DNA of 64,000 bases, taken from assembly GCA_001898625.1 (NCBI GenBank), contig MKUP01000006.1:142296-206295 (forward strand), written 5' to 3'. The notes beneath the pieces are model-generated. The model saw only the letters and a list, made by a program, of their open reading frames with translations. It did no database searches and had not been told where the DNA came from. The stretch is from Burkholderiales bacterium 67-32 (GTDB lineage: Bacteria > Pseudomonadota > Gammaproteobacteria > Burkholderiales > Burkholderiaceae_B). Position 1 is the stretch's first letter. The number at the start of each line of letters is the position of its first letter. Shown one piece after another: positions 1 through 64,000 of the stretch. Made by a program: the position numbers and the translations under genes.

Positions 1-82
1 CCGAATGCGCCCCACCGGCCGCCCGGCCCCGGCGCCCCGAACAAGACCTGCACCGCTAGTCATGTGGATCCATGGATTCAGC

Positions 83-1075
83 CTAGTCCATCAGCTTGAT
101 CCCGGCGCTCTTGGCCACGTCGCGGGTACTGTCGATTTCCTTGCGGATGAAGGCGTCGAACTGCGCCGGCGTGGACGCCACCACGTCGTTGCCCCAGGCG
201 TTCAACTGCTTCACGATTTCGGGCCGCTTGATGGTCGCGATCAGGTCGGCGGACAGCTTTTGCGCGACGTCGGCGGGCAGGCCGGCCGGTGCCACGAAAC
301 CGAAGATGCTTTCGTACGCGTAGCCCGGCACGCTTTCCCCTATGGTGGGGAAATCCGGGTGGGTGGGACTGCGCTCGCCGTTGGCGATGGCCAGCAGTTT
401 CAGCCTGCCCGACTGGATGTGGGGCAGCGCCGATTCCAGGATGACGAAGCCCAGCTTGACTCGTCCGGGAAGCAGGTCGTTGTAGGCCGGCGCGCTGCCG
501 TTGTAGGGCACGTGCGGCATGTCGAGGCCGGCCTTCACCTTCAGCAGTTCCCCGGCGACGTGGGTGGCCGTGCCTATGCCCAGCGACGCGTATTCGAGGC
601 GTCCGGGTTCGGCGCGCACGAGCTTGATCAGTCCCGCCACGTCGTTGGCGGGCAGGGATGGGTGGGCCACGAGCGCGATCACCGCCGAGCCGACCTGCGT
701 GAGCGGCGTGAAGTCCTTCAGCGTGTCGTAGGGCAGCGTGCTGCGCAGCGCGGGATTGATGGTGTGCGAGCTGATGACCAGTCCGAACGTATAGCCGTCG
801 GGAGCGGCTCGCGCCACGGCCTGGGTGCCGATGATGGCCCCGGCGCCGGCGCGGTTTTCCACCACGACGCTCTGGCCCCAGCGTTCGCCCAGCTTCAGCG
901 CGATCAGCCGCGCCATGCCGTCGGTGGCGCCGCCCGGCGGCATGGGCACGATCATCCTGACGGGCCGCTGGGGATAGGTGGCCTGCGCGCGCAGCGCGGG
1001 CGAAAGCGCCAGGGCGGCCGTCGCGGCCAGCCACTGGCGGCGCCGGATGTCCGGCGAACAGGACGGGGTCGTCAT
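83..1075 (-). CDS. Bug-family tripartite tricarboxylate transporter receptor
   Basis: Periplasmic solute receptor of the Bug (TctC) family, 330 aa. Family knowledge says these bind small carboxylates and pass them to TctA/TctB membrane proteins, which are absent here. The start at MTTPSCSPD is chosen because an export signal follows directly: an Arg-Arg-Arg stretch (RRRQWLA, Tat-like) then a hydrophobic segment ending near ALRAQA. The mature part begins with the family signature YPQRPVRMIVP...PGG and holds the conserved APDGYT and HVPYNGS segments. Its ATG overlaps the leuD-like stop (ATGA), so it is the third gene of the leuC-leuD-bug operon and probably imports the substrate or product of that dehydratase. 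Ligand not predictable. Confidence 0.93.
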   Translation of the reverse strand: MTTPSCSPDIRRRQWLAATAALALSPALRAQATYPQRPVRMIVPMPPGGATDGMARLIALKLGERWGQSVVVENRAGAGAIIGTQAVARAAPDGYTFGLVISSHTINPALRSTLPYDTLKDFTPLTQVGSAVIALVAHPSLPANDVAGLIKLVRAEPGRLEYASLGIGTATHVAGELLKVKAGLDMPHVPYNGSAPAYNDLLPGRVKLGFVILESALPHIQSGRLKLLAIANGERSPTHPDFPTIGESVPGYAYESIFGFVAPAGLPADVAQKLSADLIATIKRPEIVKQLNAWGNDVVASTPAQFDAFIRKEIDSTRDVAKSAGIKLMD

Positions 1076-1713
1076 GTCGATTCCTTGGGCGTGAATGGAA
1101 GGTGGTGTATCCATGGCCGGCGCAACGCGTCCCGCCGCTGGAAGTCGTCGATGAGCGGCTTGCGCTTCAAGGTCTGCGCGATGGGATCGAGCCCTTCGAG
1201 CAGGGCCTCGCGGCGCAGGGCCTGGATGTCGAAGCCGATGCGTGCGCCGTCGGCGCCGGCCACGAAGCATTGGCGCAAGTCCACCGTCATGGGGACGTCG
1301 GGGCGGTTGCGGGCTTGCGCGGCCAGCGACTCCACGTCGGCGCGGGGCAGGCGCACCGGAAGCAGGCCGTTCTGGAAGCAGTTGCCGTAGAAGATGTCGC
1401 CGAAGCTGGGGGCGATGACGCAGCGCACGCCCAGCGCCAGCAAGGCCCAGACCGCGCCTTCGCGCGAACTGCCGCAGCCGAAGTTGGCGCCGGCCAGCAG
1501 GATGCGCGCATGCCGGGTGGCCGGCCGGTTGAAGACGAAATCGGGATCTTCCGTGCCGTCGGGACGGTAGCGCAGGGACTCGAAGCAATAGGGGCCCAGC
1601 TCGTCGCGCGCGACGCCGTTGAACAGGGGCTCGACCCGGATGATCAGGTCGGTGTCGATGTTGTCGCGCAGCAGCGGCGCGGCCACGGATTCCAGGCGGT
1701 CGAAGGGTGTCAT
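1072..1713 (-). CDS. leuD: 3-isopropylmalate dehydratase small subunit-like (LeuD family)
   Basis: Small subunit (swivelling domain) of an aconitase-family hydro-lyase, 213 aa, the usual length. It shows the N-terminal DNIDTDLIIR motif and the FGCGSSREGAVWAL substrate-recognition loop of LeuD. The start MTPFDRLES overlaps the stop of the large subunit by ATGA, as expected for an equimolar complex. The operon partner is a solute receptor and the divergent gene a GntR regulator. No leuA or leuB is present, so it may act on a citramalate- or mesaconate-like acid in catabolism instead of leucine synthesis (inference). Confidence 0.9.
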   Translation of the reverse strand: MTPFDRLESVAAPLLRDNIDTDLIIRVEPLFNGVARDELGPYCFESLRYRPDGTEDPDFVFNRPATRHARILLAGANFGCGSSREGAVWALLALGVRCVIAPSFGDIFYGNCFQNGLLPVRLPRADVESLAAQARNRPDVPMTVDLRQCFVAGADGARIGFDIQALRREALLEGLDPIAQTLKRKPLIDDFQRRDALRRPWIHHLPFTPKEST

Positions 1714-3116
1714 GCCAGGCTTGCCTCGAAATCGCGGACGTCGCAGATCGCTCCGGCGACGGCCGCCGCCGCGGCCATGGCCGGGCTGGTCAGGTGGGTC
1801 CGCGCACCGGGGCCCTGGCGGCCCACGAAGTTGCGGTTCGATGTCGAGACGACCCGCTGGCCGCGCGCCGCCAGGTCGCCGTTGGCGGCCAGGCACATGG
1901 AGCAGCCGGGGTCGCGCCACTGGAAACCGGCCGCGAGGAAGATCCCGTCCAGGCCCTCGGCCTCGGCGGCTTGCTTGACGCGCTCGGATCCGGGCACGAC
2001 CCAGGCCTCGACGTTCGCAGCCACCTTGCGGCCCCGGACGACGGCGGCGGCGCTGCGCAGGTCCGACAGGCGGGCATTGGTGCAGGAGCCGATGAAGACC
2101 CGGTCGATGGGCGTGCCGGCGATGCGCTGGCCCGGGTTCAGTCCCATGTAGTCGAGCGCGGCCTGTACGGCGTGCCGGCGCGGCGCGTCGTCGATGCCGG
2201 CGGGATCGGGCACCATGCCGTCGATGGCCACCACCTGCTCGGGGCTGGTACCCCAGGTGACCTGGGGCGCGATGCCGGCCATGTCGATCAGCACCTCGCG
2301 ATCGAAGCGCGCGTCGGCATCGGAGCGCAGCGTGCGCCAGTAGGCGGCGGCCGCGTCCCAGTCCTGCCCGGCGGGGGCGAACGGCCGGCCGTGCAGGTAA
2401 GCGTAGGTTTTTTCGTCAGGGGCGACCATGCCTATCTTCGCGCCCAGTTCGACCGAGAGATTGCACAGCGTCAACCGGGCTTCCACGTCCAGCGCGGATA
2501 CGGCTTCGCCCGCGTATTCGATGGCGTGGCCGGTGCCGCCGGCCGTGCCGACGACGCCGGCGGCGTGCAGGATCATGTCCTTGGCCGAGACGCCCGGGGC
2601 GGCCTGGCCGACGAAGCGTATCCGCATGTTCCTCGGCTTGGCCTGGACCAGGGTCTGGGTGACGGCGATGTGCACGAACTCGCTGGCGCCGATGCCGAAG
2701 CCCAGCGCGCCCAGCCCGCCATGGGTACAGGTATGGCTGTCGGCGCATACCACCAGGGCGCCCGGCAGCGTCAGGCCCTGTTCGGGTCCCACCACATGGA
2801 CGATGCCCTGGGAGCCGCTGCCCACGTCGAAGACCCGGATCCCGCGCGCCTGCGCTTCGCGGCGCAGATCGCCCAGCAGCCGCACGCCCTGGGGCGTCGG
2901 ATCGGCGCGCCCCGGTAGGGTGGAGACGGAATGGTCGGGAGAGGCGAAGGCCAGTTCCGGATTCCGCATTTCCAGGCCGCGCCGGCGCATGTCGACCAGG
3001 GCCTTGCTGCCCGCGTCCGTGATCAGGTGGCGATCCACGTGCAGCAGCGCGAAGCCGTCACCCAGATCGGCGACCACGTGATCGTCCCAGATCTTGTCGA
3101 AGAGCGTACGCGGCAT
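1710..3116 (-). CDS. leuC: 3-isopropylmalate dehydratase large subunit-like (LeuC family)
   Basis: Large [4Fe-4S] subunit of the aconitase superfamily, about 468 aa, matching LeuC length. The three cluster-ligand cysteines are visible: one in FIGSCTNARLSDL (near residue 345) and two in GCSMC (near 404 and 407). The N-terminus MPRTLFDKIWDDHVV is typical. I chose the ATG at 3116; an in-frame GTG two codons upstream (3122) is also possible and sits closer to a purine-rich stretch. First gene of an operon with leuD and a Bug receptor, each joined by an ATGA overlap, and read away from a GntR/HutC regulator. The reaction is dehydration/hydration of a 2- or 3-hydroxy diacid; the exact substrate is open. 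Confidence 0.92.
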   Translation of the reverse strand: MPRTLFDKIWDDHVVADLGDGFALLHVDRHLITDAGSKALVDMRRRGLEMRNPELAFASPDHSVSTLPGRADPTPQGVRLLGDLRREAQARGIRVFDVGSGSQGIVHVVGPEQGLTLPGALVVCADSHTCTHGGLGALGFGIGASEFVHIAVTQTLVQAKPRNMRIRFVGQAAPGVSAKDMILHAAGVVGTAGGTGHAIEYAGEAVSALDVEARLTLCNLSVELGAKIGMVAPDEKTYAYLHGRPFAPAGQDWDAAAAYWRTLRSDADARFDREVLIDMAGIAPQVTWGTSPEQVVAIDGMVPDPAGIDDAPRRHAVQAALDYMGLNPGQRIAGTPIDRVFIGSCTNARLSDLRSAAAVVRGRKVAANVEAWVVPGSERVKQAAEAEGLDGIFLAAGFQWRDPGCSMCLAANGDLAARGQRVVSTSNRNFVGRQGPGARTHLTSPAMAAAAAVAGAICDVRDFEASLA

Positions 3117-3122
3117 CGGCAC

Positions 3123-3218
3123 TTTTTTCCCATTCCTGTCAGGGGTTAAATCGTATAATCATTATGACAACATAACAATTTTTATGCAAAGCGGGCTCAA
3201 GGCGACGGACGTGCCACA
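3123..3218. promoter_or_regulatory. Divergent promoter region leuC / gntR with palindrome
   Basis: AT-rich intergenic stretch between the divergent leuC operon and the GntR gene, clearly unlike the GC-rich surroundings. It contains TATAAT and an 11-bp near-palindrome ATAATCATTAT (3155-3165). This lies inside a GT-N12-AC frame (3153-3168), the kind of outline reported for HutC-type GntR operators. Probably the binding site of the adjacent regulator; not proven. Confidence 0.55.
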
Positions 3219-3257
3219 ATGGCGCGCCACGGCATGACCCGTGGCCCCGCGCACCCC

Positions 3258-3989
3258 ATGCAGAAACTCAGCCGAAGCCTAGGAACCCCGCTCCACCACC
3301 AGATTTCCGCCGTCATCAAGGACGGCATCGCCAACGGCCGCTACCAGCCCGGCGAGCGGCTGCCGACCGAGGATGCCCTGTGCCGGCTCTTTTCCGTCTC
3401 GCGCATCACGGTGCGGCGGGCGATGCAGGGCCTGGAGGAGCAGGGGCTGATCGAGCGGCGCCAGGGGGACGGCACCTTCGTGGCCGAATCGGCGGCGGTG
3501 GTGTCCTTGCAGACGCCGCTGTCGGGCTTCATGGCCCAGGTCGCGGAAAGCCGTGCGCTCAGCACGCCCCGGCTGCTGTCGTTCGAAGAGGTGGAGGCGC
3601 CGCTCCAGGTGCAGACCGGATTGATGCTGCAACCGGGCGAACGCGTGATGAAGCTCGTGCGCCTGCGCACGCGCGGCAACCTGCCCATCCTGCACAGCAC
3701 GGCCTGGTTGCCGGTGGACATTGCCGCGGGCTTTCAGCCCGAGGATTTCTCCCGGCACCCGTTGAGCGAATTGATGGCGCGGGCCGGCTTTCCCTATTTC
3801 ACGATAGAGGCGGCCGCGGGCGCGGCGCTGGCCGATCCGGTCCTGGCCCGCGACCTGCAAGTGCCCATCGGGTCGGCGCTGGTGGACGTCAGGCGCGTGG
3901 CGTTCGACCAGCATGGCCGGGCGATCGAGTACCAGCACATCCTCGGACCGTCGGACCGCTACCAGATGCGCGTGACGATGCGCGGGTAG
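3258..3989 (+). CDS. GntR-family transcriptional regulator, HutC subfamily
   Basis: Regulator of about 243 aa. The N-terminal winged helix-turn-helix of GntR type is clear (LHHQISAVIKDGI...GERLPTEDALC...SRITVRRAMQGLEEQGLIERRQGDGTFV). A C-terminal UTRA ligand domain follows (from about residue 85, ending in YQHILGPSDRYQMRVTM). The start MQKLSRSLGTP is chosen because family members begin shortly before the P-L-x-x-Q-I motif; ATGs at 3219 and 3234 are in frame and cannot be excluded. No strong ribosome site precedes any of them. It is divergent from the leuC-leuD-bug operon and probably represses it until a carboxylate effector binds. Confidence 0.9.
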   Translation: MQKLSRSLGTPLHHQISAVIKDGIANGRYQPGERLPTEDALCRLFSVSRITVRRAMQGLEEQGLIERRQGDGTFVAESAAVVSLQTPLSGFMAQVAESRALSTPRLLSFEEVEAPLQVQTGLMLQPGERVMKLVRLRTRGNLPILHSTAWLPVDIAAGFQPEDFSRHPLSELMARAGFPYFTIEAAAGAALADPVLARDLQVPIGSALVDVRRVAFDQHGRAIEYQHILGPSDRYQMRVTMRG

Positions 3990-3999
3990 TTCCCGGTCC

Positions 4000-5070
4000 T
4001 CAGGCCTGGAACAGGTCGTTGCGGCCGAACAGTCCGCTCAGCAGTTTCTTCACCGGCGCGGGCAGCGCCGCGTCGGCCAGTTCGCCGGACGGCAGCCAGA
4101 CCTGGGGATGGTCCCCTTCGCGCAGGGCCAGCGAGCCCGCCCGCACGTGCCAGGGCTCCACGTGCAGCTTGAAGTGAGTGAAGGTGTGTGAGAACACCGG
4201 CAGCCGTATGGTCTCGGCCGGCGCCACCCCCAGGATGCGGCAGGCCTGCGCGGGATCGCCGTCGACGAATTCGGGCAGGCTCCACAGGCCGCCCCAGATG
4301 CCCGGCGAGGGCCGGCGCTGCAACAGAATTTCGCCCGCCTTCTCGATCACCAGCATGCCGGTGTGCCGTTCGGGCACGGCCTTGCGCTCGCGCGGCGTGG
4401 GCAGCTCGTGCTGCCTAGCCTCGCGCAGCGCGATACAGGATTCGCGCACGGGGCAACGCCCGCAGCCGGGATCGCCGCGGGTGCACAGCGTGGCGCCCAG
4501 GTCCATCAGGCCCTGCGTGTAGCGCCGCATCTCGTCGGCCGCCTCGGGCCCGTCGGCCGGGACCTCGGCATGGGCGATGGCCCACATGCGCTGTTCCACC
4601 GCGCGCTTGGTGGGATCGCCCTCGATGCCGAAATGGCGGGCGAAGACGCGTTTCACGTTGCCGTCCAGGATGGGGCTGCGCTCGCCATAGGCGAACGCAG
4701 CGATCGCCGCGGCCGTCGAGCGGCCGATGCCGGGCAGCGTCTCGATATCCGCCGCCGTGGGGGGAAACCGGCCGCCCCAGTCCGACACCACCCGCTGCGC
4801 ACAGGCATGCAGGTTCCGCGCCCGCGTGTAGTAGCCCAGCCCGGCCCACAAGGCCATGACCTCGCCTTCGTCGGCGGCGGCCAGGTCGGCCACCGCGGGA
4901 AACTTCGACAGGAAGCGCTCGTAGTACGGGATCACCGTCGCCACCTGGGTCTGCTGCAGCATGATCTCCGACAGCCAGATGCGATAAGGATCCTGCGTGT
5001 TCTGCCAGGGCAGCGTATGCCGCCCGTTCGCGCGCTGCCACTGCGCCACGCGCCGGGAAAAAGCAATCAT
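4000..5070 (-). CDS. mutY: Adenine DNA glycosylase MutY
   Basis: Removes adenine mispaired with 8-oxoguanine. 356 aa, normal length. Visible features are catalytic Glu35 in WLSEIMLQQTQ, helix-hairpin-helix LPGIGRSTAAAI (112-123), catalytic Asp136 in ILDGNVKR, and a [4Fe-4S] loop C196-x6-C203-x2-C206-x5-C212. The C-terminal third is the NUDIX-like 8-oxoG recognition domain (EKAGEILLQRRPSPGIWGGLWSLPEF). Start taken at MIAFSRRVAQWQ; longer in-frame extensions upstream are low-complexity Arg-rich sequence. The neighbour on the same strand is mutM, its partner in 8-oxoG repair. Confidence 0.96.
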   Translation of the reverse strand: MIAFSRRVAQWQRANGRHTLPWQNTQDPYRIWLSEIMLQQTQVATVIPYYERFLSKFPAVADLAAADEGEVMALWAGLGYYTRARNLHACAQRVVSDWGGRFPPTAADIETLPGIGRSTAAAIAAFAYGERSPILDGNVKRVFARHFGIEGDPTKRAVEQRMWAIAHAEVPADGPEAADEMRRYTQGLMDLGATLCTRGDPGCGRCPVRESCIALREARQHELPTPRERKAVPERHTGMLVIEKAGEILLQRRPSPGIWGGLWSLPEFVDGDPAQACRILGVAPAETIRLPVFSHTFTHFKLHVEPWHVRAGSLALREGDHPQVWLPSGELADAALPAPVKKLLSGLFGRNDLFQA

Positions 5071-5187
5071 GTCATGTGTTCCATCTAGCTGCCGCGCGCC
5101 CCGAACGGGCGGCCACGAAGTGTACGGCCACCGGCTACGCCATGCCACGGCAAATACGCCAGTCGGCGCCAGCCTATTGTTCCCCCA

Positions 5188-5260
5188 GGATGCGGTGGAT
5201 CCGGCTCCGCCGGTCCACTCGCATCGCCCCCTGGGGGGCGCGCGGAGCGCGTAGGGGGGG
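5188..5260 (-). repeat. Dispersed GC-rich intergenic element, copy A
   Basis: Read on the minus strand this is a chain of three short hairpins: CGCGC-TC-CGCGCG, then CCCCC-A-GGGGGCG, then a CCGGC/GCCGG stem inside GGACCGGC...GCCGGATCC. The same ordered modules occur at 11521-11580 and 56895-56972. It lies in the 190-bp gap between mutY and mutM, just after mutM on their strand, so it could also act in transcript termination or stability. Confidence 0.8.
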
Positions 5261-6082
5261 TCACCTTTGGCACTTTGGGCAGTAATAGGTCGCCCTTTGT
5301 CCTTGCACAAGCCGGCGTATGGGAGTCTCGCACACCCGGCAGGGCTGGCCCGCCCGGTCGTAGACCCGCGCGTCGATCTGGAAATAGCCCGATTCGCCGC
5401 CCGCACCCACGTAGTCGCGCAGCGAACTGCCGCCGGCGCGGATGGCGTCGTCCAGCGTCGCGCGCACCGCGGCAGCCAGCTTGTCGTAGCGGGCCGCCGA
5501 GATGCGCCCGGCCGCGGTGCGCGGGTGGATGCCGGCGCGGAACAGGCTTTCCGACGCGTAGATGTTGCCGACCCCGACGACGATGTCGCCCATCAGCAGG
5601 GCCTGCTTGATGGGCGCGCTGCGGCGGCGGGTGTGGCGGAACAGCCAGCCGCCGTCGAAGCGGTCATCGAAGGGCTCGATGCCCAGGCTGGCCAGCAGGG
5701 GATGGCTTTCCACCGGTCCGGCCGCGGCGTCGTGCCACAGCACCGCGCCGAAGCGCCGGGGGTCGTGCAGGCGCAGGACCGCCTGGTCGAACACCCAGTC
5801 GACGTGATCGTGCTTGCGCGGCGCCTCGTCCGGATGCACGTGGCGCAGCGAGCCCGACATGCCCAGGTGGACGATCAGCCAGCCATGCTCGAATTGCATC
5901 AAAAGGTATTTGCCGCGCCGGCCCGTGGCCAGGACGCGGCGCCCCTCGACCAGCGCGGCGAGATTGCCGGGAACGGGCCACCGCAGCCGGGGCTCGCGCA
6001 CGATCAGGCGGCGCAGATCGCGGCCTTCCACCGTGGGCGCGATGCCCCGGCGGGTGGTTTCTACTTCGGGAAGTTCGGGCAT
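5261..6082 (-). CDS. mutM: Formamidopyrimidine-DNA glycosylase MutM (Fpg)
   Basis: Excises 8-oxoguanine and formamidopyrimidines, then cleaves the strand (AP lyase). 273 aa. The N-terminus [14 protein letters not shown] carries the catalytic Pro2 and Glu3, and the RRGKYL motif carries the conserved lysine. The C-terminal zinc finger is complete (CRVC...CPKC, last 25 residues). Same strand as mutY, separated by 178 bp holding a copy of the dispersed repeat. Confidence 0.97.
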
Positions 6083-6249
6083 GGCGTTTGCTGCTTGCGC
6101 GCGATGAACTGTTGGCGCGGCCGGCAGTCCGATGAGTAAAGCCTGGGTTCAGCATATCCGCGCCCGCCGCCGCCGGCCGTTGGGTGGTAAGCGCAGTGCT
6201 AACATCAACGAATATGGACGGCGTCGGCGATACGCCAAGGAATTGTGCC

Positions 6250-8040
6250 ATGTTGTTTAACGCTCATCGTTTGAAGCTGGCGGCCGCATGGGTCGGGTTG
6301 GCGACGGCCGTATCGGCCGTGTCCGCCCAGGACGCGCCCCCGGCGTCCGACGAGTTGCTGGTTCCGGGCCTCAGCCTGTCCCCCATGGGGCGCGCGATCG
6401 GTCCCAGGGCACTCCCCAACGTCGATCTGTCGGCCGAGATCCTGTTCCAGGTGCTCGCCTCGGAAGTGGCTGCCCAGCGCGGCGCCTTCGGGCCGGCCAC
6501 CAGCACGACGCTGGACCTGGCCGAGAAAACGCGCGATCCGCGCCTGGCGCGCCGCGCGGTCGAATTCGCGCTGGCCGGCGGCGACCTGGTGCGGGCGCTC
6601 GACGCCGCCCAGGCCTGGGCCGAACTGGATCCGTCCGACGTCGAGGCGCGCCAGACCGCCCTGTCGCTGGCCGCGGCGGCGGGACGGGTCGAGGGCATGG
6701 GTTCCGCGCTGCGGGCCCGCATCGCGGCCGCTCCCGACAAGTCCGTCGCCATCGTCGATGCCCGCCGGGTCGTCGCCCGCCTGGACGACAAGCGCAAGGC
6801 GCTGTCCATCCTGGAAGAGGCGCTGACCGACGTGCGCAACCTGCCGGAATCGCATCTGGCCCTGTCGCGCGTCGCCGCGGCGGCCGGCGACAAGCCGCGC
6901 GCGCTGCAAGAGGCCCGCGCGGCGCTCGATGCCCAGCCCGATTCCGAAGCGGCCGCCATGCTGGCCCTGCAGATGGGCGTGGAAACCGAGCCCGACCAGT
7001 CGGTGGCGCGTGCGCGCGCCTTCATCGCCACGCATGCCGAATCGCGTAATCTGCGCGTGTTGCTGGCGCGCGCGCTGGCCTCGCTGAAGGACTACGACGG
7101 CGCGCGCGACGAATTGCAGGCCCTGGCGCGCGCGAACCCCGAGGATTTCGAGATCCTCTACATGCAGGGCGTGCTGGCCTACCAGTCGCAGCGCCCCTCG
7201 GACGCCGACGGCTACCTCAAGCAGTACCTGGAAGTACACGAGCAGCGCACGGCCAAGGGCGCCGCGCCGCTGCCCGAGGCGGACAACGCGCTGTTCCTGC
7301 GCGTGCAGATCGCCGAGGACCAGCAACGCTACGACGACGCCTTCGATCTGCTGGCCAAGGTCGACGATCCCGACGCCGCGCTGCCGGCGCGCCTGCGCCA
7401 GGCCGTCCTGCGCGGCAAGCAGGGCCGCGTGGACGACGCCCGCGGCATCCTGCACCTGATCGACCCCCGCGACGTGCGCGAGGGCAGCCAGGTGGCCCTG
7501 ACCGAGGCGCAGATCCTGCGCAATGCCGGCGATCGCGACGAGGCGGTCAAGGTGCTCGAGGCGGCCAACCAGCGCTACCCCGATGCCCCCGACCTCATGT
7601 ACGACCTGGCCATGCTGTACGAGCAGCAGAACCGGATCGACGACATGGAAAGCCGGCTGCGCCGCATCATCGCGATCAAGCCCGACCACGCCCATGCGTA
7701 CAACGCCCTGGGCTATTCGCTGGCCGACCGCAACGTCAGGCTGCCCGAGGCCAAGCGGCTGATCGAGCGGGCCATGAACCTGGCCCCCGACGATCCCTTC
7801 ATCGTCGACAGCATGGGCTGGGTCCACTACCGCATGGGCGACAACGCGAAGGCGCTGTCCTACCTCGAGCGCGCCTACGAACTCCGGCCCGATGCCGAGA
7901 TCGCCGTGCACCTGGGCGAGGTGTTGTGGGCCTCGGGCCAGCAGGCCCGTGCGCGTGAACTGTGGCGCGAAGTCCAGTCCAAGGATCCGTCCAACGCCGC
8001 ATTGCGGGGCACCCTGGCGCGCCTCGACGTGACGCTGTGA
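6250..8040 (+). CDS. TPR-repeat protein, exported
   Basis: 596 aa. The start MLFNAHRLKLAAAW has an AGGAA ribosome site 7 bases upstream (6238-6242) and begins a signal peptide with a hydrophobic stretch ending near VSAVSA-QDAPP. Most of the protein is tandem tetratricopeptide repeats. The clearest are near the C-terminus: HAYNALGYSLADR, DPFIVDSMGWVHYRMGDNAKALSYLERAYELRP and EIAVHLGEVLWASG. It overlaps lolB by a GTGA junction and in this family is a conserved neighbour of lolB and ispE. It is probably a periplasmic or outer-membrane-associated scaffold in envelope assembly; the specific partner is not known to me. Confidence 0.9.
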   Translation: MLFNAHRLKLAAAWVGLATAVSAVSAQDAPPASDELLVPGLSLSPMGRAIGPRALPNVDLSAEILFQVLASEVAAQRGAFGPATSTTLDLAEKTRDPRLARRAVEFALAGGDLVRALDAAQAWAELDPSDVEARQTALSLAAAAGRVEGMGSALRARIAAAPDKSVAIVDARRVVARLDDKRKALSILEEALTDVRNLPESHLALSRVAAAAGDKPRALQEARAALDAQPDSEAAAMLALQMGVETEPDQSVARARAFIATHAESRNLRVLLARALASLKDYDGARDELQALARANPEDFEILYMQGVLAYQSQRPSDADGYLKQYLEVHEQRTAKGAAPLPEADNALFLRVQIAEDQQRYDDAFDLLAKVDDPDAALPARLRQAVLRGKQGRVDDARGILHLIDPRDVREGSQVALTEAQILRNAGDRDEAVKVLEAANQRYPDAPDLMYDLAMLYEQQNRIDDMESRLRRIIAIKPDHAHAYNALGYSLADRNVRLPEAKRLIERAMNLAPDDPFIVDSMGWVHYRMGDNAKALSYLERAYELRPDAEIAVHLGEVLWASGQQARARELWREVQSKDPSNAALRGTLARLDVTL

Positions 8041-8624
8041 CCCGCCTGCCGAGCCTGGCCCGCGCGGCCGTCGCGGGTACGCTGGTCGCGATGCTGGCGG
8101 CCTGTGCCGTGCCGATTCCCATTCCCGCGCCCCAGGGCGCGGATGAAAGCCGCTCGCTGTCGCGGGTGGGCCGGTTCGCGCTTCGGATCGAGGAAGTGGG
8201 CGGCAAGCAGAACGCGGTGCAGGGCAGCTTCGCATGGCGCGACGACGGCAGCCGTCTCGCGCTCGATCTCGTGTCGCCGCTGGGCTCGACCCTGGCGCGG
8301 GTCGAGGCCGTGCCGGGCGAGGCGCTGCTGCGCGAAGCCAGCGGCAAGGAAACCCGCGCCGCCGATCCCGACGAACTGGTGGCGGTCGTGCTCGGCAGCG
8401 AGATCCCGGTATCCGGCCTGCGCGACTGGCTGCGCGGCCGCCTGGCGTCCCAGCCGCCCGCCGAGGTGGTCGAGCGCGACGAACAGGGCCGTCCGCTGGT
8501 GTTCGACCAGGCCGGCTGGCGCGTGACCGCCCGGCAGTACGACGCGCTGGGCCCCACGCGGCTGCAGATGGCGCGCAACGAAGGCGGGCAGGACGTGGAC
8601 CTGCGCCTGGTCATCAATCCCTAG
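8037..8624 (+). CDS. lolB: Outer-membrane lipoprotein insertion factor LolB
   Basis: Accepts lipoproteins from LolA and inserts them in the outer membrane. 195 aa. The GTG start overlaps the TPR gene stop (GTGA) and gives [23 protein letters not shown], a type II signal peptide whose lipobox ends in LAAC. The mature part has the LolB pattern GRFALRIE...[29 protein letters not shown] and the later ...LRGRLA near the middle. Followed 7 bp later by ispE, the usual lolB-ispE pair. Confidence 0.92.
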
Positions 8625-8631
8625 GGCCGCC

Positions 8632-9540
8632 ATGACCGCCGAATTGCGCGACGTCCCCGCGCCCGCGAAGATCAACCTGTTCCTGCACGTGGTCGGGCGC
8701 CGGCCCGACGGCTATCACCTGCTGCAGACGGCCTTCCGTTTCATCGACCTCCAGGACACGCTGCATTTCCGCGCCCGCTCCGACGGCCGCATCGTCCGCG
8801 CCTACGACCTGCCCGGCGTAGCCGAGGACGCCGACCTGGTCGTGCGCGCGGCGCGCGCCCTGCAGCAGGCCACCGGCTGCAGGCAGGGCGCCGAGATCGG
8901 CCTGGAGAAGCGGATTCCCGCTGGCGGCGGCCTGGGCGGCGGATCGAGCGACGCGGCCACGGTGCTGCTGGCGCTGAACCGCCTGTGGGGCACCGGCCTG
9001 TCGCGGCGCGAGCTGATGCGGCTCGCGCTGCCCCTGGGCGCGGACGTGCCTGTGTTCGTGTTCGGCCGCAACGCTTTCGCCGAGGGCGTGGGCGAGGAAC
9101 TGACCGCGATCGACCTGCCGCCGCGCTGGTACGTCGTGGTCCAGCCGGACGCCAGTGTGCCGACCGCCGACGTATTCCGCGCACCTGAATTGACAAGAGA
9201 TACGCCACGCGTCAAAATAGTGGACTTTCCTGGGGGCGCATTTGAAGGCCTTTACGGGAATAACTGCAGGAACGATCTGGAAGCTGTCGTTTTTGCCCGC
9301 TTTTCTGAAGTCGGGCGGGTTTCGGCGGTACTTGCCCAAGCGCTTGATGGCGCCCGGGTCAGGATGTCCGGATCGGGCGCGTGCCTATTTGTCGAGTACG
9401 ACACGAAGGCGCGGGCCGATGGCGCGGTGGATAAAATCGCCGCTACAATGCAGGTCCAGCCCAGCGGGCTGCCGGCGTTGAGAGTGAACCTGGCATGTGC
9501 CGGACTCGATACGCATCCGCTACTGGACTGGGCCGCGTAA
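8632..9540 (+). CDS. ispE: 4-diphosphocytidyl-2-C-methyl-D-erythritol kinase
   Basis: ATP-dependent kinase of the MEP isoprenoid pathway, 302 aa. GHMP-kinase features are in order: [20 protein letters not shown] at the N-terminus, the ATP-binding glycine loop [14 protein letters not shown] (about 97-110), and the C-terminal MSGSGACLF motif. It lies between lolB and tRNA-Gln/prs, the conserved order of this block in proteobacteria. Confidence 0.96.
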
Positions 9541-9629
9541 GCGGCCACCGAATCGAGGGCGATCCGCCGCAGCCGGGCGCCAGCGCAGCAAGTTTCGATG
9601 CTCACGCAGTTCCTGCGGGGGTAACGAGT

Positions 9630-9706
9630 TGGGGAGTCGCCAAGTTGGTTAAGGCACCGGATTTTGATTCCGGCATGCGAGGGTTCGAGTCCTTCCTCCC
9701 CAGCCA
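9630..9706 (+). tRNA. tRNA-Gln (anticodon UUG)
   Basis: A 77-nt cloverleaf including an encoded CCA. The acceptor stem TGGGGAG pairs with CTCCCCA, the D stem is GCC/GGC, the anticodon stem CCGGA/TCCGG encloses TTTTGAT with anticodon TTG (9664-9666), and the T arm is GAGGG-TTCGAGT-CCTTC. It sits between ispE and prs, its usual place in this group. Confidence 0.97.
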
Positions 9707-9720
9707 AAGTCTTTGACCTA

Positions 9721-9764
9721 AAAGCTGTTGATGCCTGTCAGCGTTTCGCAGGATCAACAGCTTT
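9721..9764 (+). terminator. Strong hairpin between tRNA-Gln and prs
   Basis: Perfect 12-bp outer arms AAAGCTGTTGAT and ATCAACAGCTTT enclose an inner CCTG/CAGG stem with one unpaired base, followed by GTTGTTTTGTC. It fits a factor-independent terminator for the tRNA or ispE transcript. It also lies in the prs leader, so it may control read-through into prs. Confidence 0.65.
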
Positions 9765-9824
9765 GTTGTTTTGTCGATCGGCCTCGGTTACAGGTCACCG
9801 GGCCACAGCCACGGGCAATGCGTC

Positions 9825-10775
9825 ATGGCGCAAGAAAGCTTCATGATTTTCACGGGGACTGCCAACCCCAAGCTGGCGGCGGATGTCGCGAGTCACCTCG
9901 GCATACCACTGGGCAAGATGAGCGTCGGTCGGTTCTCCGACGGCGAAGTCATGGTGGAAATCAACGAGAACGTCCGCGGTAAAGACGTCTTCGTCCTCCA
10001 GCCCACCTGTGCACCGACCAACGACAACCTGATGGAAATCATGGTCATGGTCGATGCGCTGCGTCGGGCTTCCGCCGGCCGCATCACCGCCGCGATGCCG
10101 TATTTCGGCTACGCCCGGCAGGATCGCCGCCCCCGTTCGGCGCGCGTGGCGATCTCGGCCAAGGTCGTGGCGAACATGCTGCAGGTCGTGGGCGTGGACC
10201 GCATCCTGACGATGGACCTGCACGCGGACCAGATCCAGGGGTTCTTCGACATCCCGGTGGACAACATCTACGCCGCGCCCATCCTGCTCAGCGACATCTG
10301 GAAGCGCAACCTGTCCAACCTGATGGTGGTCTCGCCCGACGTGGGCGGCGTGGTGCGTGCCCGGGCGCTGGCCAAGCGCCTCGAGGTCGACCTGGCCATC
10401 ATCGACAAGCGCCGTCCGCGCGCCAACGTGTCCGAGGTGATGAACATCATCGGCGACGTCGAGGGCCGCACCTGCATCATCATGGACGACATGGTCGATA
10501 CCGCCGGCACGCTGTGCAAGGCGGCCCAGGTCCTCAAGCAGCGCGGCGCGCTGGCCGTCTACGCCTATTGCACGCACGCCGTGCTGTCGGGCGGCGCGGT
10601 GGGCCGCATCGCCGAATCCGACCTGGACGAGCTGGTCGTCACCGACACCATCCCCGCCAGCGACGAGGTCCGGGATTGCAGCAGCATCCGCCAACTGTCG
10701 TGCGCGGCCCTGATCGGCGAAACCATGCTGCGCATTTCGCGGGCCGACTCGGTCAGCTCGCTGTTCGTCGAATAA
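9825..10775 (+). CDS. prs: Ribose-phosphate pyrophosphokinase
   Basis: Makes PRPP from ribose 5-phosphate and ATP. 316 aa, normal length. Start taken at [18 protein letters not shown], which matches family N-termini; a later ATG (9843) is possible. Visible motifs are [20 protein letters not shown], the ATP-binding flexible-loop region [10 protein letters not shown], the metal-binding [11 protein letters not shown], and the PRPP loop [13 protein letters not shown]. Preceded by tRNA-Gln and a strong hairpin, followed by rplY. Confidence 0.97.
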
Positions 10776-10784
10776 GTTCTGCTC

Positions 10785-10813
10785 CCGCCGCCCTGCCTCG
10801 CGCAGGGCGGCGG
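10785..10813 (+). terminator. GC-rich hairpin between prs and rplY
   Basis: A perfect 12-bp inverted repeat (CCGCCGCCCTGC with loop CTCGC) directly after prs. There is no T-run after it, so it may be a processing or stability hairpin and not a classical terminator. rplY follows about 100 bp later. Confidence 0.45.
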
Positions 10814-10916
10814 GGCGAGCCGGAAGCGCTGGTCGCGGCGCTGCCGGACGGAATGCGATGGTCGCGTTCCGTGCACCGCGAGCGGGTATATCGCCCGCCG
10901 CATTTTGGAGAAAACC

Positions 10917-11504
10917 ATGCAATTTAACGCCACTTCGCGTAGCGTCCAGGGTTCGAGTGCGAGCCGCCGCCTGCGCCGCGCCGGCCGTGTTCCCGCCATT
11001 GTCTATGGCGGCGACGCAGCGCCCCTGTCGATCGAACTCGATCACAACGAGATCTACCATGCCCTGCGCAAGGAAGAGTTCCACTCGTCCATCCTGAGCA
11101 TGCAGTTCGAAGGCAAGGCCTCGCAAGTCCTGCTGCGCGCCGTCCAATGGCACCCCTACAAGCAGCAAGTGCTGCACGTGGACTTCCAGCGCGTCGCCGC
11201 TGGCCAGGCCCTGCACACCAAGGTGCCGCTGCACTTCGTCAACGCCGAGTCGTCGCCCGCCGTCAAGCTCAGCGGCGCGATCATCAGCCACGTGCTGACC
11301 GAAATCGAAGTGACCTGCCTGCCGAACGACCTGCCCCAGTTCATCGAAGTGGATCTGGGCAACCTCATCGCCGGCGCGTCCGTCCACCTGGCCGACGTCA
11401 AGGCGCCCAAGGGCGTGACGTTCCCGGTTGGCGGCGACACGGTCATCGCGACCGCCATCGCCAAGCCCGGTGGCGCCGCCGCCGAAGAAACCCCCGCTGC
11501 ATAA
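10917..11504 (+). CDS. rplY: 50S ribosomal protein L25 (long form, Ctc type)
   Basis: Binds 5S rRNA. 195 aa, the long bacterial form: an N-terminal L25 domain (FNATSR...[17 protein letters not shown]) plus the C-terminal beta domain of TL5/Ctc proteins ([27 protein letters not shown]). The start MQFNATSR is fixed by GGAG at 10907-10910. In related genomes it is normally followed by pth; here a LysR-Bug-lyase cassette intervenes. Confidence 0.96.
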
Positions 11505-11520
11505 TAGGGTTTCGCCCTAG

Positions 11521-11580
11521 GCGCTTGCGCACGCCCCCCAAGGGGCGGCGGCGGTGGACCGGCAAAGCCGGATCCTCCGT
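11521..11580 (+). repeat. Dispersed GC-rich intergenic element, copy B
   Basis: Same module order as copies A and C: GCGCTTGCGC, CCCCCC-AA-GGGGCG, then GGACCGGCAAAGCCGGATCC (20 bp, shared exactly with copy C). Located just downstream of rplY and directly after a small AGGG/CCCT hairpin (about 11504-11518). Nothing else is evident in the 200-bp gap to the LysR gene. Confidence 0.8.
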
Positions 11581-11704
11581 GCCTTGTCTGAAAGAACTCG
11601 GCCTGAGTCCGGTATCGCACCGGCCTCGGGCCGTTTAGTTTGAGTTGGAGCGGAACAGCGTCATCTCTATCGCTTGATGGCGCGCCAACCAAAGGACTTG
11701 CGAC

Positions 11705-12649
11705 ATGAGCCTGCCTCTGCACGGCGTCAAGCTTCGGCATCTGAGGATCGTGCTGGCTGTTCACGAATCCGACAACATCACGCAAGCCGCATCGCGCTTG
11801 CATGTGAGCCCGGCTGCCGTATCCAAGGCTCTGGCGGAGGCCGAGGAGGTATTCGGCGAGCCACTGTTCGAACGCGGGCGGGGCTGGGTGCGGCTGACTC
11901 CCCTGGGGGAGGCGGTACTGGCTTGCGCACGCACCGTGGCCGCGGAGATGCAGGGGCTGGGCGATGCCATCGAAGGACTCAGGAGTGGCTTTCAAGGAGA
12001 GCTGAGCCTGGGGGTCAAGGCGATTTCCCTGAACCCTTTCGTTGCCGATGCCATCACGGAGTTTTCGCGGTTGTACCCGCGTGTTCGCGTCAGCCTGGTG
12101 GAAGGCTCCGCCAGCTACCTGAGGGAGCTTCTGGACGGCGGGAAAATCCAACTGCTGTTCGCGCGCTTGAGCGCGGACATCGTGCAGTCGCACCTGGCCA
12201 AGGCCACCGTATTGAGCGATGAAGTGGTGATCGCCGCCAGCGCCGCGCATCCTCTGGTGGACCGGGCCTCGGTCAGTTGGCGGGAGTTGGTCCAGCAGCG
12301 CTGGTGCCTGCCTTCTCCCGGAACGCTGATGCGCGATCACCTGGAGCAGATCCTGGCCGCGCGCAGGCTGCGGCTGCCAGCGCAGTATGTCGAGACCAGT
12401 GACATGGCGATGGCGGCCTCGCTGTTTGAGCTGGGTCCCTACGTGACAATCGTGCCGCGGCGTGTGGCCTTGCGCTACCTGGGGATGCCGGTGGGGACGG
12501 TGCTGCCCGTCGCGGTCCCGGCCACCCGCGACGCGGTTGGCATGATCTGGAACGAGGCCATTCCCATGCGGCCGACAGCGCGCCTGTTCCGGGATCTGGC
12601 TCAGCGCCGAATCAGCGGGGCGCCAGGGCCTGTGCCTACTCGAATGTGA
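11705..12649 (+). CDS. LysR-family transcriptional regulator
   Basis: 314 aa. The N-terminal winged HTH is typical (LRHLRIVLAVHESDNITQAASRLHVSPAAVSKALAEAEEVFGEPLFERGRGWVRLTPLGEAVL) and is followed by a two-lobe effector domain. It converges on the Bug gene and their 3' ends overlap by 14 bp. It probably controls the lyase-Bug operon whose promoter lies near 15225-15394. The effector is unknown. Confidence 0.92.
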   Translation: MSLPLHGVKLRHLRIVLAVHESDNITQAASRLHVSPAAVSKALAEAEEVFGEPLFERGRGWVRLTPLGEAVLACARTVAAEMQGLGDAIEGLRSGFQGELSLGVKAISLNPFVADAITEFSRLYPRVRVSLVEGSASYLRELLDGGKIQLLFARLSADIVQSHLAKATVLSDEVVIAASAAHPLVDRASVSWRELVQQRWCLPSPGTLMRDHLEQILAARRLRLPAQYVETSDMAMAASLFELGPYVTIVPRRVALRYLGMPVGTVLPVAVPATRDAVGMIWNEAIPMRPTARLFRDLAQRRISGAPGPVPTRM

Positions 12650-13646
12650 TGTTCTTGTCGCGGATCAGCTTGCCCCACTTGGCAAGGTCGGCGCGCACGC
12701 GTGAGGCCATGGCTTCAGGGGCGCCGGGAATCGGTTCATAGCCCTGGCGGCGCAGCGCCTGCTGCACGGCCGGCTCCTGGAGCGCCTGTTGCAGGGCCCG
12801 GTGGAAGCGTGAAGCTATTTGCGGCGGCATCTTAGCGGGACCGACCAGCGCGAACCAGACGGTGGCGTCGTAGCCGGGGACCCCTTGCTCCGCCACGGTG
12901 GGGACGTCGGGCAGGGCCGAACTGCGCGTGACGGAAGTGACCGCCAACGCCCGCATTTTCCCGGACTGGATGAAGGGCAGCGCCGTACCGGTGGATGCGA
13001 AAAGCATCGGAATCTGGCCGCCGACCAGATCGACCGCGGCCGGGCCACCGCCCTTGTAGGGTACGTGAACCAGTTGCACGCCGGTCATTGCCTGCAGCAG
13101 TTCGCCTGACAGGTGGGCCGATCCGCCGATGCCCGATGTTCCATAGGTGATCGTGCCCGGCCTGGCCTTGGCCAGCTGGATCAATTCCGCCAGGTTGTGT
13201 GCCGGAACGGAGGGGTGGACGGCAATCACGGAACAGCCTTCGCAGATCATGCCGAGCGGAGTGAAAGCTTGGGTGGGGTCGTAGCTCAGCTGCTTGCCGT
13301 TGGGCAGGATAGTCATCGGCCCACTATCCGTGATGTGGATGGTGTAGCCGTCGGGGGAAGCCTTGGCGGTCAGGCCCGCGGCGATCGTGGCACCCGCGCC
13401 GGGCTTGTAGTCGAACACCACTGGCTGCCCGAAGGCACTCTGAAGCCTCGGCTCCAGCGGACGCGCCACGCCGTCCGTGGCCCCGCCCGTGGGGTACCCC
13501 ACGATCAACCGAATGGGCCGATCCGGCCATGAGCCGGATGTTCCCGATACCTGCTGTGCGGCGGCTGGCGCGACGCCGAGCGCACCGAGAGGGCTGAGCA
13601 GCGAAGCGCAAAGCAAGCGCCGGCGAGGAATGATCGTGGTGGACAT
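12636..13646 (-). CDS. Bug-family tripartite tricarboxylate transporter receptor
   Basis: 336-aa periplasmic receptor. The start MSTTIIPRRRLLCASLL is set by AGGAGA about 8 bases upstream, and the signal peptide carries RRRLL (Tat-like) and ends near APAAAQQ. Family motifs seen are WPDRPIRLIVGYPTGGATDGVARPL, SPDGYTIHI and LVHVPYKGGGPAAVDLVGGQI. It is second in an operon 60 bp after the argininosuccinate-lyase-like gene, suggesting uptake of that enzyme's substrate. Confidence 0.93.
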   Translation of the reverse strand: MSTTIIPRRRLLCASLLSPLGALGVAPAAAQQVSGTSGSWPDRPIRLIVGYPTGGATDGVARPLEPRLQSAFGQPVVFDYKPGAGATIAAGLTAKASPDGYTIHITDSGPMTILPNGKQLSYDPTQAFTPLGMICEGCSVIAVHPSVPAHNLAELIQLAKARPGTITYGTSGIGGSAHLSGELLQAMTGVQLVHVPYKGGGPAAVDLVGGQIPMLFASTGTALPFIQSGKMRALAVTSVTRSSALPDVPTVAEQGVPGYDATVWFALVGPAKMPPQIASRFHRALQQALQEPAVQQALRRQGYEPIPGAPEAMASRVRADLAKWGKLIRDKNITFE

Positions 13647-13706
13647 CTTGAGGTCTCCTGGCATGATGTGATTGTCGTTATCTTGGATGCGGCGGCTATC
13701 CCGAAC

Positions 13707-15224
13707 TCAGGCTTCGAGCGCCGCATCGATCGCGCTTTCCAGGCGCGCGGCGGCATCGTCAATGCGCCGATGTACTTGTTCGGACCAGGTTTCGTCGCTG
13801 GCCAGGCACTCGGCATGCAGATCCAGCGCTTCCATGACGCGGTCACGGGCGGGGCCGCCGGGCATCCGATGGCGCTCCACCGACGCTTGCGGGTCGAGCG
13901 CCTCGCGGATCTGCGTATCGCTCAATTGCAGTGGCCGGCCCAGATGCCGCTGCGCGGCATGCGCCACCAGCGCGGCATCGACTTGGTGCGGATGCACGCC
14001 TTGCTCCATCGCGAGCCGCACGGCAATGCCCGTGACTTGATGGGCCGCGCGCCACGGGAGGCCGGCATGTTTCACCAGCGCGGATGCCAGGTCCGTGGCC
14101 GTGGCCCAATGCCGGCTTGCGCTGTGCGCCATTCGCTCGGGGTGCACGGCCAGGCTTTGCATGACGGCACGCATCAACGGCAATGCGCTGTTGATTTCGT
14201 CGTAGCCGCGCCAGGCATCCGACATGGAGCGGACCCATTCAAAGACCGGGACCGCCGAGGGATTCTTGTGGACCATGGCGGTGCTGACCAGGTGGCCGGT
14301 CATGGTGGCGACGACGCCCTTGAGGCATTCGAGGGCGTTGGGGTTCTTCTTCTGCGGCATGATGCTGCTGGTGCCGCAAAAGCCGTCCGCGCATTCCACC
14401 CAGCCGAATTCGGGAGCGGACCAGAGCATCAGGTCTTCCGCCAACCGATTGAAGTTGCCGGCCAGCAGCAACGCGACGGTATGCGCCTCGGTTTCCAGGT
14501 CGCGTCCCCACACCGCGTCGCGCGTATTGAGCGCCAGTCCGTCGAAGCCCAGCAGGCTGGCGACGCGGGCGCGGTTCAGCGGAAATTCTGAGCCGTTGAG
14601 GATGGCCGCGCCCGCCGGGCTGAGGTTAAGCCGCTCGAAGTACTGCCGCACCCGCTCGGCATCGCGATCGAATGCGCTGGCATACGCCAGGAGGTAGTGG
14701 GCGAAGGTGCCGGGCTGTGCATGCTGGAGGTGCGTGGAGCCTGGCATCACGGTGTCCAGGTGCTCGCGCGCCAGCTCGAGGATCACGCGTCGCAATGCAT
14801 TGAGTTCATCGGCCATGCGCAGGAGCCTGGCGCGCAGCGTGAAGCGGAACGAAACCGTCAGAAGGTCGCCCGAACTGCGTCCCAGATGCAGTTTGCCCGC
14901 TACTTCCGTGCCCAGGGTGTCGGTGAGGATGGCTTCGCCCGAGTGCATATGCTCCGCCGTCGCGGCACGGGCTGCGGTCGCTCCGGAGGCCTCAAGGCCG
15001 CGCAGTACCTGCAGCATGGCCCGCGCATCGCCGGCAGGCAGCAGGCCCGCTTCGAGCAGCATGACGAGATGTGCCTTGTCGAATGCATGGAATGCGTCGA
15101 GCTGCGGCCCCATTCTTGCGTATTGCCCCAGGACGCTTTCGTCCGGGCCTGGCAGACAGACTTCGGCAAGTTCGGGACGGACGCCATCCGTGAGCCGGAT
15201 ATTCGCGGAACGGTAGACAGACAC
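13707..15224 (-). CDS. Argininosuccinate lyase-like enzyme (fumarase/aspartase superfamily)
   Basis: 505 aa. It carries the superfamily signature GTSSIMPQKKNPNALE and the STHLQHAQPGTFAHYLLAY histidine motif of ArgH-type lyases. These enzymes eliminate fumarate from N-succinyl compounds. The start is GTG at 15224, supported by GGAG about 7 bases upstream. The operon with a Bug receptor and a nearby LysR points to catabolism of an imported N-substituted dicarboxylate, not arginine synthesis; a housekeeping argH is not in the window. C-C versus C-N lyase role and substrate are unresolved. Confidence 0.88.
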   Translation of the reverse strand: MSVYRSANIRLTDGVRPELAEVCLPGPDESVLGQYARMGPQLDAFHAFDKAHLVMLLEAGLLPAGDARAMLQVLRGLEASGATAARAATAEHMHSGEAILTDTLGTEVAGKLHLGRSSGDLLTVSFRFTLRARLLRMADELNALRRVILELAREHLDTVMPGSTHLQHAQPGTFAHYLLAYASAFDRDAERVRQYFERLNLSPAGAAILNGSEFPLNRARVASLLGFDGLALNTRDAVWGRDLETEAHTVALLLAGNFNRLAEDLMLWSAPEFGWVECADGFCGTSSIMPQKKNPNALECLKGVVATMTGHLVSTAMVHKNPSAVPVFEWVRSMSDAWRGYDEINSALPLMRAVMQSLAVHPERMAHSASRHWATATDLASALVKHAGLPWRAAHQVTGIAVRLAMEQGVHPHQVDAALVAHAAQRHLGRPLQLSDTQIREALDPQASVERHRMPGGPARDRVMEALDLHAECLASDETWSEQVHRRIDDAAARLESAIDAALEA

Positions 15225-15394
15225 GTTGACTCCACAGGTTGTATCGGTCTGCGAGTCTAGGTAGTCGCATGAAAATCAAAAAGGGAAATATTGGTTGATG
15301 AAAATAACCATTTGGTTAAATACCGGGCGATGGCGGCCATTCTTCATTTGCGGGCTAAGATAACGGGCCTTCCCGAATCCCGCCTTGCATCTTC
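15225..15394. promoter_or_regulatory. Divergent region lyase operon / pth with palindrome
   Basis: AT-rich patch around 15270-15325. It contains TAACCA-TT-TGGTTA (15305-15318), a 6-bp-arm palindrome and a plausible LysR-type operator. The rest up to pth shows no gene. Confidence 0.4.
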
Positions 15395-15988
15395 ATGTCC
15401 GAACCCATACGCCTCATCGCCGGGCTGGGCAATCCCGGCCCCGACTACGAACGCACCCGCCACAACGCGGGATTCTGGTTGCTGGACCAGATCGCCGATG
15501 ACCTGCGCGTATCGTTCACGAACGAGAAACCCTTCTTCGGCCACGTGGCCAAGGCCCGCTTCGACGGGGCGGCCATCCTGCTGGTCAAGCCCATGACCTA
15601 CATGAACCGTTCCGGGCAGGCGGTGGGCGCGCTGGCGCGCTTCTACAAGCTTGCTCCCGAACAGATCCTGGTGGCGCACGACGAACTCGACCTGCTGCCG
15701 GGGCAGGCCAAGCTCAAGCAGGGCGGCAGCCATGCGGGGCACAACGGCCTGAAGGACATCCAGGCGGCGCTGGGATCGCAGGCATTCTGGCGGCTGCGGC
15801 TGGGCATCGGGCATCCGCGTTCGCTGGGGCTGGCGCAGCAGGTGGTGGACTTCGTGCTGCATCCGCCGCGCAAGGAGGAACAGGCCCGCATAGACGAGAC
15901 CCTGGACCGGTCGCGCGCCATCATTCCCGCCGTGCTCAAGGGCGAGTTCGAGCAGGCCATACAGCAGTTGCACAGCGGCAATGCCTGA
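15395..15988 (+). CDS. pth: Peptidyl-tRNA hydrolase
   Basis: Releases tRNA from prematurely dropped peptidyl-tRNA. 197 aa. It shows [24 protein letters not shown] with the catalytic His, [44 protein letters not shown] and the RLRLGIGHP motif. Its last 8 bp overlap the CPBP protease gene. Confidence 0.97.
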
Positions 15989-16766
15989 GGTCCGCCTGCC
16001 TTGCGCGGCGCCTGCCGCGCCGGTGCGGGGCAGGCCGGCCTTTCGCGCGGAGTTCGCGGATTTCCTCGCCTTCGTCAGGCGGCCGCGGCTGGGGCCGCGC
16101 CTGCCGCGCACCACGGGCCAGGGATCGCAGGAGTGGCTGGGCGGCCTGGGCGGTCCGCATCTGCTCCGCTGGGTGCTGGTGCTGTGGGGCGTCAACCTGC
16201 TGGTGCTGGGCCCCCTGGCGGCCTCGGTCGCGACGGCCTCTGGGGCCGAGCGCAGGCTGGACGCGCTGCATCTGTCGTGGTTCCACGTCGTCCTGTGGGC
16301 GCCGGTGATCGAGGAAATGGTTTTCCGCTACGGGCTGCGGCGGCCCGCTGCGGCGCTGTGGCTGCTGCCCGTGCTGGTCTCCGCCATGCTGATGCGGCCC
16401 AGCCTGGCCGCGGGCGCCAGCGTGGCGCTGGCCTGCGGCGCGATCGCCGCCGTGCTGGTCTGGCGCGGCCACCGCTGGCCCTGGAAATGGCTGCGCCGCT
16501 ATGCCCGGGTCTTTCCGTTGGTCTTCCACCTGGCCACACTGGCCTTCGCTTTCCTGCACCTGGCCAACTTCCGGCTGGGCGAAGGCGGCTGGCTGCTGCT
16601 GCCGCTGCTGGTCCTGCCGCAGTGGGCCTGTGGCCTCGTCCTGGGCTGGATGCGCGTGCGCTTCGGCATCGGCGCATCGATCGCGCTGCATGCCTGCTTC
16701 AACGCCGGACCCATGGCCTTGCTGTGGGCCCTGCAGAACTATGCGCCCGGCCTGTTGGATGGATAA
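15981..16766 (+). CDS. CPBP-family intramembrane protease-like protein
   Basis: 261-aa membrane protein with about six hydrophobic segments. The three CPBP/Abi (CAAX protease-like) motifs are present: E111-E112-x3-R116 in VIEEMVFR, H192 in FAFLHLANF, and H236-x3-N240 in HACFN. It should be a metal- or glutamate-dependent membrane protease; the substrate is unknown. The start overlaps the pth stop by 8 bp, indicating co-transcription. Confidence 0.85.
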
Positions 16767-16809
16767 TGGTCCTTCCCGCAACCCGCACGATTCCGCAACA
16801 GGACACGAC

Positions 16810-17607
16810 ATGAAGCAAGCTCCCACGCTGTCGTTCGATGGCTCCGTCGTCTTGATCACCGGTGCCAGCAAGGGCATAGGCCTGGCCTGCGCGCGTGCCT
16901 TCGCGCAGGCGGGGGCGGTGGTGGCGGGCGTGTCGCGCAGCCAGGAGAACCTCGACGCCGCGCGGCGGACCTTGCAGGCCGAAGGCCTGGACATGCGGGT
17001 CCATGCCGCCGACCTGTCGGATCCGGCCGCGGCGCAGGCAGCGGTGGACTGGGCCGAGCGCGAGTGCGGTCCCATTGCGGTGCTGGTGAATTCGGCGGGC
17101 GCGGCGCGCCGGTATGCGCCCGAGCAACTGGGGCACGAGGCGTTCCGGCAGACCATGGACGCCAAGTATTTCAGCTACATGCATGTCCAGGATCCCGCCG
17201 CCAAATTGATGGCGGGCCGGGGGCGGGGCAGCATCGTCAACATCGTCGGCCAGGGTGGCAAGTCGCCTGGCATCTTCCACATCGGCGGCGGGGCCGCCAA
17301 CGCGGCGCTCATGCTCGCCACGGTGGGCTATGCCCAGGCCTATGCCGGCCGTGGCGTGCGCGTGAACGCGATCAACCCCGGCATGACCCAGACCAATCGC
17401 GTCGAGGAAGGGCTGGCCGTGGCGGCGCAATCCAGCGGCCGGCCGCGCGACGAGGTGCTGGCCGAGCAGGTCGCGGGCATTCCCATGGGCCGGCTCGCGC
17501 AGCCCGAGGAAATCGCCAACGTCGCGTTGTTCCTGGCTTCCGACCTGGCGAGCTACGTTACCGGCGCCGTCATTCCGATGGACGGCTGCGCGGCACCCTT
17601 CATCTGA
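16810..17607 (+). CDS. Atypical short-chain dehydrogenase/reductase
   Basis: 265 aa with a Rossmann nucleotide site (TGASKGIG, 17-24), NSAGAA in place of NNAG, and the C-terminal PMGRLAQPEEIANVALFLASDLASYVTGAVIPMDGC of SDR enzymes. The usual Ser and Tyr-x3-Lys are missing: the region reads SIVNIVGQGG...FHIGGGAANAALM, with Asn164 where Lys is expected. I know this GNAAL-type variant from other SDRs. It may be non-reducing, or use another mechanism. Start MKQAPTLSFDG. Follows the CPBP gene by 43 bp. Confidence 0.82.
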   Translation: MKQAPTLSFDGSVVLITGASKGIGLACARAFAQAGAVVAGVSRSQENLDAARRTLQAEGLDMRVHAADLSDPAAAQAAVDWAERECGPIAVLVNSAGAARRYAPEQLGHEAFRQTMDAKYFSYMHVQDPAAKLMAGRGRGSIVNIVGQGGKSPGIFHIGGGAANAALMLATVGYAQAYAGRGVRVNAINPGMTQTNRVEEGLAVAAQSSGRPRDEVLAEQVAGIPMGRLAQPEEIANVALFLASDLASYVTGAVIPMDGCAAPFI

Positions 17608-17610
17608 TCC

Positions 17611-17640
17611 GGGCCGCGAACGCGCGGCCCCTGGTCTTTT
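17611..17640 (+). terminator. Hairpin terminator after the SDR gene
   Basis: An 8-bp GC stem GGGCCGCG-AACG-CGCGGCCC is followed by CTGGTCTTTT, directly after the SDR stop. Ends the pth-CPBP-SDR transcript. Confidence 0.6.
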
Positions 17641-17723
17641 CCCTTCCTCTACCTGCAACGATTCCTAGGACCATCCCTAGGTACGGGTGAATCCTGTTGC
17701 CATTCCTCGATGGCTTGCTTAAA

Positions 17724-17773
17724 TTAACGCTTGCATATGCAAGCATTAACTAATGCAAAGATTGCTGATGCAA
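17724..17773 (+). promoter_or_regulatory. Double palindromic operator before the ABC/oxygenase cluster
   Basis: A 26-bp palindrome (17724-17749) with one mismatched pair has a perfect 16-bp core GCTTGCATATGCAAGC (17729-17744). The 12-bp heart TTGC-ATAT-GCAA (17731-17742) recurs as TTGC-TGAT-GCAA at 17762-17773, centre-to-centre 31 bp (about three helical turns). It lies 47 bp before the binding-protein start. MarR-type dimers bind such sites; the MarR gene at 28882 ends the same cluster and is the obvious candidate. Confidence 0.7.
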
Positions 17774-17819
17774 TAAATAAAGGCCGGAGCAAGGACCGGC
17801 CATCGAGGAGACAGTGTCC

Positions 17820-19361
17820 ATGGTTGCTTTTTTCCAAGCCCGCCGCCGCCTGGCGCATTCCGCCCTGTGGGCCGCCATCGTGCTGGCCGCGCAGGGGGCT
17901 GCTGGCGGGCCGCTGCTGGCGGCGCCGGCAGCACCGCAGGTCCGTATGGCTTCGGGCGTGGGCATGAGTACCTTCGATCCCGTGCGGGCGACGCCGCAGA
18001 CGGTCGACTACCTGAGGCCGGTGTACGACACCCTGGTCACGCGCCTGGGCATCGATCGCTTCGAGCCCTGTCTGGCCACGGCATGGGAGTTTTCCGACGG
18101 CAACCGCAAGCTGGCGCTGACGCTGCGCGACGGCGTGCGCTTTTCGGACGGCGCGCGTTTCGACGCCAAGGCGGTCAAGGCCAACCTGGAGCGGGGCCGC
18201 CGCATCGAGGGCAGTCCGTGGGCGGCGGTCTATCGGAACATCGAGCGCGTCACGGTGGCGGGTCCGGGCCGGATCGAGCTGCAACTGGTCGAACCCAACC
18301 CCGCGCTGCTCGAATCGCTGGCGAACATGCCCGGCATGATGGTCAGCCCGAAGGCGCTCCACGACGAGACCGCCCTGGCCCGCCAGCCGGTCGGCACCGG
18401 CGGATGGCTGCTGGATGCGCAGCGCAGCGTGCATGGGACGCAGTATGTGTTCGCGCGCAACAAGGATTATTGGAACCCGGCGGCGCAGCGCGTCGACACG
18501 GTGCTCATCCAGCAGATGACCGAGTCGGCCGCGCGCGTGAACGCGCTGCGCAGCGGCCAGCTCGACGTGGCGACGGTGCCGCAGGACCAGGCCGCGGCTC
18601 TGGAGAAACTGGGCTTTCGCATCGCCGCCGCGAACCGGGTGCACTATCTGATGGCCGTCTGGGATGCGGGCGGCAGTGTGGTCAAACCGCTGGCCGACGT
18701 GCGAGTCCGGCGTGCCATGAGCCTGGCCATCGATCGCCAGGCCGTGCTCAAGGTCATCTTCGGCGGCCGGGGGACGGCATCCCTGAATTTCTTTCCCGAA
18801 GGCACGGCGGGCCATGATCCCGCGCTGGACCGGACACCCTCGTACGATCCGGCGAAGGCCCGGCAGCTCCTGCGCGAAGCGGGCGTGGACGGCTTCGCGG
18901 TGGACGCGGTGGTACAGACCAACAATGCGCGCTTCGCCGCGGCCGTGGCGGGCGAACTGGCCAAGGTCGGCATCAAGGTGAACCTGAAGACCATGCCCGA
19001 CACCGGCTCGTTCCAGGCCGCGGTCCAGCATCGCCAGTCGCCGCTGGGCATCTTCGCCCATCAGACGGCGATGCCCGAAACGCTCTACGCCTCGCTGCTG
19101 TCCCCCAGCGGCCGATACAACCCCTTCGGCCTGAAGTACGCCGAGCTGGAAAGCCTGGCGAAGGACGCCGCGCGCCAGCCGACTTCCGAGGCCGGCCGCC
19201 TGTACGGAGCGTTGTTCGGCCGGATGATCGCCACCGAGGCCGTCGTCTTCCCGGTCGTCCACGCGGACATCGTCGCCGCCGTGCGCCGGGGCATCGATAC
19301 GGGCCCGCAGACCTTCGCGTCGGCGGGGCTGCCGGACCCCCGGAACATCGTCGTCAAGTAG
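17820..19361 (+). CDS. ABC transporter substrate-binding protein, peptide/nickel type (SBP family 5)
   Basis: 513 aa, usual for DppA/OppA-type receptors. The ATG is preceded by GAGGAG with a 10-base spacer; an in-frame GTG at 17814 is less well spaced. N-terminal signal peptide MVAFFQARRRLAHSALWAAIVLAAQG with cleavage near LLAAPA. Family features are DPVRATPQTVDYLRPVYDTLVTR, the FSDGARFDAKAVKANLER motif and the C-terminal lobe with VRRAMSLAIDRQAV. First gene of the long importer-oxygenase cluster. The ligand could be a peptide or an amide-linked aromatic acid (inference from neighbours). Confidence 0.92.
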   Translation: MVAFFQARRRLAHSALWAAIVLAAQGAAGGPLLAAPAAPQVRMASGVGMSTFDPVRATPQTVDYLRPVYDTLVTRLGIDRFEPCLATAWEFSDGNRKLALTLRDGVRFSDGARFDAKAVKANLERGRRIEGSPWAAVYRNIERVTVAGPGRIELQLVEPNPALLESLANMPGMMVSPKALHDETALARQPVGTGGWLLDAQRSVHGTQYVFARNKDYWNPAAQRVDTVLIQQMTESAARVNALRSGQLDVATVPQDQAAALEKLGFRIAAANRVHYLMAVWDAGGSVVKPLADVRVRRAMSLAIDRQAVLKVIFGGRGTASLNFFPEGTAGHDPALDRTPSYDPAKARQLLREAGVDGFAVDAVVQTNNARFAAAVAGELAKVGIKVNLKTMPDTGSFQAAVQHRQSPLGIFAHQTAMPETLYASLLSPSGRYNPFGLKYAELESLAKDAARQPTSEAGRLYGALFGRMIATEAVVFPVVHADIVAAVRRGIDTGPQTFASAGLPDPRNIVVK

Positions 19362-19406
19362 GACGACGCATCGCTTCATCGCCTATACACAAGGAAGCTC
19401 AGCATC

Positions 19407-20681
19407 ATGACGTCGCGCATCACCCGCACCCGCAACAACACCGCGGACGAAAGCCTCATCCTGAACCAGACCGGCAAGGGCACGCCCATGGGCGAACTGC
19501 TGCGCCGCTACTGGTGGCCGGTCGGCATTTCCGCAGACCTGACCGACAAGCCCACGCTGGTCAAGCTGCTGGGCGAAGAACTCGTGCTCTATCGCGACCA
19601 GCAGGGCCGCCTGGGGCTGGTCGGGTCGCGCTGTCCGCATCGCCGCGCCAATCTCTGTTTCGGCAACGTTGCCCATGACGGCATCCGGTGCCGCTATCAC
19701 GGCTGGCTGATGGATGCCGAGGGTCGGGTCAAGGCCACGCCGGGCGAGCCGGACAAATCGTTCAAGGAATCGGTGCGGCACCCCGCCTATCCGGTCCAGG
19801 AACTGGGCGGCATCGTCTTCGCTTACCTGGGCCCGCAGCCCGCGCCGGCCCTTCCGCCGTTCAACTTCCTGGTCGATCCGGGCGAACGCGTCGTGAAGGT
19901 CACCGGCTATGCCGAATGCAACTGGATGCCGACCATCGAGAACGCGATGGATCCGCTGCACCTGAGCTTCACCCACGCGCCGTCGTTCAAGGACCTGCGC
20001 GCCGAGCCGGAGGTCTGGTTCGAAGAGCACGACCTGGGCGTGGCCTACGTGTCGGCGCGGCCGGTGCCGGGCAAGGACGGCCGCTTCGGCATACGGGTCC
20101 ACAACCTGCTGCTGCCGGCCATCAGCCACAGCGGCAACACGGACCGCTGGATTTCCGGCGCCGCGGGCAGCGACGATCCGCCCATCACCGCGCGCTGGGC
20201 GGTGCCGGTGGACGATACCCATACCCTGATGTTCCGCATCATGTACAAGCCCGAGGGCCATGCCGGCGACTGGCGCGAGTGCGCGGATGACGAGCGCTGG
20301 GACCTGCCGTGGGTGGCCACGCGCGCCGAACCGTACCAGGAGTATCGCGAGGCGCCTTCGCAGGATGCGGTCAAGCTCGGACATACGGTGCCGCCGGGCG
20401 CATCGCGCGAGGACGCCACCATTGTCGAAAGCATAGGCGCCGTCATCGACCACGAGAACGAGAACCTGCTGCCCACCGCCGACCACGGGCTCGCGATGAT
20501 CCGCCAGCTTTACCTGGACGCCGCGGCGAGCGTGCGGGAGGGCGGGGATCCTCCGGGCACCTTCCGCGACCTGGCCCCGGATGCGGTCGTCAAGCCGCGC
20601 ACGGGCGAGCGCATGGTCGACGCGCAAGAATACGCGCGGCTGCTGGAGCAGAAGTCCGTGGCCGCCAGCCTGGTTTCCTGA
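19407..20681 (+). CDS. Rieske non-heme iron oxygenase, catalytic subunit
   Basis: 424 aa, similar in plan to phthalate 4,5-dioxygenase/LigX-type oxygenases. Rieske [2Fe-2S] ligands are C76-x-H78 (SRCPHRRAN) and C95-x2-H98 (RCRYHGW). The mononuclear iron site is D182-x2-H185-x4-H190 (ENAMDPLHLSFTH). It would hydroxylate or O-demethylate an aromatic acid. No reductase or ferredoxin gene is nearby, so electrons must come from elsewhere. AAGGAAG precedes the start. Followed 9 bp later by an FAA hydrolase. Confidence 0.93.
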   Translation: MTSRITRTRNNTADESLILNQTGKGTPMGELLRRYWWPVGISADLTDKPTLVKLLGEELVLYRDQQGRLGLVGSRCPHRRANLCFGNVAHDGIRCRYHGWLMDAEGRVKATPGEPDKSFKESVRHPAYPVQELGGIVFAYLGPQPAPALPPFNFLVDPGERVVKVTGYAECNWMPTIENAMDPLHLSFTHAPSFKDLRAEPEVWFEEHDLGVAYVSARPVPGKDGRFGIRVHNLLLPAISHSGNTDRWISGAAGSDDPPITARWAVPVDDTHTLMFRIMYKPEGHAGDWRECADDERWDLPWVATRAEPYQEYREAPSQDAVKLGHTVPPGASREDATIVESIGAVIDHENENLLPTADHGLAMIRQLYLDAAASVREGGDPPGTFRDLAPDAVVKPRTGERMVDAQEYARLLEQKSVAASLVS

Positions 20682-20690
20682 GGCCTCGCG

Positions 20691-21695
20691 ATGCGGCTGG
20701 TGAGCTTTCTCGCGCCCGACGGCCCGGCCCGGCTGGGGCTGCTGCTGGGCGCGGAGCCCGATGCGCCGGTGCTGGATCTGGCCCGCGCGCGGGCCCGGTC
20801 CGGCGCCGGGCAGGACCCGGGCGGCGATGCCGCCGCTGCGGGCGACATGGCGGCCTTTCTCGCGCAGGGCGTGCCTGCCCTGGAGGGCGCGCGCGCCGTG
20901 CTGGACCGCGTGCGCGAGGGCTGGACGAATCGCGCCGAACGGCAGTCGCTGCTGGCTGGCGGCATCGTGCTGCCGCGCGATGCGGTGCGCTTCCTGCCGG
21001 TCGTGCGGCGTCCGGGCAAGGTCGTGTGCGTGGGCCTGAACTTCGCCTCGCACATCGCCGAGGCCCGGGCCGCGGGCCAGCCGGTGCCCGAGGCGCCGGC
21101 CGAGCCGCTGGGCTTCGGCAAAGTGGCCAGCGCACTGGCGGGGCACGGCGCCTCCATCGTGTTGCCCCGGCATGGAAGGCAACTCGACTACGAGGTCGAG
21201 CTGGCGTTCGTGATCGGCCGGCGCTGCGCCGACGTGGCGCCCGAGGCCTTCGCGGAGCACGTGGCGGGACTGACCATCGCCGTGGACTACAGCCTGAGGG
21301 ACCTGCTGTTCCGCTCGGGCGGCAATCCTTTCCTGGCCAAGAACTTCGACGGTTTCTGCCCCCTGGGGCCCGCGCTGGTGACCCTGGACGAACTGGGCGA
21401 CCCCGACGACCGCGAGCTGCGCCTGTGGGTCAACGGCGAACTGCGGCAGCGGGAGTCGATGCGCGCGGCTCTGTTCAACTGCGCGCGGATCCTGTCGTAC
21501 TGGTCGGCCCGCTATACGTTCGAGCCGGGCGATGTGATCACCGCGGGCACGCCGGCGGGCGTCGGCATCTTCAGCCGCGATCCGGCGTCCTGGCTGCTCA
21601 AGCCCGGCGACGTGGTGCGGGCCGAAATAGACGGACTCGGCATGCTCGAGACCACCATCGTGGCGGACGGGCGCGCGTCCGGCGCGGTTTCCTGA
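20691..21695 (+). CDS. Fumarylacetoacetate hydrolase (FAH) family protein
   Basis: 334 aa. The catalytic FAH fold starts near residue 100 (GKVVCVGLNFASHIAEA). Metal-ligand acids sit in DYEVELAFVIGRRC, and the C-terminus has FEPGDVITAGTPAGVGIF and LKPGDVVRAEIDGLG. An N-terminal domain of about 100 residues is also present. Probable hydrolysis or decarboxylation/hydration of a ring-cleavage keto acid. It sits between the Rieske oxygenase and a RidA gene. Confidence 0.9.
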   Translation: MRLVSFLAPDGPARLGLLLGAEPDAPVLDLARARARSGAGQDPGGDAAAAGDMAAFLAQGVPALEGARAVLDRVREGWTNRAERQSLLAGGIVLPRDAVRFLPVVRRPGKVVCVGLNFASHIAEARAAGQPVPEAPAEPLGFGKVASALAGHGASIVLPRHGRQLDYEVELAFVIGRRCADVAPEAFAEHVAGLTIAVDYSLRDLLFRSGGNPFLAKNFDGFCPLGPALVTLDELGDPDDRELRLWVNGELRQRESMRAALFNCARILSYWSARYTFEPGDVITAGTPAGVGIFSRDPASWLLKPGDVVRAEIDGLGMLETTIVADGRASGAVS

Positions 21696-21734
21696 ATGCT
21701 TCATCCGCGCAAGCTATTCATACAGAGAAAAGAC

Positions 21735-22127
21735 ATGCAAAAAGAAAGACTGAAGATCGACTCCATTCCCACGCTGGGCCTGGCGCTGTCCGTCGGCGTC
21801 AAGGCTGGCCGCCTGGTGTTCTGCAGCGGCATGGCGCCGCTGGACGCCGAGGGCAACCTGGTGGGCGTGGGCGACATCGCGCGCCAGACCGAACAGACCC
21901 TGGACAACCTCGAGAAGGTCCTGACCGCCGGCGGCGCGGGTTTCGAGGATGTGGTCAAGACCACGGTGTTCGTCACCGACGCGCGCCACTTCCAGACGGT
22001 CAACGACATCTACGCGCGCCGCTTCGGCAAGGCGCCGCCGGCACGCTCGACCGTGCAGGTGGGCATGATGCATCCCGATCTCATGATCGAGATCGAGGCC
22101 ATCGCGGTGGTCGAGGACGCGGCCTGA
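21735..22127 (+). CDS. RidA (YjgF/YER057c/UK114) family protein
   Basis: 130 aa. Start MQKERLKIDSIPTLG. The trimeric RidA fold shows VFCSGMAPLD, DIARQTEQTLDNLEKVLTAGGAGFEDVVKTTVFV and the conserved arginine in PARSTVQVG near the C-terminus. Family members deaminate reactive enamines/imines; some are 2-aminomuconate deaminases. The context with an oxygenase and FAA hydrolase makes a deaminase step in breakdown of an amino-substituted aromatic plausible (inference). Confidence 0.9.
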   Translation: MQKERLKIDSIPTLGLALSVGVKAGRLVFCSGMAPLDAEGNLVGVGDIARQTEQTLDNLEKVLTAGGAGFEDVVKTTVFVTDARHFQTVNDIYARRFGKAPPARSTVQVGMMHPDLMIEIEAIAVVEDAA

Positions 22128-22144
22128 AGCGACGGGTGCCCATC

Positions 22145-23938
22145 ATGACGATTGCTTTCCGTCCCGACGACAGGCCGCGCATCCCGAGCGCCGACGAGCG
22201 CCGCCCGCCGGCCATCGTCGCGCGCCATACCCGGCCCGCGGTGCGCGGCCTGCGCTGCGCCATCAGCAGCACCCACGACCTGGCGACCCTGGCCGGGCAG
22301 CGCGTCGCCGCGCGGGGCGGGAATGCCATCGACGCGGGGGTGGCCGCCGGCATCGCGCTGGCGGTGCTGGAGCCGCACATGTGCAATTTCGGCGGCGTGG
22401 CGCCCATCATGATCATGCGGCCGGGCATGGCCGCGCCGGAGACCATAGACGGCGTGGGCACCTGGCCTGCCGGGCTGGCGCTGGAGGACTACCGGCAATG
22501 GTTCGGCGGCGATATGCCGATCGGGCTGGAACGTTCGGTGGTGCCGGGCGCCCCGGCCTCGTGGCTGACCGCTCTGGCCCGCCACGGCCGCCTGACGCTG
22601 GCCGAGGTGCTGGAGCCGGCCATCGAGCTGTGCGTGGATGGCTTCGCCGTGTACCCGGGCCTGGCGTCGTTCGTCAACCATTTCGCCGAGCGGCTGCGAG
22701 GATGGCCGGCGTCGGCGGCGCAGTGGCTGCCGCAGGGCGGTCCGCTGCGCGTGGGCCAGCGCATGGTCCAGCCGGACCTGGGCCGGCTGCTGGACACGCT
22801 GGCCGGCGCCGAGCGCGCCGCGGCGGCCACGGGAGCCCCGCGCGAAGACGCGATCCAGGCCGCCATCGACGTTTTCTACCGGGGCGAGGTCGCCGAGCGT
22901 ATCGCGGCTTTCGTCGCCGGACAGGGCTGGCGCCTGACGCGCGAGGACTTGGCGGGCTGGCGGCCGACCATCGAAACCGCGCCGTCGGTCAACTACCGGG
23001 GCGCCGACGTGCACTTCTGCGGACCCTGGACCCAAGGGCCGATGATAGGCCTGGCCTTGAACATCCTGGAAGGCTACGACCTGGCGGCGATGGGCGGCGG
23101 GACGGTGGATTTCCATCACTTGTTCTGCGAGGCCATCAAGCTGGCCGCCGCCGACCGCGAAGCTTTCTTCGGCGACCCCCGGTACGTGGACGTGCCCATG
23201 CGGGGGCTGCTGGACAAGGCCTATGCCGACGAGCGGCGGCGGCTGATCCGGCTGGACCGGGCCTGTCCCGGGCTGCCGCCGCCCGGGGCGCCCTGGCGCC
23301 ACGAGGGCCGCGCCGGCCCTGAGGGATACGTGCCCGCGCCCGCCGGCGGCGTCGCGCCGCCCGACACCTCTTACGTCTGCGCGATGGACGCCGAAGGCAA
23401 TGCGTTCTCGGCCACGCCCTCGGACCATGCCATGGGCTCGCCGCTGGTGCCGGGGCTGGGCATCGTGGTGTCGCACCGCGGCGCCCAGTTGTGGCTGGAC
23501 CCGGCGCATCCGTCGGCGATGGCGCCCGGCAAGCGTCCGCGCCTGACGCCCAACCCTGCGATGCTGGTGCGCGGCGGCAGGGCGGAGATGGCTTTCGGCA
23601 GTCCGGGCGAGGACGCGCAGACCCAGGCCATGGTGCAGATGCTCTGCCAGCACCTGGATTTCGGACTGGACCTGCAAGCGGCGATCGAGGCGCCCAGGGT
23701 GTCGAGCCAGGGCTTTCCCAGTTCCTTCCATCCGCACGTGTTCCGTCCGGGCGCGATGCTGGCCGAGGAGACGCTGGGAGCGTCCGCGCTGGAGGAGCTG
23801 TCCCGGCGCGGCCATCGCGTGCAGGCCATTCCCCGCTTCAGCTACGGCGTGGGCGCGCTGTGCGCGGTGCAGTCCGGCGCCGGGGGCCTGCTGGGCGCCG
23901 CCGATCCCCGCCGCGACTGCCTGGCGCTGGCGTGGTGA
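22145..23938 (+). CDS. Gamma-glutamyltransferase-family Ntn hydrolase
   Basis: 597 aa. The self-processing nucleophile is visible as Thr408 in PPDTSYVCAMDAEGNAFSATPSD, and the N-terminal GGNAIDAGVAAGIALAVLEPHMCNFGG motif is typical. There is no signal peptide (MTIAFRPDDRPRIPSADERR), so it may act in the cytoplasm, unlike E. coli Ggt. The family cleaves gamma-glutamyl or other amide bonds. It sits between the catabolic enzymes and the ABC importer, fitting hydrolysis of an imported amide conjugate. Confidence 0.9.
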   Translation: MTIAFRPDDRPRIPSADERRPPAIVARHTRPAVRGLRCAISSTHDLATLAGQRVAARGGNAIDAGVAAGIALAVLEPHMCNFGGVAPIMIMRPGMAAPETIDGVGTWPAGLALEDYRQWFGGDMPIGLERSVVPGAPASWLTALARHGRLTLAEVLEPAIELCVDGFAVYPGLASFVNHFAERLRGWPASAAQWLPQGGPLRVGQRMVQPDLGRLLDTLAGAERAAAATGAPREDAIQAAIDVFYRGEVAERIAAFVAGQGWRLTREDLAGWRPTIETAPSVNYRGADVHFCGPWTQGPMIGLALNILEGYDLAAMGGGTVDFHHLFCEAIKLAAADREAFFGDPRYVDVPMRGLLDKAYADERRRLIRLDRACPGLPPPGAPWRHEGRAGPEGYVPAPAGGVAPPDTSYVCAMDAEGNAFSATPSDHAMGSPLVPGLGIVVSHRGAQLWLDPAHPSAMAPGKRPRLTPNPAMLVRGGRAEMAFGSPGEDAQTQAMVQMLCQHLDFGLDLQAAIEAPRVSSQGFPSSFHPHVFRPGAMLAEETLGASALEELSRRGHRVQAIPRFSYGVGALCAVQSGAGGLLGAADPRRDCLALAW

Positions 23939-23975
23939 ACATGGACGCACGCGGACTGGACCAACAGGAGGAACG

Positions 23976-24920
23976 ATGATCTCCGTATTGATCGAGAAAG
24001 CGGTGGGAGCGGTCGCGCTGCTCGTCATCGTGTCGCTGATGGCCTTCGGCCTGAGCGTGTTGTCGCCGCGCCATCCCGAGGTGCACCGGCTGGGGGCGGA
24101 CGCCCCCGAGTCGGCCGTGCGCGAGGTCCGGCACGAGCTGGGGCTGGACCGCCCGCTGGCGGCGCAGTTCGTCGAATGGGCGGGCGGCGCCGTGCGCGGC
24201 GACCTGGGGCATTCCTACGTATCGGATACGTCCGTCGCGGAAGAGATCGCCGTGCGCGCGCCCCGCACCTTGTCCATGGTGGCGCTGGCGATCGTGATCG
24301 CCTGTGCGCTGGGTCTGGCCCTGGGCGTGTCGTCGGCGCTGGCCAGACGTCCCGCCACGCGGCGCTGCCTGGCGGTGTTCACCGGCCTGGTGCAGGCGGT
24401 GCCGGGCTTCTGGCTGGGCATCCTGCTCGTGACCCTGTTCGCGCTGCAACTCGGCTGGCTGCCGGCAACCGGCTACGTGCCGGCCTCGGTGTCGGTGCCG
24501 GGCTGGCTGCAATCCATCCTGCTGCCGTCGATCGCGCTGGGCCTGCCGTCGACCGCGGCCATCGCCCGCCAACTGCGTGGCGCGCTGGCCGGCGAGCTGG
24601 GCGAGGACTACGTCCGCAACGCCGTCGCCCAAGGCTTCGACCGGATGCACATCGTGCTGCGCCATGCGCTGCGCAATGCGATGGGGCCGGCGGTGACCAT
24701 CATCGGTTTCCAGGTGGTGGTCAAGCTCAGCACCGTGGTGGTGGTGGAGCGGGTATTCGCCATCGACGGCCTGGGGACCCTGGCGCTGGACGCGGTCTTC
24801 CGCGGCGATACGCCCGTCCTGCTCGGCTGCGTGATGACGTTCGCGCTGATCGTCGTCGTCGTGAATCTTTTCGTGGACCTGGCCTACACATGGATCAATC
24901 CGAGAACGCGGGCCGCATGA
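23976..24920 (+). CDS. ABC transporter permease, DppB type
   Basis: 314 aa, about six transmembrane helices. N-terminal helix then ELGLDRPLAAQFVEW...GDLGHSY, typical of DppB/GsiC, and an EAA loop (RNAVAQGFDRMHIVLRHALRNAMGP) for contact with the ATPase. AGGAGGAA directly precedes the ATG. The stop overlaps the next gene by ATGA. Confidence 0.93.
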   Translation: MISVLIEKAVGAVALLVIVSLMAFGLSVLSPRHPEVHRLGADAPESAVREVRHELGLDRPLAAQFVEWAGGAVRGDLGHSYVSDTSVAEEIAVRAPRTLSMVALAIVIACALGLALGVSSALARRPATRRCLAVFTGLVQAVPGFWLGILLVTLFALQLGWLPATGYVPASVSVPGWLQSILLPSIALGLPSTAAIARQLRGALAGELGEDYVRNAVAQGFDRMHIVLRHALRNAMGPAVTIIGFQVVVKLSTVVVVERVFAIDGLGTLALDAVFRGDTPVLLGCVMTFALIVVVVNLFVDLAYTWINPRTRAA

Positions 24921-26815
24921 TGGCCGCCATGGTGCGCCTGCCGCGATGGCTGGGCCTGGATGCGGCCAGCCGGCGCCTGGTGCCGCCCGGCTTGCGGTGG
25001 CCGGTGCTGCTGTTCGCCGTCCTGGTCGCCTTCGCCCTGATCGGGCCGTGGCTGGCGCCGCACGATCCGGACGCGCAGGACCTCCTGGCCAGCCTGGCCG
25101 GGCCGTCGCCCGGACACTGGCTGGGCACCGACGGGCAGGGCCGCGACGTCCTGAGCCGGCTGCTGTACGGGCTGCGCGTCGATCTCCTGGCGGCGTTGCT
25201 CGCGGTGGGCTGCGGCGCGGTGCTGGGCGTGCCCGCGGGTACGCTGATCGGCTTCGTCGGCGGGCGCTTCGACCGGTTCTGCATGTGGCTGGTCAATGCC
25301 GCGCTGTCGCTGCCGCCCATCGTGCTGATCCTGGCCGTGGTCGCCGTGCTGGGCCGCGGGCTCACCGGTTCCATGATCGCCCTGGGCCTGGTGCTGTCGC
25401 TGGCCTTCATTCGATTGGTGCGGGGGCAGGTGCTGATGCTGCGGCGGGCGCCGCACGTGCAGGCGGCCCGACTGGGCGGCGCGTCGCGCCCGCGGTTGCT
25501 GGTGTTCCACGTGCTGCCGGGCGTGTATCCGGCCATCGTGATCCAGGTCGGCCTTTTCCTGCCGGTGGCGCTGCTGGTCGAGGCCTCGCTCAGCTACCTG
25601 GGGTTGAGCGTGCAGCCGCCGCAGTCCAGCCTGGGCAGCATGCTGCAGGCCGCGCAGTCGGCGTCGCTGACCGCGCCCTGGCAGGTGCTGCCGCCGGGTA
25701 TCGCGCTGGTCGTGGTGGCGCTGGTGCTCAATGCGCTGGCCGATGCCGTGAGCGACCGGCTGCGGCCCCGGACGATGGCCGGCGGCCTGCTGGAGTCGGC
25801 GCGGGGCAGGGGCCGGCCCGCGCGGCCCGCGCAGGATGCCGGGCAGGTCCCGCTGCGTGTCGAAGGCCTGCGTGTGATGGTGGCGGATCCGGCCACCGGG
25901 CCGAGGCTGGCCGTGCGCGACGTGGACCTGCGCGTGGACCAGGGCGAGATCGTCGCCATCGTCGGCGAATCGGGCTCGGGCAAGAGCCTGACGGCGATGT
26001 CGCTGCTCGGCCTGATGCCGGCGGGGGCGCAGGTCGCGGGCGGCAGCGTGCTGCTGGCCGGCCGGCAGATGGTGGGCGCGGGGGCGGCGCAATTGCGGCA
26101 GGCGCGCGCGCACGAGATCGGGGTCATCTTCCAGGATCCGCACAGTTGCCTGAACCCTGTCCACACCCTGGGCAGCCAGTTGATCGAACCCATGGTGCGC
26201 CTGAAGGGATGGCCTCGCGCCGAGGCCCGCGCCCGGGCGCTCGCGCTGCTGGCCGAGGTCGGCGTGACCGAGCCGGAAAGGCGCCTGGACCAGTATCCGC
26301 ACGAGCTGTCCGGCGGCATTGCCCAGCGCGTGATGATCGCCATGGCCTTGTCGCGCGAGCCCAGGCTGCTGGTGGCCGACGAGGCGACCAGCGCGCTCGA
26401 CACCACGGTGCAGGCGCAGGTGCTGGAACTGCTGGCCCGCCTGCGGCGCGAGCGGCGCCTGTCCATCCTGCTCATCACGCACAGCATGGGCGTGGTCAGC
26501 CACGTCGCGGACAGGGTGGTCGTGATGTACGGCGGCGAGGTCGTGGAGACGGGGTCGGTCGGACAGGTCGTGCATCGTCCCGCCCATCCCTACACGCGGG
26601 CGCTGCTGGAGGCGGTGCCGCGCAACACGGCGCGGCGCGGCGAGCTGGCGGGCCTGCCGGGGAACGTGCCCCGGCCCGGCGCGGAGTTCCCGGGCTGCCG
26701 TTTCGCGCCCCGCTGTCCGCGTGTCGCGGCGGCCTGCACCGAGCGTCCCGTCGCCTTGCTGTCCAGTGGCGCCGGCCTGGCGCGCTGCGTGCGTATTGCT
26801 GGAGAGGCGGCATGA
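24917..26815 (+). CDS. Fused ABC permease (DppC type) and ATPase (DppD type)
   Basis: 632 aa, two proteins in one. Residues 1-295 are a DppC-type permease (LGTDGQGRDVLSRLLYGLR, EAA loop near AARLGGASRPRLLVFHVLPG). After a linker of about 25 residues rich in Arg, Gly and Pro, residues 315-632 form an ATPase with Walker A GESGSGKS, signature LSGGIAQR, Walker B LLVADEAT and the C-terminal cysteine-rich oligopeptide domain (CRFAPRCPRVAAAC). Reading frame is continuous. Starts at ATGATGG overlapping the DppB stop and ends overlapping the next ATPase, so all three are translationally coupled. Confidence 0.93.
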   Translation: MMAAMVRLPRWLGLDAASRRLVPPGLRWPVLLFAVLVAFALIGPWLAPHDPDAQDLLASLAGPSPGHWLGTDGQGRDVLSRLLYGLRVDLLAALLAVGCGAVLGVPAGTLIGFVGGRFDRFCMWLVNAALSLPPIVLILAVVAVLGRGLTGSMIALGLVLSLAFIRLVRGQVLMLRRAPHVQAARLGGASRPRLLVFHVLPGVYPAIVIQVGLFLPVALLVEASLSYLGLSVQPPQSSLGSMLQAAQSASLTAPWQVLPPGIALVVVALVLNALADAVSDRLRPRTMAGGLLESARGRGRPARPAQDAGQVPLRVEGLRVMVADPATGPRLAVRDVDLRVDQGEIVAIVGESGSGKSLTAMSLLGLMPAGAQVAGGSVLLAGRQMVGAGAAQLRQARAHEIGVIFQDPHSCLNPVHTLGSQLIEPMVRLKGWPRAEARARALALLAEVGVTEPERRLDQYPHELSGGIAQRVMIAMALSREPRLLVADEATSALDTTVQAQVLELLARLRRERRLSILLITHSMGVVSHVADRVVVMYGGEVVETGSVGQVVHRPAHPYTRALLEAVPRNTARRGELAGLPGNVPRPGAEFPGCRFAPRCPRVAAACTERPVALLSSGAGLARCVRIAGEAA

Positions 26816-27693
26816 ACGCGCCCTTGATCGAAATCAGCGGACTCGCGATCGACTACCCGGGGCGCCGCCGCCTGGGCGGTCCGCGCGAACGGATACGCGT
26901 CGTCGAAGGGGTGGACCTGTGCCTGGACGCGGGACAGACCCTGGGCCTGGTGGGCGAATCCGGATCCGGCAAGAGCAGCATCGGCCAGACCCTGCTGGGT
27001 GCCGTGCCGCCCGCCGCGGGCCGGATCCGCGTCGCGCAATGGGACGTGGGGGCCCTGCGCCGCCGCGACCTGCGTGCCTATCGCCGCACCGTGCAGATGG
27101 TCTGGCAGAACCCCTATGCCTCGCTGACGCCCACCCTGCCCGTGGGCGAGCAGATCAGCGAGCCCCTGCGCGCCGATCCGGGCCTGGACGCGGCGGCGCG
27201 GAGCCGGCGCGTCGCCCAACTGCTGGAGCAGGTGGGCCTGCGCGCGGCCGACGCGGACAAGCTGCCCCACCAGTTCTCGGGCGGCCAGCGCCAGCGTGTC
27301 GCCATCGCCCGCGCGCTCGCGCCGTCGCCCCGGCTGATCGTGCTGGACGAGCCGGTCAGCGCGCTCGACGTGATCACCCAGGCCCAGATACTGAGCCTGC
27401 TGGAAGCGGTGCAGCGCGAGACGCGGGTGGCCTACCTGCTGATCTCGCACGACATCGGCGTGGTGCGCTACCTGTCGGACCGTGTCGCGGTGCTCAGGCG
27501 CGGCAGCCTGGTCGAGAGCGGCGACGCGGACCAGGTGTGCGAGCGTCCGGCCCATGCCTACACCAGGGAATTGATCGGATCCATTCTCGAGCCCGGGCCG
27601 CTCGAACCGCCGGCGGACGAGATGTCCGCCGGCACACCGTCCCGCCTGGGCCCGTCATGGGGCGGGACACCTGCACAAGGACCGGTCCGCTAG
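26812..27693 (+). CDS. ABC transporter ATPase, DppF type
   Basis: 293 aa. Walker A GESGSGKSSIGQ, Q-loop VWQNPYASL, signature SGGQRQRVAIARAL, Walker B LIVLDEPVSALD and H-loop SHDIGVVRYL. It pairs with the ATPase half of the upstream fusion protein to power the importer. The C-terminus is short and lacks the Cys-rich oligopeptide extension of DppF. ATGA overlap with the fusion gene. Confidence 0.93.
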   Translation: MNAPLIEISGLAIDYPGRRRLGGPRERIRVVEGVDLCLDAGQTLGLVGESGSGKSSIGQTLLGAVPPAAGRIRVAQWDVGALRRRDLRAYRRTVQMVWQNPYASLTPTLPVGEQISEPLRADPGLDAAARSRRVAQLLEQVGLRAADADKLPHQFSGGQRQRVAIARALAPSPRLIVLDEPVSALDVITQAQILSLLEAVQRETRVAYLLISHDIGVVRYLSDRVAVLRRGSLVESGDADQVCERPAHAYTRELIGSILEPGPLEPPADEMSAGTPSRLGPSWGGTPAQGPVR

Positions 27694-27731
27694 CGCGGCG
27701 AGTGTCCACGATAACGAGGGGGAGAACATCC

Positions 27732-28814
27732 ATGAAGCATTGCAGCGCGCTGTGGCTGGCAGCGGGGCTGTGCGCCGCGCCGGCGTTCGGCCAAAGCAGC
27801 GTCGTCATCTACGGTACGGTGGATGCCGGGGTACAGGTGGTCGACGACATCGGCGGACGCAGTCGATGGTCGCTGGGGTCCGGCGCCATGCAGCCCGAGC
27901 GATTCGGCCTGCGCGGCGTGGAGGACATGGGGAACGGGCTCAAGGCGGACTTCCGGCTCGAGACCGGCATCCTGACCAAGAGCGGACAGCAGGTGGTGGC
28001 GGACCGGTTGTTCAACCGCGAAGCCAGCCTGGGCCTGAGCGGCGCCTTCGGGTCCTTCCGCATGGGGCGGATGCCGGACCTGATGTACGAGTTCATTCCC
28101 AAGTACCTCAGCCCGCCGGCCCTGACCGCCATCGTCGCCAAGCATCCCGGAAACTGGGACAACTATGCCAGCCAGTACCAGTTCGGCAATTCCGCGATGT
28201 ACACCACGCCGGATTTCGGCGGCTTCAAGCTGGCCGCGCAGTACGGCTTCGGCGAAGTGCCGGGGGACTCGCGCCGCAACCGCAACATGAGCGTGGGGGC
28301 GACCTATACCGCCGGGCCCTGGCGCACCGCGCTGGTGGCTTCCGAGCATCGCAACCGGCCCGTCGACATCGCCGGCCGCATGGGACTCACGCAGGCCTTC
28401 GGCGTCACCCTGACCCCGGGTGTCGCCGTGACGACCGACGCGGTGCGCAACATCGCGATCGGTACGTCGTGGCGGGGGGCCTCGACCATCGTCGGCGTGG
28501 CCTATTCCCGCACCCGCATGTCCGCCCTGGGCGGGGACGCCACCCAACAGAACGTCGACATCGGCGGCGGGTGGACTTTCGCGCCGTCGCAGACCGTCCA
28601 GGCCACGTTCACGCATTCGCGGTTCGAGGGCGCGCGCTGGAACCAGTTGAAGCTCGTTGGCATCTACGGGTTCTCCAAGCGCACCAGCGCCTACCTGCTC
28701 GGCCAGTACCAACGGGCCGCCGGCGACGCGAAATTCGCCGCCATGCAGGACATCGGCGTGGCCTCCGGCCGTTCCCAGACCATGTTGACGGCAGGCATAA
28801 TCCATTCCTTCTGA
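27732..28814 (+). CDS. Gram-negative porin (betaproteobacterial OmpC-like trimer type)
   Basis: 360 aa. Signal peptide MKHCSALWLAAGLCAAPAFGQ, then SSVVIYGTVDAGVQVVDD, the standard first strand of Burkholderiales porins. RFGLRGVEDMGNGLKADFRLE and the final aromatic residue (IIHSF) mark a 16-strand barrel. GGGGGAGAAC precedes the start. It follows the ABC operon by 38 bp and likely admits the same substrate through the outer membrane. Confidence 0.93.
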   Translation: MKHCSALWLAAGLCAAPAFGQSSVVIYGTVDAGVQVVDDIGGRSRWSLGSGAMQPERFGLRGVEDMGNGLKADFRLETGILTKSGQQVVADRLFNREASLGLSGAFGSFRMGRMPDLMYEFIPKYLSPPALTAIVAKHPGNWDNYASQYQFGNSAMYTTPDFGGFKLAAQYGFGEVPGDSRRNRNMSVGATYTAGPWRTALVASEHRNRPVDIAGRMGLTQAFGVTLTPGVAVTTDAVRNIAIGTSWRGASTIVGVAYSRTRMSALGGDATQQNVDIGGGWTFAPSQTVQATFTHSRFEGARWNQLKLVGIYGFSKRTSAYLLGQYQRAAGDAKFAAMQDIGVASGRSQTMLTAGIIHSF

Positions 28815-28823
28815 TCCGCTCCG

Positions 28824-28844
28824 GGGCCGGCGCGCAGCCGGCCC
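28824..28844 (+). terminator. GC hairpin after the porin gene
   Basis: Stem GGGCCGGC/GCCGGCCC with a 5-base loop, 9 bases after the porin stop. There is no clear T-run, so termination here is only suggested. Confidence 0.45.
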
Positions 28845-28881
28845 GCAGGCATCATCGATCAACAGACGCGAGTACTCCCCT

Positions 28882-29355
28882 ATGTCGTCCGACACCCGTG
28901 CGTTTCCGTCGCAATCGACAGTCCATCTCCAGATCGCGCGGACCTACGCGGCCTGCATTTCGGCCTTCGAGCAATATACGGACATCCATATCGTCCGCTG
29001 GCGTGTGCTGTTCATGCTGTACAACCGGGGCGAGTCCACCCAGAAGCAACTGGCCGAGCATACCGGGCTGGACGGGTGGTCCATCACCCGCGCCGTCAAG
29101 CCCATGGAGGAAGAGGGCTTCATCGAGCGCGAACTGGTGCGCTCGGACAACCGGCTGACCCTGGTCAGGCTCACGGCCTCCGGCCGCGCGCTGTACAAGC
29201 GGCTCGAAAAGCGGCGCGAGGCCTTCCTGCGCCATGCGCTGCACGGCATGGGGCCGGACGAGGTCGAACTGCTCGAACGCCTGTTGTCGCGGGTCGAGTC
29301 CAACCTGGGCGACCCGGAACTTGCGGCGGCGTTCAAGCCCGACCCCGCGGCCTGA
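28882..29355 (+). CDS. MarR-family transcriptional regulator
   Basis: 157 aa. Winged HTH in the middle (STQKQLAEHTGLDGWSITRAVKPMEEEGFIERELVRSDNRLTLVRLTASG) with flanking dimer helices. It lies at the end of the importer-oxygenase-porin cluster, same strand, and is the likely partner of the TTGC-N4-GCAA sites at 17731 and 17762. Starts at ATGTCGTCCGA; no strong ribosome site. Confidence 0.92.
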   Translation: MSSDTRAFPSQSTVHLQIARTYAACISAFEQYTDIHIVRWRVLFMLYNRGESTQKQLAEHTGLDGWSITRAVKPMEEEGFIERELVRSDNRLTLVRLTASGRALYKRLEKRREAFLRHALHGMGPDEVELLERLLSRVESNLGDPELAAAFKPDPAA

Positions 29356-29464
29356 CAGGGCACGGCGCATTCATGAATTCCTGATATCAATCTATAGGAA
29401 CAATTCAATTCCGAAAAAGAATGCCCTTTGCTAACTTGGGCAGATCCCGTATCGGAATGCATGA

Positions 29465-30358
29465 ATGAAAGCAGTCTTTGCAGGCTACGACCAGGACGCG
29501 CTGGACTACCAGTACGACAACCAGCGCTACTGTCCCACCTTCCGCCAGACCCTGGACGAGGGCGCGCGCCTGAGCCGGGAGGCCGCCCAGCTGCGCACCG
29601 GGCACGACGTGCGATGGGGCGCGCACGAGGATGCCCGGCTCGACATCTACGCACCCGCCGGGCCCGGGCCCCATCCCGTCGTCGTCTACGTGCATGGCGG
29701 CGCCTGGCTGGGGCAGAACAAGGAAGAAAGCGCCTTCGCCGCGCCCGCCTTCGTGCGGGACGGCTGCATGTACGTGGCGCTGGGCTTTCCCCGCGCTTCG
29801 CAGGTGCCCTTCGCCGAGATGATCGCGGCCGTGCGTGAAGGCGTCGGCTGGATCGTGCGCAACATCGCCCGCCATGGCGGCGATCCTTCGCGCATCGTGC
29901 TGATCGGCCATTCCTCGGGCAGCCATCTGGTCACCCAGTGCCTGACCCACGACTGGACGGCGGCCGGCCTGCCGGGCAACGACTTCGCGGGCGCCCTGCT
30001 GGTCAGCGGGCTGGGCCATCTGGAACCCGTGCGTCTGTCCTACCGCAACCAGCGCCTGCACCTGACGCCGGAGCAGGTGCGGGAGTTCTCGCTGCTGGAC
30101 AACGAACCCAGCGGCCGCACGCCGGTCGTGGTGGCGGTGGCCCGCGGCGATACCGACGAGTTCCGCAGGCAGAGCGGGGAAGTGGCCCGCTACTGGCGCG
30201 AACGCGGCCTGCTGGCTTCCGAGCACGTGTTCGAAGGCCGCCATCACTTCGATGTGATCCTCGACCTGTGCGACCGGTCGAGCACCCTGTATCGCGCCGT
30301 CATGCAGTTGATCGAGGGGAGCGGCGCCCGCCTTGCCCACCGGAGAACTCCGACATGA
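29465..30358 (+). CDS. Alpha/beta hydrolase (arylformamidase/esterase-like)
   Basis: 297 aa. Oxyanion-hole motif VHGGAW (near 78-83), nucleophile elbow GHSSGSH (Ser near 144) and a late GRHHFD with the probable catalytic His. The N-terminus YDNQRYCPTF resembles kynurenine formamidase-like esterases. It overlaps the following Bug gene by ATGA. Likely cleaves an amide or ester of an imported acid. Confidence 0.87.
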   Translation: MKAVFAGYDQDALDYQYDNQRYCPTFRQTLDEGARLSREAAQLRTGHDVRWGAHEDARLDIYAPAGPGPHPVVVYVHGGAWLGQNKEESAFAAPAFVRDGCMYVALGFPRASQVPFAEMIAAVREGVGWIVRNIARHGGDPSRIVLIGHSSGSHLVTQCLTHDWTAAGLPGNDFAGALLVSGLGHLEPVRLSYRNQRLHLTPEQVREFSLLDNEPSGRTPVVVAVARGDTDEFRRQSGEVARYWRERGLLASEHVFEGRHHFDVILDLCDRSSTLYRAVMQLIEGSGARLAHRRTPT

Positions 30359-31344
30359 GCCGCCTTTCCGATACCTCCCGCCGCGCGCTGGCCGCAGCGC
30401 TGTCGCTGTGCGCCTTCGGCACCGCCGCGCAGGCCGCCGACAACTGGCCGTCGCGGCCGATACGCGTGGTCGTGCCCTACGCGCCCGGCAACGCCGGCGA
30501 CGTGACCTTCCGCATCGTCCAGCAGGAACTGGAAGCCCGCCTGGGCGCCAACTTCTACATCGACAACAAGAGCGGCGCCTCGGGCAACATCGGCGCCGAG
30601 GACGTGGTCCGCGCCGCGCCCGACGGCTACACCCTGCTGCTGGGCGCGACCAACAACTTCGCCACCAACCAGTACCTGGCCAAACTGCGCTACGACCCCA
30701 TCAAGGACCTGCTGCCCATCACCGTCATCAACAACGCGCCGGCCGTGGTCGTGGTCAACGCCAGCCTGCCGGCCAACAACCTGGCCGAACTGACCGCCTA
30801 CGCCAAGAAAAACCCCGGCAAGCTGAACTACGGCACGCCGGGCAGCGGCACGCCGCCGCACCTGATCGGCGCCTTGTACGCGCAGTCGGCCGGCATCGAA
30901 CTCGTGCACGTGCCCTATCGCGGCTCGCCGCCCGCGGTGCAGGCGCTGCTGGCCGGCGACGTCCAGATCTTCTTCGCCTCGGCCGGCATCAGCACCGTGG
31001 CCGGCCACATCGCCAGCGGCAAACTCAAGCCGCTGGCCGTGGCCGCGCCGCAGCGGCTGCCCGCGCTGCCCCAGGTCCAGACCACCGCCGAGCAAGGCCT
31101 GCCCGACCTCGTGGCCGGCAACTGGTGGGGCCTGGCCGCCCCGGTGGGCACCGACCCGGCCATCGTCCGCAAGCTGGCCGACGCCGTGAAGGCCGCCGTG
31201 GCCAAGCCCGAGATCGCCCGGCAATTCGAGAAACTGGGCCTGACCGCGGTCGGCAACACCCCGGCCGAGTTCGGCGCCCAGATCCAGCGCGAGGCCGGTG
31301 TCTGGAAGGGCATCATCGAGAAGGCCGATATCAAGGCGGAGTGA
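30355..31344 (+). CDS. Bug-family tripartite tricarboxylate transporter receptor
   Basis: 329 aa. Signal peptide MSRLSDTSRRALAAALSLCAFGTAAQA-ADNWPSRPIRVVVPYAPGNAGD, then APDGYTLLLGATN and LVHVPYRGSPPAVQALLAGDV. Coupled to the upstream hydrolase by ATGA, so both probably serve one substrate. Confidence 0.94.
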   Translation: MSRLSDTSRRALAAALSLCAFGTAAQAADNWPSRPIRVVVPYAPGNAGDVTFRIVQQELEARLGANFYIDNKSGASGNIGAEDVVRAAPDGYTLLLGATNNFATNQYLAKLRYDPIKDLLPITVINNAPAVVVVNASLPANNLAELTAYAKKNPGKLNYGTPGSGTPPHLIGALYAQSAGIELVHVPYRGSPPAVQALLAGDVQIFFASAGISTVAGHIASGKLKPLAVAAPQRLPALPQVQTTAEQGLPDLVAGNWWGLAAPVGTDPAIVRKLADAVKAAVAKPEIARQFEKLGLTAVGNTPAEFGAQIQREAGVWKGIIEKADIKAE

Positions 31345-31364
31345 GGGCCGGGCGAGGCCTTGCC

Positions 31365-31422
31365 TTGCAATCCCCGCGGGCAGAGCCTAGAATGGAGACA
31401 TGTCCAAGTAATTGGACATGTC
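31365..31422 (+). promoter_or_regulatory. yefM-yoeB promoter with overlapping operator
   Basis: A -35 box TTGCAA (31365-31370), a 17-bp spacer and a -10 box TAGAAT (31388-31393). Immediately after lies a perfect inverted repeat GACATGTCCAA - 4 bp - TTGGACATGTC (31397-31422) covering the start point. It fits autorepression by the YefM-YoeB complex. Confidence 0.75.
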
Positions 31423-31460
31423 AAAACAGTCCTTTCTCCCCCTTCAAGGAACGGCATGTC

Positions 31461-31745
31461 ATGCGTATCGTTAACTACACAGATGCCCGGAACGGCCTGA
31501 AAGCCGTGCTGGACCAGGTGATAGACGACGCGGATGTGACGATCATCACCCGCAGGGATGCGCCTGACGCCGTCGTGATGTCGAAAGAACAATACGACGG
31601 AATCATGGAAACGCTGTATCTCCTGCGGTCGCCTGCAAACGCACAAGTGCTGATGCAGTCGGTGGAAAACATCCGCGCCGGCAAATTCGAGGTTCACGGG
31701 CTCATCGATCCAAAGGATCTGAACCGTGATAAAGAAAGTTCGTAG
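31461..31745 (+). CDS. yefM: Type II antitoxin YefM (Phd/YefM family)
   Basis: 94 aa. It has the Phd/YefM N-terminal DNA-binding fold (MRIVNYTDARNGLKAVLDQVIDDADVTIITRRDAPDAVVMSKEQYDGIMETLYLLRSP) and a C-terminal toxin-binding tail ending RDKESS. Its end overlaps the toxin start by 20 bp, the usual antitoxin-first layout. An AAGGA lies 11 bases before the ATG. Confidence 0.94.
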   Translation: MRIVNYTDARNGLKAVLDQVIDDADVTIITRRDAPDAVVMSKEQYDGIMETLYLLRSPANAQVLMQSVENIRAGKFEVHGLIDPKDLNRDKESS

Positions 31746-32001
31746 GATTGGTTTCGACCCTGCCGCCTGGGAGCAGTATCGGCAATGGGCGGACAACGAT
31801 GCGAAGGTTCTCGAGCGTATCAACAACCTGGTCGAGGACATCGCCCGGGATCCCTTCCGAGGGCTTGGGAAGCCGGAACCCCTGAAGGGCAACCTTGCCG
31901 GGTTCTGGTCGAGGCGGATCGACAACGAACACCGCCTGGTCTATCAGGTGGACGACGCGTTCATCCTGATCGCTCAGTGCAAATACCACTACAAAGTCTG
32001 A
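31726..32001 (+). CDS. yoeB: Type II toxin YoeB (ribosome-dependent mRNA interferase)
   Basis: 91 aa, RelE fold. GTG start inside yefM. Conserved [33 protein letters not shown] and the C-terminal KYHYKV contain the catalytic Glu, Arg, His and Tyr known for YoeB. The reading frame is intact, so the pair looks functional. Placed 85 bp before ychF. Confidence 0.94.
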
Positions 32002-32052
32002 GGCAGCTTCGGTTCGCCCCATGTGCGGTGCTTGGTTCGCATTGCCAGCGGC

Positions 32053-32058
32053 TACAAT
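32053..32058 (+). promoter_or_regulatory. Possible ychF -10 box
   Basis: TACAAT, 28 bases before the ychF start, with only weak -35 candidates upstream (GCTTGG at 17 bp). Tentative. Confidence 0.3.
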
Positions 32059-32086
32059 CGCTTCCAGATTCTTAAGGAAACCCCCC

Positions 32087-33178
32087 ATGGCCCTGCAGTG
32101 CGGCATCGTGGGCCTGCCCAACGTCGGCAAGTCCACACTCTTCAACGCCTTGACCAAAGCCGGCATCGCCGCGGAAAACTACCCCTTCTGCACGATCGAA
32201 CCCAACGTCGGCGTGGTCGAGGTTCCCGACCCGCGCCTCGATGCCCTGTCGGCCATCGTCAAGCCCGAACGCGTCGTGCCCGCCACCGTCGAATTCGTCG
32301 ACATCGCGGGCCTTGTGGCCGGCGCCAGCACCGGCGAAGGCCTGGGCAACCAGTTCCTGGCCCACATCCGCGAAACCGACGCCATCGTCAACGTCGTGCG
32401 CTGCTTCGAGGATTCCAACGTCATCCATGTGGCCGGCAAGGTCGATCCCATCGCGGATATCGAGGTGATCGAGACCGAACTGGCGCTGGCCGACATGCAG
32501 ACCGCCGAGAAGGCCGTCCACCGCAACAACAAGACCGCCCGGTCCGGCGACAAGGACGCCGCCAAGCTCGTGGCCGTGCTGGAGAAGTGCGTGGCCCAGC
32601 TCAACATGGCCAAGCCGATACGCGCGCTCGACCTGTCCGACGAAGAGAAAGCCCTGATCAAGCCGCTGTGCTTCATCACCGCCAAGCCCGCCATGTACGT
32701 GGGCAACGTCAAGGAAGACGGCTTCACCAACAATCCCCTGCTGGACAAGCTGGTCGAGTACGCCAACAAGCAGAACGCGCCCACCGTGGCCATCTGCGCC
32801 GCCATCGAAGCCGAACTGGGCGAGATGGAGGACGAGGACCGCGCGGTGTTCCTGGCCGACATGGGCATGGAAGAGCCCGGCCTGAACCGCCTGATCCGCG
32901 CCGGCTTCAAGCTGCTGGGCCTGCAGACCTATTTCACCGCCGGCGTGAAGGAAGTGCGCGCCTGGACCGTGCCCATCGGCGCCACCGCGCCGCAGGCCGC
33001 GGGCGTGATCCACACCGACTTCGAGCGCGGCTTCATCCGCGCGCAGACCATCGCGTTCGACGACTTCATCCAGTACAAGGGCGAGGCGGGCGCGAAGGAA
33101 GCGGGGAAGATGCGGGCGGAAGGGAAGGAGTACATCGTCAAGGATGGGGATGTGATGAACTTCCTGTTCAACGTCTGA
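32087..33178 (+). CDS. ychF: Redox-responsive P-loop ATPase/GTPase YchF (OLA1)
   Basis: 363 aa. G1 motif GLPNVGKST at the N-terminus, G3 [10 protein letters not shown], then the coiled-coil insert, the NMEE-like specificity region and the C-terminal TGS-like domain ([39 protein letters not shown]...KDGDVMNF). Start [16 protein letters not shown]. In relatives it lies near pth; here some 16 kb of accessory genes intervene. It is the last backbone gene before the genomic island. Confidence 0.96.
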
Positions 33179-33306
33179 CGATTTTTCCGGATCTCAGGAG
33201 CGTTCGGTAGCGCTTGGTGGATTCGGCAGGCCTTTTGAAATCAAGGGCTTGCCAAACAATACGGTCTACTGAGCGTTCCTATTGTTCATCGAGGTCTGAA
33301 AAATTC

Positions 33307-33347
33307 GGGGGTAGCGTTGGGGGTACTCGTGTTCAACCGTGGGGGTA
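33307..33347 (+). repeat. Three GGGGGTA direct repeats before the integrase
   Basis: GGGGGTA occurs at 33307, 33319 and 33341 in the same orientation, 26 bp or more before the integrase start. Such short direct repeats resemble arm-type binding sites of P4-like integrases and would mark the left attachment region of the island. The core att sequence was not identified. Confidence 0.5.
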
Positions 33348-33372
33348 CTTTTCCCCGCAGTGGAGTCCAACG

Positions 33373-34556
33373 ATGCCCGAAAACCTACTCACCGACCTCA
33401 AGGTCAGGTCGGCCAAATCGACTGATCGAGATTGGAAACTTTCAGACGGCGGGGGCCTGTTCCTGCTGGTCAAGCCCACCGGCGGCAAGCTCTGGCGGTG
33501 GAAGTACCGCCTGCAAGGCAAGGAGAACCTCTTTGCCATTGGCGGTTTTCCTCAAGTAAGCCTTGCGGAGGCGCGTGCGGCCCGAGAGAAGGCGCGCGCC
33601 TTGGTAAAGCAAGGTATCCATCCTACCCATGAACGGCAGCAGATCAAGCAGCGCAACCTGGAAGCACTGGAGGAGCACAAGCGCGCCCGTGAAAGCTCGT
33701 TTGCCAAGGTAGCGAAAGCGTACCTGGCGGAGATCAAACCGGTCTTCGCGCTCAGCTCCTACCGCACGAAAGAATCCCGTATCAGGAAGTACCTGTGGCC
33801 CAAGTTCGATGGGAGACCGATGAGCGACATTGGTGTGAAGCAGATTCGTCCGCTGCTGGAGGAATGCAAGGCCCATGGTGCGTGGGCGGCCATCCATGTC
33901 AAAGGTGATCTTTCGGCGATCTTCGAGTTTGCGGTGGTGCGGGGGCTGGTCGAGGCAAATCCAATTCCCAGCCTGCGCGGGCTGCTACGCGTGCCGTTCA
34001 GCAAATCCAGAAGTTCTATCAAGAGTTGCGCGGCTACCGGGGCTATCCGGAAACTTCGTTGTGCCTGCGGCTGATTGCGCTGACCGCCTGCCGTCCAGGG
34101 GAAGCGGCGGATGCCGAGTGGGACGAGTTCGACTTTGAGGATGCGCTGTGGCGTAGGCCTGCCGCGAAGATGAAAGCGCGGCGCGACCATGTCAGCCCGT
34201 TGTCGGTGCAGGCCATTGCCGTGCTGAAGGATTTGCAGTGCATCACGGGCGGCGGCCGCTATCTGTTCCCACACCGGAGCGGCAAGGGCTTCACTACGCC
34301 CAACCGACTGACCTATGCGATGCGCGACATGAACCTGGGCCGGGGTACGACACCGCATTGCTGGCGGACGACCTTTTCAACCTGGGCCAATGAGAACGGA
34401 TACCGGCCTGATGCGATTGAGCGGCAGCTTGCCCACGTGGAAAGCAACAAGGTTCGGGCGACCTACAACAAGGCGCTGCTGCTGGATCAAAGAAGGACGC
34501 TGTTGCAGGACTGGGCGGACTACCTGAGTGCTGCGGAAGGCAGCGGCACGGCATAG
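33373..34556 (+). pseudogene. Tyrosine recombinase/integrase, P4 type, frameshifted
   Basis: Two reading frames together give a near full-length integrase (about 395 codons). Frame 1 (from MPENLLTDLKVRSAK) encodes the N-terminal arm-binding domain (LSDGGGLFLLVKPTGGKLWRWKYR...GGFPQVSLAEARAAR) and the SAM-like core domain up to about 33990. The continuation AVQQIQKFYQELRGYRGYPE is in another frame from about 33993. The catalytic half is all in that second frame: Arg in ACRPGEAADAEW, HCWR, LAHVESNKVRATYNK with His and Tyr. A single-base indel explains it. As read, the enzyme is probably inactive unless the shift is a sequencing error or programmed. Confidence 0.88.
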
Positions 34557-34904
34557 GAAAGAGTTGGCCGGATGTTGCAGAACGAATGGACAGGGGTGGC
34601 CTTTTCCTTTTCTGGATAGGGCCGTTGTCCCTTGAGTGCCGTTCCCTTGCCGTTTGCATTTGCCGAAGGCTGGGCGCTTGTAATGGGGTAAATAATGAAA
34701 TAAATGGGGCAATTGTTGATTGGTTGCCCCATTTTTTGGATTCATGTCACCCATTTCCTCCTCGGTCAGCCATGCCAGCTCCTCGCGACGGTCCAATGTT
34801 CAGGAAATGGGGTAGTCAAACACCTTTAATGAGGCATTTTTAGAGGCAATACCCCATTTAAAGGCTACGATTACCCCATTTAGACAGCCTGAGCTTACAT
34901 TTCC
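34557..34904 (+). promoter_or_regulatory. fic operon upstream region with repeated AAATGGGGTA boxes
   Basis: A 348-bp AT-richer gap without a convincing gene. The box AAATGGGGTA or its complement occurs at 34682, 34702, 34724, 34805, 34849 and 34871, in both orientations. The last two (TACCCCATTTA) are direct repeats 22 bp apart (two helical turns), ending 22 bp before the fic start. They are probably operators for the defence operon. Confidence 0.6.
34702..34737 (+). terminator. Hairpin with T-tract after the integrase
   Basis: Perfect 11-bp arms AAATGGGGCAA and TTGCCCCATTT, an 11-base loop, and a run of T at the end. Shape of an intrinsic terminator separating the integrase from the fic operon. 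Its arms are two of the repeated boxes of this region. Confidence 0.65.
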
Positions 34905-36017
34905 ATGCACTCGCTCACACCCGAGTACCTTGCCGCGCTTCGCTTCGATGGCACTCAGGCCGCCACGTTGCGCACACTGGGCGAGTACCAGGGTAAGCAG
35001 CAACTCTACGCTGCGCAGTCGGCCGAAGCCCTAAAGGGGCTACGCCAGATCGCGGTGGTGGAGTCCACCGAGTCATCCAACCGGCTGGAAGGCGTTGTCG
35101 TAGCGCCCTCGCGGCTGAAGTCTCTGGTCATCCGCAACGCAACGCCAAAGAGCCGTTCCGAACAGGAGATCGCCGGCTACCGTGATGGCCTGGCGCTGAT
35201 CCACGAGTCCGCCACGCACATGCCCTTCAGCGGGGGTGTTGTGCTGCAATTACATACCCTGCTGTACCGCTATATGCCGCAGGCGGGCGGGCGCTGGAAG
35301 GCCACCAATAACGACATCGTCGAGCGTCACCCGGATGGCACGTCGCGTCTGCGCTTCCAGCCAGTTGCTGCGCACCTCACGCCAATGGCCATGGCTGATC
35401 TGACCGGGCGCTACGCCACCGCGCTGGACCAGCATCTGGCAGACCCTTTGGTACTGGTGCCGCTGGCGATGCTCGACTTCCTGTGCATCCACCCTTTCCC
35501 GGACGGCAACGGTCGCATGTCCCGCTTGTTGACCCTGCTGCTGCTCTACCACTTCGACTATGCCGTGGGTCGCTACATCAGCTTGGAACGCATCTTCGAA
35601 GACACTAAGGAAGGTTATTACGAGACGCTGGAAGCCAGTTCGCAGGGCTGGCACCAGGGGCAGCACGACGTAAAGCCCTGGCTCGACTACTTCTGGGGTG
35701 CCTTGCTACGGGCCTACCGTGAGTTCGAGGAGCGTGTCGGCACCATCGAACGGGGACGTGGCAGTAAAGGCGACCGGGTGCGGACGGAAGTTCTGGGGCG
35801 TAGCCTGCCGTTCTCGATTTCCGAAATTGAAGAAGCTTGCCCGGGCGTGAGCCGGGGCATGGTTCGACTAGTGCTGCGGGCGATGAAATCAGAGGGGTTG
35901 ATCGAATCAACCGGAAAAGGCCGAGGGGCGAAATGGCTCCGTACCGCAGAAACACTGGGCACCACAGAAAACAGAGCGCTGGCATCCAGCCAAGCCGGCA
36001 ACAAAGATGGATATTGA
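34905..36017 (+). CDS. Fic-domain protein (adenylyltransferase family) with C-terminal winged helix
   Basis: 370 aa. Catalytic Fic motif HPFPDGNGRMSRL (His196) and an N-terminal inhibitory-helix motif SSNRLEG (about 57-62), the class II autoinhibited arrangement. A C-terminal wHTH (FSISEIEEACPGVSRGMVRLVLRAMKSEGLIES) suggests DNA binding. Family enzymes transfer AMP to protein hydroxyls. First gene of the type I restriction operon; its 3' end overlaps hsdM by 11 bp. It may modify and control operon partners or act as a toxin when DNA methylation fails (hypothesis). Confidence 0.9.
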   Translation: MHSLTPEYLAALRFDGTQAATLRTLGEYQGKQQLYAAQSAEALKGLRQIAVVESTESSNRLEGVVVAPSRLKSLVIRNATPKSRSEQEIAGYRDGLALIHESATHMPFSGGVVLQLHTLLYRYMPQAGGRWKATNNDIVERHPDGTSRLRFQPVAAHLTPMAMADLTGRYATALDQHLADPLVLVPLAMLDFLCIHPFPDGNGRMSRLLTLLLLYHFDYAVGRYISLERIFEDTKEGYYETLEASSQGWHQGQHDVKPWLDYFWGALLRAYREFEERVGTIERGRGSKGDRVRTEVLGRSLPFSISEIEEACPGVSRGMVRLVLRAMKSEGLIESTGKGRGAKWLRTAETLGTTENRALASSQAGNKDGY

Positions 36018-38784
36018 AGTGACAAGTATCGAACAGAAGATCGAGCGCTTTATCAGCACGCTCGAAACCATGGGCGGTTCCACCGGGAACCAGCGGTTGC
36101 GCGAGGCATTGGGATGGCAGGAATCCACTTATGACAGCATCAAGCAGCAACTGATCGAGGAGGGGCGGATCATTCCCGGTCGAGGGCGCGGCGGTTCGGT
36201 TGCCCTGGCTACGACAGCCTATACGGCCAACAAAGAATCAGCGACATCGTTGGAAGTACGCGAAGCCGCCGTGCCGTACCTGAAGACAAAAACGAAAGCA
36301 GATTCGTTATCGCGGGACCGAGCAACTGCTACCCCTGTCGCCAAGACGCTTGCCCCGCGCAACGGCGTCGTCAAGAAATCCGACCTCTACAGTTCCATCT
36401 GGGCATCGTGCGATGAACTGCGTGGCGGCATGGATGCCAGCCAGTACAAGGACTATGTCCTGTTCATGCTGTTCATCAAGTACATCAGCGACAAGTACGG
36501 CAACAGCGACGACTTCGCCCCGCCCGTGGTCATTCCACCGGGCGCGTCATTCAAGGACATGGTGGCGCTCAAGGGCAAGGACGACATTGGCGACAGGATC
36601 AACACCCAGGTCATCCAGAAGCTGATCGACGCCAACACCAAGCTGGCACGCAGCGACTTCCCCGACTTCAACGACCCCAACAAGCTCGGCGAAGGCTCAG
36701 CCATGGTCGAACGGCTGGGCAACCTGATCGCCATCTTCGAAAAGCCCGAACTGAACTTCGCCAACAACCGCGCCGACAACGATGACCTGCTTGGCGATGC
36801 CTACGAATACCTGATGCGCCACTTCGCCCAGGATTCCGGTAAGAGCAAGGGCCAGTTCTACACGCCGTCCGAGGTCAGCAGCGTCATCGCTCAGGTGATT
36901 GGCATCTCATACGCCAACACCAAGGCTTCAACCACCGCGTATGACCCGACATGCGGCTCAGGATCGCTGTTGCTGAAAGTGGCTGCTGAGGCAGGTCGGC
37001 AGATCACCCTGGAAGGGCAGGAAAAGGACGTGACCACCGCCGGCCTCGCGCGGATGAACATGATCCTGCACGACTTCCCCAGCGCCACCATCCTCAGCGG
37101 CGACACGCTGGTGAACCCCAAGTTCAAGGATGGCGAACAACTGCGTGCTTACGACTACGTGGTTGCCAATCCGCCGTTTTCCGACAAGAAGTGGTCCACC
37201 GGCCTCAACCCGGCCAACGACCCATACCACCGTTTCACCTGGGGCGAGCCGCCCGCCAAACAGGGCGATTACGCCTACCTGCTGCACGTCATCCGCAGCA
37301 TGAAGGCCACCACCGGCAAGGGCGCCGTCATCCTGCCGCACGGCGTGCTGTTCCGTGGCAATGCCGAGGCCCATATCCGCAGACACTTAGTGCGCTCCGG
37401 CATGCTCAAGGGCATTATCGGCCTGCCTGCCAACCTGTTCTACGGCACTGGCATCCCCGCCTGCATCCTGGTGCTGGACAAGGAAAACGCCAGCGCCCGC
37501 AAGGGCATCTTCATGATCGACGCCAGCAAAGGCTTCATCAAGGACGGCCCCAAGAACCGCCTGCGCGAGCAGGACATCCACCGCATTGTCGATGCCTTCC
37601 GCCGTAGCGCGGACGAGCCGCGCTATGCCCGTATGGTGCCGCTGGATGAAATCGCCAGCGAAAAGAACGACTACAACCTCAACCTGCCACGCTATATCGA
37701 CAGCAGCGAACCGGAAGACCTGCACGACATCGATGCCCACCTCAACGGCGGCATTCCCGAGCGCGACATCGACGCTTTTGCCGCCGATTGGCAGGAAATG
37801 CCTGCCCTGCGCCAGGCGCTGTTCGAGGCTGAGCGCCCCGGTTATGCGCGACTGCGCCAGCCGATGGCCGAAGTGCGTTCCGTCATCCTCGCCCACCCGC
37901 AGTTCCAGCAATTCCGCAGCAAGGTGGAAACCCTATTCGGCAAATGGCAGCAGGCCGTCATGCCGCTGCTCACCGGCATCCAGCCCGGCGACAAACCCAA
38001 GGCGCTGATAGTGCAGGTCTCTGAAACCCTGCTCACTACCTTCCACGCTGCGCCGTTGCTCGACCCCTACGACATCTACCAGCACCTGATGGACTACTGG
38101 GCCGAAACTATGCAGGACGACGCCTACCTGGTCGCCGCCGACGGCTGGAAGGCGCTGCCCCGGCGCATCGTGGAAACCGACAAGAAGGGCAAGACCAAGG
38201 ACAAGGGCTGGACCTGCGATTTGCTGCCCAAACAATACATTGTCGCCCGCTACTTCGCCGCCGAGCAGGCCGAACTGGACGCGAAACAGGCCGAGCTTGA
38301 TAGCGTCGCCAGCCAGATCGCCGAACTGGAGGAAGAACACAGTGGAGAAGACGGTGCCTTCGCAGGCTTCGACAAGATCAACGCCGCGCAGGTGAAAGAT
38401 CGCCTCGCCGAGATTGGCGATGATCCCGATAGCGCCGACGAACGCGCCGTGCTCAAGCAGTGGCAGCAACTCAGCACCCGTGAAGCCGCGCTGAAGAAAA
38501 CCGTCAAAACGCTGGAGGCGGAACTCGACCGGCAAGCCCACGACCACTACGCCACCCTCAGCGAAGCCGAGGTCAAGAAGCTGGTGGTAGAAGACAAATG
38601 GCTGGATCGCCTGCAAGCCGATGTGCAGCAGGAATTGGATCGCATCTCGCAAACCCTCGCCCAGCGCATCCGCGAACTGGCCGAACGCTACGGCACCCCG
38701 CTGCCTAGGTTGGAAGATGAAGTGGCAGTCCTCAGTGCGAAGGTGGAAGCGCACCTGAAGAACATGGGGGCGGTATGGAAGTGA
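36007..38784 (+). CDS. hsdM: Type I restriction-modification methyltransferase HsdM
   Basis: 925 aa, much longer than the common 500-ish form. Residues 1-70 look like a small winged-helix module (LREALGWQESTYDSIKQQLIEEGRIIPGRGRGG). The HsdM N-domain follows (SSIWASCDELRGGMDASQYKDYVLFMLFIKYISDKYG). The methyltransferase core has motif I DPTCGSGSLL (about 314-323) and motif IV NPPF (about 388-391) for N6-adenine. The last 200 residues are charged and coiled-coil-like, rich in Glu and Lys. It overlaps fic upstream (11 bp) and hsdS downstream (10 bp). Confidence 0.95.
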   Translation: MDIEVTSIEQKIERFISTLETMGGSTGNQRLREALGWQESTYDSIKQQLIEEGRIIPGRGRGGSVALATTAYTANKESATSLEVREAAVPYLKTKTKADSLSRDRATATPVAKTLAPRNGVVKKSDLYSSIWASCDELRGGMDASQYKDYVLFMLFIKYISDKYGNSDDFAPPVVIPPGASFKDMVALKGKDDIGDRINTQVIQKLIDANTKLARSDFPDFNDPNKLGEGSAMVERLGNLIAIFEKPELNFANNRADNDDLLGDAYEYLMRHFAQDSGKSKGQFYTPSEVSSVIAQVIGISYANTKASTTAYDPTCGSGSLLLKVAAEAGRQITLEGQEKDVTTAGLARMNMILHDFPSATILSGDTLVNPKFKDGEQLRAYDYVVANPPFSDKKWSTGLNPANDPYHRFTWGEPPAKQGDYAYLLHVIRSMKATTGKGAVILPHGVLFRGNAEAHIRRHLVRSGMLKGIIGLPANLFYGTGIPACILVLDKENASARKGIFMIDASKGFIKDGPKNRLREQDIHRIVDAFRRSADEPRYARMVPLDEIASEKNDYNLNLPRYIDSSEPEDLHDIDAHLNGGIPERDIDAFAADWQEMPALRQALFEAERPGYARLRQPMAEVRSVILAHPQFQQFRSKVETLFGKWQQAVMPLLTGIQPGDKPKALIVQVSETLLTTFHAAPLLDPYDIYQHLMDYWAETMQDDAYLVAADGWKALPRRIVETDKKGKTKDKGWTCDLLPKQYIVARYFAAEQAELDAKQAELDSVASQIAELEEEHSGEDGAFAGFDKINAAQVKDRLAEIGDDPDSADERAVLKQWQQLSTREAALKKTVKTLEAELDRQAHDHYATLSEAEVKKLVVEDKWLDRLQADVQQELDRISQTLAQRIRELAERYGTPLPRLEDEVAVLSAKVEAHLKNMGAVWK

Positions 38785-40679
38785 AGCCGGGATACAAGCG
38801 GACGGAAGTGGGAGTGATTCCGGAGGATTGGAGTACGGCAGTACTCGGAGATGTTTGTGAATTTGAAAATGGTGATCGTGGTAGCAATTATCCATCTCCT
38901 AACTCATTCAAAGCTATCGGCGTTCCATTCATAAACGCCGGACATCTTTTGAACGGAAAAATTAGTCTTTCTTCTATGGACTACATCACAGAGGAGAGTT
39001 ATGCCCGGCTGGGGGGAGGAAAGGTCAAGGCTGGAGATACATTATTTTGCCTTCGTGGATCACTTGGAAAATTTGGAACTATTCCTCCTAACTTTGGTAA
39101 GGGAGCTATTGCAAGCTCCTTAATTATTGTGCGAAGGAAATTTGGGGGCGTAGTTCAAGATTACTTGAGCAGTTATTTTTCTTCTGATCTATGCGCAAGA
39201 ATGATCGAAAAATGGGCTGGTGGAGCTGCACAGCCAAATCTTGGCGCACAGGACTTAGCTAGATTTTCTATTCCGCTCCCTCCTACAGAGGCTGAACAAC
39301 GCACCATCGCCACCGCCCTCGGCGATATGGACGCCCTGCTGGACGGGCTGGATCACCTGATCGCCAAAAAACGCGCCATCAAACAGGCCACCATGCAGCA
39401 ACTGCTCACCGGCCAAGCCCGCCTGCCGGGATTTGGTGGGAAGTGGGAGGTGAAGCAGTTGGGAGATCATCTGACCTTCCTGAAGAACGGTGTGAATTCG
39501 CGTGCCGAGCTTTCTTACAGCGAAGATGTTCGATACTTGCATTACGGCGACATTCACGGGTCTTCGCGAGTGGAGCTCAACCCCGCCAACGTAGAAATGC
39601 CTTGTCTCCCGCGCGCCAAGGCAAGTCGTTTGGACCGCCTGCAAAACGGCGACCTTATTTTTGCTGACGCATCTGAGGATATGGATGGCGTTGGTAAATC
39701 TGTTGAAATCCAAAATGCAACAGGCATCGAACTGGTCTCGGGGCTGCACACCATTGCAATCAGGTTTGACAAGAGTGTGCTGGCAGATGGTTTCAAAGCC
39801 TATATTCAGTTCATCCCGAAATTCCGTGCTCACCTTCGGCAGCTTGCAGCCGGCACAAAGGTATATGCGACGAATCGAACACATATCGCCAGCGTCGAAC
39901 TGAGACTTCCTGGTATTCGCGAGCAGCAGGCGATTTCCGCTTTGCTCTCCGACATGGATGCTGAGATCGCCGCCCTCGCAACCCGCCGCGCCAAGACCCG
40001 CGCCCTCAAGCAGGCCATGATGCAGGAGCTGCTGACTGGTAGGACGCGGTTGGTAATACCTGATGCCAAACCGGTTGGCGAGGTGGCGGCGCAAACAGAA
40101 GGACGCAAGGCGAACGTCCATTTCCTGAGAAGCGTGCTGGCAGCCGAAATCATCGATCAGTTGCACGATCAGCCGACCTTTGGCCACGTCAAGTTCGAGA
40201 AGATGATGTTCCTTGCCGAACACCTGTGTCAGGTGGATACCGGCTCTACTTACCGCCGCAAGGCCGCTGGCCCATATGACAACCGGGCACTTCGCTCGAT
40301 AGACAGTCAGTTGCAGAAGCAGCAATGGTTCGAGGCGCGAAAGCAAGAAGGCCGTTACCAGTACGTACCACTGGCGAAGCGTGGCGGTCACAAACCGTAC
40401 TTCGAGCGGCATTTTTCCGGAGTTGGCGAAACTCTTGAGAAGATTCTGAGCGCCTTCAAGACTGCTAAAACGGAGCAGTGCGAAATCGTCGCCACCTTGC
40501 TGGCGGCGTGGAGCGATTTGCTGCGTGAGAAAGGAGCCGTCTCCGATGAAATGATCGTGCACGAGGTGCTGCACAATTGGCACGAAGCTAAGCAGCGGAT
40601 ACTTGAGGATCGCTGGCTGATGGCTCTTGGCTGGATGCGAGAGAAAGGTTTTGTGCCGAAGGGAGCGACATTGCCATGA
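38775..40679 (+). CDS. hsdS: Type I restriction-modification specificity subunit HsdS with C-terminal extension
   Basis: 634 aa. Two target-recognition domains, each followed by a conserved helical spacer (RTIATALGDMDALLDGLDHLIAKKRAIKQATMQQLLTG, and QQAISALLSDMDAEIAALATRRAKTRALKQAMMQELLTG). TRD1 (bases 38850-39280) is strikingly AT-rich against the rest of the gene, a sign of domain exchange. After about residue 440 there is an extra 190-residue segment (HVKFEKMMFLAEHLCQVD...GPYDNRALRSIDSQL) not needed for specificity; the K-x2-K-x-L-x-AE...GPYD pattern recalls SocA/Panacea-type proteins, low certainty. ATGA overlap with the next gene. Confidence 0.93.
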   Translation: MEVKPGYKRTEVGVIPEDWSTAVLGDVCEFENGDRGSNYPSPNSFKAIGVPFINAGHLLNGKISLSSMDYITEESYARLGGGKVKAGDTLFCLRGSLGKFGTIPPNFGKGAIASSLIIVRRKFGGVVQDYLSSYFSSDLCARMIEKWAGGAAQPNLGAQDLARFSIPLPPTEAEQRTIATALGDMDALLDGLDHLIAKKRAIKQATMQQLLTGQARLPGFGGKWEVKQLGDHLTFLKNGVNSRAELSYSEDVRYLHYGDIHGSSRVELNPANVEMPCLPRAKASRLDRLQNGDLIFADASEDMDGVGKSVEIQNATGIELVSGLHTIAIRFDKSVLADGFKAYIQFIPKFRAHLRQLAAGTKVYATNRTHIASVELRLPGIREQQAISALLSDMDAEIAALATRRAKTRALKQAMMQELLTGRTRLVIPDAKPVGEVAAQTEGRKANVHFLRSVLAAEIIDQLHDQPTFGHVKFEKMMFLAEHLCQVDTGSTYRRKAAGPYDNRALRSIDSQLQKQQWFEARKQEGRYQYVPLAKRGGHKPYFERHFSGVGETLEKILSAFKTAKTEQCEIVATLLAAWSDLLREKGAVSDEMIVHEVLHNWHEAKQRILEDRWLMALGWMREKGFVPKGATLP

Positions 40680-41731
40680 CTGACAAGCCCGCCTCACTAA
40701 TTCCAGCCCCACAAGGCTACGCCGACTGGCTGTCCGACCTGAAGGGTCGCATCCACACCGCGCAGCAGCGTGCGGTGCTGGCGGTCAACCGGGAACTGGT
40801 GAGCCTTTACTGGCAAATCGGCCGCGACATTCTGGCGCGGCAGGCCGAACAGGGTTGGGGTGCCAAGGTGATCGATCGGTTGGCGCATGATCTGCGCACG
40901 GCGTTCCCGGAGATGAAAGGTTTTTCGCCGCGCAACCTCAAGTACATGCGTGCGTTTGCCGAGGCCTGGCCGGACGCTGAAATTGTGCAGCAGGCTGCTG
41001 CACAATTGCCCTGGGGTCACAACTTGGTATTGCTGGATCGCCTGAAAGCGTCAACGGAGCGCCTGGCCTATGCCCGCGCCGCCATCGAACATGGCTGGTC
41101 GCGGAATATGTTGAACATCCATATCGAAACCCGCCTGCTGGAGCGCACGGGCAAAGCCGTTACCAACTTCGTTCAGCGCCTGCCCGCGCCGCAGTCCGAT
41201 CTGGCCATTGAGTCGCTGAAAGACCCGTACCGCTTCGATTTCCTCGGCCTGGGCGATGAAGCACAGGAGCGCGAGATCGAAAGCGCGCTGGTGCAGCACG
41301 TCACTGATTTCCTGCTGGAGCTGGGTGCGGGCTTCGCGTTCGTTGGCCGGCAGGTGTTGCTGGACGTGGGTGGCGAGGAGTTCTTCATCGACCTGTTGTT
41401 CTACCACCTCAAGCTGCGCTGTTACGTGGTGATCGAACTGAAGGCAGGCAAGTTCAAGCCCGAGCACCTGGGACAACTGGGCTTTTACCTGACGGCGGTG
41501 GATCGGCAGGTGAAGCACGCGCAGGACAACCCGAGCATTGGCCTGCTGCTGTGCAAGAGCAAAAACAAGGTGGTGGCCGAGTACGCCCTGGGCGACAAGT
41601 CGCAGCCTATGGGCATTGCCGAATACAAACTGGTGGAATCCCTGCCGCAAGAGCTGCAAACCAGCCTGCCGACGATCGAACAGATCGAGCGGGAGCTGGG
41701 CAAGCCCATGGATGATGGCACCGAGGAATGA
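40676..41731 (+). CDS. YhcG/DUF1016 family PD-(D/E)xK nuclease
   Basis: 351 aa. N-terminal DUF1016 region (GRIHTAQQRAVLAVNRELVSLYWQIGRDILARQAEQGWGAKVIDRLAHDLRTAFPEMKGFSPRNLKYMRAF) and a C-terminal nuclease-like domain with IDLLFYHLKLRCYVVIELKAGKFKPEHLGQLGFYL, where Asp and E-x-K fit the active site. Such genes often sit inside type I R-M loci; the role is unsettled. Coupled to hsdS by ATGA and followed at once by hsdR. Confidence 0.92.
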   Translation: MTDKPASLIPAPQGYADWLSDLKGRIHTAQQRAVLAVNRELVSLYWQIGRDILARQAEQGWGAKVIDRLAHDLRTAFPEMKGFSPRNLKYMRAFAEAWPDAEIVQQAAAQLPWGHNLVLLDRLKASTERLAYARAAIEHGWSRNMLNIHIETRLLERTGKAVTNFVQRLPAPQSDLAIESLKDPYRFDFLGLGDEAQEREIESALVQHVTDFLLELGAGFAFVGRQVLLDVGGEEFFIDLLFYHLKLRCYVVIELKAGKFKPEHLGQLGFYLTAVDRQVKHAQDNPSIGLLLCKSKNKVVAEYALGDKSQPMGIAEYKLVESLPQELQTSLPTIEQIERELGKPMDDGTEE

Positions 41732-41735
41732 TGCG

Positions 41736-44700
41736 ATGACCCAACCCATGGCGCGCTCCGAGCGCAACAGCCAAAACCGCGTTGCCCGGCTGTTCACCAC
41801 CCCACCGGTCAATGGCGGCCTGGGCTACGAGCACCTGGGCAACTGGAGCAAGCGCGATCACAACCGCGCCATCGAAGTCGATCTGCTGCGCGCCAACCTG
41901 TCTGCTCGTGGTTATTCGCCATCCCACATCAGCGCTGCTTTGCAGAAGCTGGAAGTCGCCGTGGATGTCACCGGCATCACGCCCTATCAGGCCAATCTGC
42001 GCACCTACCAGTTACTTCGCTATGGCGTGCCGGTGCAGATCGCGGCGGGCCAATCGCATGAGACAGTGCAGTTGATCGACTGGGCGCAGCCCGAGCGCAA
42101 TCACTTCGCGCTGGCTGAGGAAGTGACGCTGCGGGGCGGGAGCACCCGTCGGCCGGACATCGTTCTGTACATCAATGGCTTGGCGGTGGCGGTGATCGAG
42201 CTCAAGCGCAGCTCGGTTGATGTGGGCGATGGTATTCGCCAGTTATGCAGCAATCAGGAGGAAACCTTCAATCAGGGCTTCTTCAGCACCGTGCAGTTGC
42301 TGCTGGCGGGCAGCGATGCGCAAGGTTTGCGCTACGGCACCACCGGCACACCGGAACAGTTCTTCGTGCAGTGGAAGGATGAACAACCGTCAGCCATGGC
42401 AACAGCGGGCGCGTTGCTGGATCGTCCGTTGGTTCAGATGTGCGAGAAGGCGCGGTTGCTGGATTTGATCCGCAACTTCGTGATCTTCGATGCGGGTTTC
42501 AAGAAGGTGCCCCGGCAACACCAGTACCAGGGCCTCAAGGCCGCGCAGGAACGCATCGCCAAACGCGAGGGTGGCGTGATCTGGCACACCCAGGGTAGCG
42601 GCAAGAGTATCCTGATGGTGTTGTTGGCGAAGTGGTTGCTGGAACACGACCCGCAGGCGCGGGTGCTGGTGGTGACCGACCGCGACGAGCTGGACAAGCA
42701 GATTGAAGGCGTGATGCGCAATGCCGGGGTGATCGGCGAGGGATCGGCTCCTCCGCGCATCACCTCACGCGCGGACTTCGTGCAAAAACTCAGTGCCACC
42801 ACACCACGCTTGTTGTGCGCATTGATCCACAAGTTCGATGCGGCTGATCTCAAGGGTGTGCCACCGCCTATCCATGGGCGTTTCTATGTGTTCGTGGACG
42901 AGTGCCACCGCACCCAAGGCGGCAACATGAACAAGCAGATGAAGCGCTGGCTGGCCGACGCCATCTTCATCGGCTTCACCGGCACGCCGCTGTTGCGCAA
43001 GGATCGGCAAACCACCCGCGAAGTGTTCGGCACGTATATCCACACCTACAAGTTCCACGAAGCGGTGGCCGACAAGGTGGTGCTGGATTTGAAATACGAG
43101 GCCCGTGATGTGCCGCAGCGACTGACTTCACGCAAGGCCATCGATGCCTGGTTCGAGAAGAAAACGCGCGGACTAAACAACTTCCAGAAATCCATCCTGC
43201 GCAAGCGCTGGGCCACGATGGAAGAGCTGATGAGCGCCAAGGAGCGCAAGGATCGCATCGTCGCCAACCTCATCGAGGATTTCAGCCTCAAGCCTCGCCT
43301 GGACAATGATCGTGGCACGGCGATCCTGGTGGCGGCTTCGATCTATGATGCCTGCCATTACCTCCGGTTGTTTCAGAACACGCATTTCGGCCCCCATGTG
43401 GGCATCATCACCTCGTACGAACCCAACCCGGTTGCCATCTCGAAAGAATCGGCCGGTAGCGACGAACGCTACAAATACGACACCTACAAGCAGCATGTGC
43501 TGCGCGCCGGCCAGACTACCAAACAGTACGAAGACGAAACCAAGCGACGCTTCATCGAAGAGCCTGCCAGCATGAAGCTGCTGATCGTGGTCAGCAAGCT
43601 GCTCACCGGTTTCGATGCACCCAGCTGCTCCTACATCTACCTGGACAACGAACTGCACGACCATAACCTGTTCCAGGCCATCTGCCGTACCAACCGGCTT
43701 GACGGTGACGACAAGGACTATGGCCATATCGTCGATTACAAGGAGCTGTTCGGTGACGTGCAACAGGCCATTGCGGTGTACAGCTCCGACGAACTGGACA
43801 TCGACACAGGCAACGGCGGCGAAAACAACGTCCACCTGAAGAACTGGCTGGAGGAAGGCCGCAAGCAGCTGGACGAAGCCCGTGAAACGCTGCATTACCT
43901 GTGCGAGCCGGTTCCGCAGCCGCGAGATCTTGAGCAGTTCATCCACTATTTCTGCGGCCACGCTGGTAATTCGGAGGCGCTGCTGGAAAGCGAGGCGCTG
44001 CGCATTGCCTTCTACAAGGCGGTGGCGACCTATCTGCGTGCCTTCGCGGACATCGCTCAGAACCTGACCGAGGCGGGTTACTCAGACAGCGAAGCTGACA
44101 CCTTGCGGCGAGAAACCGAGTTCTATGCCGAAGTGCGTTCGGCCATCAAGCATTACAGCGGCGAAGAGCTGGACATCAAGCCCTATGAGGCCGACATGCG
44201 TCACCTCATCAACACCTATATCCAGGCCGAGCCAGCGCAGGCGTTGGGCGAGTTGGCCGAACTGTCGCTGACCGAGCTGATTATCGAGACCGGCATCCAC
44301 AATGCCATCGCCAAGAAGCTCAACGAGAAGGGCAAGCTGTCGAAGAACGCCATTGCGGAAACCATCATCAACAACGTCCGCAAGACCATCATCCGAGATC
44401 GCCTGACCGACCCGCGCTTTTATGAGCAGATGTCCAAGCTACTCGATGACTTGATCCAGCAAAGCCGTGAAGGCACTGAGGCTTACGAAGCATTCTTGAG
44501 CAAGGCGGAAGACATCCTGAAGAAGCACCGCGCGAAACAACACGACATCGATGAACCTGCCATGTTGCACGGCAATGCAGGTGCGCTGGTGATTTATCGC
44601 AATCTTCCTGACATCATTTCCAGCGATGTGCTGCCCGATGCGGGTGGTGTAGTCAAAGAGCCACAGGCCGAATACGGAGACCTGTTGGCCTTGCTGGCGC

Positions 44701-44861
44701 TGAAGATCGATCGTGTGATGCGTGACGAAGCCCCGGCAGGATGGCGTGGCGATGAAGCCAAGGAGCGCATCGTGCAGAATTTCCTGCATCCGTTGACCGG
44801 ACGCAACCGCGAGGCCACGCTAAAACTATTCGATTTGCTGAGAAATCAGCCGAACTACTGA
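41736..44861 (+). CDS. hsdR: Type I restriction endonuclease subunit HsdR
   Basis: 1041 aa. Nuclease domain PD-x(n)-ELK at about 139-157 (RRPDIVLYINGLAVAVIELKRSS). SF2 translocase with Walker A QGSGKS (about 286-292), VDECHR motif II (about 386-391) and FTGTPLL motif III. The C-terminal helical part binds the HsdMS complex. Start MTQPMARSERN with GAGGA 9 bases upstream; the stop shares a base with the next start. With HsdM and HsdS it makes a complete restriction enzyme. Confidence 0.95.
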   Translation: MTQPMARSERNSQNRVARLFTTPPVNGGLGYEHLGNWSKRDHNRAIEVDLLRANLSARGYSPSHISAALQKLEVAVDVTGITPYQANLRTYQLLRYGVPVQIAAGQSHETVQLIDWAQPERNHFALAEEVTLRGGSTRRPDIVLYINGLAVAVIELKRSSVDVGDGIRQLCSNQEETFNQGFFSTVQLLLAGSDAQGLRYGTTGTPEQFFVQWKDEQPSAMATAGALLDRPLVQMCEKARLLDLIRNFVIFDAGFKKVPRQHQYQGLKAAQERIAKREGGVIWHTQGSGKSILMVLLAKWLLEHDPQARVLVVTDRDELDKQIEGVMRNAGVIGEGSAPPRITSRADFVQKLSATTPRLLCALIHKFDAADLKGVPPPIHGRFYVFVDECHRTQGGNMNKQMKRWLADAIFIGFTGTPLLRKDRQTTREVFGTYIHTYKFHEAVADKVVLDLKYEARDVPQRLTSRKAIDAWFEKKTRGLNNFQKSILRKRWATMEELMSAKERKDRIVANLIEDFSLKPRLDNDRGTAILVAASIYDACHYLRLFQNTHFGPHVGIITSYEPNPVAISKESAGSDERYKYDTYKQHVLRAGQTTKQYEDETKRRFIEEPASMKLLIVVSKLLTGFDAPSCSYIYLDNELHDHNLFQAICRTNRLDGDDKDYGHIVDYKELFGDVQQAIAVYSSDELDIDTGNGGENNVHLKNWLEEGRKQLDEARETLHYLCEPVPQPRDLEQFIHYFCGHAGNSEALLESEALRIAFYKAVATYLRAFADIAQNLTEAGYSDSEADTLRRETEFYAEVRSAIKHYSGEELDIKPYEADMRHLINTYIQAEPAQALGELAELSLTELIIETGIHNAIAKKLNEKGKLSKNAIAETIINNVRKTIIRDRLTDPRFYEQMSKLLDDLIQQSREGTEAYEAFLSKAEDILKKHRAKQHDIDEPAMLHGNAGALVIYRNLPDIISSDVLPDAGGVVKEPQAEYGDLLALLALKIDRVMRDEAPAGWRGDEAKERIVQNFLHPLTGRNREATLKLFDLLRNQPNY

Positions 44862-45571
44862 TGACGCAGACGCACATACGTCTGGGGGAACTAGACATCG
44901 CCGTCACGTTCAAGGCCGTGAAGAATGTCCATCTTTCCGTGCATCCGCCCGAGGGGGTGGTAACGCTGGTGGCACCAACGGGCACACGGCTGGAAGTGGC
45001 TCGAGCCTATGCCGTTTCCAAGCTGCGTTGGATTCGCCAGCAACAGGCGCAATTGCAGGCACAGTCCCGCGAAACTCCTCGCCAGTTCGTTACCAGGGAA
45101 AGCCATTACATTTGGGGACGCCGCTATCTGCTATCGGTGCTGGAGCGCGATGCCCCGCCTAAGGTGAAGATGGATCACAGGCGCATCACCTTGTTTGTGC
45201 GCCCCGGCACCAACGCAGCCAAGCGCGAAGCCATCTATCAACGCTGGCAACGCGGTTTGCTACACCAAGCTATTTCACCCCTGATCGAATACTGGGAGCC
45301 GCGTATCGGCGTGAAGGTCAATGGCTACTTCCTGCAACGGATGAAAACCAAATGGGGTAGTTGCAATCATCGCCAGGCTCACATTCGGCTCAACACGGAA
45401 CTGGCCAAGAAGCCTCGTGACTTGCTTGAATATGTGATCGTGCATGAAATGATCCATCTGATCGAACCGACGCACAGTGAGCAGTTCATATCGTTGCTGA
45501 CCCAACACTATCCTGCCTGGCGGGATGCTCGTGCGGAACTGAACGCGCTGCCGCTGGGACAGACTGTTTGA
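44861..45571 (+). CDS. YgjP/SprT-like M48-type metallopeptidase (DUF45)
   Basis: 236 aa. Zinc-protease motif VIVHEMIHLIEPTHSEQF with HExxH at about residues 195-199 and a later HSEQF. The N-terminal half is the DUF45 beta domain (VRPGTNAAKREAIYQRW). Last gene of the defence operon, TGATG junction with hsdR. A protease placed after hsdR could remove the restriction subunit when needed (alleviation) or activate it; this is inference. Confidence 0.92.
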   Translation: MTQTHIRLGELDIAVTFKAVKNVHLSVHPPEGVVTLVAPTGTRLEVARAYAVSKLRWIRQQQAQLQAQSRETPRQFVTRESHYIWGRRYLLSVLERDAPPKVKMDHRRITLFVRPGTNAAKREAIYQRWQRGLLHQAISPLIEYWEPRIGVKVNGYFLQRMKTKWGSCNHRQAHIRLNTELAKKPRDLLEYVIVHEMIHLIEPTHSEQFISLLTQHYPAWRDARAELNALPLGQTV

Positions 45572-45577
45572 ATATTG

Positions 45578-45850
45578 CTACCGGCCAAGATAAATCGAGA
45601 CTGCACCGACTCGCCCATGCCCTAGCTCAAGACTGATATGTAGTCGGACCTGGTGGTCTTGTAGGCGTTGTTCAGCAGACATGGCCGAACAATGAATTCC
45701 CCCGGCCACAGACGCCTTCCACCCCATCAGCATCTCATACTGCATCTGCGCATACCGATGCCGCAGTCAATGCATGTTGCTTAACCCCGCCGCCTTGCAC
45801 AGGCCGTCGTAAACATGCCGCTGCTGGATATAGGTCTTGTGCGCCGGCAT
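45578..45850 (-). pseudogene. Remnant of a second tyrosine recombinase (C-terminal part)
   Basis: Minus-strand translation gives PAHKTYIQQRHVYDGLCKAAGLSNMH, an in-frame TGA (45767-45769) in place of the expected Gly codon, then LRHRYAQMQYEMLMGWKASVAGG and finally ISLELGHGRVGAVSIYLGR before a stop at 45578. This is the catalytic C-terminus (HxLRH, LGH, Tyr) of an integrase-domain recombinase. The N-terminal two-thirds are absent: the remnant stops at the Bug gene. It marks the right border of the island and is distinct in type from the left integrase. Confidence 0.8.
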
Positions 45851-46815
45851 CAGTCCGCCGTGATGCGCGCCGCGCCGATCACCTGCTTCCATTTGGCGAC
45901 TTCATCCGTCAACGATGAGGTGAAGCCGGCCGCCGCCGCATAGTCGCCTTCCATGCCTTGCCTGGCGAGCGCCTGGCGAAACGCCGGATCCTGGGTGATG
46001 CGGGCAATGGCCTGGTCGAGCCGGGTCACGATGTTGTCCGGCGTTCGCGCTGGCGCGATCACACCGAACCACGAGACGGCTTCGAGTCCGGCAAGCCCGG
46101 CCTCGCCCGCGGCGGGAAGGTCGGGAGCGAGCGTCGAGCGCCGGCCGGACATGACCGCCAGCAGACGCACGCGCGATGTCCCGGCGTGGCTCACCAGGGA
46201 AGGCAGGGTGCCGAAGACGGCGTCGATCTGGCCCGCCAGGAGGTCGGACACGGCGGCGGACGAGCCCTTGTAGGGGACGTGCGTGCTGCGGATTCCGGCT
46301 ACGTCGTCGAACAGCGCCTTGGACAGGTGTCCGATCGAGCCATTGCCGGCGGACCCGACGTTCAGGCTGTCGGGGCGGGCCCGGGCGAGTGCGACATATT
46401 CGGCGGTGGTGCGCGCGGGCAGGTCCTGTTTGACCGCCAGTACCATGGGCGAGGCCGCGAAGCGGGCCACCGGCCGCATGCCGCGCACGTAGTCGAATCC
46501 TTCACGCGGCCGCAGCGCGGCGTTGATGGCATACGAGGTGTCGCACAGCAGCAGGGTGTAGCCGTCGGGCGCCGCCTTGGCCACGCCGTCGACCGCCAGC
46601 ATGCCGGCCGCGCCGGGGCGGTTCTCGACCACGACGGTCTGGCCCAGCGAGGTGGACAGGTGCTGGGCTAGCAGGCGGCCCGAGGTGTCCGTGCCGCCTC
46701 CCGGCCCGAAGGGGACGATCAGGCGGATGGGGCGGACGGGATAGTCCGCGGCGTTGGTCGCGCTCAGGGGCGCGAGGCAAAGACCGAACGGCAGGATCCA
46801 GGCAAGGTGCTTCAT
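45850..46815 (-). CDS. Bug-family tripartite tricarboxylate transporter receptor
   Basis: 321 aa. Signal peptide MKHLAWILPFGLCLAPLSATNA, then ADYPVRPIRLIVPFGPGGGTDTSGRLLAQHL, APDGYTLLLCDTSY and STHVPYKGSSAAVSDLLAGQI. GGAGACTCACG precedes the start. Third gene of an operon FAA hydrolase - TauE/SafE - Bug. Its stop abuts the integrase remnant, so its 3' end is the island junction. Confidence 0.94.
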   Translation of the reverse strand: MKHLAWILPFGLCLAPLSATNAADYPVRPIRLIVPFGPGGGTDTSGRLLAQHLSTSLGQTVVVENRPGAAGMLAVDGVAKAAPDGYTLLLCDTSYAINAALRPREGFDYVRGMRPVARFAASPMVLAVKQDLPARTTAEYVALARARPDSLNVGSAGNGSIGHLSKALFDDVAGIRSTHVPYKGSSAAVSDLLAGQIDAVFGTLPSLVSHAGTSRVRLLAVMSGRRSTLAPDLPAAGEAGLAGLEAVSWFGVIAPARTPDNIVTRLDQAIARITQDPAFRQALARQGMEGDYAAAAGFTSSLTDEVAKWKQVIGAARITAD

Positions 46816-46869
46816 CGTGAGTCTCCTCGGGGGTCGGCGCCTGTCGACGCTTCTGTTTCGTTTCGTTGT

Positions 46870-47625
46870 TCAGTAGGCCTTGATGAAATAGATCGCGCTC
46901 AGGCACAGGCCAATGCCGATCACGATACGGCGCAGCGCCGCGGCGGACACCAGGCGCGAGAGCTGCGCGCCGTAGAAGCCGCCCAGGGTGGCGCCTACGA
47001 GGGTGGCCGCCATGGCCAGCCAACTGACGGCCCCGGCGGCGACGAAGGTCGCGACGCTGACGCTGTAGATCACCGCCGTGAGCAGGTTCTTGATCGCGTT
47101 CAGTTCGTGGATGTCTTCGTGGCCCGCGATGGCCAGCGCGGCCAGCAGCAGGATGCCCATGCCGGCGCCGAAGAAGCCGCCGTACACGGCGACCAGCAGG
47201 TAGCCGGCGCGCGCCAGCGTGCTGGTGCCGTCCGGACGCCGCCTGGTCGCGGCCCAGGACGCCAGGTGGCGGCTGGCGGCGAACAGCAGGGTCGCGAACA
47301 GCAACAGCCACGGAATGAGGCGCGAGAATACCGCGTCCTGGATGGAGATCAGCAGCAGGCCGCCAGCCACGCCGCCGACCAGGGACAGGGCGGCCAGCGG
47401 CACCAGCATGCGCCGGTACTTGCGCAGCTCCTGTCGGTAGGCCCAGGCGCCGGCCAGGCTTGCCGGCCAGAGCGCCACCGAGTTGGTGGCATTGGCCGAG
47501 ACCGGCGGCACGCCCGCCCACAGCAGCGCCGGGAACGAGAAGAAGGTGCCGCCGCCGGCGATGGTGTTGACCAGGCCGGCCGCGAAGCCGGCCAGGATCA
47601 GCAGGAGGATGTCGGTGAGCTGCAT
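46870..47625 (-). CDS. TSUP (TauE/SafE) family membrane permease
   Basis: 251 aa, about eight hydrophobic helices. The two TSUP repeats are visible: AGFAAGLVNTIAGGGTFFSFPALLWAGVPPVSANATNSVALWP and VYGGFFGAGMGILLLAALAIAGHEDIHELNAIKNLLT. The family exports or imports sulfonates and other organic anions. It lies in an operon between an FAA hydrolase (28 bp upstream) and a Bug receptor. Confidence 0.92.
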   Translation of the reverse strand: MQLTDILLLILAGFAAGLVNTIAGGGTFFSFPALLWAGVPPVSANATNSVALWPASLAGAWAYRQELRKYRRMLVPLAALSLVGGVAGGLLLISIQDAVFSRLIPWLLLFATLLFAASRHLASWAATRRRPDGTSTLARAGYLLVAVYGGFFGAGMGILLLAALAIAGHEDIHELNAIKNLLTAVIYSVSVATFVAAGAVSWLAMAATLVGATLGGFYGAQLSRLVSAAALRRIVIGIGLCLSAIYFIKAY

Positions 47626-47653
47626 GATGATCAGTGGGGCTGGACGTCTGCCG

Positions 47654-48346
47654 TCAGGCGATCCGTACCGTCAGTTCGGGCAGGCCTTCGACCGAGGCCG
47701 CCAACTCGTCGCCGCGCTGGGCGGGGCCGACGCCCTCGGGCGTGCCGGTGAAGATCAGGTCGCCCGGATACAGCTCGCAGCTTTGCGACAGGCGGGCAAT
47801 GATGGCCGGTACGTCCCAGATCATGTCCGCCAGCGCGGCATCCTGGCGCACGACGCCGTTCTGGGTCAGGCTGATGCGCCGGTCCAGCGGGTGGCCGCCA
47901 TTGTCGACCGGACGGATCGCGCCGACCGGAGCGCTGTGGTCGAAGGCCTTGCCGGCCTCCCACGGCAGTTGCTTGGCGGCGCACAGGTTCTGCAGGTCGC
48001 GCCGGGTCAGGTCCAGTCCCAGGGCATAGCCGTAGACATGATCCAGCGCCGATTCGCGCGGGATGTCGGCGCCGCGCCGGCCGATGGCGATCACCAGTTC
48101 CGCTTCGTAGTGGAAATCGCGGGTGGCGGGGGGATAGGGTACGGTCGCGCCGCTTTGCACGATCGCATCGGCCGGCTTCTGGAAGAAGAAAGGCGGTTCG
48201 TTGACGTCGCCGTTCATTTCCCGGACGTGGGCCAGGTAGTTCTTGCCGGTGCAGTAGATGCGGCGCACCGCATAGCGTTGGTCCTGGCCCGCGACGGGCA
48301 GGCTGGGCACGGCGAGTTCGCCGTAGATGGTGGGGATGGTGTGCAT
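47654..48346 (-). CDS. FAA hydrolase family protein (fumarylpyruvate hydrolase-like)
   Basis: 230 aa. RRIYCTGKNYLAHVREMNGDVNEPPFFFQKPADAIV and FHYEAELVIAIGRRG (metal ligands) are typical of fumarylpyruvate/acylpyruvate hydrolases. FTGTPEGVGPAQRGDEL is near the C-terminus. The ATG at 48346 has AAGGAG 5 bases upstream. First gene of the operon with TSUP and Bug genes, divergent from a LysR gene. Gentisate-type ring cleavage products are likely substrates, but no dioxygenase is beside it. Confidence 0.9.
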   Translation of the reverse strand: MHTIPTIYGELAVPSLPVAGQDQRYAVRRIYCTGKNYLAHVREMNGDVNEPPFFFQKPADAIVQSGATVPYPPATRDFHYEAELVIAIGRRGADIPRESALDHVYGYALGLDLTRRDLQNLCAAKQLPWEAGKAFDHSAPVGAIRPVDNGGHPLDRRISLTQNGVVRQDAALADMIWDVPAIIARLSQSCELYPGDLIFTGTPEGVGPAQRGDELAASVEGLPELTVRIA

Positions 48347-48430
48347 GAAGGCTCCTTGTTCGAGTGATGTCCGCAGCGCGTCCATGCGTGCATCTTAGGA
48401 AGGCCCGTCCTGGCGGCGTACCGAAAATCC

Positions 48431-48467
48431 TGGCATGAGCCATGAGCTATAGTCATGGCTCATGCCA
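48431..48467 (+). promoter_or_regulatory. 37-bp perfect inverted repeat in LysR/FAA divergent region
   Basis: Arms TGGCATGAGCCATGA and TCATGGCTCATGCCA (15 bp, no mismatch) around GCTATAG. The centre TGAGCTATAGTCA fits the LysR T-N11-A rule. It lies 15 bp before the LysR start chosen here and 85 bp before the divergent FAA hydrolase start, a natural operator position for autoregulation. Confidence 0.75.
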
Positions 48468-48481
48468 GGATGAGGTTCGCG

Positions 48482-49432
48482 ATGCGCCGTGCCCTGCCGC
48501 CCTTGTTGTCCCTGCGGGTGTTCGAATCCGCCGGCTATCACTTGAATTTCACCAAGGCGGCCGAAGAGCTGTGCGTGACCCAGGGAGCCGTCAGCCGGCA
48601 TATCCGCAACCTGGAAGAGGCCCTGTCGCGCCGGCTGTTCGAGCGGGGGCCGCGCGGGGTGGTACTGACGCCGTTCGGCGCCAGCTACCTGGCGCGGGTC
48701 AGGCAGGCCTTCGATCTGCTGGAGGACGCCAGCCGGGGCCGGGGGCGTTCCAAGTCGGTGATCGCGCTGGATGTCATGCCGTCGCTGGCCAATCTATGGC
48801 TGTTGCCGCGGCTGTCGGCGTTCAGCGCGAAGCACCCGTGGATAGAACTGCGCGTGGCGACCTCGATGGCGCCGGTGGATTTTTCACGGGACGAACCCGA
48901 TCTTGCGATCCGGCTCGGCAATCCGCCGGGAGCGAGGGCCGGCCAGTCGAGGCGGCGCATCGATTTCGAGATGGTCGAGAATTGGCGCGGCGTGTGCGCC
49001 GAGCATCTGGCCGACGATGTCCTGACGCCCGTGGGCCGGCGCGAGCTTTGCGGCGAGGCCGCCTCGGCGCGGGAGTTGGCCGGGCTGCCGTTGATCCACA
49101 ACTTCAATCGGCCCTTCTGCTGGTCGGACTGGTTCCGCTCCCATGGCCTGCGCGGCACGGGTCAGGTCAAGGACCTGGAGTGCGGGCATTTCTTCATGGC
49201 GCTGGAAGCCGCGCGCCAGGGCGAGGGCATGGCCATCCTGCCTTCGTTGATGCTGACCGATCATGCGCTGGCCGATGATCTGGTCGCTCCGTGCGAGGGC
49301 GTGCCTTCGGGCACGGCCTATTACCTGCTGGCGCGCGAATCGGCGTGGGAAGACCGCGCCATCCGTACCGTCGTGCGCTGGATCAAGGATCAGGTGCCGC
49401 CCGCGCTGCGCAGGGACGACACCACCTCATAG
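48482..49432 (+). CDS. LysR-family regulator, GcvA type
   Basis: 316 aa. N-terminus MRRALPPLLSLRVFESAGYHLNFTKAAEELCVTQGAVSRHIRNLEEALSRRLFERG is GcvA-like. The ATG at 48482 is chosen because GAGG lies 7 bases upstream and the long palindrome then stays outside the gene; in-frame ATGs at 48455 and 48470 exist. It is expected to control the divergent FAA hydrolase-TSUP-Bug operon. Confidence 0.92.
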   Translation: MRRALPPLLSLRVFESAGYHLNFTKAAEELCVTQGAVSRHIRNLEEALSRRLFERGPRGVVLTPFGASYLARVRQAFDLLEDASRGRGRSKSVIALDVMPSLANLWLLPRLSAFSAKHPWIELRVATSMAPVDFSRDEPDLAIRLGNPPGARAGQSRRRIDFEMVENWRGVCAEHLADDVLTPVGRRELCGEAASARELAGLPLIHNFNRPFCWSDWFRSHGLRGTGQVKDLECGHFFMALEAARQGEGMAILPSLMLTDHALADDLVAPCEGVPSGTAYYLLARESAWEDRAIRTVVRWIKDQVPPALRRDDTTS

Positions 49433-49448
49433 CGCCTTGAGGCGACGC

Positions 49449-50072
49449 TCAAGCCCCCGTCGCCGGCGCGGGCAGCGTGACCCCCTTGCGCACCGCCGGC
49501 CTCCCGGCCACGCGCTCATGCCACGCCGACAAATGCCGATGCCGGCTGAAGTCGAAGTCGATGATGCGCGCGATGTGCGTCCAGCCGAAGGTCGCGATGT
49601 CGGCGATGGAGTATGCGTCGCCGGCCAGATACGGATGCCCGGCCAGCCGGGCGTCGAGCACGGCGAAGACGTCTTCCGTCAGGCCCTGGTAGCGGGCGAT
49701 GGCAGTGGGCAGGCGTTCCTGGGCGAACAGCTCGAAATGCACGCGCTGTCCGATGATGGGCCCCATGCTGGAGGCGTGGAATTGCAACCACTTGATCGCC
49801 TCCCAACGCCCCGGGGTGTCGCGCGGCAGCAGCCGGCCGGTCTTCTCCGCGAGATAGAGCAGGATGGCGGCCGATTCGAACAGCGCGACGCCGGTGTCGT
49901 CGTCGGTCATCGCGGGAATGCGGCCATGCGGATTGAGCGCCAGGAAGTCCGGCTGCCGGTGGTCGCCCTGGTCGATGCGGACGTGGTGCAGGCGATAGGG
50001 CAGCGCCAGTTCTTCCAGCGCGATGGTTGCCTTGAAGCCGTTGGGCGAGCTGTCGGTGTAGAGGTCGATCAT
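49449..50072 (-). CDS. Glutathione S-transferase family protein (YfcG/YghU-like)
   Basis: 207 aa. N-terminal thioredoxin-like domain (LYTDSSPNGFKATIALEELALPYRLHHVRI...NPHGRIPAMTDDDTG with the Glu-Ser glutathione site FESAAILLYLAE) and a C-terminal helical domain with the AGDAYSIADIATFGW motif. The zeta-class SSCxWRVRI motif is absent, so it is not a typical maleylpyruvate isomerase. Divergent from a LysR gene. Confidence 0.92.
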   Translation of the reverse strand: MIDLYTDSSPNGFKATIALEELALPYRLHHVRIDQGDHRQPDFLALNPHGRIPAMTDDDTGVALFESAAILLYLAEKTGRLLPRDTPGRWEAIKWLQFHASSMGPIIGQRVHFELFAQERLPTAIARYQGLTEDVFAVLDARLAGHPYLAGDAYSIADIATFGWTHIARIIDFDFSRHRHLSAWHERVAGRPAVRKGVTLPAPATGA

Positions 50073-50187
50073 GATCGATGAAAAGCTGGACTAAACTTCA
50101 AGTGGGAGGGATCCATGCAATTCTCCCTGTGAAGAAAAGAAAATCAAAACGATTTGATCTGCTCATTGGATTTAGAAAATCTAAACC
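50073..50187. promoter_or_regulatory. Divergent GST / LysR regulatory region
   Basis: AT-rich. Two palindromes: ATCAAA-ACGA-TTTGAT (50143-50158) and TTTAGA-AAA-TCTAAA (50171-50185). The second contains a T-N11-A box and ends 2 bases before the LysR start codon, so the regulator bound there could block its own expression. Confidence 0.6.
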
Positions 50188-51069
50188 ATGAATCCTGTGT
50201 TCCCCCTGCTTGCCCTGCGCGCTTTCGCGGAAGTCGGGCGCCATGGCAGCATGAAGCGCGCCGCCGAAGCGCTGGGCGTGACGTCGGGCGCGGTCAGCCA
50301 GCAGATCCGGCAGTTGGAAGAGCGTGTCGGCGTGCCGCTGTTCGTGCGCAGCCGCCACAGGATGGTGCCGACCGAGGCGGGCGCGCGCGTGCATCCCGCC
50401 CTGCTGATGGCGTTCGACCAGATCGAGCAGGCCCTGCGGACGCTGGAAGCCGAACGTGCGCGCAAGGCGATCACCATCAGCACGGTGCCTGCCTTCGCCG
50501 CGTCCTGGCTCGTGCCGCGGCTGGGGAGTTTCACCAGCCGGTATCCCGATATCGAAGTCCGTATCGAGGCATCGCCAGGGCTGGTCGATCTCCGGCGGGA
50601 CGGGGTCGATGTCGCCATTCGTCATGGCCTGGGGCACTATCCCGGCCTGCTGTCGGAGCGCCTGATCGCCCCGGTGCTGGTGCCGGTCGCGAGTCCCGCG
50701 CTGCTCGCGGCGGGCGCGCCGATCCGCGAGCCCGCCGACTGCCTGGCCTATCCGCTGCTGCAGGATGCCGACCGCGCGGACTGGGCGCTGTGGCTGGCGG
50801 CGCATGGCGAGCCCGCCGATCCGCGCGCCGCGCGCGGCACGGCGCTCGAAGACGACTATCTGCTGATCCGCGCGGCCCAGGCCGGGCAGGGGCTGGCGCT
50901 GGTGCCCCAGGAGTACGCGCGCGAGGAGATCGCCGCCGGCCGCCTCGCGCAGGCGCTGGACAAGCCCTGGCCGGCTCGCTTCGCCTACTACCTGGTGATG
51001 CGGGCGGACGTCGCGCGGCGGCCGGAGGTCGAGGCGTTCGTGGACTGGATCAGGGAACTGGCGCGGTAG
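50188..51069 (+). CDS. LysR-family regulator, GcvA type
   Basis: 293 aa. [62 protein letters not shown] and the usual effector domain. Divergent from the GST gene, which it probably controls. Its 3' end overlaps the convergent MFS gene by 82 bp. Confidence 0.92.
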   Translation: MNPVFPLLALRAFAEVGRHGSMKRAAEALGVTSGAVSQQIRQLEERVGVPLFVRSRHRMVPTEAGARVHPALLMAFDQIEQALRTLEAERARKAITISTVPAFAASWLVPRLGSFTSRYPDIEVRIEASPGLVDLRRDGVDVAIRHGLGHYPGLLSERLIAPVLVPVASPALLAAGAPIREPADCLAYPLLQDADRADWALWLAAHGEPADPRAARGTALEDDYLLIRAAQAGQGLALVPQEYAREEIAAGRLAQALDKPWPARFAYYLVMRADVARRPEVEAFVDWIRELAR

Positions 51070-52580
51070 GCCGCGGGCCTGAGCAGCAGCCAGGCCGCCA
51101 GCGCCCCTGCCAGGGTCAGCGCCGCCAGGACGAGAAGCAAGGTACGGAAGGCGTCGGCGTACACCGCCACCAGCAGTGCCCTGCCTTCGCCGCCGAGCTG
51201 CGCGGCCGCGTGTCCCAGCGCCCCGGCCGCCATGTCGTTGGCGATGGCCGGAATGGCGGCCACGGCGCGCGGTTCGTGCAAGGTATGCGCCAGGCCCGAC
51301 TGCGTCAGCGCCAGCAGCAGCGCCGCCGCGGCCGCGAGCGCGACGGCCTCGCCCGCGAGCCGCATGGTCGAGAAGATGCCGGTGGCCATGCCGGCGCGTT
51401 CCTTGGGCACCACGCTGACCGACAGGTCGTCCATCAGTCCCCACGGTAGCCCGGTGCCCGCGCCGATCAGCAGCATGGGCCAGACGATGGCCGTGGACTG
51501 CTGGCCCAACGGTATCGCGGCCAGCCACACCAGCCCCGCGGCGGCCACCACCAGGCCCGCCGCGGACAGCACGCCCGCCGGATACCTGCGCGCCAGCATC
51601 CCCGCCAGGAACGGCACGATGGCCATGGGCAGCGACAGCGGGATCATCATCAGGCCGGCCCGGATCTCCGAATAGCCTTCGACGCCGATGAAGCCTATCG
51701 GCAGGAGGATCAGCAGCACGACGAAGCACACGGCCGTCGCGAGCGGCAGCAGTTGCACGCCCACGAAACGGCGATAGCGGAACAGCGACAGATCGAGCAT
51801 GGGCCGCGCCTGCCGCCGCTCGATGGTGGCGAACGCGGCCAGCAGGGCGAACGATCCGCCCAGCAGCGCGAGCACGGCCGGACTCGCCCAGCCGTACTGA
51901 GGGCCGGTCACGATGCCGAAGATCAGCAGGCTCAGCGCGGCGGTGAAGGTCGCGGTTCCCCAGGCGTCGATGCCGTGCGCGCCGGGGTCGCGCGTCTCGC
52001 GCATCCGCGGTACGCCCACGAGCAGCACCAGCAGGCCGATGCCCGTGCCCGACAGGAAGATGGCCCGCCAGCCGAAGTGCTCGATCAGCAGGCCCGACCA
52101 GATCGGTCCGAAGGCCAGGCCGACGCCGAAGGTGGTGCCCAGCAGGCTGAAGGCCCGCGTGCGCGCCGGGCCGTCGAACTCCTGGGTCAGCGAGGCCGCG
52201 CCGCCCGCCATGGCCATCGCCGCCGCGATGCCCTGCGCGCCGCGCAGCAGGTCCAGCACCAGCAGGCTGGGAGCGAAGGCGGTCACGGCCGACAGCAGCG
52301 TGAAGCCCAGCACCCCCAGGCGAAAGATGCGCTTGCGGCCATACTGGTCGGCCAGCGTGCCGGCCGCCAGCACGAAGCTGCCGAACGCGAGCACGAAGGC
52401 GTTCACGACCCAGGCCAGCGCGATGGGGCTGCCGCCGAGGTCCCGCGCGATGGCCGGGGTGGCCACGGCGGGACCGGTGAAGCTGAGCGGCATCATGAGC
52501 CCCGCCAGGCAGACGGCGGCCAGGACGATGGCCTTGCCGGCGGCATCGGAGCGATGGGGGGTGGGGGCGGTCGTTTCCAT
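50988..52580 (-). CDS. MFS multidrug exporter, DHA2 (EmrB/QacA) type
   Basis: 530 aa, about 14 transmembrane helices. Motif A-like GTLADQYGRKRIFRLG between helices 2 and 3, and motif C-like TTFGVGLAFGPIWSGLLIEHFGWRAIF. The last 25 residues (ASSLIQSTNASTSGRRATSARITR) are hydrophilic and read through the 3' end of the convergent LysR gene. It is followed upstream by an SDR gene and a divergent TetR, a common drug-exporter layout. Confidence 0.92.
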   Translation of the reverse strand: METTAPTPHRSDAAGKAIVLAAVCLAGLMMPLSFTGPAVATPAIARDLGGSPIALAWVVNAFVLAFGSFVLAAGTLADQYGRKRIFRLGVLGFTLLSAVTAFAPSLLVLDLLRGAQGIAAAMAMAGGAASLTQEFDGPARTRAFSLLGTTFGVGLAFGPIWSGLLIEHFGWRAIFLSGTGIGLLVLLVGVPRMRETRDPGAHGIDAWGTATFTAALSLLIFGIVTGPQYGWASPAVLALLGGSFALLAAFATIERRQARPMLDLSLFRYRRFVGVQLLPLATAVCFVVLLILLPIGFIGVEGYSEIRAGLMMIPLSLPMAIVPFLAGMLARRYPAGVLSAAGLVVAAAGLVWLAAIPLGQQSTAIVWPMLLIGAGTGLPWGLMDDLSVSVVPKERAGMATGIFSTMRLAGEAVALAAAAALLLALTQSGLAHTLHEPRAVAAIPAIANDMAAGALGHAAAQLGGEGRALLVAVYADAFRTLLLVLAALTLAGALAAWLLLRPAAYRASSLIQSTNASTSGRRATSARITR

Positions 52581-52587
52581 GTCCGGC

Positions 52588-53328
52588 TCAGATGTTGTAG
52601 CCGCCGTCTATGGTCAGCGCGGTCCCGGTGACGAAGCGGCTCTCCGCGCTGGCCAGATAGGCGACCAGCCCCGCCACGTCCTCGCCTTCGCCGTAGTGCC
52701 CCAGCGCCATCAGCGCGCGCAGGCCGTCCGCGCGTTCGCCGTCGGCCGGGTTCATGTCGGTGTCGATCGGGCCGGGCTGGACCAGGTTGGCGGTGATGCC
52801 GCGCGGGCCCAGGTCGCGCGCCATGCCCTTGGTCAGGCCGATCAGCGCCGACTTGCTCATTGCATAGAGCGTCGAGCCGGGGGCCGGCACGCGATCGGCG
52901 TTGCAACTGCCGATCGTGATGATGCGGCCGCCTTGCCCCATGCGCGCCGCCGCGGCCTGGGCGCCCGTGAAGGCGGCGCGCACGTTCACCGCCATCACGC
53001 GGTCGAACTCTTCGATGGTGAAATCCTCCAGCGCCTTCCAGTAGCCGATCCCGGCGTTGCTGACCAGGATGTCGAGCCGGCCGAACTCCTCCACGACGCG
53101 CGCCACCGCCTGAGCGGGGGCGTGGGGTTCGGCGCTGTCGCTGCGCAGGGCCACGGCGCGTCGGCCCGTCTCGCGCAGTTCGCCGGCCACCGCCTCGGCC
53201 TTGTCCGGCGAACTGGCGTAGGTGATCGCCACATCCGCGCCCTCGCGCGCCAGTCGCAGCGCGATGGCCGCGCCTATGCCACGGCTCGCGCCGGTTACCA
53301 AGGCCACTTTTCCTGAAAGTCGGGACAT
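52588..53328 (-). CDS. SDR-family oxidoreductase
   Basis: 246 aa with the full set: TGASRGIG nucleotide site, SNAGIG, catalytic Ser in TIGSCNADR and Tyr-x3-Lys in LYAMSKSAL, and the end GTALTIDGGYNI. The start MSRLSGKVALVTG has GGAG 6 bases upstream. It precedes the MFS gene by 7 bp on the same strand and is divergent from TetR. Confidence 0.94.
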   Translation of the reverse strand: MSRLSGKVALVTGASRGIGAAIALRLAREGADVAITYASSPDKAEAVAGELRETGRRAVALRSDSAEPHAPAQAVARVVEEFGRLDILVSNAGIGYWKALEDFTIEEFDRVMAVNVRAAFTGAQAAAARMGQGGRIITIGSCNADRVPAPGSTLYAMSKSALIGLTKGMARDLGPRGITANLVQPGPIDTDMNPADGERADGLRALMALGHYGEGEDVAGLVAYLASAESRFVTGTALTIDGGYNI

Positions 53329-53345
53329 GTTTTGCTCCAATTCCG

Positions 53346-53412
53346 TAATGATCGTTATAAAATGATCCACGACGTCTTCACGGAGCGTCAAGGATTTTTA
53401 TATCGATCGTTA
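53346..53412. promoter_or_regulatory. Two TetR operator candidates
   Basis: TAATGATCGTTA (53346-53357) and TATCGATCGTTA (53401-53412) are near-palindromes of the form TAWYGATCGTTA, 55 bp apart, each followed by an A-run. They lie in the divergent SDR/TetR gap, so both directions may be repressed. Confidence 0.65.
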
Positions 53413-53427
53413 CAAAAAAGGTGCGCT

Positions 53428-54021
53428 ATGGCTGAACGGGGACGCCCGCGCGGCTTCGACCGCGACGCTGCCTTGCAGCGGGCAATGGAGGTTTTCTGGG
53501 AGCGGGGCTATGAAGGCACGTCGCTGTCCGACCTGACGACGGCGATGGGCATCAACGCGCCCAGCCTGTACGGAGCCTTCGGCGGCAAGGAGGCCCTGTT
53601 CCGCGAGGCCGTGGAACGCTACCGCCACACCGACGGCGGGATGACCGACGTGGCGCTGCGCGAGGGCAAGACCGCGCGGGCGGCGGTCGAAGGCATGCTG
53701 ATGGCCGCCGCGACGGCGCTGACGCTGCCGGGCAAGCCCAAGGGATGCTTCATGGTACTGGGGGCGACCAACTGCACGCCGGCCAACCAAGGCATGGCGG
53801 CTTTCCTGCGGAGCCACCGGCTGGCCTCGACCCGGCACGTGCGCGAACGGCTGGAGCAGGGGGTGGCCGATGGGGAACTGCCGCCGGAGATCGACCTGGA
53901 TACCCTGGCCCGGTACTTCACGACGGTCGTGCAGGGGATGTCGTTGCAGGCCAGGGACGGCGCAAAACGTGCGGAGCTGGAGCGGGTGGCCAGTGCGGCG
54001 ATGGCGGCCTGGCCCCGATAG
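53428..54021 (+). CDS. TetR-family transcriptional regulator
   Basis: 197 aa. HTH region RGRPRGFDRDAALQRAMEVFWERGYEGTSLSDLTTAMGINAPSLYGAFGGKEALFREAVERY, then a helical ligand domain of the AefR/TetR_C type. Start MAERGRPRG. It should repress the divergent SDR-MFS operon and itself. Confidence 0.93.
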   Translation: MAERGRPRGFDRDAALQRAMEVFWERGYEGTSLSDLTTAMGINAPSLYGAFGGKEALFREAVERYRHTDGGMTDVALREGKTARAAVEGMLMAAATALTLPGKPKGCFMVLGATNCTPANQGMAAFLRSHRLASTRHVRERLEQGVADGELPPEIDLDTLARYFTTVVQGMSLQARDGAKRAELERVASAAMAAWPR

Positions 54022-54072
54022 GGTGGGGTTTCCCACCTTTGCCGCCGGGTGTCACCGGTCAGTGATGAACGC

Positions 54073-54100
54073 TTGAATATATACGCAACTTGCGTATAGT
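54073..54100 (+). promoter_or_regulatory. higBA promoter with 19-bp operator
   Basis: -35 TTGAAT (54073-54078), 16-bp spacer, -10 TATAGT (54095-54100). A perfect palindrome TATACGCAA-C-TTGCGTATA (54080-54098) fills the spacer and runs into the -10 box. Classic position for an antitoxin repressor. Confidence 0.75.
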
Positions 54101-54106
54101 TTTGTG

Positions 54107-54290
54107 ATGAAAGCTGCCTTCAGCGAACGGCAAGCGGGGCGGTTTGCGGGTGATCTACTACTGGTGGGACGGCGGTTCGCAGTTCTGGCTGTTCACCCTG
54201 TATGGCAAGGATGAAATGGTCGACTTGAGCTCCGACGAAAAGCGGGCGCTCAAGAGTATGTTGAAAGCGGAGTTGGAGGTGCGGCGATGA
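54107..54290 (+). pseudogene. HigB/NadT-type toxin, internally deleted
   Basis: The start MKAAF at 54107 matches the toxin N-terminus. The middle of the protein is missing, and from about 54129 a different frame gives GKRGGLRVIYYWWDGG...FWLFTLYGKDEMVDLSSDEKRALKSMLKAELEVRR, the conserved C-terminus of RelE-fold HigB toxins. About 50 codons are lost, with a frame change, so no active toxin is expected. The stop overlaps the antitoxin start (ATGA). Confidence 0.8.
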
Positions 54291-54601
54291 AAAAGCGAAA
54301 CCTGTTTGCGGAGCTTGCCGAAGGCTTTGATGCCTTGACGAATGCGCGTGCCGGCAAGCAGACGCTGCGGACGCACGAAGTGGAAATCAATCCGGCGCCT
54401 GACGTGACCGCGGAAGAAGTGTTGGCCCTGCGCGAGCGGCTGCATTTGTCGCGTCCCGTGTTTGCGCGCTATCTGCGTACGAACTCTCGCACGCTGGAAA
54501 ACTGGGAACAAGGCCGGGCCAAGCCCAATGCCCAAGCTGCCTTGCTGATCCGTCTGGTCGAGAAATATCCCGATACGGTCGAACGCTTGGCAGAGGTGTA
54601 G
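54287..54601 (+). CDS. HigA/NadS-type antitoxin, XRE helix-turn-helix
   Basis: 104 aa. C-terminal HTH (VLALRERLHLSRPVFARYLRTNSRTLENWEQGRAKPNAQAALLIRLVEKYPDTVERLAEV) typical of HigA-type antitoxins. Complete, while its toxin is deleted: an orphan antitoxin that may still bind the upstream palindrome. Confidence 0.9.
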   Translation: MKKRNLFAELAEGFDALTNARAGKQTLRTHEVEINPAPDVTAEEVLALRERLHLSRPVFARYLRTNSRTLENWEQGRAKPNAQAALLIRLVEKYPDTVERLAEV

Positions 54602-54709
54602 AGACCTTCGAAATGACCGGCTACGGTCTCCCGTTGCTACCTCCGGGCGCGCCGCTTCCATCCGGCCGCGGGGTATTTCCGGACCAGGCCTGACGGGCCT
54701 GGCGCGGTG

Positions 54710-55177
54710 TCAGGCGCGTTCGCTGACCACGGCGCGCCACGACTCGTACAACTGCGGCGCGGGCGAGATCGGATAGTGGACGATGCTGATCGACTGTTCG
54801 GACAACGGCAGGGCCAGTTCGCGGTAGATGCGCGCGGACGACAGTCCGTAGGGTTCGGCGTCGTCGTTCGAATAGGCGTAGACGACCTCGCGTATGCCGG
54901 TCATGTGGATCGCGGCCAGGCACATCGGGCAGGGCTGCGCGCTGGCGTACACCACACAGCCGTCCAGGCGCGGCGAACCCAGCGCGCGGCAGGCGGCGCG
55001 GATGGCGGACAGCTCGGCGTGGGCGGTGGGGTCGGCGCACGAGAGTATCTGGTTGACGCCGGTGCCGATGACCGAACCGTTCCTGACGATGACTGCGCCA
55101 AAGGGGCGGCCGCCGCATTCCGCGTTCTTGCGGGCGAGATCGACCGCCATGCGCAGGAAATGCTCGGGCATGTTCAT
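54710..55177 (-). CDS. Nucleoside/guanine deaminase-like protein (CMP/dCMP deaminase fold)
   Basis: 155 aa. Zinc site HAE in DPTAHAELSAIRAA and PCPMC in SAQPCPMCLAAIHM. The ATG at 55177 (MNMPEHFLRMAVDLARK) has GGGAGA 7 bases upstream. The C-terminus SARIYRELALPLSEQSI resembles guanine deaminases and tRNA-adenosine-deaminase-like enzymes; substrate uncertain. Divergent from a LysR gene. Confidence 0.9.
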   Translation of the reverse strand: MNMPEHFLRMAVDLARKNAECGGRPFGAVIVRNGSVIGTGVNQILSCADPTAHAELSAIRAACRALGSPRLDGCVVYASAQPCPMCLAAIHMTGIREVVYAYSNDDAEPYGLSSARIYRELALPLSEQSISIVHYPISPAPQLYESWRAVVSERA

Positions 55178-55258
55178 GTTGCTGTCTCCCAATGAGGACG
55201 GACCGGTGGCAGGGCATCGATCTTACGTTCCACGATCAATAAGGTAAAAGACGGATTT

Positions 55259-55275
55259 ATTATCTTTTCGATAAT
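55259..55275. promoter_or_regulatory. LysR operator candidate, deaminase/LysR region
   Basis: ATTATC-TTTTC-GATAAT, a 6-bp-arm palindrome containing T-N11-A (55261-55273), in the AT-rich gap between the divergent deaminase and LysR genes and 22 bp before the LysR start. Confidence 0.5.
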
Positions 55276-55296
55276 TTCCTCTTATAAGGTCCGTCC

Positions 55297-56196
55297 ATGC
55301 TGCTCCGACCCATCCATTATTTCCTGGCCGTGGCTGAGCATCGCAGCTTCACGCGCGCCGCCGCGGCGCTGCATGTCTCGCAGCCGGCCCTGTCGCAGCA
55401 GATACGGCAGTTGGAAGAGATGCTGGAGGCGCAATTGTTCGACCGGACGGGACGCGCGACGCGGCTCACGGATGCGGGCCACATCTATTTCAAGCATGCC
55501 CGCAAGGCCTTGCAGGACCTGGAGGAAGGCCGGCGCGCGATCCACGACGTGGGCGACCTGAGCCGGGGGGCGCTGCGGCTGGCGGTCACGCCCACCTTCG
55601 CCTCGTATCTGGTCGGGCCGCTGGTCGAGCGCTTCCACGCCCGCCATCCCAACGTCTCGCTGATCCTGCGGGAAATGCCGCAGGAGCGCATCGAGGCGCT
55701 GCTGGCGGACGACGAGTACGACGTCGGCATAGGATTCGAGGAAGTGCGCTCGTCCGAGATCGTGTCGCAGCGACTGCTGGTGGAGACACTGGCGCTGGTG
55801 GTCGGCAGCCGGCATCCGCTGGCCGGGCGGCGGCGGATGGCGCTGAAGGCGCTGGATGCCGAATCGCTGGTGCTGCTGACCGCCGAGTTCGCGACGCGCG
55901 AGCAGATCGATCGCTATTGCCGCCGGCACGGCCTGCGCCCGCGTGTCCTGATGGAGGCCAACTCGCTGGGCGCCGTCATCGAGATCGTGCGGCGCACCTC
56001 GCTGTCCACCCTGCTGCCGGCCACCATCGCCGGCGGCGGGGATGGTCTCGTGTCGATCGCGCTCACGCCATCCCTGCTGGAAAGAACCGCGGTCCTGATG
56101 CAGCGGCGTGGCGCCTACCAGACGGCGGCGGCGCGTGAATTCGTTCGGCTCGCGCTGGAACAAGGCGAAGGCGGAGGCGGGCGCAAGCGTGGCTAG
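55297..56196 (+). CDS. LysR-family regulator (CynR-like)
   Basis: 299 aa. N-terminus [61 protein letters not shown]. CynR-like opening and effector domain. Probably controls the divergent deaminase gene. Confidence 0.92.
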
Positions 56197-56213
56197 ATGG
56201 CCTCGCGGGGGGA

Positions 56214-56264
56214 TTGCATATCGAAAAGAACATCTATACGATACACACAAACGATATATCGTTT
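56214..56264 (+). promoter_or_regulatory. padR promoter and palindromic operator
   Basis: -35 TTGCAT (56214-56219), 17-bp spacer, -10 TACGAT (56237-56242). A perfect 16-bp palindrome AAACGATATATCGTTT (56249-56264) covers the expected start point. TATCGA/CGATA half-sites also flank it at about 56219 and 56269. Confidence 0.7.
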
Positions 56265-56287
56265 AACTGTATCGAAGGAGTATTCTT

Positions 56288-56884
56288 ATGTTTCACCCTC
56301 ACCGGATGTGGGCCGCCTGGCCCGCGTGGATGGCGGGACGGGGCGGCCATCGCGGCCGCGACCCGTTCGACATGGATGGCCGGGGCCGTGGCGGCTTCGG
56401 CGATGGCGGCCGTGGTTTCGGCCGGGGCGGGCGGGTCTTCGGGCCGGGCGACCTGCGGCTGGTGTTGCTGGCGCTGATCGCCGAACGCCCCAGCTCGGGC
56501 TATGAATTGATCAAGGAACTCGAACAGCGGTTCGGCGGCGTCTATGCGCCCAGCCCCGGCTCGGTCTACCCGACCCTGACGCTGCTGGAAGAGCAGGGAC
56601 ACATCCGCGCCGCCGGCGTGGAAGGCGCCAAGCGTTCGTTCGAGGCCACCGACGAAGGCCGTGCCTTTCTGCGGGAAAACCGGGCCATGGTCGACGCGGT
56701 GCTGAACCGGATGAACATTACGGCCCAGTCGATGTCCGGCCGCGCCATGCCGGGCTCGGTCCACCAGGCCATGCATACGCTGCGCGCGGCGCTGGCCTTC
56801 CATTCGCGTGGCTGGGACGAGGCCGAGACGCGGCGTGTGCTGGACGTCCTGGAAAAGGCCGCCCGGGACATCAGCGGGGGTTAA
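56288..56884 (+). CDS. PadR-family transcriptional regulator with Gly/Arg-rich N-terminus
   Basis: 198 aa. PadR winged helix from about residue 54 (PGDLRLVLLALIAERPSSGYELIKELEQRFGGVYAPSPGSVYPTLTLLEEQGHIRAAGVEG) and a C-terminal helical dimerisation part. The first 50 residues are unusual, rich in Gly, Arg, Asp and His (RGRGGFGDGGRGFGRGGR). AAGGAG precedes the ATG. No divergent target gene; likely autoregulated through the palindrome at its promoter. Confidence 0.9.
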   Translation: MFHPHRMWAAWPAWMAGRGGHRGRDPFDMDGRGRGGFGDGGRGFGRGGRVFGPGDLRLVLLALIAERPSSGYELIKELEQRFGGVYAPSPGSVYPTLTLLEEQGHIRAAGVEGAKRSFEATDEGRAFLRENRAMVDAVLNRMNITAQSMSGRAMPGSVHQAMHTLRAALAFHSRGWDEAETRRVLDVLEKAARDISGG

Positions 56885-56894
56885 GGGGAAGCCC

Positions 56895-56972
56895 ACCCCC
56901 TACCCGCTTGCGCGGGCCCCCTCAAGGGGGCGACGCTGGCGGACCGGCAAAGCCGGATCCGCGGCGTCCTGG
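56895..56972 (+). repeat. Dispersed GC-rich intergenic element, copy C
   Basis: CACCCCCTACCCGCTTGCGCGGG, then CCCCCTCAAGGGGGCG, then GGACCGGCAAAGCCGGATCC, the same three hairpins as copies A and B. It follows the padR stop by about 10 bp. The rest of the gap to 57150 shows only a 38-codon open frame (from 57031) with no recognisable homology. Confidence 0.8.
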
Positions 56973-57150
56973 ATCAATCAATATCCATTTCATGCGTCGC
57001 GAAAGGTGCATAGCGCCATGGAGCCCTGACATGCTGACGCCACGAAGCCAGAGCGCGTCGCGATCGCCGGCTCGGCCAGAGACGCTGGGCTACCGCCTGC
57101 GGGACGTCAGGCTGGAACTGTACGGCGAGCGCATCGACCGCAGCTAGCGT

Positions 57151-58143
57151 CTATTCCGGCCGTATCTGCATTTTTCGAAGTACCTCGCCCCACATCCGGT
57201 GTTCGACCGCCGCCTTGCGGCGCAGGTCATCGACGGTGCCCGGCGTGGGCACGACGCCGTGGCGGGCCAGGTCACCGACGACTTCGGCCTGGCCGATGGC
57301 CTCGTTCAGCAGGCCGTTGTAGCGCGCCAGCGCATCGGGCGGGGTGCCGCGAGGTGCCCACAAGGCAAACCAGGGTTCGACGTCGAACCCCGCCAGCCCC
57401 TGGTCGTGTAGCGAAGGAATGTCCGGGTACAGCGGAAAGGGCGTCCTGCTGGTGGCGCCCAGGATGCGCAGGTCGCCGTTGCGCGCGTGTTCGGCGGCGA
57501 TCTGTATGGGCACGATCATGGTCCGGATCTCGCCGCGCAGCAGGTCCGCCATCGCGCCGGCCGAGCCTTTGTAGAGCACGGGGTTCAGCCGGATGCCCGC
57601 CATTGCCTGGATCATGGCCATGCAGAGATGATGATGGGTGGCCAGGCCCGGCGCCGCGTACTCCATGCTGGGGTGTTCGGCGGCGTAGGCGAGGAAGTCG
57701 CGCACGTTCTCGACCGGCACGCTCCGGTGCACCACCAGCGCGTGGTTGCCGTAGCCCTCGACGCCGACCGGTTCGAGGTCGGCCAGCACGTCGAACGGCA
57801 GGTTCTTGTAGAAGTAGGGCAGCGCCAGGGTGTTCGAGACGTTGTTCAGCAGCGTGAGGCCGTCGGGGGCGGACTTGGCCGCGGCGTCCATGCCGAGCAT
57901 ACCCGAGGCGCCTTCGCGGTTCTCCACCAGAAAGGGACGGCCGGCCAGCGCCGCCAGTCCGGGCGCGATGGCGCGGGCCAGCAGGTCGTTGGTGGTGCCC
58001 GCGGTTTGCGGGACCAGGATCCTGGCGGGCCGGCCGGTGCCGGCGCCTTCGGCCGTCGATGTGTGCGATGCCATGGCTTGTGCGCCTGTCGAGTCATGCC
58101 CCGCCGTCGATGCGGCATCCGCGTCGGCCGGATGGATCGTCAC
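57151..58143 (-). CDS. Bug-family receptor without a recognisable signal peptide
   Basis: 330 aa. Family motifs are present (PARILVPQTAGTTNDLLARAIAPGLAAL, APDGLTLLNNVSN, LNPVLYKGSAGAMADLLRGEI). The first 40 residues (MTIHPADADAASTAGHDSTG...) are hydrophilic, with no export signal in any frame in the short gap to the divergent LysR gene. The protein may be cytoplasmic, or exported in another way. Divergent from LysR at 58261. Confidence 0.85.
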   Translation of the reverse strand: MTIHPADADAASTAGHDSTGAQAMASHTSTAEGAGTGRPARILVPQTAGTTNDLLARAIAPGLAALAGRPFLVENREGASGMLGMDAAAKSAPDGLTLLNNVSNTLALPYFYKNLPFDVLADLEPVGVEGYGNHALVVHRSVPVENVRDFLAYAAEHPSMEYAAPGLATHHHLCMAMIQAMAGIRLNPVLYKGSAGAMADLLRGEIRTMIVPIQIAAEHARNGDLRILGATSRTPFPLYPDIPSLHDQGLAGFDVEPWFALWAPRGTPPDALARYNGLLNEAIGQAEVVGDLARHGVVPTPGTVDDLRRKAAVEHRMWGEVLRKMQIRPE

Positions 58144-58260
58144 GTTCGCGGCTGGGGGCGGTTGCCATTATAGTGGTCGCCTATGCCCGGCGACCCACCG
58201 GCCCCGCCCGGCATGGCGACACCACGATCCGCGCAAGGAACCCCATCGCAGGCACCGCCC

Positions 58261-59172
58261 ATGCCCATGAGCCTCAGGCAGTTGAGAATCTTCGTTGCCG
58301 TTGCCAAGACCGGCAGCACCATGGGCGCGGCATCGGAAATCGCCCTGTCCCAGTCGGCCGTCAGCGCGGCGCTGAGCGAGCTCGAAGGCCTGCTGCACAC
58401 GCGTCTGTTCGACCGGGTGGGCAAGCGCCTGATCCTCAACGACAACGGCCGCGCCCTGCTGGCCGAGGCTACCGCGCTGCTGGACAACGCCCAGCAGATA
58501 GAGCGCGGTTTCTTCGACAAGAGCGGGCATGCGGCGGCCACGCTGAAGTTCGGATGCAGCACCACCATCGGCAACTACGTGCTGCCGGGGCTGTTGGCGC
58601 GCTACCGGCTGCGCGCGCCGCACACGCCCATCGAGGTCACCATCGCCAATACCGCGCAGGTATCGGCGGCCGTGGCGGCCTTCGACGTCGACATGGGCCT
58701 GATCGAAGGGCCGTGCCAGGATGCCGACATCCAGCCGACGCCGTGGCTGCTGGACGAGATGGTGATCGTATGTTCCGCGAGGCATCCGCTGGCGTCCGAG
58801 TGGCATACGCGCCGCATCACCCGCGAGCAGTTGCGCGAATCGCGCTGGTTGTTGCGCGAGCGCGGTTCGGGCAGCAGGCTGGCGGTGGAGCAGGCGCTGC
58901 TGCCCTATCTGCACCAGCTCAACATGGACATCGAGCTGGGCAGCACGGAAGCGATCAAGTACGCGGCCGCCGAAGGGCTGTGGCTGGCCTGCCTGTCGCG
59001 CTGCGCGGTGAAGGACATGGTGACCGCCGGCCAGTTGAGCATACTGGACACCGATCTGCCGCCGCTCACGCGCCGCTTCTATCTCATCCACCACAAGAAG
59101 AAATTCCTGTCGGACAACCTCAAGGATTTTCTCGAACACTGTCGCGGCGACCCGGTCATTCAGGGCGCGTGA
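58261..59172 (+). CDS. LysR-family regulator (CysB/CbbR-like effector domain)
   Basis: 303 aa. MPMSLRQLRIFVAVAKTGSTMGAASEIALSQSAVSAALSELEGLLHTRLFDRVGKRLILNDNGRALL is the wHTH. The start is set at 58261 (or 58267); longer in-frame starts add a Pro-rich tail. It is divergent from the signal-less Bug gene and convergent with the next Bug gene, 10 bp apart. Confidence 0.91.
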   Translation: MPMSLRQLRIFVAVAKTGSTMGAASEIALSQSAVSAALSELEGLLHTRLFDRVGKRLILNDNGRALLAEATALLDNAQQIERGFFDKSGHAAATLKFGCSTTIGNYVLPGLLARYRLRAPHTPIEVTIANTAQVSAAVAAFDVDMGLIEGPCQDADIQPTPWLLDEMVIVCSARHPLASEWHTRRITREQLRESRWLLRERGSGSRLAVEQALLPYLHQLNMDIELGSTEAIKYAAAEGLWLACLSRCAVKDMVTAGQLSILDTDLPPLTRRFYLIHHKKKFLSDNLKDFLEHCRGDPVIQGA

Positions 59173-59182
59173 ACGGGCCGTT

Positions 59183-60148
59183 TCAATCGACGCGCACGCC
59201 GGCGTCCTTGACCACCTTCTTCCACTTGGGCGACTCGGAGGCGATCAGCGCGGCGAATGCCTCGGGCGTGCTGCCCACCGCTTCTACCCCTTGCTCGGCC
59301 AGCTTCTTCTTTACATCCGGAGCCTGGACGACCTTGGCCAATGCGGTGCTTAGCCGGTGGACGATTCCAGGCGGCGTGCCCGCGGTCGTCATGATGCCGA
59401 ACCAGGGGGTGACGTCGAAGCCGGGCACGCCCGACTCCGCCACCGTGGGTACGTCGGGCAGCATGGGGGAGCGCTGGGCCGCCGGCATCGCCAGCGCCTT
59501 GAGCTTGCCGGCCCGGATGTGGGGCAGGGCCACCGCCATCTGCAGGAACATCAGCGAGACCTGTCCGCCCAGCAGGTCGGTCGTGGCGGGCCCCACGCCC
59601 TTGTAGGGCACGTGCAGCAGGTCCACGCCCAGGTCGGATTCCAGCATCTCCATGGCCAGGTGCGCGCCGCTGCCGTTGCCCGGCGATGCATAGGCGATCT
59701 TGCCCGGCGTCTTGCGGGCGGCGTCGAGCAGTTCGCGGAAATTTCCGACCGGCAGGGACGGGTGGGCCACCAGCACCATGGGCGACCACACCAACTGGCT
59801 GACCGGCGCGAAATCGCGGTCGGGGTCATACGGCAGCTTGTCGTAGAGCGCGCTGCGCAGGGTGACGTCGCGGCCGGTGACGAAGAGGGTGTAGCCGTCC
59901 GGCGCGGCGCGCGCGACGAAGTTCTCGGCGATGGTGCTGCCGCCGCCGCCCTTGTTCTCGACGATGACCTGCCAGCCCTCGTCCTCGCCCAGCTTCTGGC
60001 TGACCAGGCGCGCCAGGATGTCGGTGAAGCCGCCGGGCGGATGCGGGACGATAAGGCGTATAGGCTGGTTCGGGTAGGCCGGTGCCTGCGCCAGCGCGGG
60101 GGCCGCGCATCCGGCGATCAGCGTGGCGATCAGGGATCTCGTGAACAT
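59183..60148 (-). CDS. Bug-family tripartite tricarboxylate transporter receptor
   Basis: 321 aa. Signal peptide MFTRSLIATLIAGCAAPALAQ, then YPNQPIRLIVPHPPGGFTDILARLVSQKLGE, APDGYTLFVTGRD and LLHVPYKGVGPATTDLLGGQV. GAGGAGAG precedes the ATG. Third gene of the extradiol dioxygenase - ThDP enzyme - Bug operon; probably binds the aromatic acid or product handled by them. Confidence 0.94.
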   Translation of the reverse strand: MFTRSLIATLIAGCAAPALAQAPAYPNQPIRLIVPHPPGGFTDILARLVSQKLGEDEGWQVIVENKGGGGSTIAENFVARAAPDGYTLFVTGRDVTLRSALYDKLPYDPDRDFAPVSQLVWSPMVLVAHPSLPVGNFRELLDAARKTPGKIAYASPGNGSGAHLAMEMLESDLGVDLLHVPYKGVGPATTDLLGGQVSLMFLQMAVALPHIRAGKLKALAMPAAQRSPMLPDVPTVAESGVPGFDVTPWFGIMTTAGTPPGIVHRLSTALAKVVQAPDVKKKLAEQGVEAVGSTPEAFAALIASESPKWKKVVKDAGVRVD

Positions 60149-60183
60149 GATGCTCTCCTCCTCGTCTTGTATGAGGGCGCCCT

Positions 60184-61887
60184 TCAATGGGTCGCCGAAA
60201 GGGACGTGCGGACCTCCACCAGCGCCTGCCGGCGTTCGTTGCGGATGACGTCGATCGCGCGTTCGAGCGCGCCGGCAAGCCGGGCGCCGTCCTCCACCAC
60301 TTCCACGTGGGCACGGCTGGCGGCCGCCACCATCGAGTAGGACGGCGAGGGTTCGAGCGACGTGAGCGGCATGGCCGCTGCCCGCGCCGCATGGCCGTCC
60401 CCGTGTACGCCCAGCGTGGATCGGCGCACGGCGTTCCACATGCCGTTGTTCTTGACGACGGTCAGGATGGGCAGCGCCTGCGCCTCGGCGATCTGGTGGC
60501 AGGCGACGGGGTTGGCGAACACGTAGGAGCCGTCGCCCACGCACGCCACCACGAGCCGGTCGCGGTCGGCGAGCTGCGCGCCCAGGGCGGCAGGCATGCC
60601 CCAGCCCAGCGCGCCGGAATAAGGCGTGAAGAAATAGCGATTGGGCCCCTTGAGGTCCATGTAGTCCGGCACGGTGCCAAGCTCGCTGAAGCAGAGGCCG
60701 TCGTCACCGAGCACGTCGGACACGCAAGCGGAGATGTACGCGCCGGAGACCGGCTTGCCGCCGCCGCGCAAGGCTTCTTCGCGCGCGTGCCGCCGGCGCT
60801 GTTCGGACAGCCGCGTGTAGTGCGCGCGGCGTCGCTCGACAGCATCCGTCGGTGGCGGCAGGGCCGCCAGCAGGGCATCCAGCCCGGCGGCGGTATCGCA
60901 GCAGATCGCCAGATCGGTCTGGAAGCTGCGCACGGGCTGCCGTCCCACCAGCGGATCGGGACCGAGGTGCGCGATGCGCTTGCCGGGGCCCGGGCGATGC
61001 AGCCGCTCCACCCAGGGCGTGGAGGCGTCGACGACCAGGATGGCGTCGGCCGCTTCGAGATGGTCGCCAGCCGAATGGCCCAGCATCATGGGATGGGACG
61101 AGGGCATGACGTTGCGCACCGGCATGATCTCGATGACGGGAATGGCATGGGCCTGAGCCAGCCGGGCCAGCGATGCTCCCACCTTGCCGGCCGGATCGCC
61201 GCGTTCGGCCACGATCAGCGGATGGCGGGCCTGCGCCAGCCATTGCGCGAGTTCATCGATGGCGGCGGGATCCGGGTGCGGAGTCGTGGGACAGGCCACC
61301 GGAAACGGTTCGAAGCGCACGCCCGGCGGCAGGGGGTCGAGCAGCGGTTCGCGCGGAAAGCCCAGAAAGACCGGCCCGCGCGGTTCCGCCATCGCCAGCG
61401 CGGCCGCCCGCGCCACCAGTCCGCATGCCTGTTCGGGATAGCGCAGCTCGTATTCCCATTTGACCAGTTCGCGCACCATGGCGTGCTGGTCGTACAGCTC
61501 CTGCCCGTATTGCACGGGGGTCAGCCGCGCGCCGTCGCGTCCATGCTCGGTCAGCGGCGTGCGCCCCGCCAGCAGGAACACCGGTACGTTGTCGCTGTGG
61601 GCGTTCAACAGACCGCACAGCGCATTGGCCATGCCCACGTTCACATGGACCATCACGGCCTGCATGCGGCCGCTGGCCAGGTAATGGCCGTGCGCCATTC
61701 CCATGGCCGCGGTCTCGTGCATGCAGGTGATGGGCACGGGCATGGCCTCGCGCAGCCCGGGGTTGGCCAGCGCTTCGATGATGGGGGCGAAGTCGTTGCC
61801 TGCATTGGCGAACAGGTAATCGATGCCGCTGGCCTTCAAGGCCATCAGCAGGGCTTCGGCCGCCGTCGTGTCCTGCTCGATCCGCAT
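60184..61887 (-). CDS. Thiamine diphosphate-dependent enzyme (benzoylformate decarboxylase / acetolactate synthase-like)
   Basis: 567 aa. The three ThDP-enzyme domains are in order: N-terminal PYR domain with the activating Glu in MHETAAMGMAHG, a middle domain, and the PP domain with GDGSYVFANPVACHQIAEAQALPILTVVKNNGMWNAVRR (GDG-x25-NN). It resembles benzoylformate-decarboxylase-like members more than anabolic acetolactate synthase and lacks a small subunit. 38 bp after the LigB-type dioxygenase, so a 2-oxo acid from that pathway is a likely substrate. Confidence 0.9.
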   Translation of the reverse strand: MRIEQDTTAAEALLMALKASGIDYLFANAGNDFAPIIEALANPGLREAMPVPITCMHETAAMGMAHGHYLASGRMQAVMVHVNVGMANALCGLLNAHSDNVPVFLLAGRTPLTEHGRDGARLTPVQYGQELYDQHAMVRELVKWEYELRYPEQACGLVARAAALAMAEPRGPVFLGFPREPLLDPLPPGVRFEPFPVACPTTPHPDPAAIDELAQWLAQARHPLIVAERGDPAGKVGASLARLAQAHAIPVIEIMPVRNVMPSSHPMMLGHSAGDHLEAADAILVVDASTPWVERLHRPGPGKRIAHLGPDPLVGRQPVRSFQTDLAICCDTAAGLDALLAALPPPTDAVERRRAHYTRLSEQRRRHAREEALRGGGKPVSGAYISACVSDVLGDDGLCFSELGTVPDYMDLKGPNRYFFTPYSGALGWGMPAALGAQLADRDRLVVACVGDGSYVFANPVACHQIAEAQALPILTVVKNNGMWNAVRRSTLGVHGDGHAARAAAMPLTSLEPSPSYSMVAAASRAHVEVVEDGARLAGALERAIDVIRNERRQALVEVRTSLSATH

Positions 61888-61925
61888 GCTGGCTCCTGTT
61901 GGATGGGGGGCATGGCCCGGGGGTG

Positions 61926-62921
61926 TCAGTCTTGTTTCCAGATCGCGAAGGCCATGCCGCAGCCTGTTCCAGCGGGTGTCCGATAGCACGGCTCATAGGC
62001 CTGCCAGGCGAAGTCCAGGTGTTCGGCCGCGCCCGCCGTGGCAATCCAGTTGCGGATCTCGGATGAGCCCGAATTCAGGCGCGCCGGATCGATGCCGGCC
62101 AGCGCGGCCGCGTCCTTCTCGGCGCAGGCGCGCAGCACCAGGTGGTCCAGATCTTCGTCCACCGTGAAATGGCTCAGGCCTCCCGAGGCGACGATGCCGA
62201 CACGGGCCGGCGTGTCCCAGCTGTCGACCGCGCGCGCGATGGCCCGGCCAAGCTCGTAGCACCGGCGCGGCCGCGGTTGGTTGGGCGGGTAATAGGTGTT
62301 CAATGAAATCGGCAGCATGGGAATCGGCCGCGCCGGCATCAGGCGCCGATGCACGAAACCGAAGGCGTGGCCTTCGCCGTGGGCCTTGGCCAGGTGGCGG
62401 GAGGTGCTGACGTCGAAGTCCTCGTCCATCAGCGAACCGATCAGATGCCGGCCCAGTTCGTGCGCGACGGGATACTCGCGCGGCGCTTCGTCCTCGTGGT
62501 ATTGGGACCGCGCGTGGCGCCAGAACGGCGGCGCATCCGCCGGCATGGTCAGCGGCCGGTTGGCGATCGTCTGCCCCCAGTAGACCAGGATGGCCGGCAG
62601 GTTCTCTTCGCCGTATTGTTCGTTCTGGTCGTCGCCGATCACGATCAGCGCATCCAGCGCCGCGGCGTCGATCGTGTCGGCCAGATGGCGGATGTGGGCG
62701 TCGCAGGCGGCGGCCTTGCGTGTCAGTTCGTCCGGCCCGAGCGCCCGGGCCAGGCTGTCGCCGCGGCGCGCCAGCAGTGTCTCGTAGCTGACCGGCCGCC
62801 CGTCCAGGTCCAGCAGCTTGCGGCCGCTCAGGTCGATTGCGCCATGCTTGGCGTAGTCCTCGGCGGGACTGTTGAGCATGGGGCTGTGTGAGGATCCGAT
62901 ACCCAGGACGATTCTTGCCAT
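61926..62921 (-). CDS. LigB-type extradiol ring-cleavage dioxygenase catalytic subunit
   Basis: 331 aa. MARIVLGIGSSHSPML carries the first iron-ligand His; DALIVIGDDQNEQYGEENLPAI and GIVASGGLSHFTVDEDLDHLVL carry other conserved residues of class III extradiol dioxygenases (protocatechuate 4,5-dioxygenase beta / gallate dioxygenase group). An alternative start at 62951 adds 10 residues. No LigA-type alpha subunit gene is next to it. First gene of the operon with the ThDP enzyme and Bug. Confidence 0.88.
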   Translation of the reverse strand: MARIVLGIGSSHSPMLNSPAEDYAKHGAIDLSGRKLLDLDGRPVSYETLLARRGDSLARALGPDELTRKAAACDAHIRHLADTIDAAALDALIVIGDDQNEQYGEENLPAILVYWGQTIANRPLTMPADAPPFWRHARSQYHEDEAPREYPVAHELGRHLIGSLMDEDFDVSTSRHLAKAHGEGHAFGFVHRRLMPARPIPMLPISLNTYYPPNQPRPRRCYELGRAIARAVDSWDTPARVGIVASGGLSHFTVDEDLDHLVLRACAEKDAAALAGIDPARLNSGSSEIRNWIATAGAAEHLDFAWQAYEPCYRTPAGTGCGMAFAIWKQD

Positions 62922-63035
62922 GGCCTGCGTCGCGCCTTGCTGGAGGAACATGCGCCCAGTGTAGGGAGGCGCATCGGCGCGGGATAACGGATTCTTTGTA
63001 TAGGCCTTAGCAAAAAAGCAGATAAACCGGCGAAA

Positions 63036-63482
63036 CTAGCTGCCCGCGGGCCCCGTGGCCGCCTGCCGGAAATTGCCCTCCAGCGTCTCCAGCGTTCGCA
63101 GCAGCGCATCCAGCTCCTTCTCCGACAAGTCCTGCAGGACCTCGTCGAGGAAGGAGGCGCGCCGCGGCATGGCCTCGTCCACCACTTCCTGTCCCGCCGC
63201 GGTCAGGCTGACGTTGGTCTGGCGGTTGTCCTGGGTATCCACCTGCCGTGCGAGCCAGCCCAGCTGTTCCATGGCATGGAGCAGCCGCGTCAGCGACGCC
63301 GGGTCCAGGCGGCAGCGCTCGGCCAGGAGCTTCTGTGGGCAGGTGCCGTGCTCGGACAGTGTCAGCAGGATGCGCCAGCGCGGCAGCGCATGGCCGATGC
63401 GGCCGCTGAAGCCTGCCTGCATGGCACGGTAGGTCTGGCCCAGGCGCTGGATGACCTGCAGGCCGCGTTGTTCGCGGTTCAC
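63036..63482 (-). CDS. MarR-family transcriptional regulator
   Basis: 148 aa. The GTG start overlaps the MFS stop (GTGA). wHTH region ALPRWRILLTLSEHGTCPQKLLAERCRLDPASLTRLLHAMEQLGWLARQVDTQDNRQTNVSLTAAGQEVV. Probably represses the exporter operon it is part of, and perhaps the dioxygenase operon 114 bp downstream. Confidence 0.9.
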   Translation of the reverse strand: MNREQRGLQVIQRLGQTYRAMQAGFSGRIGHALPRWRILLTLSEHGTCPQKLLAERCRLDPASLTRLLHAMEQLGWLARQVDTQDNRQTNVSLTAAGQEVVDEAMPRRASFLDEVLQDLSEKELDALLRTLETLEGNFRQAATGPAGS

Positions 63483-64000
63483 GGCGCGTCCCCGGAGGCC
63501 GGCTGTTTGCTGCGCTCGGGGCGCACGATCTGGATGGCCGGCACGCGACGCACCAGCCACAGCCCGACCAGGGCGATCAGCACCGCGAGAATCTGGCCGT
63601 TGTGGATGCCCGAGACCAGGGCCTCGCGCACGTGTTCGAGCAGTTCGGTGGCCTGGCCGCCGTGCTGGGCGAACTGCTCGGCCAGCGTGCGCTGCGCCTG
63701 CGGGTCCACCAGGACCTGCGGGTTGTGCAGCTGCGGCAGCCATTGCAGCGCGTTTTCCGATTGCAGCACGTCGGTGACGCGCCACAGGTAGCTGTGCGAG
63801 ACGATGGTACCCACGATAGCCGTGCCCAGCATGCCGCCCACCATGCGCGTCGATTGCAGCGTGGCGGTGGCGATGCCCAGGTGGGTGCGATCGGCCGTGT
63901 GCTGGGCGAAGATCGTCAGGTTGGGCATGGTGAAGCCTATGCCTATGCCGGCCAGGAACATGTAGAACGCGAAGAGCGCGTGCGGCGTGTCGTGGTGGGT
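63479..64000 (-). CDS. MFS exporter, DHA2 type, C-terminal part (cut by window edge)
   Basis: Only the last 173 codons are in the window; the frame runs open to 64000 on the minus strand. Visible are membrane helices FMFLAGIGIGFTMPNLTIFAQ-type, GGMLGTAIVGTIVSHSYL and GQILAVLIALVGLWLVRRVP, as in EmrB-like exporters. Coupled to the MarR gene by GTGA. Confidence 0.85.
   Translation of the reverse strand, partial: THHDTPHALFAFYMFLAGIGIGFTMPNLTIFAQHTADRTHLGIATATLQSTRMVGGMLGTAIVGTIVSHSYLWRVTDVLQSENALQWLPQLHNPQVLVDPQAQRTLAEQFAQHGGQATELLEHVREALVSGIHNGQILAVLIALVGLWLVRRVPAIQIVRPERSKQPASGDAP

Follow-up and report, generated by a model that had tools for sequence, protein, structure and literature searches.

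A six-gene cluster at the 3′ end of ychF

The window, by which we mean the whole stretch of 64,000 nucleotides that was analysed, contains six genes on the same strand (fic, hsdM, hsdS, yhcG, hsdR and ygjP; Table 1), which overlap by 11, 10 and 4 bp, are then separated by a 4-bp gap and finally overlap by 1 bp, as the original prediction had described. Its description of a tightly packed cluster resembling one operon, set in a defence island, is likewise supported. The GC content is 0.55–0.62 per 2 kb from ychF to ygjP and 0.64–0.73 elsewhere in the window. The operator-like array before fic, the extensions of HsdM and HsdS and the integrase frames behind ychF are additions to what the original prediction described. 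We infer from the sequence that the six genes are probably carried on one transcript. A YoeB-type toxin gene lies at 31726–32001, immediately upstream of ychF and adjoining the island.

Table 1. Genes and sequence features of the locus, in window coordinates.
Feature	Position	Strand	Description
ychF	32072–33178	+	island inserted at its 3′ end, from translation and genome comparison
tyrosine integrase, two overlapping frames	33214–34074, 34026–34556	+	Pfam Arm-DNA-bind_3, Phage_int_M, Phage_integrase
distal array	34680–34737		three operator-like half-sites; also reads as terminator-like hairpin
proximal operator	34806–34880		A 34806–34816, B 34828–34838, B′ 34848–34858, A′ 34870–34880
-10-like hexamer	34866–34871		TACGAT, overlaps A′
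fic	34905–36017	+	class II Fic; inhibitory motif and, at the C terminus, a winged helix; first gene and proposed autorepressor
hsdM	36007–38784	+	Pfam HsdM_N and N6_Mtase
HsdM N-terminal extension	36007–36360		118 residues
hsdS	38775–40679	+	Pfam Methylase_S
HsdS C-terminal extension	40080–40676		about 199 residues
yhcG	40676–41731	+	DUF1016/PD-(D/E)XK nuclease; Pfam DUF1016_N and YhcG_C; PADLOC PDC-S02; cargo gene
hsdR	41736–44861	+	motor and nuclease subunit; Pfam HSDR_N, SWI2_SNF2 and T1R_D3-like
ygjP	44861–45571	+	SprT-like zinc metallopeptidase; Pfam YgjP-like

The families of all six genes were assigned by Pfam, and PADLOC agrees for all but YgjP. The domain set of a type I restriction-modification system is present, with the N6-methyltransferase in HsdM, target recognition in HsdS and the motor and nuclease in HsdR, and YhcG matches DUF1016_N and the PD-(D/E)XK domain YhcG_C with E values of 6.3e-44 and 3e-64. 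The motifs examined in the translations of Fic, HsdM, HsdR and YgjP are intact; outside Fic, those that we take to be the characteristic ones read NPPF in HsdM, TQGSGKS and DECH in HsdR, and HEMIH in YgjP.

Class II Fic proteins carry an N-terminal inhibitory motif, (S/T)xxxE(G/N). The Fic protein of the window belongs to class II by sequence, with SNRLEG, which we take to be the inhibitory helix, and HPFPDGNGR, presumably the Fic motif, both of which are kept in the aligned homologues. The catalytic motif is given as HPFx(D/E)GN(G/K)R in passages of PMC2686095. A Fido domain-containing protein in the PDB (8uqu) is near-identical to residues 1–347 (E 7.5e-225), and our literature search found no paper naming that structure. 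The predicted structure of Fic is poor (37.2), with moderate confidence for the winged helix alone. At an E value of 0.01 Pfam gives only the Fic family for this protein, and no WYL domain. The PADLOC model for SoFic matches it with 114.9 bits; an assignment as SoFic was dropped, as the NCBIfam model NF046030 gives 36.7 bits against a curated cut-off of 550.

The hsdR–ygjP pair and the cargo slot

Relatives of HsdM were sought in a collection of one genome each for 84,980 species, and the best 80 listed (58–93% identity) come from Proteobacteria, Chlorobi, Acidobacteria, Verrucomicrobia, Planctomycetes, Chloroflexi, Cyanobacteria, archaea and others. Among these best 80 listed, 51 loci could be assessed for ygjP, having a complete hsdR and more than 800 bp of contig beyond it, and ygjP follows directly after hsdR in 51 of 51, so that the association of ygjP with hsdR lies far above chance, as had been predicted. 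Of these 51 loci among the best 80 listed, 46 have an estimated spacing of -4 or -1 bp and the remaining five one between -7 and 35 bp, and the HExxH zinc site of YgjP is kept in every one. In the same loci the pairwise distances of HsdR and YgjP are strongly correlated (Mantel r = 0.90, reached by 0 of 2000 permutations), with a lower value for HsdM and HsdR (r = 0.80). Proteolysis of HsdR by YgjP would fit this co-inheritance.

In 114 genomes of the class, the window's own included, YgjP lies 2.3–2.7 kb beyond HSDR_N on the same strand for 20 of 59 HSDR_N matches scoring 75 bits or more, weaker matches being left out. From the two counts we regard ygjP as belonging to the core of the present type I lineage, and not to that of type I systems at large. 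An insertion sequence adjoins hsdR in an E. coli plasmid relative that stands outside the counts, and no ygjP is listed there.

The N-terminal extension of HsdM recurs in 3 of the best 80 listed HsdM relatives, and also in L208, L218 and L220, three of the fic loci described below. For the C-terminal extension of HsdS no convincing relative was found in Pfam or the PDB, and none in viral contigs; it matches the C-terminal part of the PADLOC HsdM model PDLC03039, and because of this match the domain may move between subunits. A reading of this extension as a Panacea-like antitoxin domain was dropped, the model being too poor (mean pLDDT 48.2).

The original prediction also placed yhcG within the hsd unit. 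The association stands in so far as yhcG is often found beside hsd genes, but yhcG is exchangeable cargo and not a fixed part. Proteins matching the Hsd proteins of the window were found in 15 of 40 YhcG neighbourhoods from the order, which were selected strong matches and not in strict rank order, and this is a lower bound because other restriction-modification classes are missed. Conversely, YhcG matches occur in 9 of the best 80 listed HsdM loci. From the YhcG and HsdM surveys we therefore consider YhcG a common defence cargo. One or more extra open reading frames of at least 80 residues lie between hsdM and hsdR in 34 of 56 loci among the best 80 listed, as found by a simple picker, and some of these are probably not genes; the cargo counts are rough, as the picker hides real genes behind longer antisense frames (yhcG in L045–L047). 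The cargo that was scanned comprises other types of Fic, GmrSD, AAA_13, AbiEii with DUF6088, FRG, PLD, AlbA/DUF4062-type proteins, PD-(D/E)XK nucleases and Bro-N, and two without a match. On sequence evidence, yhcG is one of many cargo genes in a variable hsdM–hsdR slot.

Operons and operator-like sites that accompany fic

Fic-like genes have been reported beside Campylobacter hsd loci. We collected 35 loci with a Fic protein of at least 72% identity, namely the window's own genome, 13 others from 399 genomes of the order, 17 from 200 genomes of the family, one from 369 genomes of the class, the genome contig L045, one viral contig and the sole plasmid above 60% identity among 75 matching plasmids. 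For each kind of operon, families were scanned in one locus or a few, and the others were placed by tblastn to those. In a raw count over fic loci alone, Fic heads a restriction-modification or defence operon in 23 of the 35, and these operons are of nine kinds, three of them type I; fic often overlaps the next gene or leaves a gap of at most 10 bp. The kinds are type I with YhcG and YgjP (five loci: the window, L045, L208, L218 and L220), another type I with Ppl-like and HEC-05-like genes (L160), PLD-SNF2 with type IIG and SIR2 (L161, L211), DruE-like with DrmMI-like (L162, L163, L210, L213, L215, L217, L222), a type III methylase behind a 1037-residue protein (L164, L212, L216, L221), DrmD with weakly Ppl-like and AbiU-like genes (L165), Wadjet JetABC (L167), a further type I (L236), and an MmeI-like protein with YhcG and a helicase-like gene (L005). 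The 1037-residue protein matches no PADLOC family. The DruE-like loci combine a DruE-like helicase and another large protein with a DrmMI-like methylase, which looks like a hybrid of Druantia and DISARM. In L005 (5842–14189) the genes run Fic, MmeI-like, what we take to be a RhuM-like gene, YhcG (83%), a further open reading frame and the helicase-like gene; the layout with Fic first and YhcG inside is seen here again in another restriction-modification class.

No recognised operon lies behind fic in the other 12 of the 35 loci (L125, L166, L168–L171, L186, L209, L214, L219, L223 and L224), where the genes behind fic were mostly judged by strand and by searches; in L186 fic lies at a contig end, and L219 holds an hsdR remnant. 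A defence operon was found behind fic in 19 of the 24 loci at 88% identity or more and in 4 of the 11 at 72–81%, and none was recognised at three Fic loci of 57–63% identity, in one of which (L187) the 1401-residue protein behind fic matches no PADLOC family. Two loci with Fic at 47–48% identity (L175, L190) have an HsdM-like gene close behind and no operator.

Besides the window, four loci (L045, L208, L218, L220) share the full six-gene order behind the same fic, but the neighbourhood is not one fixed device as the original prediction framed it. The idea of fic as a fixed part of the hsd unit did not hold up, since the same Fic heads unrelated systems in the 35-locus set and a Fic of this kind is found in 1 of the best 80 listed HsdM relatives, some of whose contigs are cut upstream. 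Two loci, L046 and L047, carry hsd, yhcG and ygjP without fic, so fic is dispensable in some hosts. The distribution is best read as that of a portable fic, with the operon behind it apparently exchanged as a block.

The six-gene cluster as a whole is best read as a mobile defence island, often at ychF. The integrase between ychF and fic is apparently broken, and in L045 a 490-residue open reading frame occupies its position. Judged by eye, 4 of the 11 genus genomes compared, the window's own among them, carry the same island start immediately behind ychF, and a further locus of the genus (L235) has an apparent piece of yhcG at ychF. ychF lies upstream of fic in 19 of the 24 loci with Fic at 88% identity or more, and in none of the 10 searched in the 72–81% group, where mostly about 2 kb upstream or less was covered. 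Neither the window nor the stretches retrieved for 17 other loci contain a right-hand repeat of the ychF end at 25 of 38 matches, and short cores of this end do not recur elsewhere in the window. L045, L160 and L161 have a convergent gene beyond the operon, probably, we assume, a second recombinase, with sequence near the gene start common to them; the open reading frames listed for the window contain no counterpart of it after ygjP.

The region before fic contains repeated copies of the half-site AATGGGGTAAT, which form a nested operator-like array around a -10-like hexamer, and 5 of the 6 copies of CCCCATTT in the 64-kb window fall within the 210 bp before fic. The proximal layout is A-B…B′-A′, with a spacing of 20–22 bp from A to B and from B′ to A′; in the window the B half-site is degenerate, with 3 mismatches. 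The distal array may be a terminator. When 150 bp before fic were scanned with up to 2 mismatches, all 34 loci scanned at 72% identity or more had at least two half-sites (four in 16, three in 14 and two in 4), with 0.02–0.07 expected from 300 composition shuffles per locus; in the 35th locus, L236, the array is visible by eye. In the 11 loci whose Fic is at or below 50% identity the scan gave not even one half-site, and at 57–63% it gave three in L189 and a single one in both L187 and L188. Much of the likeness between operators reflects recent descent, because Fic is at least 88% identical in 24 of the 35 loci, and the weight of the conservation is carried by the 11 loci at 72–81%. Apart from the half-sites, the upstream regions of this group fall by eye into several sets that look unlike each other, L165, L125 and L166 going together, and L186 with L236.

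A hexamer of the form TANNAT, overlapping A′, is present in 35 of the 38 loci at 57% identity or more, the exceptions being L170, which was mis-anchored and has TATTAT at the right place, L005, which has TAATGT, and L189, which was anchored on B′. The -35 is weak (GAGGCA), and a sigma-70 scan gave no promoter before fic, the region yielding 4 sites with 4.2 expected. The array precedes a lone fic (L125) as well as fic before MmeI-like (L005), Wadjet (L167) and type III (L164) genes; without fic, L047 has a degenerate array before hsdM and L046 a single half-site. Since the array tracks fic across unrelated contexts and precedes it where it stands alone, the winged helix of Fic is the most economical candidate for the binder. 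In L187 and L188 (Fic 61–63%) the half-site reads ATTACCCACTT, and the recognition helix and wing are changed as well, a possible case of coevolution in two loci only. The conserved operator-like sites over the putative fic promoter point to transcriptional autoregulation, and we propose the Fic-winged-helix protein as the candidate autorepressor.

A proposed switch in front of exchangeable defence operons

We suggest, and regard as probable, that the locus is a mobile island at ychF in which the Fic-winged-helix protein binds A-B…B′-A′ and represses both itself and the swappable operon behind it. Fic would bind the half-sites around its own promoter, and bound Fic would keep fic and everything downstream repressed; infection or damage would trigger release, perhaps via the AMP-transfer site or a loss of autoinhibition. 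Type I restriction would then act, with YhcG as an added nuclease, and YgjP might trim or clear HsdR or stalled HsdR–DNA complexes, by analogy with ClpXP, whose part in the restriction alleviation of type I systems is described in passages of PMC12255303. In this copy the block is of type I and belongs to the M-S-[cargo]-R-YgjP lineage, YhcG being its cargo. More tentatively, one Fic protein could be repressor and AMP-transferase at once, its enzyme state (autoinhibition, nucleotide or self-AMPylation) setting DNA binding and so coupling a cellular signal to defence expression; we consider this a possibility that falls somewhat short of an even chance.

Alternatively, Fic could itself be the effector, an abortive toxin like Sofic that modifies host proteins by AMPylation on infection, with an autoregulated promoter that merely happens to drive the genes behind it. 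The PADLOC match to SoFic, the 12 fic loci without a recognised defence operon and the report of Sofic as a toxic defence protein (passages of PMC12249575) speak for such a toxin, and the two proteins are alike in being class II Fic with an N-terminal inhibitory helix and a C-terminal domain. The present Fic nevertheless falls far below the equivalog cut-off for SoFic, has the conserved operator-like array, and stands first in 23 of 35 loci, in operons of nine kinds, often with an overlap or almost no gap to the gene behind, which suggests more than accident; we consider this explanation unlikely.

The original prediction suggested a dedicated post-translational control, with Fic as AMPylator of HsdM or HsdR and YgjP as the protease that degrades HsdR. 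It would be in keeping with the single gene cluster and with the co-inheritance of YgjP with HsdR, but the same Fic heads systems that have no Hsd proteins and is rare among the best 80 listed HsdM relatives, some of them on contigs cut upstream, so that a dedicated AMPylator of HsdM or HsdR is unlikely and the scheme as a whole improbable. It is also rather improbable that transfer has passively gathered functionally unlinked fic, yhcG and hsd genes into a defence island: the wide variation of the cargo and the two loci without fic are what such clustering would give, yet it leaves unexplained the ygjP found in all 51 loci assessed among the best 80 listed, the overlapping gene ends and the array that follows fic.

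Several known systems resemble the proposed Fic switch. The RRDM locus of EPEC has the order RptR-hsdM-hsdS-darT-darG-hsdR-M48 and is reported to protect against phage and to be under repression by the product of its first gene (passages of PMC12255303). Both loci have a regulator or putative regulator first, then hsdM-hsdS, cargo between S and R, hsdR and a zinc metallopeptidase last, whereas the head is a Fic-winged-helix protein here and RptR there, and the cargo YhcG here and DarTG there; the likeness is one of gene order, the operators of the two not having been compared base by base. BrxR/CapW, also encoded by a first gene, is a repressor with inverted-repeat sites that heads many kinds of defence system (passages of PMC9122601, in which the word Fic does not occur). 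The Fic head differs from it in showing no WYL domain in Pfam, in its AMP-transferase domain with inhibitory helix and in its four nested half-sites. CapH+CapP and CapK+CapS, portable transcription switches upstream of varied immune operons (passages of PMC13373217), are two-protein switches, in contrast to the single Fic protein here. By analogy, the Fic head is best read as a Fic enzyme that works as BrxR/CapW, CapH+CapP, CapK+CapS and RptR do. Our literature search, which covered titles and the starts of abstracts and few subscription papers, found among the papers listed no Fic head of defence operons and not these families together; one paper, PMC10782964, names type I restriction-modification, Fic and DUF1016 once each.

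How bacteria silence dangerous defence systems and yet hold them in readiness is an open question, for which few switches are known. If our proposal is true, a Fic enzyme and its operator would constitute a new class of switch for the restriction, Wadjet, type III and Druantia/DISARM-like operons behind them, orphan Fic-winged-helix proteins would gain a testable job, and the operator would serve as a marker for finding new defence operons. The constant hsdR–ygjP pair, for its part, suggests a built-in protease for HsdR in place of ClpXP, an idea that is directly testable.
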